Source: Levilactobacillus lindianensis (lineage in GTDB: Bacteria; Bacillota; Bacilli; Lactobacillales; Lactobacillaceae). Taken from it: a stretch of DNA of 38,109 bases. Position 1 is the stretch's first letter. Every line of letters starts with the position of its first letter. Positions 1 to 38,109 of the stretch are shown piece after piece. The translations under genes were made by a program, and so were the position numbers. Location: NCBI RefSeq assembly GCF_003946095.1, contig NZ_RHOD01000019.1, positions 1 through 38,109 of the forward strand, given 5' to 3'. The notes under the pieces were generated by a model. The model saw nothing but the letters and a program-made list of their open reading frames with translations. It was not told where the DNA came from and did not search any database.

Positions 1-450
1 TGGGAAGTAGATACGGTGCTTTCTAGTCGAAGTGAGTCACGATCATGTCTGGTTACATTCGTAGAACGTAAGACCCGACTTCTATGGGCCATCAAAGCCC
101 CTAATAGAACGGCTAAGGCTCTAAACACCGCCTTTGGCAAGTTTATGGGGGCCTTCGGTCCCCAAGTAAAATCCATTACTGTTGATCATGGTAAAGAGTT
201 TGCCAATTATCAGGCCTTAGAACAGGATTATCAGATCAAAGTTTATTTTTGCCATCCATATTCACCATGGGAGCGAGGTTCCAATGAATATTTTAATAGG
301 CGGTTACGCTGGTTCTTCCCGAAAAAGACCAATTTTAGCCAAGTAACGACTGATGAGATCCTAGCAGCACTTGAACTAATTAATCAACGACCATTAAAAA
401 TACATCATCAACAGACTGCCATTGAAAGATTCCGGGCTTGTTCGGATTAA
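1..450 (+). mobile_element. IS30-family transposase, C-terminal part (cut by window edge)
   Basis: The frame is open from base 1, so the gene starts outside the window. It carries the end of an IS30-type integrase-fold (DDE) catalytic domain: WEVDTV at the very start would hold the first Asp, DHGKEF about 60 residues on the second, and the Glu lies in SPWERGSNEYFNRR, a form of the IS30 block usually read as TPWxRGSNEN. It ends at a TAA at 448-450. The stop is only 47 bp from the end of a lipoprotein gene on the other strand, so the right end of the element lies in that short gap; I could not identify the terminal inverted repeat. Whether the element is complete cannot be judged here. Confidence 0.88.
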
Positions 451-497
451 ACTTGTAATTTGCCGAAATATAAGTTCAATCGCCCTAGTTAGGCACT

Positions 498-1418
498 CTA
501 ATAGTTCATCACTTTAACGTTCTTAGTCTTAGTTTTATCGAATTGAACCTTAACATTCTTATTAGTCGTTTTGGTCAGAAAATAGAAATCTTTGTCATCC
601 GCAACACCCGTGTACCCTGTATACAAGTCGTCAAAGATATGATCAGGGGCATAATAAGTCCCTTGCAATGGAATGTTACTTGTTGCCATCTTGTACTCGG
701 GATAATTTGTTTTGTATTCATCGGTTACCAACGTGTCTACTGGTTGGTAACTACGTGCGGAATAGACGAGCCGTTCCGAGCCAACCTTATTACCAGAACT
801 ATCGGTGGTCACCTCAGCTCGCAAATCGCTAGCAAACGGGACTTTATACTTAGGTTCTTTGGACTTTAGATTCTTAGCAACTGACTGCAGGTATGAGACA
901 GTCTCTGCATCTGAATCCATATCTTCCTCCACTACCGACTTGTCTAAACCGATATCGTGTTTACGTCTTTCCGTGTCCGTTGCCAGGAGTTCCTTCGCAT
1001 CCTTAAAATTCTTTCGGGCCTCTTTAATCTGACTGGCTACCAATGAGTGATCGCCACTCACGAATTCATCAAAGCTAGCTCTATCCGCTTTTTTTAACGT
1101 TGCGATAATTTGTGAATCTGATTTCTTGTTAATCTCTTTAAACGACATCCCGGTACCCTTAGGGGAATAAGCCGTTATCTTCCCATCCTTGGTAACGAAT
1201 ATAGTCCTAATTTTTGTATTCTTACTTAATTCCCGATTCTGGCTGTCATCGTTACTGGCAAAATACCAAATTCGTTGATTTGAGGATTGGGCATCCTTGA
1301 GAAAAGTTATTTCCTTTGAATTAACTTGGTTGGCACCTGATTTTCCACAAGCTGCCAATGACAAAATCGCTGTCCCTAATAAAGCAACATTTATTAAGCG
1401 TTTGATATAACGTTTCAT
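498..1418 (-). CDS. Secreted lipoprotein of unknown function
   Basis: This encodes 306 residues with a clear lipoprotein signal: basic N-terminus, hydrophobic core, lipobox LAAC with the lipidated Cys at residue 24. The mature part is hydrophilic, Lys/Asp/Ser-rich, with a likely helical middle (about residues 100-190) and a C-terminal third rich in Tyr and Thr. I do not recognise a family; such proteins are common surface lipoproteins of lactobacilli. The start is ATG after a GGAGAG-like site. The 3' end lies almost against the IS30 transposase fragment, so the native C-terminus may have been altered by the insertion; the final residues (VKVMNY) give no clue either way. Confidence 0.72.
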   Translation of the reverse strand: MKRYIKRLINVALLGTAILSLAACGKSGANQVNSKEITFLKDAQSSNQRIWYFASNDDSQNRELSKNTKIRTIFVTKDGKITAYSPKGTGMSFKEINKKSDSQIIATLKKADRASFDEFVSGDHSLVASQIKEARKNFKDAKELLATDTERRKHDIGLDKSVVEEDMDSDAETVSYLQSVAKNLKSKEPKYKVPFASDLRAEVTTDSSGNKVGSERLVYSARSYQPVDTLVTDEYKTNYPEYKMATSNIPLQGTYYAPDHIFDDLYTGYTGVADDKDFYFLTKTTNKNVKVQFDKTKTKNVKVMNY

Positions 1419-1443
1419 ATTTGAACTCTCCTTAGAATAAATA

Positions 1444-1521
1444 TTATTTAAATAGATAAATCAGTAGCGGCGTCAGCAAATCAAACAGACTGCTGGCGAC
1501 TATCACGGCTAAAATCGGCAT
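1444..1521 (-). other. Tiny hydrophobic ORF, 25 codons, doubtful
   Basis: An ATG-started frame encodes MPILAVIVASSLF followed by DLLTPLLIYLFK and TAA, enough for one membrane helix. It sits in the gap downstream of the NlpC/P60 gene and upstream of the lipoprotein gene. There is no convincing ribosome binding site, and the ATG overlaps the T-rich end of a weak terminator hairpin. It could be a small membrane peptide, a fragment of a lost membrane gene, or chance. Confidence 0.2.
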
Positions 1522-1523
1522 AG

Positions 1524-1566
1524 AAAAAGAGGCCCAATTCAAATATTAAAAATTGAACCCCTTAGA
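1524..1566 (-). terminator. Weak hairpin with T-run after the NlpC/P60 gene
   Basis: On the minus strand AGGGGTTCAA and TTGAATTGGGCCT can pair imperfectly (TTCAA with TTGAA, AGG with CCT) and are followed by CTTTTTC. Position and T-run fit the terminator of the gene ending at 1629, but the stem is poor. Confidence 0.35.
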
Positions 1567-1628
1567 GTCCCCTTCATCAACACTTATTGACTAAGAGTCT
1601 TACTTGTATCTGTTGAACTATTTAAAGC

Positions 1629-2666
1629 TTAATGGAAAACACGGGCGATTCCTGCAACATTAGAACGTTGGCCGTTCTTGATTGGTTGAACCATGATCCG
1701 TGGTGGCCAGCTTTCGATGACCTTGCCTTTGCCTAAGTAAATGGCAACGTGCCAAATTGTGCGAGTTCCTGGTTGGTAATAGAAGACCAAGTCCCCACGC
1801 TTCTTGTGACGGTAAGCCACGTGTTGGAACTTCTTGCTTGCCCACAGGTTACGAGAATTCCATTCGTTACCTGGATAAGCATGGTGAATGGAGCTAATTG
1901 GCTTAGTATTGATACCACCGGCATACAGTGCCTGCATGACAAGACCAGAACAGTCGGTCCCATAGTTTGGTTTCGAGGAAGACCCTACCAGATAAGGATT
2001 GCCCTTATACTTGTAAGCTTGCTTGATCATGGCCTCGATATGAGCTGAGCGCCCGTTCCAGGCATGGGCACCTAATGGCGCAACGTAGGAATCAATGCTC
2101 TTCCAGCTGGATTTAGAAAAGCCCAGCTTGACCCAGGTCTTTTCGTTAACATTCCCGGTAGCTTTCAAGTGATGCTTATGCTGGAAATTCTTGACGGCAT
2201 AATACGTCGCTGAGTTGTACTTGTTGTACCCATTAGCGGTATGTAAACGACGCATAATCTTCCAAGTCTTGATGCCTTCGTAACCCCGCTTAACGGTATA
2301 GCCCACGCGACCGTAAGGCTTGATTTGCTTATAATTAACTTGATAATACTTCTTTGGGTTTTGGTAACCATTCGTCTTGGCAACGTAAGCCTTGTTGGCA
2401 GAAACGTAGATGCCGGTGTTCGTCTTTAACATCGGATTGCGACCTTCAACAGTCACTACCTTGGTGATTTTGGCGTAGTGACCCTTGTGAAATTTTGCAG
2501 CCTTGTGTTTCTTAGCGGCATCTTTATAGTAGGTAACCGTCTTCTTAACCCGGATAATACCAGGATTAGTGGTATAGTACTTGGCCTTAGTTTGCGCAAA
2601 AGCTGTGGTGCCAACGCTAGTAAGACCGGCAATGATGAGTAATGTAGCTAGCCAATGTTTCTTCAT
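1629..2666 (-). CDS. Secreted NlpC/P60 peptidoglycan hydrolase with a PG-binding domain
   Basis: The protein has 345 residues. A Sec signal peptide (residues 1-24, ending TTAFAQ) is followed by a basic, Tyr-rich SH3-like stretch (about 30-110), a peptidoglycan_binding_1-like domain (about 125-185, with TYYAVKNFQHKHHLKATGNV) and a C-terminal NlpC/P60 domain (about 205-345). The catalytic Cys is in TDCSGLV (C239) and the His in WHVAIYLG (H306). The family cleaves D-gamma-glutamyl-meso-DAP or related stem-peptide bonds in the cell wall. The ATG start follows a GGGGAGAA site. It is probably monocistronic, with a weak terminator at 1524-1566 and a long upstream gap to a divergent regulator. The family is sure; the exact bond cut is not. 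Confidence 0.9.
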   Translation of the reverse strand: MKKHWLATLLIIAGLTSVGTTAFAQTKAKYYTTNPGIIRVKKTVTYYKDAAKKHKAAKFHKGHYAKITKVVTVEGRNPMLKTNTGIYVSANKAYVAKTNGYQNPKKYYQVNYKQIKPYGRVGYTVKRGYEGIKTWKIMRRLHTANGYNKYNSATYYAVKNFQHKHHLKATGNVNEKTWVKLGFSKSSWKSIDSYVAPLGAHAWNGRSAHIEAMIKQAYKYKGNPYLVGSSSKPNYGTDCSGLVMQALYAGGINTKPISSIHHAYPGNEWNSRNLWASKKFQHVAYRHKKRGDLVFYYQPGTRTIWHVAIYLGKGKVIESWPPRIMVQPIKNGQRSNVAGIARVFH

Positions 2667-3245
2667 GATGTTTCTCCCCTTTGTGAATCTATTTACTGAA
2701 TCTCTAATTAGTCACTTAAAGCCTAAAGGCAAGGTTCACTAGCCATTGACAACGACCAGGTTTGCAAACGTTTATGTAAGTTTCTACCTTCATAGGCCTT
2801 AAATCATTTAACGGACGGATAATCCATCGGAATGATGGTTTTATCGCTTATCATTGTAACGCTACTAAGATTTTGAAACAATACGGATATTCTGGAAGAA
2901 CCCTGTTGTTACAGCATTCTCAGAGCAAATTGCTCGTACAATGAAATCATTCACTGAATTACCACTTGTGACTTTTATCATCGTATGACAGGTGAATAGC
3001 GGCCTCATTTTCGAAATTCTGACTCAGTGATGGCGAAAAATAGCACAATTACCCGTCAGCTAAAATAGTTCCTAGTTTTGGACTCATCCCTCCTTAACCA
3101 CATTTATCCAATGACTCCAGTCTAGTATAAAACAAATGAGTACTATTTTCCTTATTTTTCTAAATAAAAGGTCTTTTTTTCTCTGTCAATGACCTAAATA
3201 CTCCCTTAAGGTTAGCTTTAACACCACAATAGGAGATAGCCAACC
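2667..3245. other. 579-bp intergenic region between divergent genes
   Basis: It separates the cell-wall hydrolase (leftward) from the XRE gene (rightward) and must hold both promoters. I could not pin down a clean promoter on either side. Near 2770 the sequence TAAACGTTTGCA matches the core of a catabolite-responsive element but lacks the leading TG, so it is weak. An AGGAGA ribosome binding site lies at 3231-3236 just before the XRE start. No coding or clear RNA signal is visible in the AT-rich rest. Confidence 0.5.
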
Positions 3246-3557
3246 ATGCAAACCTCAATTAGTAAACTGGTGAATCAGAAACGACGCGCATTAGATTTAA
3301 CCATTGAACAATTAGCTGAAAGAGCTAGCGTTTCCGTTAGCTTAATCTCGCGAATCGAACGTGGAGAACTCGCGAATATCAGTCTTAACAAGCTTCAGTC
3401 GATTGCGTCAGCCCTGAACCTAACCTTAAGCGACTTTTTCACCGATGACGCCCTGACTGGAATCCACACCTTAGAATTAATTTCCTATCTAAAGTCACTG
3501 CCAGAAAACCAACGTGAAATCGTCTCAGAAAGTATCCTGAAAATTTTAAAATTATAG
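3246..3557 (+). CDS. Small XRE-family transcriptional regulator
   Basis: This encodes 103 residues. The N-terminal 65 form a helix-turn-helix of the HTH_3/XRE type: LTIEQLAERASVSVSLISRI is the helix-turn-recognition-helix segment, followed by ERGELANISLNKLQSIASAL. The C-terminal 35 residues are a short helical tail (LPENQREIVSESILKILKL), likely for dimerisation. Such proteins are DNA-binding repressors or antitoxins. The start is ATG preceded by AGGAGA at good spacing. It is convergent with the next gene and overlaps it by 6 bp at the stop codons. No toxin partner is evident, and its target is unknown. Confidence 0.88.
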   Translation: MQTSISKLVNQKRRALDLTIEQLAERASVSVSLISRIERGELANISLNKLQSIASALNLTLSDFFTDDALTGIHTLELISYLKSLPENQREIVSESILKILKL

Positions 3558-3779
3558 TTGGTACTTCTGTACAATTAGGTTTGCGATCTCAGGCAGTGTA
3601 TACTCACCCGCATGCATCTGATACTCGGCAACCAAATCAATCACACCAGTCGGCAACCTAATTTCAAAAATACGAAATCTTCGGTAATCAATCCGGTGGT
3701 TCGAACCGCGGTCGATCAGGAACTTCAAATCTTGTAGCAGTTGTAACCTGCTCAACAATGGATTTGCTGTCTTTTCCAC
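3552..3779 (-). CDS. 75-residue protein of unknown function
   Basis: The reading frame starts at GTG (3777-3779), 9 bases after a good AGGAG site, which supports it as a real gene. The protein is soluble and mixed in charge: a helical N-terminus (LLSRLQLLQDLKFLID), a basic centre (RIDYRRFRIFEIRLP) and a C-terminal helix (LPEIANLIVQKYQL). I do not recognise a family. It is convergent with the XRE gene, overlapping by 6 bp. Directly upstream, in the same orientation, stands a strong terminator hairpin (3794-3837), so its expression would depend on read-through or on transcription starting just past the hairpin. Confidence 0.6.
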   Translation of the reverse strand: MEKTANPLLSRLQLLQDLKFLIDRGSNHRIDYRRFRIFEIRLPTGVIDLVAEYQMHAGEYTLPEIANLIVQKYQL

Positions 3780-3793
3780 ACTCAGTCACTCCT

Positions 3794-3837
3794 AAAAAAA
3801 TAAGCTAGCCTCAACCAAATTGGTTAAAACTAGCTTA
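3794..3837 (-). terminator. Strong intrinsic terminator in the 5' leader of the 75-residue gene
   Basis: On the minus strand TAAGCTAG and CTAGCTTA form an 8-bp perfect stem, extended inward by AACC/GGTT, and seven T follow. A perfect TTGACA -35 box lies 100 bp upstream (3936-3941, minus), though no good -10 is seen. The hairpin ends 10 bases before the AGGAG of the 75-residue gene, so it is either an attenuator or the end of a small RNA of roughly 110-120 nt. Confidence 0.75.
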
Positions 3838-3967
3838 CCGCGCCCTCGCAATAAAAAACAGACTTGTAAAAATCTGAAAATTAATTTGTGGGGGTAGCAA
3901 TTAAATTTATTTAAGTAAATTAATTTTAACATGCCTGTCAAGTCTCAAGCAATTAGGCAAAATAAAA

Positions 3968-4006
3968 GGACCGTTACTGGCGAATTTTTTCGACTAGTAG
4001 CGATCC
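3968..4006 (-). terminator. Terminator of the small secreted protein gene
   Basis: An imperfect hairpin: GGACCGTTACTGG pairs with CTAGTAGCGATCC with several G-T wobbles. TTTTATTTT follows on the minus strand, and a T-run also lies on the plus side. Its sequence is clearly related to the guaA terminator at 4746-4783. Confidence 0.75.
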
Positions 4007-4093
4007 TTTTCCATTACCAAATTACGGTAAGAAACTCTCTAACTATTTACAAAGACTATTAAAGTTGGACTCGTAAGGCCCATTGGCGATAAT

Positions 4094-4510
4094 TTACAAC
4101 TGTGCCTTATGCGCCTTAACCTTCTTCAACATGTTAGTCACCGACTTAGGCGCTTTGGCTTTCTTCAAAGCGCTACTCCGGACCCAACCAGTGAAACCAG
4201 ATGCATTTTTAAACTTGTAATAGACGGCTTTTTTACCATTTTGGGTAACATGCGACGCGTAGGTAACGAGCACATACTCCCCTTTGTCACCGAAGGCCCC
4301 AAGCCAGAAGATACTCTTGATCTTGAGCTTACCGTTAGAATAGATATCGGCTTTCTTGGTTTTGATTTTATATGTTTGATTTTTGACGTTTTTGTAATAC
4401 CGGAATTTAGTGCTAGCTGAAGCTGTAACGGGATTCGTCGTGGTGATAACACCGCCAGCGACACCCAACGTCACAGCAATAATGGCGATTAACTTTGTGA
4501 TCTTCGACAT
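4094..4510 (-). CDS. Small secreted SH3-like protein
   Basis: This encodes 138 residues with a Sec signal peptide of about 32 residues (hydrophobic IAIIAVTLGVAGGVI, cleavage near TASAS-TK). The mature 105 residues are very basic (many Lys), with short beta-type segments such as KADIYSNGKLKIKS and a Trp-containing GWVRSSALKKA motif near the end. This resembles the SH3-like or surface-layer repeat modules that lactobacilli attach to the wall, so wall binding is likely but unproven. The start is ATG after AGGAGG. It has its own promoter (extended -10 near 4611) and terminator. The gene lies between two related hairpins. Confidence 0.7.
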   Translation of the reverse strand: MSKITKLIAIIAVTLGVAGGVITTTNPVTASASTKFRYYKNVKNQTYKIKTKKADIYSNGKLKIKSIFWLGAFGDKGEYVLVTYASHVTQNGKKAVYYKFKNASGFTGWVRSSALKKAKAPKSVTNMLKKVKAHKAQL

Positions 4511-4610
4511 GATAACTTCCTCCTAATAAAGTAAAGTACAAATTGATAGGGACAATAGTCTTCCTCCCAGTTAACTGCTTATCGAATTGTTTATTACGCT
4601 TAACGACTGT

Positions 4611-4618
4611 ATTGTATC
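4611..4618 (-). promoter_or_regulatory. Extended -10 promoter of the small secreted protein gene
   Basis: The minus strand reads TGATACAAT, an extended -10 (TGN plus TACAAT), about 100 bp before the start codon. No clear -35 box is visible. Confidence 0.5.
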
Positions 4619-4741
4619 ACAATAAAGTATTATTATCCCTAATTGATTTTTAAAAAGGTACTTTAATACTTAAAAATAACAAGTGAGGACCGTTGAACGT
4701 TAGATTTAACCACAAATTTATTGAAAAATCTGACACAAACT

Positions 4742-4787
4742 AAAAGGACCACTACTAGCGAAGCTTGCGACTAGTAGTGGTCCTTCT
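4742..4787 (-). terminator. Terminator of guaA
   Basis: GGACCACTACTAG and CTAGTAGTGGTCC form a 13-bp perfect stem followed by TTTTAG on the minus strand. It lies 120 bp after the guaA stop. On the plus side the stem is followed by TTCTTC, so it may work weakly in both directions. Confidence 0.85.
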
Positions 4788-4907
4788 TCAGTCCTCGTTT
4801 ACCAAACGACTGTTAAGGGACTCGTTGATTTTAAGCTAAATTCGACTAAGCGTGGACTCAGTGACTGTCATTTTATCGACAATCGCCACTCAATTTAGTC
4901 ATGGGAA

Positions 4908-6464
4908 TTATTCCCACTCAATTGTCGAAGGCGGCTTGCTCGTGACATCATAAAGGATGCGGTTCACGTGATCCACTTCGTTTACGATCCGCACGGAGAT
5001 CTCCTGCAGAACGTCCCATGGAATCCGGGCGAAGTCTGCCGTCATCCCATCAATCGAAGTTACGGCCCGGATTCCTACGGCATAGTCGTAGGTCCGGCCG
5101 TCACCCATGACACCGACACTCTTGATGTTTGGCAAGACCGTAAAGTATTGCCAGATATCACGGTCGAGGCCGGCTTTCTTGATTTCCTCACGCAGAATTA
5201 AGTCACTATCGCGAACGATCTGTAACTTTTCTGGCGTGATTTCACCAAGGACCCGAATCCCTAAACCGGGACCGGGGAATGGTTGCCGCCAAACGAGGTC
5301 GCTGGGCATCCCCAACTTTTCCCCCAATTCGCGGGCTTCATCCTTGAACAATGACCGCAGAGGTTCGATTAACTGGAAGTGCATGTCTTCTGGCAACCCA
5401 CCGACATTGTGGTGCGACTTGATAGTTTGCGCCGTATCGGTCCCACTTTCAATCACATCGGTATACAGGGTACCTTGTGCCAGGAAGTCAATCCCATCGA
5501 GCTTTTGAGCCTCGTCATTAAAGACTTGGATAAACTCATTGCCGATAATCTTCCGTTTCTTTTCGGGTTCGGTGACGCCAGCCAGCTTACTTAAGAAGCG
5601 GTCTTGCGCGTCCACCTTAACGATGTTCAACCCAAACTTACCTTCCAGACTCGCCATGACCTGTTCGGCTTCACCCTTACGGAGCAAGCCGTGGTCGACG
5701 AAGATACTGGTCAGCTGCGTGCCAATGGCCTTGTGCAGGAGGACGCCAACAACTGAGGAGTCAACCCCACCAGACAATCCGAGGAGGACGCGCTTGTCGC
5801 CCACCGTTTCTCGGATATGTTCAATTTGCAGGTCAATGAAGTCATCCATGGACCAGTTGGACTCGGCGCCACAGACATCGAAGGCAAAGTGCTTTAGGAT
5901 ATCATTCCCAAATTCCGTATTCCGAACTTCCGCGTGGAATTGAATGCCATAGAAGTTACGGTCAACGTCTTGCATGGCCGAAATCGGGCAATTTTCGCTC
6001 GTAGCCACGCGTTCGAAGCCATCCGGCACCTGGGTCACCAGGTCACCGTGGCTCATCCACACCGTCTGTTGCTTGGGTGTGTCTTTGAACAGTCTAGCAT
6101 CATCGCTAAGAACGGTGATATCCGCACGCCCATATTCACGGTTGTCGGCGGATTCCACCTTCCCACCGGTCAGGCTGTGGGCCATCAGTTGCATCCCATA
6201 GCAGATCCCCAGAATTGGAATGCCCAATTCGAAAATCTCAGGGTCAACATTAAAGGCACTGCTGTCATACACACTGTTTGGTCCCCCGGAGAAGATAATC
6301 CCCTTGGGGCCCCAAGCCTTGATCTCGGCGGCACTCATGGTGTGTGCCTTGAGTTCGGAGTAAACGCCCATGTCACGAATCCGGCGTGTGATCAATTGAT
6401 TATACTGACTACCAAAGTCTAGGACGATGATTTTGTCAAATTTTGACATATCAACGTTTGCCAA
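4908..6464 (-). CDS. guaA: GMP synthase (glutamine-hydrolysing)
   Basis: GuaA converts XMP to GMP with ATP and glutamine in the cytosol. The N-terminal class I glutamine amidotransferase domain has the nucleophile in GICYGMQ (C88) and the His-x-Glu in QFHAEV (H177, E179); the usual FHPEV proline is Ala here. The ATP pyrophosphatase domain follows with the PP-loop SGGVDS (about 231-236), then the dimerisation domain ending [10 protein letters not shown] choose the TTG at 6462-6464: it lies 8 bases after AAAGGG and gives 518 residues, the usual family length. The in-frame GTG at 6471 sits directly on that ribosome binding site. It follows the GNAT-like gene after about 80 bp and ends at its own terminator. 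Confidence 0.97.
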
Positions 6465-6545
6465 GCCATTCACCCTTTCTTCTTTTTCAACATTGCTTAT
6501 ATCATACAGATTTCTGAAACGCGGGTCAATGCAAAACTAACCCAA

Positions 6546-7124
6546 CTAGTTAAGCCGATAACGCAAATGCACGTAGGGCTGCCGGTCGAGCTGACGATAG
6601 GCACTGACCACAAAGCCAAACTCCGCGGCTAACTGAGCATTGCGACTGCCAGGCCGCACGTCCATCCCCACGACCTGCGCACCACTCTGACGGGCCTGTC
6701 GCAGGGCATCGGCCATCAGCCATTCATCAAACCACCATTGCTGGTAAGTCTTATTGGCTGAACGCGGGCGCACCGTTAACAAATCTAAATACCACTCGTC
6801 CGGTAAGGCACGAAGGGTTACCACTGGTTGCTGTGGTGGCACCACCTGCAGGCGTTCAAACAACGCCGACCACTGATTGTCCAGAGTCGATTCCACCGCG
6901 GCAGGATACCCATAAGCCACCCCAACGGCAACCCCTTGGTTCTGGTAAACACGCGCCTGGGGATAACCGTAACGGAAGTTTTCTTGATGGTAGCCGACAA
7001 ATAACAACTGTGAAAGCTGTTCCTTGGTCAGTCGCCGCAGCCGACGCAGATGCCGCCGTTCCAACTCGTGTAGCACCAGGATTGCCACCGCATCGGCATC
7101 AACAATTGTTGCCGCTCGTAACAT
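6546..7124 (-). CDS. GNAT-like N-acetyltransferase family protein
   Basis: This encodes 192 residues. The layout fits the GNAT fold: an N-terminal RAATIVDADAVAILVLHELE segment, a central strand-rich part (VAVGVAYGYPAAVE), then LPDEWYLDLLTVRPRS, the typical strand 4 and beta-bulge before the acetyl-CoA loop. QSGAQVVGMDVRPGSRNAQL and AEFGFVV follow, where GNAT enzymes have the N-x-x-A-x-x-x-Y/F-x-x-x-GF pattern. The classic Q/RxxGxG/A acetyl-CoA motif is poorly kept (RSANKTYQ). The substrate is unknown. It starts with ATG 11 bp after the coaA stop, so the two are surely co-transcribed. Confidence 0.75.
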   Translation of the reverse strand: MLRAATIVDADAVAILVLHELERRHLRRLRRLTKEQLSQLLFVGYHQENFRYGYPQARVYQNQGVAVGVAYGYPAAVESTLDNQWSALFERLQVVPPQQPVVTLRALPDEWYLDLLTVRPRSANKTYQQWWFDEWLMADALRQARQSGAQVVGMDVRPGSRNAQLAAEFGFVVSAYRQLDRQPYVHLRYRLN

Positions 7125-7135
7125 GGCCTCATCCC

Positions 7136-8062
7136 CTAATACTTTCGCAGGAGCAACCGATCAATCCGGTGGCCCACCGTCTTATGAATAATCATATCTG
7201 CCCGATTGCGCGTCGGCAGAATATACTCTTCCAGATTTTTCAAATCAATGTCATGCCAGACCTGCCGAGCCTTCGCTAGGGCCACATTTCGGTCGCCCGT
7301 GGCATAGGGGTAGTAATAGTTCGACGGGTCCTGGAAGGCCGTCTCTAATAGCAACTGGAATCGTTCCAGGAACCAATCCTCAATCAGATCCGAATCGGCA
7401 TCGACGTAAATGGAGAAGTCGGTAAAATCGCTAACATAAATCTGTTCATTTGTCGGTAATTGCAGGGTGTTAATTCCCTCCACGATCAGAATGTCCGGAT
7501 GCTCAATGTAGTCGAACTGGTCAGGCACAATGTCGTAAACCTTATGGGAATACACGGGTGACTTCACCAGTGGTGCCCCTGACTTCACAGCATTTAGGAA
7601 GTGAATCAACCCGGCCATGTCGTAACTCTCTGGGAAGCCTTTACGACTCATCAAGCCTCGTTTCTTTAGCTCTTCGTTAGAGTAGAGGAACCCGTCGGTC
7701 GTAATCAGTTGGATTCGCTGATCGGTGAAGTAGTGATTGAGTAGCACCTCTAACAGGCGTGCCGCGGTACTCTTACCAACTGCCACACTTCCAGCAATCC
7801 CGATGATAAAGGGAATCCGGTGGGCCGGTTGTTGCAAAAAGGCCGCCTGATCACGTTGTAGTTGGCGGTAATGTTCGACCTGTAATCGCAACAGATGCAC
7901 CAATGGAATGTAGACATCCTGAACATCTTGTAGCGAAATCCGGTCATTGAAGGCCTTGATCTGCCGCAGACTCTCCGGCGTCAATGGCAACGTTGCGCGG
8001 TCGGCAAAGCCTTGCCACTCCTCGCGAGAAAACGCATTGTAATTAATGGGATCACTCATCAT
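7136..8062 (-). CDS. coaA: Pantothenate kinase, type I (CoaA)
   Basis: CoaA phosphorylates pantothenate with ATP, the first and controlling step of coenzyme A synthesis. The 308 residues match the family. The P-loop GIAGSVAVGKSTAA lies near residue 90, followed by ITTDGFLYSNEEL, RKGFPESYDM, the SPVYSHKVYDIVPD segment and ILIVEGINTLQ, all hallmark blocks of type I pantothenate kinase. The N-terminal start block YNAFSREEW is also typical. ATG follows GAGGTG; a second ATG one codon later is an equal choice. It heads a leftward group with the GNAT-like gene and possibly guaA. Confidence 0.96.
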   Translation of the reverse strand: MMSDPINYNAFSREEWQGFADRATLPLTPESLRQIKAFNDRISLQDVQDVYIPLVHLLRLQVEHYRQLQRDQAAFLQQPAHRIPFIIGIAGSVAVGKSTAARLLEVLLNHYFTDQRIQLITTDGFLYSNEELKKRGLMSRKGFPESYDMAGLIHFLNAVKSGAPLVKSPVYSHKVYDIVPDQFDYIEHPDILIVEGINTLQLPTNEQIYVSDFTDFSIYVDADSDLIEDWFLERFQLLLETAFQDPSNYYYPYATGDRNVALAKARQVWHDIDLKNLEEYILPTRNRADMIIHKTVGHRIDRLLLRKY

Positions 8063-8165
8063 AACACCTCAACCTTACTCTGAAATAATTAGTCACATTA
8101 TACCGCAACTTCACCCCATTTGCCTGGTTTCTCCCACGTTGCTAGACGCCCTAGAAAAGCCAAAA

Positions 8166-8196
8166 GAGCCGCACCCTTCGGCACAACTCCTCATCT
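8166..8196 (-). terminator. Possible weak terminator after helD
   Basis: Just after the helD stop the minus strand has GCCG and CGGC arms around a 7-base loop followed by TCTTTT. The stem is short, so this is tentative. Confidence 0.35.
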
Positions 8197-10491
8197 TTAA
8201 ATCGTTTCGTATTCATCTTCCGGAATTCCAGCCAGCAATGGTGAAGGTTCTGCCACCGCAATCAGACTGAGCCGGTGCATCGCTCGCGAACAAATCGTGT
8301 AGAGCAACTGCCGTTCGTCCTCGGCCGCATAGCGACTCGCCGACGCCTGCCAAACAATGACGGCATCGAACTCGAGTCCCTTGGCCAGGAACGATGGCAC
8401 CACGATGACCCCCGGTGCCAGACGTTGGTTTTCGGACTGAATCAGTGTGACCGCAACATCCTGAGCCTTGAGCTCTTCGGTCAATCGTCGACAGTCTTCG
8501 AGATCCTTACCGATAATGGCCGTGGTCTCGTCCTCGGCATTGTTGCGTTGGACCTGGGCAATCACCTTGGCAATCCCATCGGCCTCGTCACTGGCCACCG
8601 TCACCGTTGGCAACTCACCCTCACGGTCAAAGGCCGTCACAGCCTCCCCGTTCTTTAAGATGTGCTTGGTGAAGTCGGTCACCTGTTGGGTTGACCGATA
8701 CGATTGCGTCAACTGCACCACCTTGGTCTTATCCGGGTCAAACATCGTACTCAACTCTTGCAGGAGCGTGCGACTATTTTCCTTGGTGAAGATCGCCTGA
8801 TTCAGGTCGCCTAGCATCGTGAAGCGTGCTCGTGGGAAACTAAACTTCAGGAAGGCCAATTGAAAGGCGTTGTAATCTTGAATTTCATCCAAGAAGACGT
8901 AGCGCATGTTTCGCTCGCCTTCCTTCCCCGTCATCTTATCATAGAGGTACAAGTATGGCGTCGTGTCGACCAGCTGCATGTGTCGGTCCTTTAGCTTCTC
9001 AATGGTTTCGTCCACACTGGCCTGCCAATCGGCAGCCGTGATGTGGAAATCATTGAGGTCAATGCGGTTCGGCATATCTCGGAGCATGTGCACGTATTGG
9101 TTGTTGATACTCAGGAACCGGGCCCGCACGATCGCCTTACGAATCGGGTCGAAAGCCTTCATGACGACCTTACGCGCCAAGAACTGGAATTCTTTATCCG
9201 CTGATTCAAACTCGCGGGGGTCATCCCCATAGAGCGCATTCAGCTGTTCACGGTCGAGGTCCTCAATGGTTTCTTCCACCCACTTGGTCCGCATTTCACT
9301 AGATATTCGTCGATTCAGGATGCGAATGAGGGCTTCCTTAGTCGCCTGTAACCGGTTGGCCAGGTGATAGTTACGGTTGAAGCCATAGTAGATCTCTTCA
9401 ATCTTCTCCTTGTCGATAAACACCTTGTCCTTGAACTTGATGTTGCGGAAGACCATATCGCGGCCCTCCAAGTGATCAGCATAGCTGGTCACGGCGTCGA
9501 AGAAGGTCAGACTTCCCTTCAAGCGGCTGATGCGCCTCTGTGCAGGGGTATTGACCTCACCGAATCGTTGAGCCAACGTTTCAACCTCAATCTTAGGTAA
9601 CCGCCGACCAGCGTACTGGTAGTAAGTCATTTGAACCATGTTGTGTTCCCCTAATTCGGGCAACACTTGGTCAATATAGTCATTAAAGAGTTGGTTGGGT
9701 GAAAAGAGCATCACCTGTCCGGCATTCAGGTGTCCCCGATACCGGTACAGCAGGTAAGCCACTCGTTGTAAAATTGCCGCCGTCTTCCCAGAACCCGCGG
9801 CCCCCTGAACAAACAAGAGATCGGAATGCGTGTCTCGAATAATGCGGTTTTGTTCCTTTTGAATCGTTGTCACGATACTCTTCATCTTAGTATCGGAATG
9901 CTCACTCAGTGCCGACAACAACATCTGGTCGGTCACTGTTTGGTCCGTATCATAGAGGGTGACGATGGTGCCATCCTCAATCTGAAATTGTCGTTTTAAC
10001 TGCACGTCCACGGTCTGTTCCCCATCGGGGGTCTGATAGCTGACGTTCCCCAGTTCCCCATCATAGTAAATACTGGAGATCGGTGCCCGCCAATCGTAGA
10101 TCAGGAAGTGATCCGGGGTATCTGAGAACGACCCCAGCCCAATATAAATGGTTTCAGGCTTCGCCGTCGGACCTTCTTGAAAGTCGATTCGGGCAAAGTA
10201 AGACTTATCCTCTAATCGTTTCAAGGTGCTGAGTTCCGTCGTGGCGTGTTGCCAACTGTTTTGGCGTTCCGCTAGTAACTGTTGTTGTTGCCGCACGGAC
10301 AGCGCCGTTTCCAATAATCCTTCATAACTGTCGGTCTTGATTCGCAAGTCATTGACGAAGTTTTTCCGGATACCGGCTTCATCACCCTCCGCGGAATCAA
10401 TCCGTTTCTTGGCAGCAGTCTCTGCGACCTTAATCTTCGCGATGACTGCGTCTAAATGCTTCTGCTCTTGGGCCTTAATTGAATCTGGCAA
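8197..10491 (-). CDS. helD: HelD-type UvrD/Rep helicase-like ATPase, RNA polymerase recycling factor
   Basis: This encodes 764 residues. A long charged N-terminal coiled-coil arm (about 1-95) is followed by the HelD-typical block FLIYDWRAPISSIYYD and then superfamily 1 helicase motifs: Walker A GAAGSGKT at 230-237, Walker B YVFLDEIQDY near residue 540, and QSYRSTQQ (motif IV). HelD binds stalled RNA polymerase and uses ATP to pull it off DNA and nucleic acid; the coiled-coil arm enters the polymerase secondary channel. The start is TTG (10489-10491), 6 bases after a strong GAGGAGGG site. It is divergent from the antiporter gene. Confidence 0.93.
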   Translation of the reverse strand: MPDSIKAQEQKHLDAVIAKIKVAETAAKKRIDSAEGDEAGIRKNFVNDLRIKTDSYEGLLETALSVRQQQQLLAERQNSWQHATTELSTLKRLEDKSYFARIDFQEGPTAKPETIYIGLGSFSDTPDHFLIYDWRAPISSIYYDGELGNVSYQTPDGEQTVDVQLKRQFQIEDGTIVTLYDTDQTVTDQMLLSALSEHSDTKMKSIVTTIQKEQNRIIRDTHSDLLFVQGAAGSGKTAAILQRVAYLLYRYRGHLNAGQVMLFSPNQLFNDYIDQVLPELGEHNMVQMTYYQYAGRRLPKIEVETLAQRFGEVNTPAQRRISRLKGSLTFFDAVTSYADHLEGRDMVFRNIKFKDKVFIDKEKIEEIYYGFNRNYHLANRLQATKEALIRILNRRISSEMRTKWVEETIEDLDREQLNALYGDDPREFESADKEFQFLARKVVMKAFDPIRKAIVRARFLSINNQYVHMLRDMPNRIDLNDFHITAADWQASVDETIEKLKDRHMQLVDTTPYLYLYDKMTGKEGERNMRYVFLDEIQDYNAFQLAFLKFSFPRARFTMLGDLNQAIFTKENSRTLLQELSTMFDPDKTKVVQLTQSYRSTQQVTDFTKHILKNGEAVTAFDREGELPTVTVASDEADGIAKVIAQVQRNNAEDETTAIIGKDLEDCRRLTEELKAQDVAVTLIQSENQRLAPGVIVVPSFLAKGLEFDAVIVWQASASRYAAEDERQLLYTICSRAMHRLSLIAVAEPSPLLAGIPEDEYETI

Positions 10492-10626
10492 GCCAATCCC
10501 TCCTCGAATTAACCGGACAAACTGTAGGTGAAACGCTTAATAATTCGACTTACCATTCTACACGTCTTCCCCTTATAAAGAAAGGAATGTGATTGCTTTA
10601 AGTCAGTTAGTTTCTCCTATCTTTGG

Positions 10627-10632
10627 TATACT
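10627..10632 (+). promoter_or_regulatory. Extended -10 promoter of the antiporter gene
   Basis: TGGTATACT is an extended -10 element about 30 bases before the chosen start codon. It lies inside the longer upstream reading frame (open from 10589), which argues that the true start is the one after it. Confidence 0.6.
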
Positions 10633-10660
10633 TGAGGGGATATTTTTCGGAGGTGAAATG

Positions 10661-12517
10661 ATGGATCAATTTTCTCTATTAATTATTTTAACCGCAGCAC
10701 TGATTACCCCATTAGTCATGGCGAAGTTTAAGCTGACCGTCTTACCCACGGCGGTCGTCGAAATTCTAGTCGGCATCCTACTGGGACCGAGTATCCTCAA
10801 TCTGGTGCACGCCAATACAACCCTAAATTTACTGTCGAACACCGGGGTCATCTTCCTGATGTTTCTGAGTGGGATGGAGATTGATTTCAGTCTCTTCAAC
10901 CGTCGCAAACAGCCACAGACCCCATTGGCCGCCAAGGTGGCAGGCAGTGCGCCAAAATACTCACCGGTTTTTATCGCCATCAGTAGTTACGCGGCGATTG
11001 CCGGCAGTGCACTGTTACTGGGCTTTATCTGCCGGTGGACCGGGTTATTCAAGGACCCTTGGCTCGCTGCCATTATCTTCATGACCATTTCTCTCGGTAT
11101 CGTCATCGCGACGCTCAAGGAAAAGGAACTCCTCAGCAAACCCTTCGGTCAAACCGTGCTACTGATCGCGGCTCTGGGGGAAATCATCCCCCTGTTTGCC
11201 CTGACCATCTACGCGTCAATCTTTGGCAAGGGAGGAAAATCCCTGTGGTTGCTGCTCCTAGTCTTCTTGGCTGCGGGAATTCTCTTCCGCCGGTTCAAGC
11301 CCTTCTTTACCTTCTTTGAGGGTATCAACAAGTCTACCACTCAACTGGATATTCGTCTGGCGTTCTTCCTGATCTTTAGCATGGTCGTCATCGCTGAATC
11401 CGTGGGCGCCGAGGGAATTCTCGGGGCCTTCGTGGCCGGAATTGTCATGAAGCTCCTGCAACCACAAGAAGACACTCGGACACGCTTGGATGGGATCGGC
11501 TACGGCTTCTTCATTCCCATCTTCTTCATGATGAGTGGGGCCGGTCTGAACCTGCGAACGTTACTGGCTTCACCATCCACGCTACTGCTGATTCCGGCCT
11601 TCTTCGCTGCCTACCTCTTGGCCAAAGCCGGTGTTTATTTCTGCTTACGCTTGCGATTCAAACGCGGTAATGCCTTTGCCGGAATGGCCATCAACAGTGC
11701 CACCATCACGATGGTTCTGGCTGTCCTGCAAGTAGCGAAAACCATGAAGGTCGTCACCACCCAACAGTCTGGGGCCTTCCTATTAGCTGCCATCTTGACC
11801 TGTGTTCTCGGACCCTTGTTGTTTAATACCGGTTACACCGCCGAGGCCGAGGATCTGAAGAGATCCACGGTTCACTTCATCGGAACCAACCTGCTCACCG
11901 TGCCCGTGGCGCAACAATTGACTCAAGACCGATATGACATCACCATGTATACCAACAAGGAAACAAACTTCAAGACCTACAACTCCGAGGTCAACGTTCA
12001 CCTGTTGGACTCACTCGAAACGCAATACGTTGAGGACCAGGACGCCTTCGATGCCGACATCGTGGTCTTAGGTCACCTCAACGCCACCAAGAATTACGAG
12101 TTGGCCAAATCTGCTAAAACCTATGGTGTCAACCGCGTCATCGTGCGCTTCGAGGATCGCAACGTCCTCGATGAACGGGAAGACGAACTCAAGGAACTAG
12201 GCATTGAAGTCTACAACACGCCAAACGTTAACATTGCCATGCTCCGCAGCCTGATCGAAGCCCCAACGACCCTGCGTCTATTGACGTCATCCACCTCAGC
12301 CGTCTACGAAGTTGCCCTGCGCAACCGGCGTTACACCGATCAGGCCATCCGCAGCTTGCCATTCGTTGGCCATATCACCATCAGTCAGATCTTCCGCAAT
12401 GGCCACTTTGTCCGGCCAACCGGTGCCACCACCTTGAAATTTAACGACCGCATCATCTTCACCAGCAGTCCCGAGACGGCTCGTGAAATTCGGCGCGAAC
12501 TAGGCATTCTCAACTAG
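10661..12517 (+). CDS. CPA2-family cation/proton antiporter with C-terminal RCK domain
   Basis: This encodes 618 residues. About 12 to 13 hydrophobic segments fill residues 1-385, with family blocks LTVLPTAVVEILVGILLGPS and LMFLSGMEIDFSLF near the start. The C-terminal part is cytosolic: an RCK_N/TrkA-N-like Rossmann domain (HFIGTNLLTVPVAQQL, then DADIVVLGHL) and a TrkA_C-like end (LRSLPFVGHITISQIFRNG, TLKFNDRIIFTSSPE). Such proteins exchange Na+ or K+ for H+ under control of a ligand bound to the RCK domain; which ion is moved here cannot be read. The start is one of two tandem ATGs (10658, 10661) after GGAGGTG at 10649; the second has the better spacing. A phosphatase gene follows 42 bp downstream. 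Confidence 0.92.
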   Translation: MDQFSLLIILTAALITPLVMAKFKLTVLPTAVVEILVGILLGPSILNLVHANTTLNLLSNTGVIFLMFLSGMEIDFSLFNRRKQPQTPLAAKVAGSAPKYSPVFIAISSYAAIAGSALLLGFICRWTGLFKDPWLAAIIFMTISLGIVIATLKEKELLSKPFGQTVLLIAALGEIIPLFALTIYASIFGKGGKSLWLLLLVFLAAGILFRRFKPFFTFFEGINKSTTQLDIRLAFFLIFSMVVIAESVGAEGILGAFVAGIVMKLLQPQEDTRTRLDGIGYGFFIPIFFMMSGAGLNLRTLLASPSTLLLIPAFFAAYLLAKAGVYFCLRLRFKRGNAFAGMAINSATITMVLAVLQVAKTMKVVTTQQSGAFLLAAILTCVLGPLLFNTGYTAEAEDLKRSTVHFIGTNLLTVPVAQQLTQDRYDITMYTNKETNFKTYNSEVNVHLLDSLETQYVEDQDAFDADIVVLGHLNATKNYELAKSAKTYGVNRVIVRFEDRNVLDEREDELKELGIEVYNTPNVNIAMLRSLIEAPTTLRLLTSSTSAVYEVALRNRRYTDQAIRSLPFVGHITISQIFRNGHFVRPTGATTLKFNDRIIFTSSPETAREIRRELGILN

Positions 12518-12559
12518 AACTGCTAAAATAAAACTAACTAAACTTAAAGGAGAGATGAC

Positions 12560-13219
12560 ATGGCGACAGTTGAAATCTATTTGGTCCGTCACGGCCAAAC
12601 CTATCTGAACAAGTACCACCGCATCCAAGGATGGTCCGACTCCCCACTCACGGAAAAGGGTATTTTGGATGCCCAGAACGCTGGTAAACGACTCGCTAAG
12701 GTGCCTTTCGCGGCGGCTTACGCTAGCGACACCACCCGGGCCAGCAATACCGCCAAGGAGATCCTGGCGCGCAATGTCAGTGCCCTCGACCAGCCCACTA
12801 TCATGCCAGCCTTTCGGGAAGAGAACTTCGGCTTCTTCGAAGGACTCGATACCAGCCTCACTTGGCATACGTTGGGCAGTCCCAAGGGACTCGATGACTT
12901 TAACCAGATGATTGCTAGTCTCACCATCGAGAAAACCAAGGACCTCTTCAAGGCCCATGACCCTTACGGTGACGCCGAAGACAACCAAGAATACTGGGCT
13001 CGATTACAACCTGGTCTGGACCATGTCGTGGCCAATGCTAGTGACGGTGACCGTGTCCTGATCGCCACCCACAGTACGACGATTCGGAGCATTGTGTCCA
13101 AGTTCTCCGACGTCGATGTCTCGGTTCCCGTGGAAAATGGCAGCATTACCAAGTTGACCGTGACCGACGGCAAGTACCGTGTCGACGACTATAACAATAC
13201 TGAAGGACCGATTGCTTAG
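12560..13219 (+). CDS. Histidine phosphatase family protein (phosphoglycerate mutase-like)
   Basis: This encodes 219 residues. The catalytic RHG motif is at residues 10-12 (LVRHGQTYLN), followed by the usual QGWSDSPLTEKG, the AYASDTTRASNTA block, a Glu-rich REENFGFFEG segment, and the second catalytic His in THSTTIRSI. This branch of the histidine phosphatase superfamily removes phosphate from small metabolites through a phosphohistidine; the true substrate is not evident, and a glycolytic mutase role is unlikely from the sequence type. A clear AAAGGAGAG site precedes ATG. It is probably co-transcribed with the antiporter. After the stop come a truncated structured repeat and a strong terminator. 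Confidence 0.92.
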   Translation: MATVEIYLVRHGQTYLNKYHRIQGWSDSPLTEKGILDAQNAGKRLAKVPFAAAYASDTTRASNTAKEILARNVSALDQPTIMPAFREENFGFFEGLDTSLTWHTLGSPKGLDDFNQMIASLTIEKTKDLFKAHDPYGDAEDNQEYWARLQPGLDHVVANASDGDRVLIATHSTTIRSIVSKFSDVDVSVPVENGSITKLTVTDGKYRVDDYNNTEGPIA

Positions 13220-13231
13220 TTAGGTCTAACC

Positions 13232-13276
13232 GGTCGCCTGCGGCTGGCTCCATCTCTGGTCTCCTCCGGCTAAGAT
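13232..13276 (+). repeat. Internally deleted copy (copy C) of the structured intergenic repeat
   Basis: GGTCGCCTGCGGCTG is identical to the start of copy B (26292 leftward), and CTCCTCCGGCTAAGAT to its end (26117 to 26102). The roughly 146 bp between two CAGCCG copies in B (26132-26137 and 26278-26283) are absent here. What remains is the two small GCC/GGC hairpins at the ends plus one arm of the closing stem (CATCTCTGG against CATCCCTGG). Confidence 0.75.
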
Positions 13277-13348
13277 CGATCATCTAGATGAATTCCATTT
13301 TAGGATTGATTCATTCAAACAAAAGTTGTAACTTAGGTTTCCAAATTA

Positions 13349-13398
13349 AAAGCTGATTGAGAAAAGTCCTCGGATTCTTCTCAATCAGCTTTATTTTT
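13349..13398 (+). terminator. Strong terminator shared by the phosphatase and MFS genes
   Basis: AAAGCTGATTGAGAA and TTCTCAATCAGCTTT form a 15-bp perfect stem with ATTTTTT after it on the plus strand. The opposite strand has TTTAATTTGG after the stem, so it may also end the convergent MFS transcript. Confidence 0.88.
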
Positions 13399-13466
13399 TG
13401 TATTAGATAACTTTGGCAATAAGCAAACTTGTGTGAGTATAGTTTGGTCATCACCTATTATTTAAT

Positions 13467-14648
13467 TTAGATATTTTTTAGTTTAACCTGTTTGGCAATG
13501 ATCCTGTTTAACAGGACAAGCAGTGTTAACGCAATTAGTGCAAACAGTGCAGCCCCTAGACTAATTCTGTTAACACCAACAGCTCCAACTAGAACTGACG
13601 CTGTAGCCGAGCCTAACGACGTGCCAAAGTTAAAGAAAATTGAGCTCAAGGACGAAGCCAATAGCATTGACTGCGGATAATCTTGCGCCGCGACATCTAA
13701 GAAGTGAAGTTGCATTGACGCGCTGAACAAGGTGATCAGCATCATAATTGCCATTAACAGCACAAATCCAGCGAATTTATTCATGAACGTCACCGGCAAC
13801 AAAGTTAAGATCACCACATCTGCAACATAATACTTGGGCATTAACTTTAGGCCGCCACGCGTCGCAATTGTCCCTGAAAACCGATTGCTAATGATACTGG
13901 CAATTCCCAAGGCAAAAAGTAACAGGTTTAAGTTCTGAGTAGCAAAGCCTAGTACCACGGTCAGTAACGGGCGAATATAGGTGTAATACCCGTACTGCGT
14001 TGCCGCAGTAAACAGAACAACGCCAATTGCCATGTATATCCGTGAGTCTTTTAGCAGCGTGAGTTGATTTAAGATAGTGCCCTGAACCTGATTGATATGG
14101 CGAGGCAATACCCAAATTAAAAACAAGATCGTCATCACTGAGATAACGGACACCGTGAAAAACGCGTAACGCCAGCCAAAACGAGTGCTAATGGTGGTCC
14201 CGACTGGAATCCCAATGACCGATGCAATACTAAAACCGGCATAGATCCACGAAATCAAATTCGCACGTTTTTTCTCCGGTGCGATTTGATTTGCAAATAT
14301 CATGATAATTGAAATGATTGCACCTGAAACACTAGCCGAAATCATTCGTGACACCATCATCATCCAATAATTTGTTGCCAGACCACTTAGCGTATTGCCA
14401 ATCAAAAATATTCCCATTAAGGTCAGTACAGTTTTGTAACGATTACATTTACTCGTCAAAATCGTCACAATTGGCGTGCTGACGGCATAAACAGTTGCAA
14501 AAATCGTAACCAGATAGCCAACCATCGCAATTGAAACATGCAAATGGTTCGCAATATCGGGTAAAATTCCTACCACCATAAATTCGTTGCATCCTGACAT
14601 AAAGGCCACTAAAACAAAAACAATTGTTTGTAAACGATATTTATTCAA
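13467..14648 (-). CDS. MFS exporter, drug/sugar efflux (DHA1-like) type
   Basis: This encodes 393 residues with 12 likely membrane segments, the usual size for the 12-helix drug:H+ antiporter 1 group. The opening block VAFMSGCNEFMVVGILPDIA fits AraJ- and Cmr-like exporters, and LTSKCNRYKTVL occupies the loop 2-3 motif A position in degenerate form. It would use the proton gradient to push a small compound out of the cell; the compound is unknown. The start is TTG (14646-14648), 7 bases after AGGAG. A 19-codon leader ORF and a hairpin lie just upstream. The gene is visibly AT-richer than its neighbours and sits between core genes, suggesting acquisition by transfer. Confidence 0.88.
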   Translation of the reverse strand: MNKYRLQTIVFVLVAFMSGCNEFMVVGILPDIANHLHVSIAMVGYLVTIFATVYAVSTPIVTILTSKCNRYKTVLTLMGIFLIGNTLSGLATNYWMMMVSRMISASVSGAIISIIMIFANQIAPEKKRANLISWIYAGFSIASVIGIPVGTTISTRFGWRYAFFTVSVISVMTILFLIWVLPRHINQVQGTILNQLTLLKDSRIYMAIGVVLFTAATQYGYYTYIRPLLTVVLGFATQNLNLLLFALGIASIISNRFSGTIATRGGLKLMPKYYVADVVILTLLPVTFMNKFAGFVLLMAIMMLITLFSASMQLHFLDVAAQDYPQSMLLASSLSSIFFNFGTSLGSATASVLVGAVGVNRISLGAALFALIALTLLVLLNRIIAKQVKLKNI

Positions 14649-14661
14649 AAAGATTCTCCTT

Positions 14662-14681
14662 AATTTACGTTGCCGTTAATT
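14662..14681 (-). promoter_or_regulatory. GCAA-tetraloop hairpin next to the MFS ribosome binding site
   Basis: On the minus strand AATTAACG, loop GCAA, CGTAAATT form an 8-bp stem with one A-A mismatch and a GNRA loop. It ends one base before the AGGAG of the MFS gene, and its left arm contains the leader-peptide stop codon. A ribosome finishing or stalling on the leader would melt it. Confidence 0.55.
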
Positions 14682-14735
14682 ACCACCTCCATTCGAATTT
14701 GAAATACTGTTTTTTTTACAAAGTCTGCTAATCAT
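14676..14735 (-). CDS. 19-residue leader peptide upstream of the MFS exporter
   Basis: ATG at 14733-14735 opens a frame of 19 codons, MISRLCKKNSISNSNGGGN, ending with TAA at 14676-14678. A strong AAGGAG site (14744-14749) lies 8 bases before the ATG, as good as that of any gene here. The stop is 27 bases before the exporter's TTG start. Such short, well-started ORFs in front of exporter and resistance genes typically act by ribosome stalling (translational or transcriptional attenuation). No inducer can be named. It may also be a chance frame, but ribosome binding site, spacing and hairpin argue for function. Confidence 0.6.
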   Translation of the reverse strand: MISRLCKKNSISNSNGGGN

Positions 14736-14931
14736 TATTATGGCTCCTTACTTAAACATCAAGAGACAACTTAATTTTACCACTTCTGCAATTAAACTAG
14801 CTGAGTGCAATGGGCCTGATTAAGCTCAAGAAAATTGAACAATTTAGGGGCCTAATTTAACCTCAACCTAACCTTCAAATTATTTTGGTATGGCAGCCTA
14901 GCCCTCATGACCACCGTCGCACAGAGCATCT

Positions 14932-16026
14932 TTACTTGCTATATCGCCGTGCCAAAAAGTCTCGCAGTGGCAACGTAAAGTCCCCGGTCATGACCAAGCT
15001 ACCGAAGTCAGCCGTCACCATCTGCTTATCCTGATGTAAAGCCAGCTTAACGGCCCACTTCGGATCAAATAGGAGCTGTTGCCCCACCGCAACCAAGTCG
15101 GCCTCCTGGAGGACATTAGCGACGTCCTGTCGTGTGCGGACCCCACCAACACCAACCAATGGGATTTGACCATTTAAAGCTTCATACATGTAAGCCATCA
15201 TCGATTTGTCCTGATAACCATTTTCTCTAGCGACGCGGTCGTAATTGCCAAGGGAGACTTGAATGTAATCCAACAGGAACTCCTGCAATTGTGTCAGGAG
15301 ATATAACGTGTCATCGAACCGAATGCCCGGCGTTTCGAATTCCTCCGGCGAGAGGCGATACCCGACGATAAAGGGCCGGTCTGCCGTCTCTTTAACCGTG
15401 GCGAAGGTCCTCTGAATCACGCGCCGAATGAAGGTTGCTCGTTGCGTGCGATCACCACCCCACTTGTCGGTCCGCCGGTTGGAATGCGGTGAAAAGAACT
15501 GCTGTAGCAGATAGGTGTTGGCACCGTGCAGCTCGACACCATCAAAGCCGGCCACGATGGCCCGCCTCGTCGCCTCACCAAAGTCAGCAATGATGCTTTC
15601 AATCTCGGTATCCGTCAGTTCACGCGGTGTTTCTGCCTCCGGCCGTTCGGCGGCAACAGCACTGGCAGAGACCGGTTATTCCCCGGATAACGTCGCTCGA
15701 GAAGTCATTCGACCAGCATGGAAAATCTGCAAGATGGCCTTGGCTCCCTGACTCTGGATAGCACTGGCCAAATCGTGGAGTCGGGGAAGCATATCGTCAC
15801 TAGCTACACTCAACTCACCGGGCCAACCCTTACCACCTGCCTGAACGTTAGCGGCTCCGGTGATCACCGCTCCTAGTCCTTGCGACCGTTCCCGATAATA
15901 CGCAATTTCGTCGCGGGTGATCTGACCATCAAAGAAGCTCTGACGCGTCGTCATCGGCGACATCATCAGCCGATTCTTCAACGTTACTCCCGACCGCAAA
16001 CGCAACTTTTCTGAATACACTGCCAT
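14932..16026 (-). pseudogene. NADH:flavin oxidoreductase / Old Yellow Enzyme, broken by an in-frame stop
   Basis: The gene has about 364 codons in one frame, the usual length for this FMN-dependent ene-reductase-type family, with a single TAA at codon 117 (15676-15678). Upstream of the stop are RSGVTLKNRLMMSPMTT (the family opening), the GAVITGAANVQ strand and ILQIFHAGRMTS. Downstream, in the same frame, are FDGVELHGANTYLLQQFFSP (the His-x-x-Asn ligand pair), GYRLSPEEF, and the phosphate-binding VGVGGVRTRQDV and VAVGQQLLFDP blocks. Both halves are otherwise intact, so the loss looks recent. The codon would be CAA (Gln) with one transition. ATG follows a GAGGAGG site. A 116-residue N-terminal piece alone would not be active. 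Confidence 0.88.
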
Positions 16027-16106
16027 GCTAAGTCCTCCTCATTTTTTAAATACCTAGATCTCATTGTCCCGAAACCAGCACTACAGTAAAAACATTCGGT
16101 TCACAA

Positions 16107-16154
16107 AAAGAACACCAGGGACTGCGACAACCGTCACAATCCCTGGTGTTCTTT
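16107..16154 (-). terminator. Terminator of the opp operon
   Basis: AAAGAACACCAGGGA and TCCCTGGTGTTCTTT form a 15-bp perfect stem with further inner pairing (GAC/GTC), followed on the minus strand by TTTTTGTG. It stands about 145 bp after the oppF stop. Confidence 0.85.
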
Positions 16155-16199
16155 ACATTTACACTGCTGAAACGTGCGCTAGCAGGCAGTCGACTCCGC

Positions 16200-16237
16200 T
16201 TAAACCTGGCAATCAACTAGTCCAGAACCAGGTTTAA
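16200..16237. repeat. Inverted repeat between oppF and its terminator
   Basis: TTAAACCTGG and CCAGGTTTAA form a 10-bp perfect inverted repeat with an 18-base spacer and no T-run. In the opp mRNA it would fold as a 3' stem-loop ahead of the terminator; it may protect the transcript end or bind a regulator. Confidence 0.5.
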
Positions 16238-16298
16238 TTGATTACCACCAGCCTTAATGCTCGACGACTAACCGCCTGCGAGCACACTCTGTCTATCT

Positions 16299-17258
16299 TT
16301 AATCGTGAATCAATGACGCCTCATGGGCCCGTTGGGTGTACATATCGATCTCGTCATCGGCCGCACGGACCCAGTGACGTGGTGCGATTTCAACCAAGTG
16401 ACGTTCTTTGCCGTCATTTTCTTGGCCCCCATCGTAGGCAATCTCTTGACGTGCCCGTTCGAACTCGGGGTCCGGCACGGGAACAGCAGACAAGAGGCTC
16501 TTGGTGTAGTCATGCAGGGGGTGGGCGTAGATTTCGTCAGAATCGGCGATCTCTAACATCCGGCCGTAGTGCATAACCCCAATGCGATCGGAGATGTACT
16601 TCACCATGGACAAGTCATGGGCGATGAACAGGTACGTTAACCCCTGTTCCCGTTGAAGCTTCTTCATCAAGTTAACCACTTGGGCTTGAATCGACACATC
16701 CAAAGCGGAGATCGGTTCATCGGCAATGACGAACTTAGGCTTCACAGCCAAGGCCCGCGCAATCCCGATCCGTTGTCGTTGCCCGCCGGAGAATTCGTGG
16801 GGGTAACGACTGGAGTGGTCCTTGTTTAACCCAACGGTTTCTAACAAGTCCTCAACCTGCTTCGTTCGGTCATCATCGTCCTTGGCAAGATGATTAATAT
16901 CAATTCCTTCGGCAACAATATCCTTAACCTTCATCCGTGGATTCAGCGAGGCATAGGGATCTTGGAAGATCATTTGCATCTCTTGCCGGAAGTCTCGCTT
17001 TTCCTGCTTACTGGTAAAGGAATCGACGTTCTTGCCGTCAAATAAAATCTCACCAGAAGTGGGTTCATAAAGATGGATGATGGCCCGACCGGTCGTCGTC
17101 TTACCGGAACCGGATTCCCCCACAAGGCCAAAGGTCTCGCCTTTGTAGATATCGAAGGAAATGTCATCAACCGCGTGGACCTCATCGGATTTACCCACGT
17201 TGAAGTACTGCTTGAGGTGCTTGACCTCGAGGATTTTTTCGGCATTTTCGTAGTCCAT
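16299..17258 (-). CDS. oppF: Oligopeptide ABC transporter ATPase OppF
   Basis: This encodes 319 residues. It is the second of two ATPases that power peptide uptake. Walker A GESGSGKTT (near residue 52), the signature SGGQRQRIGIARAL, and Walker B FVIADEP are all present, followed by the oligopeptide/dipeptide C-terminal extension that marks Opp/Dpp ATPases. The ATG overlaps the oppD stop (TAATG), so the two are translationally coupled. It is the last gene of the operon, and a strong terminator follows. Confidence 0.95.
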   Translation of the reverse strand: MDYENAEKILEVKHLKQYFNVGKSDEVHAVDDISFDIYKGETFGLVGESGSGKTTTGRAIIHLYEPTSGEILFDGKNVDSFTSKQEKRDFRQEMQMIFQDPYASLNPRMKVKDIVAEGIDINHLAKDDDDRTKQVEDLLETVGLNKDHSSRYPHEFSGGQRQRIGIARALAVKPKFVIADEPISALDVSIQAQVVNLMKKLQREQGLTYLFIAHDLSMVKYISDRIGVMHYGRMLEIADSDEIYAHPLHDYTKSLLSAVPVPDPEFERARQEIAYDGGQENDGKERHLVEIAPRHWVRAADDEIDMYTQRAHEASLIHD

Positions 17259-18358
17259 TATTGCTGTTCCTCCTCTTCTTCAACAGGCCCGGTCGTTTGT
17301 TGTGCTCGCGCCAAGGCTTGTTGCATCTTCGCGTACTTCTCTTGCCGCTCCACAATCTGAGCGGGCGGCGTCACTTTAGGAGCGTCCGGATGGAGCAACC
17401 AAGTTGCGGCATAGTGGGTATCAGAAACCTTGAAGAATGGTGGTTCCTGCTCCGTATCGATCTTCAACGCATACGCGTTACGAGCCGCAAAGGCATCCCC
17501 AGTGGGTGGATCCAATAGGTCAGGTGGCGTTCCTGGAATGGAAGGCAACTCATCACCACTGGAATCTAGCGTTGGCATGGAACTCAGCAGACCCCACGTG
17601 TAAGGGTGCTTTGGGTTGTAGAAGATTTCATCAACGGTCCCATATTCTACGATTTTACCCGCATACATGACGGCCACCCGGTCAGCCATCCCCGCCACAA
17701 CCCCCAGGTCATGGGTGATAAAGATGATTGACGTGGAAATCTTATCTTGTAGTTCCTTCATTAAGTTCAGAATCTGAGCCTGAATCGTCACGTCCAAGGC
17801 GGTCGTGGGTTCATCGGCAATCAGAACTTCTGGGTAATTAATGAGGGCAATAGCAATGACGATCCGTTGCCGCATCCCACCAGAGAATTGGTGCGGATAG
17901 TCATTGATTCGGCTTTCGGCATCGGTGATCCCAACAAGCTTCATCATTTCCAAGGCTTGTGCCCAGGCTTTATCTTTTTTCATGCCCTTGTGAACCATGA
18001 GGGGTTCGGCGATCTGCCGGCCAATCTTCATGGTTGGGTCGAGCGAGGTCATGGGATCTTGGAAGATTTCGGCGATGTCTTGTCCCCGAATGCCTTCCAT
18101 TTCCTTCTCACTCTTCTTGAGTAAGTCTTGACCCTTGTACATGATACTACCACTGGCAATGTCGGCGTTGCTGGCATTCAAGCCCATGATCGTCCGTGTT
18201 GTGACCGACTTGCCGGAACCGGATTCCCCAACAATCGCTAGGGTTTCCCCTTTCCGTAAATCAAAGCTCACGTTACGGATGGCCTTAACGTCACCGGCAT
18301 AGGTCTTAAAGTTCACTTGTAAGTTACGAACCTCTAAAATGTTGTTTTCGTTATCCAT
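17258..18358 (-). CDS. oppD: Oligopeptide ABC transporter ATPase OppD
   Basis: This encodes 366 residues. Walker A GESGSGKSVT, signature FSGGMRQRIVIAIAL and Walker B VLIADEPT are intact, and the C-terminal oligo_HPY-type tail (HPYTWGLLSSMPTLD) is present. The last 30 residues are low in complexity and end in a Glu/Gln run (VEEEEEQQ), an ordinary variable tail. With OppF it forms the cytosolic ATPase pair on the OppBC channel. The start is ATG after AGGTG, 13 bp from the oppC stop; its own stop overlaps the oppF start. Confidence 0.95.
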   Translation of the reverse strand: MDNENNILEVRNLQVNFKTYAGDVKAIRNVSFDLRKGETLAIVGESGSGKSVTTRTIMGLNASNADIASGSIMYKGQDLLKKSEKEMEGIRGQDIAEIFQDPMTSLDPTMKIGRQIAEPLMVHKGMKKDKAWAQALEMMKLVGITDAESRINDYPHQFSGGMRQRIVIAIALINYPEVLIADEPTTALDVTIQAQILNLMKELQDKISTSIIFITHDLGVVAGMADRVAVMYAGKIVEYGTVDEIFYNPKHPYTWGLLSSMPTLDSSGDELPSIPGTPPDLLDPPTGDAFAARNAYALKIDTEQEPPFFKVSDTHYAATWLLHPDAPKVTPPAQIVERQEKYAKMQQALARAQQTTGPVEEEEEQQ

Positions 18359-18371
18359 GACGTTATTTCAC

Positions 18372-19397
18372 CTACTCTTTCGTGCGTGGGTCGAATGCAT
18401 CCCGTAACCCGTCACCGAGAAGGTTAAAGGCTAACATAATGATACATAGGACCAAGGCTGGCCACCACATCTGGTAAGGCAAGAACTGGAAGTTCTTTTG
18501 CCCATCGTTCAACAGGGTCCCGAGGGAGGCCTGAGGCGAAGAAATCCCAATCCCGATGTAGGACAAGGTTGCTTCGAAGAAGATGGCACTTGGAATAGTG
18601 AACATCGTATTGATAATGATGACACTTGAGAGGTTAGGCAACAGGTGCTTGAAGGCAATCTTTAAGGAACTTTCCCCCAAGGTTCGTGCCGCCAAAATGT
18701 ACTCTTGTTCCTTAATCTCCAGCGTCTGCGCTCGGACGAGTCGTGCCATGTTGGTCCACGACGTCAACGCAATCGCGATGATAATCGACAACATCCCGGG
18801 CTTTAAGATCAGGATTAACAGGACGATAACCACCAGGTTAGGAATCGACAGGATAATTTCAATGACCCGCTGCATGAAGGTATCCACGCGGCCACCTTTC
18901 CAACCGGAGAAGATCCCGTAGGTCACCCCGATGGTCAGGTCAAAGAGCGTTGCCACTAAGGCAATGATCAGAGAAATTCGCGTCCCGTAAAGTACCCGAG
19001 AGAGTAAGTCACGGCCTAGGTAGTCGGTCCCCATCAAGTAGTGAGCACCGGTAGCCCCGGCCTGCTTGTACGCGTCGATTCGCTGACCCGCTTGGACCAA
19101 GGTCCCGTTGAACCCGTTAATCCCAATGCCAGGAATCTTAGAAGGCAAGTTGGCATACTCTGGATGAACTTGGTTAGGGTCATGTGGTGATGCGACGGCG
19201 GAGCCAAAAGCCAGGATGAAGATCAGTCCCAAGAGGATCAAGGATACCCAAGCACCCTTGTTCTTCTTGAGTCGACGCCAAGCATCTTGCATAAATGTCA
19301 GCGAAGGTGCCGCGATCTTTTCACTATCTAACGCAGCCCGATCGTCAGCCGTGATTGGCTTGAAGCTATCTGCTGGAAGTTTTACTGTATCTGCCAT
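18372..19397 (-). CDS. oppC: Oligopeptide ABC transporter permease OppC
   Basis: This encodes 341 residues. A long N-terminal cytosolic segment precedes a first membrane helix (WVSLILLGLIFILAFG), then an extracellular loop containing the conserved HYLMGTDYLGRDLLSR block, and five more helices. The EAA coupling loop reads EYILAARTLGESSLKIAFKH, which docks on the ATPases. ATG follows AGGAGG; it lies 11 bp from oppB and 13 bp from oppD, so it is part of one operon. Confidence 0.95.
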   Translation of the reverse strand: MADTVKLPADSFKPITADDRAALDSEKIAAPSLTFMQDAWRRLKKNKGAWVSLILLGLIFILAFGSAVASPHDPNQVHPEYANLPSKIPGIGINGFNGTLVQAGQRIDAYKQAGATGAHYLMGTDYLGRDLLSRVLYGTRISLIIALVATLFDLTIGVTYGIFSGWKGGRVDTFMQRVIEIILSIPNLVVIVLLILILKPGMLSIIIAIALTSWTNMARLVRAQTLEIKEQEYILAARTLGESSLKIAFKHLLPNLSSVIIINTMFTIPSAIFFEATLSYIGIGISSPQASLGTLLNDGQKNFQFLPYQMWWPALVLCIIMLAFNLLGDGLRDAFDPRTKE

Positions 19398-19408
19398 TTA
19401 TTTACCTC

Positions 19409-20338
19409 CTAGTTAGCTTTCCCCGTGAGTCGAATCCGTGGATCAACGATTCCATAAAGGATATCGGTGAACAACAGGACGACACACAGCATGAATGAAT
19501 AGATAATGGTTAAGCCCATGATAGTTGGGTAGTCATTGGTCAAGACGGACTTGACGAATTGTTCCCCAATCCCGGGGATGGAGAAGATATTTTCCACAAC
19601 CATGGACCCGGTCATGATGTTGACCGCTAAAGGCCCCACAATGGTGATTAGCGGAATCAGACTGTTTCGTAAGGCATGGTGGTAAATAACCCCCATCCGG
19701 CTGAGCCCTTTGGCTTTTGCCAGTTCAATGTAATCGGAACTGAGTACGTCAACCATTTCCGTTCGAACGAACCGCGCCGATTCGGCTAACGGTGTCGCGC
19801 CTAGCGCCAGGGTTGGGAGCACCGTGTAAATGAAGCCACCCCATTCGGCGATTGGGAAGAGCTGGGCCTTTAGCCCCAAGTAGTATTGGAGTAAGACCGC
19901 AAGAACGAAGGAAGGAATTGAAATCCCCAGAATTGACACTACCGTAGTGGTCGTATCAACCCAAGTGTTCTGTCGCATAGCTCCGATGGCACCGACCAGA
20001 ATTCCGAGAACAACCCCAACAACCATGGCTTGCAGCCCAATCTGTAAGGATGGTCCGATCCGACTAGAAAGCAGGTAGGATACGGGTTGATCGCTGAATT
20101 GGAAGGACGTTCCAAAGTCTCCTTTGACAGCCCCTGCTAAGTAAAGCAGGTATTGCTGCCATTCTGGCTTATCCAAACCGTATTGCTTGTAGATTAAGGC
20201 AATTTGGCTCTGTGAGAGCTTGGCTTGGTTGGTCAGAGGAGTCCCTGGTAACAACTTCATCAGGAAGAATGTGACGGTAATAACGATGAATAAGGTCAGG
20301 ATCAGATAAAAGATCCGCTTTGCTAGGTACTTTGCCAT
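19409..20338 (-). CDS. oppB: Oligopeptide ABC transporter permease OppB
   Basis: This encodes 309 residues from the ATG at 20336-20338, MAKYLAKRIFYLIL being the normal family N-terminus. A longer in-frame TTG reading (20353) runs over the AGAGGT ribosome binding site and is not likely used. Six membrane segments, the YGLDKPEWQQYLLYL loop and the EAA loop DYIELAKAKGLSRMGVIYHH are as expected. It forms the peptide channel with OppC. It is first in the oppBCDF block, separated from the second oppA by about 190 bp holding a hairpin. Confidence 0.95.
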   Translation of the reverse strand: MAKYLAKRIFYLILTLFIVITVTFFLMKLLPGTPLTNQAKLSQSQIALIYKQYGLDKPEWQQYLLYLAGAVKGDFGTSFQFSDQPVSYLLSSRIGPSLQIGLQAMVVGVVLGILVGAIGAMRQNTWVDTTTTVVSILGISIPSFVLAVLLQYYLGLKAQLFPIAEWGGFIYTVLPTLALGATPLAESARFVRTEMVDVLSSDYIELAKAKGLSRMGVIYHHALRNSLIPLITIVGPLAVNIMTGSMVVENIFSIPGIGEQFVKSVLTNDYPTIMGLTIIYSFMLCVVLLFTDILYGIVDPRIRLTGKAN

Positions 20339-20444
20339 TTGTTTACCTCTCAATCAGTAGACTTATTCGTTACCGTTAAGTTGTTAAGCTTAACAAGAAT
20401 TAGATAAAAACAACAAGACGATAAATGATTGCTAAATATCGAAA

Positions 20445-20476
20445 AGTAAGGACTAACAGTCTCGTTAATCCTTACT
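20445..20476 (-). terminator. Stem-loop between the second oppA and oppB (partial terminator)
   Basis: On the minus strand AGTAAGGATTAAC and GTTAGTCCTTACT pair over 13 positions with one mismatch around a 6-base loop, followed by TTTTCG. The short T-run suggests a leaky terminator or mRNA end, which would give more oppA message than oppBCDF message. Confidence 0.65.
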
Positions 20477-20531
20477 CCCCGATGAAACTATCACGATTGG
20501 TTCTATGACGTAATGACTAATTTAAATGAAA

Positions 20532-22160
20532 TTATTTGGCAATGTAGGCTTTACTGAAGTCCCAGTTAGCGCCGGTTGGGAAGTAGATAACACCCTTGAC
20601 GTTAGACTTAACCAGTTGTGATTTCCCTTGTTGGTACAATGGGATGATCCCTTGGTTCTTCAATAACGTCTTCTAAGCGTCAACCAAGTCGGTCCAACGT
20701 GCGGCTTCATTGTTGGCATCTTTGCCATCAGCAGCGGCAATATCCTTGTCGTATGAAGCATTGATCCATTTCCCACGGTTGTAGGAATTGGTCTTGGTGA
20801 ACATTTCCAGGAAGGAGATTGCATCAGGGTAATCAGCACCCCAGCCAGAGACAACGGCTTGGAACTGCCCGTTTTCAGAACGGCTCAACCGCGTCTTGAA
20901 TGGGAGACTTTGGTTGGTGACCTTGATGCCGTCTAACTTCGACCATTGACTTTGAACAAATTCCAAGGTGTTCTTAGCTGCTGGCGTATCGTCAGCCGTT
21001 AATGTTAAGTCGTAGCTTGAACGACCAGTTTCCTTCAAAGCTTCTTTCCAAAGCTTTTTAGCTTTAGTCAAGTCTTGGGAAGTGGCTTCTGGAACGGCGG
21101 AAGCGGTGTTGAAGTCCTTACCCTTGTACGACATCAACCCAGTTGAGACCAGCCCTTTAGCTTCTGAGGAGCCATCGGCTAAGACCTTGTCCACAAATTG
21201 TTTCCGGTTGATGGCCAGTGATAAGGCTTGACGGGCCTTCTTGTTCTTCATCATGGTGTCTTTCCGTTGGTTCAATTCAATGTAGAACGTCGAAGCCCCC
21301 TTCCGTTCAACGTATTGTTTGTCATGCTTGTAGTTCTTTGGTTGTTGACCACTCAAGTAAGTGGCGTCCAGTTTGCCACTTTGGTATTGACTCAAAGAGG
21401 TTTGTGGATCCTTGATCGTCTTGAAGTTGATCTTCTTTAGTTTAACATTCTTTGCATTCCAGTACTTACTGTTTTTACTCAACGTCCAATTATCTGACGT
21501 TCCCGTCCAGTAGGTTAACTTGAACGGCCCGTTGTAGACATTGTTCTTAGCGTTCGTGGCGTACTTTTTACCGTATTTCTCAACGACTGTCTTGCTCTGT
21601 GGGAAGAACATTGGGCTAGCGGCTAAGGATGGGAAGTAATCCGTCGCCTGCGTCAAGGTCACAACTACTTTGTAATCGCCAACGGCTTTGACCCCTAAGC
21701 TAGAAACAGGTTTCTTGCTGGTCATGATTTCATTGGCGTTCTTAACTGGGGCATACATGTAAGCGTATTGCGAAGCTGTCTTCGGGTTCACAGTGCGTTG
21801 CCAGGCATAAACGAAATCTTTTGCGGTAACTTTGTCCCCGTTGCTCCAGTTAGATTTACGTAAATTGAAGGTGTAGGTTTTGCCGTCTTTAGAAACCTTG
21901 TAACTCTTGGCAACCCCAGGATGAATGCTGCTGTTCTTACCGAACCGTAACAGACCCTCACCAGTGTTGTTAAGCGTTTCGCCCGAAACGACGTCGGTGG
22001 CGGTAGCGGAATCCATAGATGGTAAAGCCGAAGCTTCCATCCAGTTTAACGTTTGCTTACTTGCTTCACTTGAACTGCTCGACGATGACCCACAGGCCGC
22101 AAGGATTACTGCGGCGAAAGTAGCCACCGTCCCCAGTTTGACTGCTGATTTGACTTTCAT
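20532..22160 (-). pseudogene. oppA: Oligopeptide-binding lipoprotein OppA, second copy, broken by an in-frame stop near its end
   Basis: The frame has 542 codons before the final TAA, the same length as the intact paralogue at 22541-24169, but codon 496 is TAG (20673-20675). The paralogue has Gln there (DAQKVLL against DA-stop-KTLL), so a single CAG to TAG change explains it. After the stop the frame continues normally (QLVKSNVKGVIYFP to the C-terminus AYIAK). The lipobox LAAC puts the lipidated Cys at residue 23. The start is ATG at 22158-22160, 9 bases after AAAGGGG. A shortened protein of 495 residues could be made; the missing 46 residues belong to the conserved C-terminal lobe, so function is doubtful. 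The two copies are highly alike, a tandem duplication. Confidence 0.88.
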
Positions 22161-22363
22161 AAAATCCAACCCCTTTACGTGTAGTTGTGAAATAAATTGA
22201 TAGCCTCAAATTTGATGTTTCCAATTGTATATTAGAAAACCATTAAAATCAATGCCAAATATTAATTTAAATTAACGAACTACTTGCAAATGCTGGTTTA
22301 ATAGTCTTTAAAATGGCAAATTAAAATTAAATTACACATTTTTCTCATATTCGCATAACGTTT

Positions 22364-22377
22364 TGGTAACGGTTTCA
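22364..22377. promoter_or_regulatory. Candidate catabolite-responsive element (cre) upstream of the second oppA
   Basis: Minus strand TGAAACCGTTACCA matches the CcpA-binding consensus TGWAANCGNTNWCA at all but one defined position. It lies about 200 bp before the start codon. A TATACA -10-like box is seen between it and the gene, near 22226. CcpA control of peptide uptake would be plausible. Confidence 0.45.
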
Positions 22378-22487
22378 TCAGTTTATTCCTATTATAGGTT
22401 AAGTATTTAACCCAATTGTGTGACCTTCGCCTGAACTGTTTTTCGTCTCATTAACCACCTTCTTTTCTCTCAATTATCTTGAGAACC

Positions 22488-22528
22488 AAAAAAGTTGAGA
22501 ATCGGCATCTACGCCGGCTCTCAACTTT
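22488..22528 (-). terminator. Terminator after the intact oppA
   Basis: On the minus strand AAGTTGAGA and TCTCAACTT form the stem, extended by GCCGG pairing around GTAGAT, and TTTTTTGG follows. It separates the two oppA copies into different transcripts. Confidence 0.85.
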
Positions 22529-22540
22529 TCTGATAAATTC

Positions 22541-24169
22541 TTACTTGCCAATGTAGGCTCTACTGAAGTCCCAGTTAGAACTTACTGGGAAGTAGATAAC
22601 ACCCTTGACGTTAGACTTCACTAATTGTGGCTTTCCACTTTGAGCGACTGGAATGATCCCTTGGTCCTTCAAGAGCACCTTTTGGGCATCAATCAAGTTC
22701 TGCCAACGAGCGGCTGGCTTGTTGGCGTTCTTGGTAGTAGCTTCATCAATCAACTTGTCGTATTGACTGTTCTTCCAACGACCATCGTTGTAAGTGTTGT
22801 TGGACGTGAACAGTGACAGGTCGGTGATTGGGTCTGGGAAGTCAGCCCCCCAAAGGGTGACAACGGCTTGGAAGTCCCCAGAAGCAGAGCGTGACAGCCG
22901 CGTCTTGTAAGGAATGTTGGCATTTGTGACCTTCAAACCAGACAACTTCGACCATTGACTCTGAACATATTCGGTCGTGCTCTTGCCTTCAGGCGTGTCA
23001 TCGGCCGTTAAGGTCAGGTCATAGCTCTTGCGGCCCGTTTCCTTTAAGGCTTCCTTCCACAGCTTTTGGGCCTTAGCGACGTTGTGCTCAGTAGCCGCTG
23101 GAATCGTCCCTTGTTGCGCAAAGTCCTTGCCGTTACGGATAGCTAACCCACTAGTCACAATCCCAGTGGCAACCTTGGAACCATCGTCGAGAACCTTGTT
23201 GACGAATTGGCTCCGGTTGAGGGCCAGTGACAGAGCCTGACGGGCCTTGACATTTTGCATCATGCTGTCCTTACGTTGGTTCAGTTCAATATAAGAAACT
23301 CGAGAACTGTTCCGGGCATGGTATTCCTTATCGTGCTTGAAGTTCTTTGGTTGTTGACCACTCAAGTAGATGGCGTCGAGCTTACCACTCTGGTATTGAC
23401 TCAAGGCCGTCTGAGGATCCTTAACCGCGTTAAACTTGATCTTATGTAACTTCACATGCTTAGCGTTCCAGTACTTGCTGTTCTTGGAAAGGGTCCAGTT
23501 ATCGGAAGTCCCCGTCCAGTAGCTCAGCGTAAATGGCCCGTTGTAAACATTGTCTGCAGCGGTCGTCGCGTACTTCTTACCGTACTTTTCAACGACACTT
23601 TGGTTCTGCGGGAAGAACGCCGTCTGCGCAACTAACGTTGGGAAGTAGCTAACGGGATGCGTCAAGGTAACCTTAACCTTGTAATCCCCTTCAGCCTTGA
23701 TTCCCAAGGTCGAGACGGCTTGCTTCCCCTTCATAATGGCGTTGGCATTAGCCACGTCGGCATAAAGGTAGGCGTATTGTGACCCCGTCTTTGGGTTCAC
23801 GGTGCGTTGCCACCCGTAAACGAAATCTTTAGCGGTAACCTTGTCCCCGTTACTCCAATTAGACTTCCGGAGATTGAACGTATACGTCTTGCCATCCTTG
23901 GACTTGCTATAGCTCTTGGCGACACCGGGGTGCGTGCTACTGTTTTTCCCAAACTTCAGTAAACCTTCACCGGTGTTATTAAGCGTTTCACCGGAAACCA
24001 CATCGGTTGCCAATGAGTTATCCATGGTGGGTAAGGTAGAACTTTCCATCCAGTTTAAGGTTTGATCCTTAGCCTGGCTGGCACTGTTCGAGGAGTTCCC
24101 ACATCCTGCTAATGAAACTGCAGCGAGTGCGGCAACGGCTCCTAACGTAATTAATGACTTTGCCTGCAT
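22541..24169 (-). CDS. oppA: Oligopeptide-binding lipoprotein OppA, intact copy
   Basis: This encodes 542 residues from the ATG at 24167-24169; the longer TTG reading (24190) crosses the AGAAGGG ribosome binding site region. The lipobox LAGC gives lipidated Cys 23, anchoring it outside the membrane. Family 5 solute-binding blocks are present: GLLKFGKNSSTHPGVAKSY, TYTFNLRKSNWSNGDKVTAKD and DFVYGWQRTVNP. It captures oligopeptides for OppBC. A perfect TATAAT (24233-24238, minus) serves as -10, and a terminator follows the gene, so it is transcribed separately from oppBCDF, as expected for a protein needed in excess. Confidence 0.95.
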   Translation of the reverse strand: MQAKSLITLGAVAALAAVSLAGCGNSSNSASQAKDQTLNWMESSTLPTMDNSLATDVVSGETLNNTGEGLLKFGKNSSTHPGVAKSYSKSKDGKTYTFNLRKSNWSNGDKVTAKDFVYGWQRTVNPKTGSQYAYLYADVANANAIMKGKQAVSTLGIKAEGDYKVKVTLTHPVSYFPTLVAQTAFFPQNQSVVEKYGKKYATTAADNVYNGPFTLSYWTGTSDNWTLSKNSKYWNAKHVKLHKIKFNAVKDPQTALSQYQSGKLDAIYLSGQQPKNFKHDKEYHARNSSRVSYIELNQRKDSMMQNVKARQALSLALNRSQFVNKVLDDGSKVATGIVTSGLAIRNGKDFAQQGTIPAATEHNVAKAQKLWKEALKETGRKSYDLTLTADDTPEGKSTTEYVQSQWSKLSGLKVTNANIPYKTRLSRSASGDFQAVVTLWGADFPDPITDLSLFTSNNTYNDGRWKNSQYDKLIDEATTKNANKPAARWQNLIDAQKVLLKDQGIIPVAQSGKPQLVKSNVKGVIYFPVSSNWDFSRAYIGK

Positions 24170-24232
24170 ACTACTTCCGACCCTTCTCAATCTGTCATTT
24201 CCTCTCGACGTAAACGTCAGGACTCATTGTAG

Positions 24233-24238
24233 ATTATA
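24233..24238 (-). promoter_or_regulatory. -10 box of the intact oppA
   Basis: A perfect TATAAT stands on the minus strand about 65 bp before the oppA start. No good -35 is found at 16-18 bases. It is back to back with the hflX promoter. Confidence 0.5.
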
Positions 24239-24315
24239 AAACGGTGAGAATCAACATGTTTTTTTAATTAATTTAATTTACTGGTAAAAAATCAACCGGA
24301 TTTTGTCCTGCATGT

Positions 24316-24321
24316 TATACT
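24316..24321 (+). promoter_or_regulatory. -10 box of hflX
   Basis: TATACT sits about 30 bp before the hflX ATG, and GAGGAGG lies between the two. Confidence 0.55.
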
Positions 24322-24352
24322 CAACACAAGGACTTTAAGAGGAGGTCATCTC

Positions 24353-25639
24353 ATGGAAGAAACCCCACGAACACCCGTCATTACGATTGGATTAAACGCT
24401 GGTCAGGCCACGTTTGATTACTCGATGACGGAACTTAAAAACTTGGTCGAAGCCAACAACATGACGGTGGTTGAGGAGATTCAACAATCACTCACCAAAC
24501 CAAATCCCGGAACTTATTTCGGGACTGGCAAAGTTGAAGAATTGGCAACGATCGTGGCGGATGACGAAGTCAATGTCATCATCGTCAATGACGAACTGAC
24601 CCCAAGTCAGATTCGTAACTTGGAGAATGGAACCAAGGCCCGGATCATTGACCGGACCGGCCTTATCCTCGAAATCTTCGCTAACCGGGCCCAGTCTCGT
24701 GAAGCCAAACTTCAGGTGCAATTGGCTATGCTCCAATACCAATTGCCTCGCCTGCACACGAGCGCCTCACAGCGACTGGACCAACAGACCGGTAGCGGTG
24801 GCGGTGGTGGTTTCACCAACCGTGGTTCCGGTGAATCTCAGACTGAAATGAGCCGGCGGACCATTCAACGGTCCATCAACCACGTCAACCACGAACTCAA
24901 GGAAATCAACCAGGCCGCTGCGACTCAGCGCCAACAGCGGGAACGTAATCAACTCCCTTCTGTCGCCCTGGTCGGCTATACCAACGCCGGTAAATCAACG
25001 TTGATGAATGCCCTGGTTCGCAAATTTGGTAAGAACGAAGACAAACAGGTCTTCGTCAAGGACATGCTGTTCGCCACGCTAGATACCAGTGTGCGGCAGC
25101 TGGTCTTCCCCGACCAAAAGAAAATGTTGCTGAGTGATACCGTTGGATTCGTTAGTCAGTTGCCAACACAACTGGTCAAGGCCTTCCGTTCAACGCTGGC
25201 TGAAGCTGCCAATGCCGACCTCTTGATTCAGGTCGTCGATTACGCCGATACCAACAAGGAAGCCATGATGGCCACGACCGAGAAGACTTTAATGGACATT
25301 GGTGTGACCGACGTGCCCATGATTACCGTCTTCAACAAGGCCGACTTGACCGAAGCCACCTACCCAACCCGGGCCGCCGACCAATTGGTTCTTTCCGCTC
25401 TGGATGACGACTCACTGGACCTGTTAGTTCAGGCGATCAAAGAGAAAGTCTTCCACAACTACGTCACAGCCAACTTCCTCATCCCCTTCTCTGAGGGTGA
25501 AGTGGTCTCCTATCTCAACGAAAACGCGCACGTTTTGAGTACGGACTACGTTGCGGATGGAACTGCCCTCAAGGTTGAACTCCAACAAGCCGACTTTGAG
25601 CGTTTCAAGCAGTTCGTCGTTACGAAAGAACATAGCTAA
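24353..25639 (+). CDS. hflX: GTPase HflX (ribosome-associated)
   Basis: This encodes 428 residues. The N-terminal HflX domain has the typical PGTYFGTGKVEELA block and SQRLDQQTGSGGGGGFTNRG, the glycine-rich linker of the family. The G domain follows: G1 GYTNAGKST (near residue 205), G3 SDTVGFVSQLP, G4 NKADL, G5-like LSALDDDS. HflX binds the 50S subunit and splits or rescues stalled ribosomes after stress such as heat or antibiotics. ATG follows GAGGAGG. It is monocistronic, with its own terminator. Confidence 0.96.
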   Translation: MEETPRTPVITIGLNAGQATFDYSMTELKNLVEANNMTVVEEIQQSLTKPNPGTYFGTGKVEELATIVADDEVNVIIVNDELTPSQIRNLENGTKARIIDRTGLILEIFANRAQSREAKLQVQLAMLQYQLPRLHTSASQRLDQQTGSGGGGGFTNRGSGESQTEMSRRTIQRSINHVNHELKEINQAAATQRQQRERNQLPSVALVGYTNAGKSTLMNALVRKFGKNEDKQVFVKDMLFATLDTSVRQLVFPDQKKMLLSDTVGFVSQLPTQLVKAFRSTLAEAANADLLIQVVDYADTNKEAMMATTEKTLMDIGVTDVPMITVFNKADLTEATYPTRAADQLVLSALDDDSLDLLVQAIKEKVFHNYVTANFLIPFSEGEVVSYLNENAHVLSTDYVADGTALKVELQQADFERFKQFVVTKEHS

Positions 25640-25652
25640 ACTTGATTTTATG

Positions 25653-25685
25653 AGCCATCCTGGCACTCGCTAGGATGGCTTTTCT
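25653..25685 (+). terminator. Terminator of hflX
   Basis: AGCCATCCT and AGGATGGCT form a 9-bp stem around a 10-base loop, followed by TTTTCTT, 13 bp after the stop. Confidence 0.88.
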
Positions 25686-25760
25686 TGTTCTCAGTTCCGT
25701 TTAGGGATGTACTAAAACGATTAGTCTATCTTCAAGATTCGGCAACTGTGGCGGAACCAC

Positions 25761-25927
25761 TCGCCTTACCGGCCGGTAGCTAGGGGCTGGAACGGTGCGA
25801 ACACAACTTGAAGCCTCGAAGCCTACGAGTCTTCAAGCTTGGTTTTCTCCTAAGCCAGCGAGAAGATCACTCACTGACTAAGGAGAACGACGCCTGAGCC
25901 CCTATCTGCCAGCCTCACGGCTTAGAT
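25761..25927 (+). repeat. Structured intergenic element, copy A
   Basis: This is a non-coding, GC-rich block with ordered pairings. There is a small GCC/GGC hairpin at each end (25763-25773 and AGCC/GGCT at 25911-25922) and a closing stem TAGGGGCT (25781-25788) with AGCCCCTA (25897-25904). Inside, hairpin H1 is 25806-25838 (CTTGAAG with CTTCAAG, then CTCG with CGAG). Hairpin H2 is 25845-25887 (TTCTCCT with AGGAGAA, an internal loop AAGC/ACTA, then CAGCGAG with CTCACTG). The tail is GGCTTAGAT. Copy B on the other strand has the same order and tail. No promoter is evident. It could be a structured RNA or a miniature mobile repeat. Confidence 0.7.
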
Positions 25928-26101
25928 GGACCCACCAGGTCAACTTCAGGAGGAAGCCCTTGAAGTCAGTCATTGTGAAAGTTGAAGAACAGTCAAGTAA
26001 TCCTCTCATAACCTAATTGCCAACAATTCACGCCACCCAGCTACCTGAATGTTTAAAAAAATAGCCTCGTTGCCTTTTATTCTTTGTCGCAGTAACGATA
26101 A
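25928..26101. other. Spacer between structured repeats A and B
   Basis: It contains one more inverted repeat, ACTTCA (25942-25947) with TGAAGT (25961-25966), with an outer CAACTT/AAGTTG pairing reaching about 25984. No coding frame or promoter is convincing. Confidence 0.4.
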
Positions 26102-26292
26102 ATCTTAGCCGGAGGAGGCCAGGGATGGATCCAGCCGTGACGGTGGTGTTAGACCGAGTGCCCCTTTCTCGGCCTTACACCACCGGCGACTTTGAAGACC
26201 CGTGCCTCTGGCGGGGCTTCAAATCGAGCGAGAAGCCCACAGGGCTGAAGCGTCCCCACAGCAGGCGTAATCCCTGGCAGCCGCAGGCGACC
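26102..26292 (-). repeat. Structured intergenic element, copy B
   Basis: Read on the minus strand it opens GGTCGCCTGCGGCTG and closes CTCCTCCGGCTAAGAT. The closing stem is CCAGGGAT (26119-26126) with ATCCCTGG (26270-26277). Inside, in order, are a hairpin AGCCC/GGGCT (26234-26246) absent from copy A, H1 (26191-26223: TTTGAAG with CTTCAAA, then CCCG with CGGG), and H2 (26141-26185: a 9-bp perfect CGGTGGTGT stem, internal loop AAGG/TCTA, then CCGAG with CTCGG). H1 and H2 match copy A in layout with compensatory base changes. It lies just beyond the terminator of the Gln-type operon. Confidence 0.72.
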
Positions 26293-26311
26293 AATTAACA
26301 CAACTGCATAC

Positions 26312-26344
26312 AAAAAAAACGCACCGAAAGTTCAATCGGTGCGT
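26312..26344 (-). terminator. Terminator of the glutamine-type ABC operon
   Basis: On the minus strand ACGCACCGA and TCGGTGCGT form a 9-bp perfect stem around an 8-base loop, and TTTTTTT follows, about 18 bp after the last permease gene. Confidence 0.9.
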
Positions 26345-26361
26345 CGTTTCAAGTTCAAGTA

Positions 26362-27018
26362 TTAAGCCTGACGCTTTTCCAAGTGGCGTGCCAGTAATGA
26401 CAACAGGTAACAAACCACAAAGTACATCGCCGCAATGGCCACGAACATTGGAATAATGTAGTTGGTGTTCTGCCCATAAATAATCTGGGAACGGAACAAC
26501 ATTTCTGGCAAGAGAATAATCGTCGCTAACGACGTATCCTTAACCAGCGAAATGAATTGGCTCACAATTGCCGGGATCATCTTCACCAAAGCTTGTGGCA
26601 AGACGATATACCAGAGTCCTTGCCAGTAGGTTAACCCATTGGCTCGAGCCCCTTCCATCTGGCCAGAATCTACGGCTTGAATCCCTGAACGAACAATTTC
26701 GGCCAACATTGTCGATTCGAAGATGGTCATAGCGAGAATTGCCGCTGGAATAATTTCCGGCTTAACCCCCAGATTAGGTAACCCGAAGTAAGTAAAGAAC
26801 AGAATCAAAATCAGTGGCAGGTTTCGAATCACATCGATCACGACGCCGACAATGGCAGAGACATACTTAATCTTGACGTAACGAATGACCCCTAGAATGG
26901 CTCCAATAATAAAGCTCCCGATGATGGAAATCACAGAGACTAGTAGCGTGATCCCCAGTCCGCCAAACAGATAGCGGAGGTTGTCAGGGGAGTAGGCGTT
27001 AATAAAGTTTTGTAGCAT
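26362..27018 (-). CDS. glnP: Glutamine-type amino acid ABC transporter permease
   Basis: This encodes 218 residues with five or so membrane segments. The EAA loop GQMEGARANGLTYWQGLWYI is typical of polar amino acid permeases of the HisM/GlnP type, and IRNLPLILILFFTYFGLP is the other family signature. It pairs with the next permease to form the channel. The gene order ATPase, binding protein, permease, permease equals the Bacillus glnQHMP arrangement. ATG; 15 bp after the preceding permease stop. The substrate could be Gln, Glu or Asp. Confidence 0.9.
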   Translation of the reverse strand: MLQNFINAYSPDNLRYLFGGLGITLLVSVISIIGSFIIGAILGVIRYVKIKYVSAIVGVVIDVIRNLPLILILFFTYFGLPNLGVKPEIIPAAILAMTIFESTMLAEIVRSGIQAVDSGQMEGARANGLTYWQGLWYIVLPQALVKMIPAIVSQFISLVKDTSLATIILLPEMLFRSQIIYGQNTNYIIPMFVAIAAMYFVVCYLLSLLARHLEKRQA

Positions 27019-27033
27019 ATCTATTCTCCTCCC

Positions 27034-27672
27034 CTAAGCTAACCGTTTTTCCAGGTAACGCATGTAGTAACTAATTGGTAACGTGATAACCAGATAGAGT
27101 ACCCCGATCGCGGAGTAGGCCGCGATGGTTTGTAACGAACTTGAAGCAATCACGTTTCCCTGATACATCAAGTCGAAGCCACCCACGAAGGCCAGCGTCG
27201 AGGAGTTCTTAACCAGGTTCACAAATTGATTTCCTAATGGCGGAATCACGTACCGAAAAGCTTGTGGTAACACGATGTAGCGCATGCTTTGCCAGAAACT
27301 TAAGCCGTTAGCCCGTGCCCCTTCCATCTGACCCGGATCCACGGACTTAATCCCCGCCCGAACGGTTTCGGCAATGAAGGAAGACGTATACAACGTCAGC
27401 CCAATGGTCCCGGCGGTAAACCCATTCATCTTGACGACGTACAATGGGAAAACGACGAAGAAAAACATCGTGATGACCAGTAAGGGAATGTTCCGGAAAA
27501 TTTCGATGTAGACTCTGGCGATACCGCGAGCAAACTTGCTGGGCGACTCTTCAAGCAGGGCGAAGAACGTCCCGATGATGAGGCTAAGGACCAAGGCAAT
27601 CAGGCTACACAACAGCGTCTGACCTAGCCCATACAGGAGTGTTCCCCCATAATTCTGAAAGATACTAATCAT
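27034..27672 (-). CDS. glnM: Glutamine-type amino acid ABC transporter permease
   Basis: This encodes 212 residues. It is the sister of the following permease, with the EAA loop GQMEGARANGLSFWQSMRYI and the IFRNIPLLVITMFFFVVFP block. Five membrane segments are predicted. Its ATG overlaps the stop of the binding protein gene by 4 bp (27669-27672), so translation is coupled. It forms a heterodimeric channel with the next permease. Confidence 0.9.
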   Translation of the reverse strand: MISIFQNYGGTLLYGLGQTLLCSLIALVLSLIIGTFFALLEESPSKFARGIARVYIEIFRNIPLLVITMFFFVVFPLYVVKMNGFTAGTIGLTLYTSSFIAETVRAGIKSVDPGQMEGARANGLSFWQSMRYIVLPQAFRYVIPPLGNQFVNLVKNSSTLAFVGGFDLMYQGNVIASSSLQTIAAYSAIGVLYLVITLPISYYMRYLEKRLA

Positions 27673-28505
27673 TCTTTAGCCGCCTCCTCGTAGTCGAAGC
27701 CCTTCACGTTGTGGAACCACTTGTGAAGCAGCCGATTATATTCTCCATTAGCTCGGAGTTCTTTTAAGGCCTTATTGGTGGCCTTGACGAAGTCTTGTTG
27801 ATTCTTATCAACCGCGATACCGTAAGGCTCGGAGACAAACGTGCCTCCCGTGACTACATAGCCTGGGTTCTGTACCGACATCCCATATAGAATCCCGTTA
27901 TCGGTCGTCAACGCCTGTCCTTGACCGGACTTCAGGGCCGTCATGGCTTGCGCATAGTCGGTCAGCTGAAGCACCTTGGCGTTGGGTGCCACCTTGGCCA
28001 CGTTCTCGACGGAGTCCGACCCAACAACCCCTAAGACCGTCCCCTTCTCACGGTTCAAGTCCTTAACGTTTTTGATCGCGCTCCCCTTCTTCACCAGAAT
28101 TGATTGGCCGGCAAAGAAGTAGGTGTTCGAAAAGTCAACCTGTTTACGCCGCTCTGGCGTGTTGGTCATCGTGGCCATAATCGCGTCGATGTTCCCATTC
28201 TTTAACATGGGCATCCGGGTAGAACTCGTGACTTGAATGAACTTAGCTTTGGCCTTCTTCCCCAGCATCTGCTTGGTTAGGGCACTGGCTAGGTCCACTT
28301 CAAATCCTTTGATCTTCCCATCCTTGGTATCGAGGAGTCCGAACAACCGGGTATCGGCTTTGACTCCCCATGTAATCGTCTTGGACTGTTGATCCGTATG
28401 CCACACATTACGTGACGATAACGGCTTACTCCCGCAGGCCGTCAGTGTCACCGTGAGTGCAGTCAAGGCAATCAACAAGCCGAGACGTCGAATTAATCTT
28501 TTCAT
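27669..28505 (-). CDS. glnH: Amino acid ABC transporter substrate-binding lipoprotein
   Basis: This encodes 278 residues. The lipobox LTAC puts the lipidated Cys at residue 24. The mature protein is a family 3 solute-binding protein: ITWGVKADTRLFGL (strand 1), GKIKGFEVDLASAL, GNIDAIMATMTNTPERRKQV and DFSNTYFFAGQSILV are its signature blocks, including the conserved Arg of TPERR near the ligand. Ligand likely Gln, Glu or Asp. ATG; 16 bp from the ATPase gene stop. Confidence 0.92.
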   Translation of the reverse strand: MKRLIRRLGLLIALTALTVTLTACGSKPLSSRNVWHTDQQSKTITWGVKADTRLFGLLDTKDGKIKGFEVDLASALTKQMLGKKAKAKFIQVTSSTRMPMLKNGNIDAIMATMTNTPERRKQVDFSNTYFFAGQSILVKKGSAIKNVKDLNREKGTVLGVVGSDSVENVAKVAPNAKVLQLTDYAQAMTALKSGQGQALTTDNGILYGMSVQNPGYVVTGGTFVSEPYGIAVDKNQQDFVKATNKALKELRANGEYNRLLHKWFHNVKGFDYEEAAKE

Positions 28506-28521
28506 TTCGATATCCCCCCAA

Positions 28522-29262
28522 CTAGTGAGTCAAAATCTTACTTAAGAATTGACGAGCCCGTTCATTGGTTGGCTGACCATCGAAGAACTGTTCCTTAGTG
28601 TCGTCTTCCAAAACGCGGCCATCCGCCATAAAAATAACCCGGTTGGCCACTTCACGAGCGAAGCCCATTTCGTGAGTCACGACGAGAGACGTCATACTGG
28701 AGTCTCTGGCAATCGTCTTCATAACATTCAGAACATCATCAATCATTTCCGGATCCAAGGCACTGGTGGGTTCATCGAACAGCAAACACTTTGGCTTCAT
28801 AGCTAGTGACCGCGCAATGGCGATTCGTTGCTGTTGGCCCCCAGAGAGTTGTGAAGGCATCTTAGGCGCCTGGTCGGCCAGGCCCACGCGGTCAAGCATC
28901 TCCATGGCAACCTTCTTGTTCTCGGCTTCATCTCGGTGTAACACAATTCGTGGGGCTAACATGATGTTCTCCAAGATGGTCTTGTTGGCATAGAGATTAA
29001 AGTGTTGAAACACCATCCCCACGTTCTTGCGAATTCGGTTCATATCTGTCTTAGGGTTGGCAAGGTCTTGACCGTTCACGATCAGTTGCCCGTGACGAAT
29101 GGATTCCAACCCATTGACGGTCCGGATCAGTGTCGACTTCCCGGAACCGGAAGGACCAATCAGCACGACCGTTTCGCCGGCCTCAATCGTCAGATTAATA
29201 TTGTGAAGCGCGTGAAAGTCACCATAGTACTTTTCCACGTTGTGAAATTCAATCATTGACAT
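28522..29262 (-). CDS. glnQ: Amino acid ABC transporter ATPase
   Basis: This encodes 246 residues from the ATG at 29260-29262 (MSMIEFHNVEKYYG), 8 bases after AGGGGG. A longer frame opens at 29292 but runs across the ribosome binding site. Walker A GPSGSGKST, Q-loop VFQHFNLYANKT, signature LSGGQQQRIAIARSL, Walker B CLLFDEPTSALDPE and the switch His in VVTHEMGFA are complete. It is the first gene of the operon, preceded by a long 5' leader. Confidence 0.94.
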   Translation of the reverse strand: MSMIEFHNVEKYYGDFHALHNINLTIEAGETVVLIGPSGSGKSTLIRTVNGLESIRHGQLIVNGQDLANPKTDMNRIRKNVGMVFQHFNLYANKTILENIMLAPRIVLHRDEAENKKVAMEMLDRVGLADQAPKMPSQLSGGQQQRIAIARSLAMKPKCLLFDEPTSALDPEMIDDVLNVMKTIARDSSMTSLVVTHEMGFAREVANRVIFMADGRVLEDDTKEQFFDGQPTNERARQFLSKILTH

Positions 29263-29440
29263 AAGCTTTTCCCCCTGCTTGATTAATCGCATTTTTAAAA
29301 AATTGTTTCGGCTTACATGAATACTTATGCAAACTGATTATCCGTCGCGTTATCCCGCCGCCAAACGAATCCAGCGGCGACCTATCAACCCTCTCGACGA
29401 TCGCGCGCATCCGCGTCGCGACCTGAATTGATTAGGGTCT
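29263..29440 (-). promoter_or_regulatory. Long GC-rich 5' leader of the glutamine-type operon
   Basis: From the promoter at 29448-29476 the mRNA would carry about 180 nt before the first gene. It holds a hairpin CGCCGC/GCGGCG (29356-29379) and a second GC-rich, CG-rich pairing region (about 29393-29421), with an AT-rich stretch before the ribosome binding site. No known riboswitch or T-box core is recognised. Confidence 0.45.
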
Positions 29441-29447
29441 AATTCAA

Positions 29448-29476
29448 AGTTTAAACCAAAAAAATAACCCGGTCAA
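29448..29476 (-). promoter_or_regulatory. Promoter of the glutamine-type ABC operon
   Basis: TTGACC (29471-29476) and TAAACT (29448-29453) on the minus strand are separated by exactly 17 bases. Confidence 0.65.
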
Positions 29477-29635
29477 AACAAACACTTCCCATATGGCGAC
29501 CCCCGAAAAAAGTTTAGGCCGCTTAATATTAGATGTACCAGGGATTTTCTTCATGACGGTATCCCCTGAAAAAATAAATGTCTTGACGCCATGTTTGGTC
29601 GGAAAGTGACTAAATTTCCAATTTTCAGAGAAAAT

Positions 29636-29675
29636 AAAAAGGCCCCGCGGCTAAATTACCTAGCCTGAGGTCCTT
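29636..29675 (-). terminator. Terminator after the membrane protein gene
   Basis: On the minus strand an imperfect hairpin (GGCTA with TAGCC, outer AAGGACC with GGGCCTT) is followed by TTTTATTTT, about 40 bp after the stop at 29714. Confidence 0.7.
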
Positions 29676-29713
29676 CACAGTTTTGTTATGCTATTGAACT
29701 TTCAATGCCATCC

Positions 29714-30622
29714 CTAATGATGGTAACGCGACGTCCGCGTCATCGGTTCCGACTCTCGAGTCGGCGTTACGGGTGACGTCTCACGGGTAACCCGTGAGGC
29801 TGTGGTTGTCGTTGACCCTTGGTGCTTATAGGCCAACTGCACGGCCACTTGGAAATCATTGTCCTGTTCGATCAGACTCGTCCGACCGAGAACCTTGAAA
29901 GGTCCCCCGACCAACGTGGCATTGGCCAGATACAATTCGATCTGGTCCTGAACGTCAGCTACCTTTTGAAGGCCAACCGTCGCTACTACCCCAACCCGCT
30001 GCTTTTCCGCTTGGTTAATACCAGCATAAACCACGAGCTGATTGTCTTGGGTCTGCATCTCAAAGTAAGGGATCAGCACCCCTGGCCCCGAAGCGTAGAC
30101 TGGCTTTCCGAATTTCCGAACCTGATCGGTAATCTCGCGGTCACCGAGACCGGAATAATCCATTCGCAGCAATTGATTCTGCTGTAACCGAGTTGCCAGA
30201 TTCTGAATATTCTGTAATTCGATTGTGGATGATGACAATTTCCCGGGCAATATCTTTTTCTCATCAAAATACCCATTGGCTGGAATGTTGCGACCCCCAA
30301 TGACCGGCTTACCCGTTTCCAGGTCGGCGTCCTTGGGCTTCATGTGCAGCCACTTCTCAATCTTCGGTGAGATGTCGAAGGGTGCCTTCTTCTTGGTGAA
30401 GTAGTACATCGTATTGAGATAAACGAAGTAGAGCATCACCACGGCAATCGCCAGAATTAACAATCCCCAGAAAGGATGGCCATTTTGGAGATAACGGAAC
30501 CCAATGTAGAACAGGTAGAGATTTCCTAGGACCCCGAGCACCGTGTAAATGCGGTTCTTCAGCTTAACACTCACATTGATATAACCTAAGTAGTGGTTAA
30601 TCATATCCAGAAAACTAAGCAT
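29714..30622 (-). CDS. Membrane protein of unknown function, two N-terminal helices
   Basis: This encodes 302 residues. Two hydrophobic segments (about 26-46 and 50-73: VLGVLGNLYLFYIGF and FWGLLILAIAVVMLYFVYL) form a hairpin anchor. The rest is a soluble domain of about 190 residues with mixed strands and helices (GLGDREITDQVRKFGKPVY, LVVYAGINQAEKQRVGVVA). The C-terminal 35 residues are low in complexity, Ser/Thr/Arg-rich. I do not recognise the family; such proteins seem confined to lactobacilli. It begins 20 bp after the Ser-rich protein gene, with AAAGGGGG before ATG, so the two are a pair. Confidence 0.7.
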   Translation of the reverse strand: MLSFLDMINHYLGYINVSVKLKNRIYTVLGVLGNLYLFYIGFRYLQNGHPFWGLLILAIAVVMLYFVYLNTMYYFTKKKAPFDISPKIEKWLHMKPKDADLETGKPVIGGRNIPANGYFDEKKILPGKLSSSTIELQNIQNLATRLQQNQLLRMDYSGLGDREITDQVRKFGKPVYASGPGVLIPYFEMQTQDNQLVVYAGINQAEKQRVGVVATVGLQKVADVQDQIELYLANATLVGGPFKVLGRTSLIEQDNDFQVAVQLAYKHQGSTTTTASRVTRETSPVTPTRESEPMTRTSRYHH

Positions 30623-30642
30623 TATCGGTCCCCCTTTCTGTC

Positions 30643-31119
30643 TTATTCACCCGCGTTAGTGGTCCCACTGTAAGTGTGAGAACTCTGGGTGGTCGTATCG
30701 TTTGCCGTGTCATCAGAAGTCCCGGCATCATCTTCCGTCGTGTCATGAGTACTGGACGAGGTCGTCGATGAAGACGACGTTCCAGTATTGCCAGTCGACG
30801 TGTCATGCGAATTTTCCGTTTCCGACGTGCTGTCCGCCGAAGAACTCTGCGTCGTCGATGAACTACTACTGCTACTGCTTTCGTCAGACGACTCACTGCT
30901 AGAGGAATCCGAATCCTTTTTCTTCTTTGAGCTATCGTCGCTTTCCTTTTTCTTAGAACTCGTCGACGAATTCGACACAACTGAGGAGGTCTGCGAAGTC
31001 CGCGTCGCTCCTTCATTAGTCTTGGTGACCGAATTGGTAACCACGTTAGTCGCCCCGAGTGCCAAGGCCATTGAGACCAAGGCAAATGGCGTGATAAACG
31101 GTGGTGTGCGGTATGCCAT
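30643..31119 (-). CDS. Ser/Thr/Asp-rich low-complexity protein with an N-terminal membrane segment
   Basis: This encodes 158 residues. One hydrophobic stretch (FITPFALVSMALALGA) near the N-terminus acts as a signal or anchor. From about residue 35 the protein is almost only Ser, Thr, Asp, Glu and Lys, including an eight-serine run and KKKKDSDSSSSESSDES. This looks like a disordered, wall-spanning or glycosylated spacer. There is no LPxTG motif. GGGAGGA precedes ATG. It is co-transcribed with the membrane protein gene 20 bp downstream, so they may act together at the surface. The opposite and shifted frames are open as a side effect of biased composition. Confidence 0.7.
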   Translation of the reverse strand: MAYRTPPFITPFALVSMALALGATNVVTNSVTKTNEGATRTSQTSSVVSNSSTSSKKKESDDSSKKKKDSDSSSSESSDESSSSSSSSTTQSSSADSTSETENSHDTSTGNTGTSSSSTTSSSTHDTTEDDAGTSDDTANDTTTQSSHTYSGTTNAGE

Positions 31120-31194
31120 GTCGTCATCCTCCCTTCACAATTACTCATTACATCTATTATCCCACGTGGAACTCAAAAATCTCTCAAATTTCTC

Positions 31195-31653
31195 TTAATT
31201 TTTAGCTAAGCTCTCAGTGGTTACACCGGCCGCCTTGCAGTCGGCACAGAGGCCATACAGTTCAAAGCTATGACCGGTCACTTCACACCCTGGCAGTTGA
31301 TCCGTGAAGAACGCCATGGGGCACATCTTTAGTTCCATCACCTTACCACAATTCTGGCAGATGAAGTGATGGTGATGGGGATGCCGTGCGTCACACTGGT
31401 ACTTGACACGCGTCCGCTCCTGTTCCGTGTTTTGTTCGACAATGCCGACTTCCTCGAACTCTTTCAAGTTGCGATAGACGGTGTTATGACTCATCCCCGG
31501 GAACTCGGTGCGCATGTAAGCATCGACGGTCACCACATCCGTGTAATGGCTCTGGTTGGTTAGCAAAAATTCTAACAACGCGTGCCGTTGCTTGGTTAAC
31601 TTCAACTTATTCTTTCTTAAAACAGCCACAGCGGCGTTTAACGATTCTGCCAT
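31195..31653 (-). CDS. Fur-family metalloregulator (Fur/PerR/Zur type)
   Basis: This encodes 152 residues from ATG (31651-31653), 9 bases after GAAGGAGG; a longer frame to 31728 has no ribosome binding site. The winged-helix part reads LTKQRHALLEFLLTNQSHYT and PGMSHNTVYRNLKEFEEVGI. The dimerisation domain has the His-rich HPHHHHFICQNCGK block and a second CADC, giving the two CxxC pairs of the structural zinc site. Fur-family proteins sense iron, zinc, manganese or peroxide; which one is not decidable here. It lies 80 bp after the guanylate-kinase-like gene, where a TTGAGT-N17-GACACT promoter is possible. Confidence 0.93.
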   Translation of the reverse strand: MAESLNAAVAVLRKNKLKLTKQRHALLEFLLTNQSHYTDVVTVDAYMRTEFPGMSHNTVYRNLKEFEEVGIVEQNTEQERTRVKYQCDARHPHHHHFICQNCGKVMELKMCPMAFFTDQLPGCEVTGHSFELYGLCADCKAAGVTTESLAKN

Positions 31654-31733
31654 GATGGGCGGCCTCCTTCTCAAATTTTGTCCGAATTCCTTGATAGTGT
31701 CGCATATTTCAGGGATAAACTCAACCAAATCGC

Positions 31734-32294
31734 TTAGTCTGCCTGCAAGGTACGCATCAGGTTGGCCAGCTTAACTTGGGTCTGAGACCAGTTATCATTG
31801 TTGATCTGAATAGCACGTCCCTGTAAGGCTAGTGGCATGGTCAGATCACGTCGATACTCGGCACTAGCAAAGCGCTGTTGGACCATCAGCTGGTCATCCC
31901 CGCGGCGCGTCACCCGATGCATCAATGACTCGGGATCACTCACCGTTAGGAATAGCACCACGGCCTGGTCCCCCAACTCTTCCTGATAGGTCACCGCACC
32001 CTTGGAATCAAGGACGATGGCCACGAAAGGACTCCGTTCGAACCCCGCCGCCAAGCCTTCACGCGAAGACCCGTACCGATAGCCAGCGTAGTGAACCGAT
32101 TCCAAATAGTGCTTCTGTTCAAAACTCGTGGCCGTTTCGAAATAGTAATCACGCCCATCAACTTCGCCGGGACGGGGATGCCGAGTGGTGTGCGTGATTA
32201 CTTTGGTGACTGGATAGTGTTCGACCAGGTAGTCTTGAACTGTCGTTTTACCGGTCCCCGTCGCCCCGGTAATCACTAAGACTTTATTTGCCAT
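31734..32294 (-). CDS. Guanylate kinase-like protein
   Basis: This encodes 186 residues. The P-loop is GATGTGKTT (guanylate kinases mostly have G-P-S-G-x-G-K). The GMP-binding block TTRHPRPGEVDGRDYYF follows near residue 36, and the lid/Arg segment RVTRRGDD near 130. The fold is therefore Gmk-like and it may phosphorylate GMP or a related nucleotide, but the N-terminal loop differs, and an essential gmk normally sits elsewhere, next to rpoZ. It overlaps the Nudix gene upstream by 11 bp, so the two are translationally linked. Confidence 0.83.
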   Translation of the reverse strand: MANKVLVITGATGTGKTTVQDYLVEHYPVTKVITHTTRHPRPGEVDGRDYYFETATSFEQKHYLESVHYAGYRYGSSREGLAAGFERSPFVAIVLDSKGAVTYQEELGDQAVVLFLTVSDPESLMHRVTRRGDDQLMVQQRFASAEYRRDLTMPLALQGRAIQINNDNWSQTQVKLANLMRTLQAD

Positions 32295-32709
32295 GGGTCG
32301 ACCCCACTAGATAGTCGTTGGCCTGGTCCAATAAGCCTTTAAGGTTGTCAAATGTCAGCCGATCGCGGGCCTCACTGTAAGGCAACCAGGCCGTGGCACT
32401 GATTTCAATCTTTTGCCGGTCAATTGTCACAGTCGTTGGAACCTCTGCCGTAAAAAGCACCACGTGTTTGTGATGGCCATTGGCCATGTCGTAGTCGAGG
32501 TCAGCATGAAATTCCGTCGCCACGTCAACTTCTAAGCCCGTCTCTTCACGAATCTCACGTTGGGCCGTAGCAACATCCGTCTCTTGTCCTTCAACGTGAC
32601 CTTTAGGAAATCCCCAGAAGTCACTGGTAGCACTCTTTAACAATAAATAATAGGGCACACCAGCACGGCGCTGATAAACCACGGCGCCACTTGCACGTTC
32701 AGTAATCAT
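32284..32709 (-). CDS. Nudix hydrolase (Ap4A hydrolase-like)
   Basis: This encodes 141 residues. A complete Nudix box runs from G37 to L59 (GHVEG, then AQREIREETGL), with the preceding FWGFPKGH block as in diadenosine tetraphosphate hydrolases. It would hydrolyse nucleoside-diphosphate-linked compounds with Mg2+. It starts with ATG after AGGAGG and is the first gene of a leftward set with the guanylate kinase-like gene. Divergent from the permease gene. Confidence 0.9.
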   Translation of the reverse strand: MITERASGAVVYQRRAGVPYYLLLKSATSDFWGFPKGHVEGQETDVATAQREIREETGLEVDVATEFHADLDYDMANGHHKHVVLFTAEVPTTVTIDRQKIEISATAWLPYSEARDRLTFDNLKGLLDQANDYLVGSTHGK

Positions 32710-32813
32710 GACTAGCGTTCCTCCTCGTTATTAGTTCTGTTCTATTTTAGCCCGAAAGTCCCCCTAACGGAAAGGTTTTCCTTGGTATTTTTAAAAACAA
32801 CTAGCAACTCTCA

Positions 32814-32843
32814 TTGACTTTTAATTTAAGTCTAGGGTACACT
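32814..32843 (+). promoter_or_regulatory. Promoter of the amino acid permease gene
   Basis: TTGACT (32814-32819) and TACACT (32838-32843) are separated by 18 bases, about 35 bp before the ATG. AAGGAGG precedes the start. Confidence 0.65.
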
Positions 32844-32878
32844 ATCCGAGATATCACCATTAATTAAGGAGGCTTCTT

Positions 32879-34273
32879 ATGGCTATTTCGCGAATTTTCC
32901 GCCGCGAACGCTTAGATAATTATTTAGAAAGTGACCAGCACTTTGCCAAGACGATGTCGGCAAAGGACTTGATGTCACTGGGTATTGGCGCGGTGATTGG
33001 GACCGGGATCTTCATTCTCCCCGGGACCATCGCAGCCCAGTACAGCGGACCGGGAATCGTGTTGTCTTTTCTCCTCGCCGCTATCGTCTGTTCCACTGCG
33101 GCGATGTGCTACGCCGAATTTGCCTCCGTCCTACCGGTCGCCGGATCTGCTTACTCCTACGGAAACCTGGTCTTCGGCGAAATCATTGGCTGGGTCCTGG
33201 GATGGGCCCTTATCCTGGAGTATGTGTTGGCCGTGGCCGCCGTCGCCAATTCCTTCGGGGCGTATTTTAACTCCCTTCTGAAGGGATTCCACTTAGCCCT
33301 ACCGACGGCTGTGACGGGGCCTTATGACCCGGCTCACGGCACCTACGGCAATATCATTGCCATCCTCGTCGTCATCCTGATTAGCTGGCTGCTCAGCCGA
33401 GGCATGCGAGAATCGATGCGTATTAACAATGTCATCGTGATCGTTAAAATTGCCATTATTATTCTTTTCGTCTTGGTGGGCATCTTCTACGTCAAACCAG
33501 CTAATTGGCACCCCTTCGCTCCCTTTGGCACCAAAGGAATTCTCCGGGGCGCCTCGACCGTGTTCTTTGCTTACTTAGGTTTCGACGTTGTCTCGGCCTC
33601 TGCCGCCGAAGTCAAGAATCCCAAAAAGAACATGCCGATTGGGATCATTGGCACCCTTGTCGTGGCCTCCGTGCTCTACATGTTGGTGGCCGTGGTCCTC
33701 ACGGGGATGGTGCACTACACACGCCTCAACGTGGCCGACCCCGTGGCCTTTGCCCTAACGCTGGTCCATCAAGATTGGACATCCGGAATTATCTCGCTGG
33801 GGGCACTCGCGGGGATGTTCACCATGATGGTCACCATGATTTACAGTTCGTCTCGTCTAATCTACTCGATCGGTCGTGACGGTCTGTTACCAAAGTTCTT
33901 AGGTAAGATCGACGATGAAACGGGAACTCCCCGGAACAGTCTCGCCGTGATTACCGTGGTCATTGCGCTTCTCGGGGGCTTCGTTCCCCTAGCCCAACTG
34001 ACCAACTTGGTAAACATCGGGACTCTGGTGGCCTTCCTCTTCGTATCCTTCGGGATTTTGCGGCTCCGGCATCTCAAGGGCCTACCCCAAAACTCTGGTT
34101 TCAAGGTCCCCCTCTATCCCGTCTTGCCCATTATTTCGGGACTCCTGTGCTTTGGCATGATGCTTCAGTTACCCGCCGAAACCTGGATGGCATCATCCAT
34201 TTGGTTTGCGCTTGGCCTGGTAATTTATTTCAGCTATGGCTTACATCACAGCCGCTTAAATGATCAGGATTAA
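32879..34273 (+). CDS. APC-family amino acid permease (CAT-like)
   Basis: This encodes 464 residues with 12 membrane segments. The N-terminal block MSLGIGAVIGTGIFILPGTI is the unwound helix 1 of APC transporters, and GASTVFFAYLGFDVVSASAAE (near residue 220) is the helix 6 substrate-site region of the cationic amino acid transporter group, followed by VKNPKKNMPIGI. It imports amino acids with protons; the exact substrate is unknown. It stands upstream of pepX with a 39-bp gap, so shared transcription with peptide breakdown is likely. Confidence 0.92.
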   Translation: MAISRIFRRERLDNYLESDQHFAKTMSAKDLMSLGIGAVIGTGIFILPGTIAAQYSGPGIVLSFLLAAIVCSTAAMCYAEFASVLPVAGSAYSYGNLVFGEIIGWVLGWALILEYVLAVAAVANSFGAYFNSLLKGFHLALPTAVTGPYDPAHGTYGNIIAILVVILISWLLSRGMRESMRINNVIVIVKIAIIILFVLVGIFYVKPANWHPFAPFGTKGILRGASTVFFAYLGFDVVSASAAEVKNPKKNMPIGIIGTLVVASVLYMLVAVVLTGMVHYTRLNVADPVAFALTLVHQDWTSGIISLGALAGMFTMMVTMIYSSSRLIYSIGRDGLLPKFLGKIDDETGTPRNSLAVITVVIALLGGFVPLAQLTNLVNIGTLVAFLFVSFGILRLRHLKGLPQNSGFKVPLYPVLPIISGLLCFGMMLQLPAETWMASSIWFALGLVIYFSYGLHHSRLNDQD

Positions 34274-34312
34274 AATTAGTTAGTCAGACTTTAGAAAAGG
34301 TAGGCGATCGTT

Positions 34313-36751
34313 TTGCGTAATCAACAGTTTGCTATTCGACCGACGCAGCCGGCACAAGCCCTGCGCGAGCTCGAAGAGATTCATTTTTTAACGACGGACA
34401 ATCAGGATTTAACTAGTCCTACCGCCCTGCTCCTAAATTTCTATGACTTGAGTTGGCCGGAATATCAGGCCTCTGCCAGCGTTACCGCGCAGTTAGCCAA
34501 TCTCATGGCAACCCCAGACGAGGATGGTTGGACGTACCTGACCACTCACGACGCGTTACCCGTCACGGTGTTCTACAACCTGGCGCTCCAACGCCTGGGC
34601 TTCAGTCCAGAGCTGGACTTCCAGCTGGCCGATCCCCTCGCTGCCATGGCCAAGATCCAACTGCCCATCAGTGATCACGCTACTGCCAACTTTACCGTTG
34701 ACGAATTAAAACAAGCTTGGTATCTGTTGCTAACCACCCATACCAAAGATGGTCAAAGCTTTCTGGACCACCTCACGACGCACGGCTATTTTGCTTCCTT
34801 TGTGACCGATCCCAGCGTGCCTAAGCCTTTAATCTTCAATGGTAAGGCCCAGGCCGTCTTCGATACGACTCACTTAATCCGGGAGGTCGTCTACGTCGAG
34901 AGTCCCCAAGACACCGACCATGACGGTCACCGTGACCTCCTTAAGGCCGAGATCATCCGTCCGGTGGAAACGTCGACGGGCCTCAAGGTTCCGGTACTTT
35001 ACACCGCTAGTCCCTACAATCAGGGCACCAACGATGAGGCTGGGGAGGCGTTGACCCACAACGTCAACGTGCCACTACAACCTAAGCAACCCCAACAGGT
35101 GACTTTGGCTGATTTAGCCGCACCCGCACCCGACGACGTCCCGGACCCGCGTCCAGTCACCACCAGCACGCACGTGGCCGCCGAAACCTTTGCTCGAGAA
35201 CAGTCGTACACCTTAAACGACTACTTCTTAGCCCGAGGGTTTGCCGTGGTCTACGCTGCAGGCATTGGAACCAAGGATTCCGATGGGGTTCGCACCACTG
35301 GAGACCCCGAAGAAACAACGTCAACCATCGCCATCATCGAATGGCTGGCTGGCAACCGCACCGCCTTTACCACCCGTGCCGCTACCGAAGCCATCCCAGC
35401 TTGGTGGAGCAATCACCAAGTGGCCATGACCGGTCGTTCCTACTTAGGAACACTAGCGACCGCTGCCGCAACTAGCGGTGTCACGGGTCTCAAAACCATC
35501 ATCAGTGAAGCCGCTATTTCCAACTGGTATGATTACTACCGCGACGGTGGCTTAGTCATTGCCCCCGGTGGTTTTCCCGGTGAAGACGCCGACGTCCTAG
35601 CCGAAGAAACCTTTAGTCGTGAATTGTTACCTGGTGACTATCACCGCATTCAGGCTAAATGGCAGGCCGATCTGGCAAGCATCACCCATGATCAGGACCG
35701 CGTCACTGGAAACTACAATAGTTTCTGGCACGCGCGAAATTACCTCAAGCATGCTCAAAACATCAAGGCCGATCTGCTCTTAGTTCACGGCCTCAACGAC
35801 TGGAACGTCAAGCCCCGCAACGTCAATAATCTTTGGAATGCGGTACGCGACCTCCCCGTCACCAAGAAACTTATCCTGCACCAAGGACAACACATCTACA
35901 TCAATGCCTTTCGTTCGATCGACTACACTGATATCGTCAATCTCTGGTTAACCCACGAACTCTTAGGTGTTGACAACCAAGCAGACACCCTGCTGCCAAA
36001 TGTCATCATCCAGGACAATGTCGAGCCTGAAACCTGGCATGCAACTGAGGACTGGGATAACCCCGCCAACAACGAGCGGGTCTTCAATCTCCAGCACGAC
36101 GAACTAGTTGATGCCGGCACCCAGGACCCACAGCCCTATGCCACCAGCTTCAACGACCAGCTCCCCGTGGCACAATACCAACGCTACACCAAGGACGTCG
36201 CCGCTTGGCAGAAAGACCTGCTCGGCGACAAGCATAACGACCTCTTCGGTCACCGACTACTCTTCAAGTCTGCGGTCCTGACCAATGACTTGATCCTAGA
36301 TGGAAAGCCAACTGTGACCTTACAGGTGGCGGTTAACCAACCTGTCGGCATGCTGAGCTTTCAAGTCGTCGACTACGGTGAAGCAGCCCGCCTAGGGGTC
36401 AGTCCCACCATTCTCGCCCGCAAGGCTCTTGATGAGGGCTACCGTTGGCGTGAGGACGACCTGCGCGAGTTCCAGCTAGCCGCACCGACGCCTTGGAAGA
36501 TGATTACCAAGGGTCATCGCAACCTGCAGAACCGTACCAATGCCTACCAGGTTGACGAGCTCAAGCCCAACCAATTCTACGATCTCACCGTCACCCTCCA
36601 ACCGACACACTACAAGTTGTTAGCTGGCCATCAACTCGGCCTCGTCATCTACGCTACTGACTTTGGCATGACGGTTCGTGGCAATCAGGATTTACAATAT
36701 TCCATCCAGTTGGCCCAGGCTAATTTGGCCATTCCAACCGTGACGGACTAG
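34313..36751 (+). CDS. pepX: Xaa-Pro dipeptidyl-peptidase PepX
   Basis: This encodes 812 residues. PepX removes X-Pro dipeptides from peptide N-termini in the cytosol. The catalytic triad can be placed: Ser 376 in GRSYLG, Asp 496 in VHGLNDWN, His 527 in LHQGQHIY, with spacings of 120 and 31 like those of known PepX. An N-terminal helical domain (1-190), the alpha/beta-hydrolase core, and a C-terminal jelly-roll domain (about 560-812) complete the family layout. The start is TTG (34313-34315) after AAAAGGTAGG, with the usual opening RNQQFAI. The PepI-like gene lies 82 bp downstream with its own ribosome binding site. Confidence 0.96.
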
Positions 36752-36833
36752 CTTGAATTTACAGGTCACGGTTTCGTAACTAAGATAACAGTGATAAAAT
36801 AATAATAACTTTATTAGAAACGGAGGCTTTCCC

Positions 36834-37745
36834 ATGAAACAAGGAACCACGATTATCACGCTAGACAACGGCTACCACCTCTGGACCAACACCCAAGGCA
36901 CTGGTGACATTCACCTGCTCGCCTTACACGGTGGCCCTGGTGGCAACCACGAATACTGGGAAGACACCGCGAAACAGTTAGCGAACCAAGGGCTCAACGT
37001 CCAGGTTCACATGTACGATCAACTCGGGTCCTGGTATTCAGACCAACCCGACTATAGCGACCCCGCGATCGCTAAAAAGTACCTGACTTACGACTACTTC
37101 TTAGACGAAGTTGAATAAGTTCGGCAAAAATTAGGCATCGATCAATTTTATTTGATTGGCCAATCATGGGGTGGCGCGTTAGTTCAAATGTACGCTGCTA
37201 AGTATGGTCAACACTTAAAGGGTGCCATCATTTCATCCATGGTTGATAACATCGACGAATACGTTGAAAGCATCAACCATATCCGGGAAACGGTACTTTC
37301 CGCCGACCAAGTGGCTTACATGCAACAGGTCGAAGCCAACGGCAACTACGACGACGCCAAATACCAGAGCTACGTGGGCATCTTAAACGATGGCTACGTT
37401 GACCGGAAGAAGCCCGCCGCTATCTCCCACCTGATTGACACCACGGCCACTGCCGTTTACGGGGCCTTCCAAGGGGACAACGAATTCGTTATCAAGGGTA
37501 AGCTCAAGGAATGGAACTTCCGTGAACACCTGAAGGAAATCCAAGTGCCAACGCTCTTGACCTTCGGTGAACATGAAACCATGCCAATTGCCACCGGTAA
37601 AAAGATGGCAGAACTGATTCCACATTCTCGCTTCGTGACGACGCCTGAAGGTGGTCACCACCACATGATCGACAATGCCCCGGTCTACTATGACCATTTG
37701 GCAACGTTTATCCGCGACGTGGAATCTGACAACTTTAACGCTTAA
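36834..37745 (+). pseudogene. Proline iminopeptidase-like (PepI) hydrolase, broken by an in-frame stop
   Basis: The frame of 303 sense-position codons matches the prolyl aminopeptidase family of alpha/beta-hydrolases, but codon 95 is TAA (37116-37118). Before it are LALHGGPGGNHEYWED (the oxyanion HGGPGG block) and YDQLGSWYSDQ. After it in the same frame are FYLIGQSWGGAL with the nucleophile Ser 111, LTFGEHETMP (Asp/Glu region) and GGHHHMIDN with the catalytic His. The context GTTGAA-TAA-GTTCGG would be CAA (Gln) with one transition. ATG follows ACGGAGG. A 94-residue N-terminal piece lacks the nucleophile. A restart at TTG (37152) would start inside the GQSWGG strand and lack the oxyanion loop. 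Confidence 0.88.
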
Positions 37746-37760
37746 TTACTAACACTTGAG

Positions 37761-37793
37761 ATCCTCGTTGCTTTTCACAGTGACGAGGATTTT
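37761..37793 (+). terminator. Terminator of the PepI-like gene
   Basis: ATCCTCGT and ACGAGGAT form an 8-bp stem around a 14-base loop, followed by TTTTCC, 15 bp after the stop. Confidence 0.8.
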
Positions 37794-37828
37794 CCGTACA
37801 AAAAAGGAGGCTGTGACATAACTGACCT

Positions 37829-38109
37829 CTATAGGACAAGAATAAGGCACGAAACCGAATTTTGGTTTCGTGCCTTATTTCTATGCTCTTGATTCTTAAT
37901 CCATTTTTCTCTAGTAGAGACTAACTTGAGGATGTTCAATGCCAGAACGAGGATTCCAGTTTCTTTTTTGACCTTTTCTAGGCCGCGTACCGAATAGCGA
38001 TGGAAATGCAAATAAGCCTTCGTCTTGCCAAAAATTGGCTCTACATCAATCTTTCGACGCCCATAGATAGCCTTGTTTTCTGGTTTTGAAAGCTGTGTGC
38101 GTTCCTTAG
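37829..38109 (-). mobile_element. IS1182/IS5-like transposase, C-terminal end (cut by window edge)
   Basis: The minus-strand frame is open to the right edge. It reads ERTQLSKPENKAIYGRRK, then IDVEPIFGKTKAYLHF, then RYSVRGLEKVKKETGILVLA, the typical end of a DDE transposase of the IS1182/IS5 sort, where the Glu of DVEPIFG is probably the catalytic one. Residues after that are Lys/Asn-rich. The last 16 codons run through a perfect 16-bp inverted repeat (37841-37856 with 37864-37879) that must act as a terminator in both directions. The motif GAGGCTGTGACATAA near 37807, just outside the gene, fits the outer end of such elements. The rest lies outside the window. Confidence 0.82.
37841..37879. 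terminator. Bidirectional hairpin at the end of the transposase
   Basis: AATAAGGCACGAAACC and GGTTTCGTGCCTTATT pair perfectly over 16 bp around a 7-base loop, with T-rich sequence on both sides. It likely blocks read-through into or out of the element. Confidence 0.7.

Follow-up and report, generated by a model that had tools for sequence, protein, structure and literature searches.

Facing, covarying intergenic modules of Lactobacillaceae as a possible folded element at the DNA level

Two structured elements face each other between two converging genes in the Levilactobacillus lindianensis stretch analysed here (contig NZ_RHOD01000019.1, positions 1 to 38,109; 38,109 nt, hereafter the window). 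An earlier note, made from the letters alone, described both copies, A and B, as one fold kept by compensatory base changes, which raises the question of what the shape is kept for: an RNA, the movement of the element, or a signal in the DNA itself. The reading that we favour, held at close to an even chance but just short of it, is that A and B, facing each other, form two arms of a non-autonomous repeat, a MITE-spread element that folds at the DNA level and is kept in intergenic regions of Lactobacillaceae.

Two facing modules in the window

Modules A and B sit between the two genes, each behind a terminator-like hairpin. The features of the locus, together with a third, truncated copy elsewhere in the window, are as follows.

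24353-25639, plus strand: HflX-like GTPase gene (Pfam; the name HflX is a reading of the Pfam domains)
25653-25688, plus strand: terminator-like hairpin (25653-25680) and T-rich stretch, 3' of the HflX-like GTPase gene and upstream of A
25762-25926, plus strand: module A, type I, about 165 nt, comprising 5' mini-hairpin, closing stem, H1, H2, second closing arm and 3' mini-hairpin
25763-25773, plus strand: 5' mini-hairpin of A, GCC ttacc GGC (read from the letters and folded)
25771-25788, plus strand: closing stem of A, 5' arm (inverted-repeat helix)
25800-25844, plus strand: hairpin H1 of A, arms 25800-25821 and 25823-25844, GAAG-C-CTCG/CGAG-T-CTTC with the conserved C-T mismatch
25845-25887, plus strand: hairpin H2 of A, arms 25845-25862 and 25870-25887, with an A-A mismatch
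25897-25914, plus strand: closing stem of A, 3' arm (inverted-repeat helix)
25912-25927, plus strand: 3' mini-hairpin of A, GCC tcac GGC (25912-25921), and tail GGCTTAGAT (letters and flank conservation)
25928-26105, no strand: spacer between the facing modules
26106-26291, minus strand: module B, type II, about 186 nt, facing A
26118-26126, minus strand: closing stem of B, 3' arm, paired with 26270-26278 (fold)
26141-26185, minus strand: hairpin H2 of B, arms 26141-26158 and 26168-26185
26191-26223, minus strand: hairpin H1 of B, arms 26191-26202 and 26212-26223, GAAG-C-CCCG/CGGG-T-CTTC with the conserved C-T mismatch
26270-26288, minus strand: closing stem of B, 5' arm (26270-26278), and outer mini-hairpin (26280-26288)
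26312-26349, minus strand: terminator-like hairpin (26314-26349) and T-run, 3' of the ABC permease gene and upstream of B
26362-27018, minus strand: ABC permease component gene (Pfam)
13232-13272, plus strand: third copy, an internally deleted B-module stub just 3' of the gene at 12560-13219

All helices of the earlier note are present, and the parts of A and B lie at the positions it claimed. B possesses an extra hairpin between the closing stem and H1 that A lacks, and its minus-strand tail reads GGCTAAGAT. The stub at 13232-13272 keeps the outer mini-hairpins and has lost the interior; it lies behind a histidine-phosphatase-family gene, and the syntenic place in genome G007 holds a B copy.

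Both folds are confirmed as real and far from chance. A and B were folded as RNA with short flanks and compared with 200 shuffles each. A gave a z-score of -5.7 (0/200 shuffles as good), and B gave -3.4 on the strand read in the earlier note (hereafter the reader's strand; 1/200) and -4.4 on the other strand (0/200). The minimum energy of B as RNA is -94.7 on the reader's strand versus -93.3 on the other, against the general trend. As single-stranded DNA, both copies score better on the opposite strand, with -5.8 versus -3.8 for A and -5.0 versus -4.2 for B.

A superfamily of paired, covarying modules

A and B are members of one superfamily of 160-190-nt modules, whose type I (A-like) and type II (B-like) forms have layout and motifs in common. 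A model built from 21 type II copies recovers A at E 2.3e-7, so that A and B are related and not merely alike. Used as DNA queries, A and B found matches in 16 and 15 of 30 genomes, respectively, all of them Levilactobacillus (e.g. L. humaensis and L. andaensis). The type I model hit 18/18 Levilactobacillus genomes and 0/12 genomes from other families of the order; the type II model hit 28/151 Lactobacillaceae genomes in 9/40 genera, and its full-length matches beyond Levilactobacillus reached E values as low as 1.2e-30. Further genomic copies, for which the earlier note had proposed a search, are therefore many by DNA and model searches, across Levilactobacillus and other Lactobacillaceae genera. 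We sorted them into seven subfamilies, A to G. The type II model marks at least 69 places in the window's own genome, G000 (70 rows, one antisense to another), and there are at least 133 copies in G014, 147 in G003 and 31 in G012; these counts may be low, as candidates were scored in part (150 of 673 in G000).

No Rfam family matched over the modules at gathering scores, in agreement with the earlier note, which knew of no named RNA or repeat family with this layout. The sole gathering-level match was one tRNA elsewhere, and matches below threshold were to miRNA and snoRNA families, with a best E of 0.098. Among the titles and starts of abstracts listed by literature searches of open-access papers, none dealt with the module family.

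Two copies alone are insufficient for the claim that covariation keeps the fold; many copies bear it out. In an alignment of 21 diverse type I copies, pairing holds in 95.9% of cells and two-sided changes affect 30/44 pairs, compared to 19.6 ± 2.0 in shuffles (0/500 as high). The 44 matches from other genera, in an alignment fitted to the model and including a weak antisense match, have 93.1% of cells paired and two-sided changes at 39/42 pairs, compared to 32.0 ± 1.6 (0/500 as high). Sliding the partners by one to three columns lowers the pairing to 31-49% in both sets. Almost no wobble intermediates accompany the compensated changes. The C-T mismatch of H1 is kept in 20/21, 21/21 and 39/42 sequences (the last from other genera, in which the stem pair near it takes all four Watson-Crick types). 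The H2 mismatch has A on either side in 21/21 type I copies and is kept in 18/21 type II copies; it is looser in other genera, where its two sides read A in 34 and 38 of the 44 rows, 42 of which have letters.

The modules are mostly arranged in facing pairs. Neighbours less than 600 nt apart face each other in 118 of 129 cases, counted over 176 stretches that partly overlap and are biased to hits. De-duplication left 335 full-length copies; 213 of them face a partner no more than 500 nt away, two have only another kind of neighbour within that distance, and 120 have no close neighbour. All 14 close pairs in other genera are facing (20 stretches from nine genomes and four genera; the count leaves out one weak antisense row that covers the same place in L315). 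In subfamily B, 121/162 modules come after a gene in sense orientation; the counts are more even for A (42/73), C (12/28), D (7/21) and F (15/23), with 0/4 for E. After frames covered at least 30% by copies were set aside, no copy was found inside a frame of at least 100 codons. The rows listed for G003 (54/95) and G014 (30/54) gave no replication-strand bias.

A link to terminators was considered and is weak, with a minority of copies near a T-run. In the 70 nt upstream, a T-run is present at 30/169 B, 5/77 A, 4/30 C, 6/24 D and 2/23 F copies, and in the 70 nt downstream at 9/169 B copies; the closeness to terminators seen in the window is therefore not general. Two pairs were suspected to be inverted between G000 and G007, which held for one only: the facing C/D pair at C5:15889-16298 of G000 (L116) has the inverted order at C5:10156-10562 of G007 (L254), with collinear flanks.

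RNA or folded DNA

Covariation is usually read as evidence of a structured RNA. Real RNAs tolerate G-U pairs far better than A-C pairs. We counted GT against AC on the pairs common to the folds of both strands, in 264 sequences of subfamilies A, B, C, D and F (E and G, with four sequences each, were left out). GT:AC is 243:470 on the reader's strand and about 1.9:1 on the opposite strand, compared to 102:11 (about 9:1) for RNase P under the same procedure, the control being drawn from 30 of 41 Lactobacillaceae genomes where RNase P was found. These counts replaced a first version from folds of the sense strand only (559:506 in A, B, C, D and F; 415:43 for RNase P), which depends on the strand folded. 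The modules of other genera gave 38:51, and one-sided changes between orthologues comprise 29 GT and 36 AC. Two further controls, both selected for pairing, gave 28:0 (tRNAs, 18 genes) and 69:25 (145 terminator-like hairpins).

The consensus energy is lower on the opposite strand in six of seven subfamilies, G being the exception, and the energies of the two module strands are close, compared to -160.8 versus -114.0 for RNase P. A crude consensus scan of the 75-nt flanks found no enrichment of sigma70-type promoters in any orientation. A structured RNA in the orientation given in the earlier note is thus unlikely, since wobbles are not favoured, promoters are not enriched and the folds of the complementary strand are comparable or better. 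The strand signal is asymmetric, with AC exceeding GT about 2:1 on the reader's strand, and the opposite strand could be the working one, even as RNA. These data are best read as folding of the DNA itself, in which the opposite strand is perhaps preferred. Strong covariation without the wobble signature that RNase P has in the same bacterial family may therefore be a bacterial example of chromosomal DNA selected for its fold. Other RNA-like repeats could be re-sorted with the help of the same GT-to-AC count, made on the pairs that both strand folds have in common.

Spread, constraint and rival readings

The repeated unit in G016 exceeds the A/B pair; it is about 615 bp long and ends in CTGAAGGTTGAAAG. 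Exact copies of this terminal inverted repeat, which lies outside the A/B pairs, occur in 6/18 Levilactobacillus genomes (49 in G016, 18 in G014, 8 in G017, 4 in G010, 3 in G002 and 2 in G009); one exact copy in another family is perhaps there by chance. Among 29 terminal-repeat loci read, the repeat lies about 50-112 nt outside the module in 21 and at other distances in three, and five have no module. Terminal repeats alone, which the earlier note had named as a possible explanation of the hairpins, therefore do not account for them. Both ends are present at 12 of the 29 loci, and these two-ended composites have exact target duplications of 7 bp in four cases and 8 bp in two, compared to 1/132 at 6 of 7 or better in a mixed-flank control. 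No transposase-sized frame was found between the ends in the 12 loci, where one frame of 116 codons runs over the modules (L279), and the search found no autonomous partner of the CTGAAGGTTGAAAG composites. By descent, the A/B pair is part of a MITE-type composite in some species, which is as far as the earlier idea of a mobilised element holds: the window's pair has no recognisable terminal repeat. Its own genome contains no exact CTGAAGGTTGAAAG, so that the pair would be an old remnant.

Five differences between G000 and G007, judged by eye, comprise one clean site without duplication, three sites with stubs and one complex case. The clean empty site, in G000, has no target duplication and is left unexplained by the MITE model. 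The Y1 transposase was considered as a partner and rejected, as its presence is not correlated with the elements: Y1_Tnp (PF01797) is found in 18/30 genomes and 12/18 Levilactobacillus genomes; G005, G006, G015 and the element-rich G002, G011 and G016 gave none.

Of 39 testable copies in G000, compared with part of G007, 28 have orthologues, six seem absent or changed and five fall outside the compared part. The orthologous modules are 93% identical and their flanks (60 nt on each side) 79%; differences amount to 177/3401 stem sites (5.2%), 176/1471 unpaired sites (12%) and 31% of fourfold sites (20,203 sites in 113 open frames). Both sides changed at 38 pairs, compared to 4.6 expected. Three divergent loci (C1:48449, 60796 and 61311) supply 26 of the 38; without them, 12 two-sided changes remain against about 1.7 expected by our own arithmetic, eight of them between two Watson-Crick pairs. 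Resident copies thus seem to be held by constraint, given the higher identity of modules than of flanks and the 31% difference at fourfold sites. Concerted evolution is an unlikely cause of this conservation, because most copies inside one genome are less alike than orthologues (mean 93%): the window's B is mostly 83-91% identical to other G000 copies, down to 76%, the exception being one F pair within a genome that is 97% alike.

Together, these data are compatible with the following scheme. Each arm, as DNA, would fold into a multi-branched cruciform built from the closing stem, H1 and H2, joined in type II by one further hairpin; mismatches are kept inside stems whose letters change. The composites may be, or may once have been, mobilised in trans by a transposase of the cut-and-paste type. 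Once a composite has inserted, a putative structure-specific DNA-binding protein or the DNA topology machinery would read the folded, mismatch-marked hairpins; modules between genes would be kept on account of that reading, and copies would be lost through deletions across hairpins that leave stubs. The analysis found neither such a transposase nor such a protein. A more far-reaching version is possible, though well short of an even chance: a folded-DNA signal, at tens to more than 100 copies per chromosome in many Lactobacillaceae species, in which selection on resident copies keeps the cruciform, the mismatches, the Watson-Crick-only compensation and the facing intergenic pairs. Such a signal would amount to a code written in DNA structure and recognised by a putative structure-specific DNA-binding protein; a MITE would have spread it, and it would have gained its use afterwards.

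The strand asymmetry bears on a rival in which the modules are transcribed into a structured RNA, either on the opposite strand or on both; transcription might, for instance, start in the spacer between two facing modules and run outward. The better single-stranded DNA folds of the window's copies on that strand, its lower consensus energy in most subfamilies, a GT:AC ratio nearer that of terminator-like hairpins and the conservation of some 20-25 nt beyond the 3' end in A and B all fit such an RNA; the ninefold GT excess of RNase P under the same procedure, the far larger energy difference between its strands and the flat sigma70 scan in every flank orientation make it unlikely. A purely selfish mobile element, whose folds serve transposition only and have no host role, would agree with the terminal inverted repeats and target duplications, the high copy number, the lack of copies inside frames under the limits given above and the decay by deletion. 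Drift would be expected of a copy that is of use only during transposition, yet resident orthologues have accumulated about one third of the divergence of their flanks and far less than that of fourfold sites, and two-sided changes are seen among copies that stayed where they were. The conservation therefore counts against the selfish reading, which we consider rather improbable.

Covariation could also arise by mutation, if hairpin-templated repair copied one arm onto the other without selection on the shape. The near lack of wobble intermediates and the hairpin-type deletions would suit this process; it should not slow substitution, however, and stems differ far less than fourfold sites, and it should erase mismatches such as the C-T of H1, which persists across genera, so that we regard it as very unlikely. 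Barely tenable, in our view, is a family of the REP/REPIN kind that moves by a Y1 (IS200/RAYT-type) transposase with single-stranded hairpins as its substrate. Such a family would lead one to expect intergenic hairpins that form inverted pairs, the one clean empty site without target duplication and the occurrence of Y1_Tnp in two thirds of the Levilactobacillus genomes, but Y1_Tnp goes unmatched in the element-rich genomes named above, REPs are much smaller than the modules, inspection by eye showed neither GTAG nor CGTC at module ends, and the composites carry target duplications.

The favoured reading, a MITE-spread element that folds as DNA, can be compared with known systems. The composites resemble MITEs in their length (about 420-620 bp), terminal inverted repeats and many intergenic copies; 6/12 of them have exact 7-8-bp target duplications, and in the loci read no frame of transposase size lies between the repeats. 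They differ in that two constrained, multi-branched modules, facing each other, take up most of the element; the modules are also found without terminal repeats and as singles. The bcr elements of the Bacillus cereus group (bcr1-bcr18) are, in the parts of the reports consulted, interspersed intergenic repeats with predicted structure, of which bcr1-bcr3 are described as MITE-like and bcr10 and bcr18 as likely RNA elements (PMC3446304, PMC2267715). The modules share with them the intergenic position and predicted structure, and bcr1 is of similar length; going by these partial descriptions, they are set apart by lineage, facing pairs and the absence of a wobble preference. REPs, as far as the source consulted in part describes them, are 20-40 bp long and tagged GTAG or CGTC, with GT pairing often observed, and REP, BIME and REPIN elements are likewise intergenic hairpins, often inverted dimers (PMC3733652); the modules are longer, at 160-190 nt, and multi-branched, do not favour GT and show no such tag by eye. 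By analogy, the modules may work like the attC sites of integrons, which part of one review presents as folded DNA with poor sequence conservation, in which unpaired bases matter, one strand is preferred, and R and L boxes flank the hairpin (PMC2727003). An integron integrase also belongs to attC sites; compared to them, the modules are not tied to a cassette array.

A few observations concern the distribution of repeats. Thirty of the 69 type II model places of G000 lie on one 157-kb contig (C1, L101-L108), compared to 4.7 expected. The same contig carries a separate repeat of about 125 nt (L103:5793-5917 and 11075-11208, corresponding to G000 C1:45793-45917 and 51075-51208), which has many matches on both strands in G003 and G014. 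A search of plasmids and phages with the window's A/B pair gave no match. With a pair from another genus as query, one module was matched on five plasmids. The module is carried by plasmids of the beer isolates Pediococcus damnosus and Loigolactobacillus backii (L335:4001-4202 and L336:2741-2942), and in both plasmids read, of the five matched, it lies 18 nt behind a MerR-type regulator gene.
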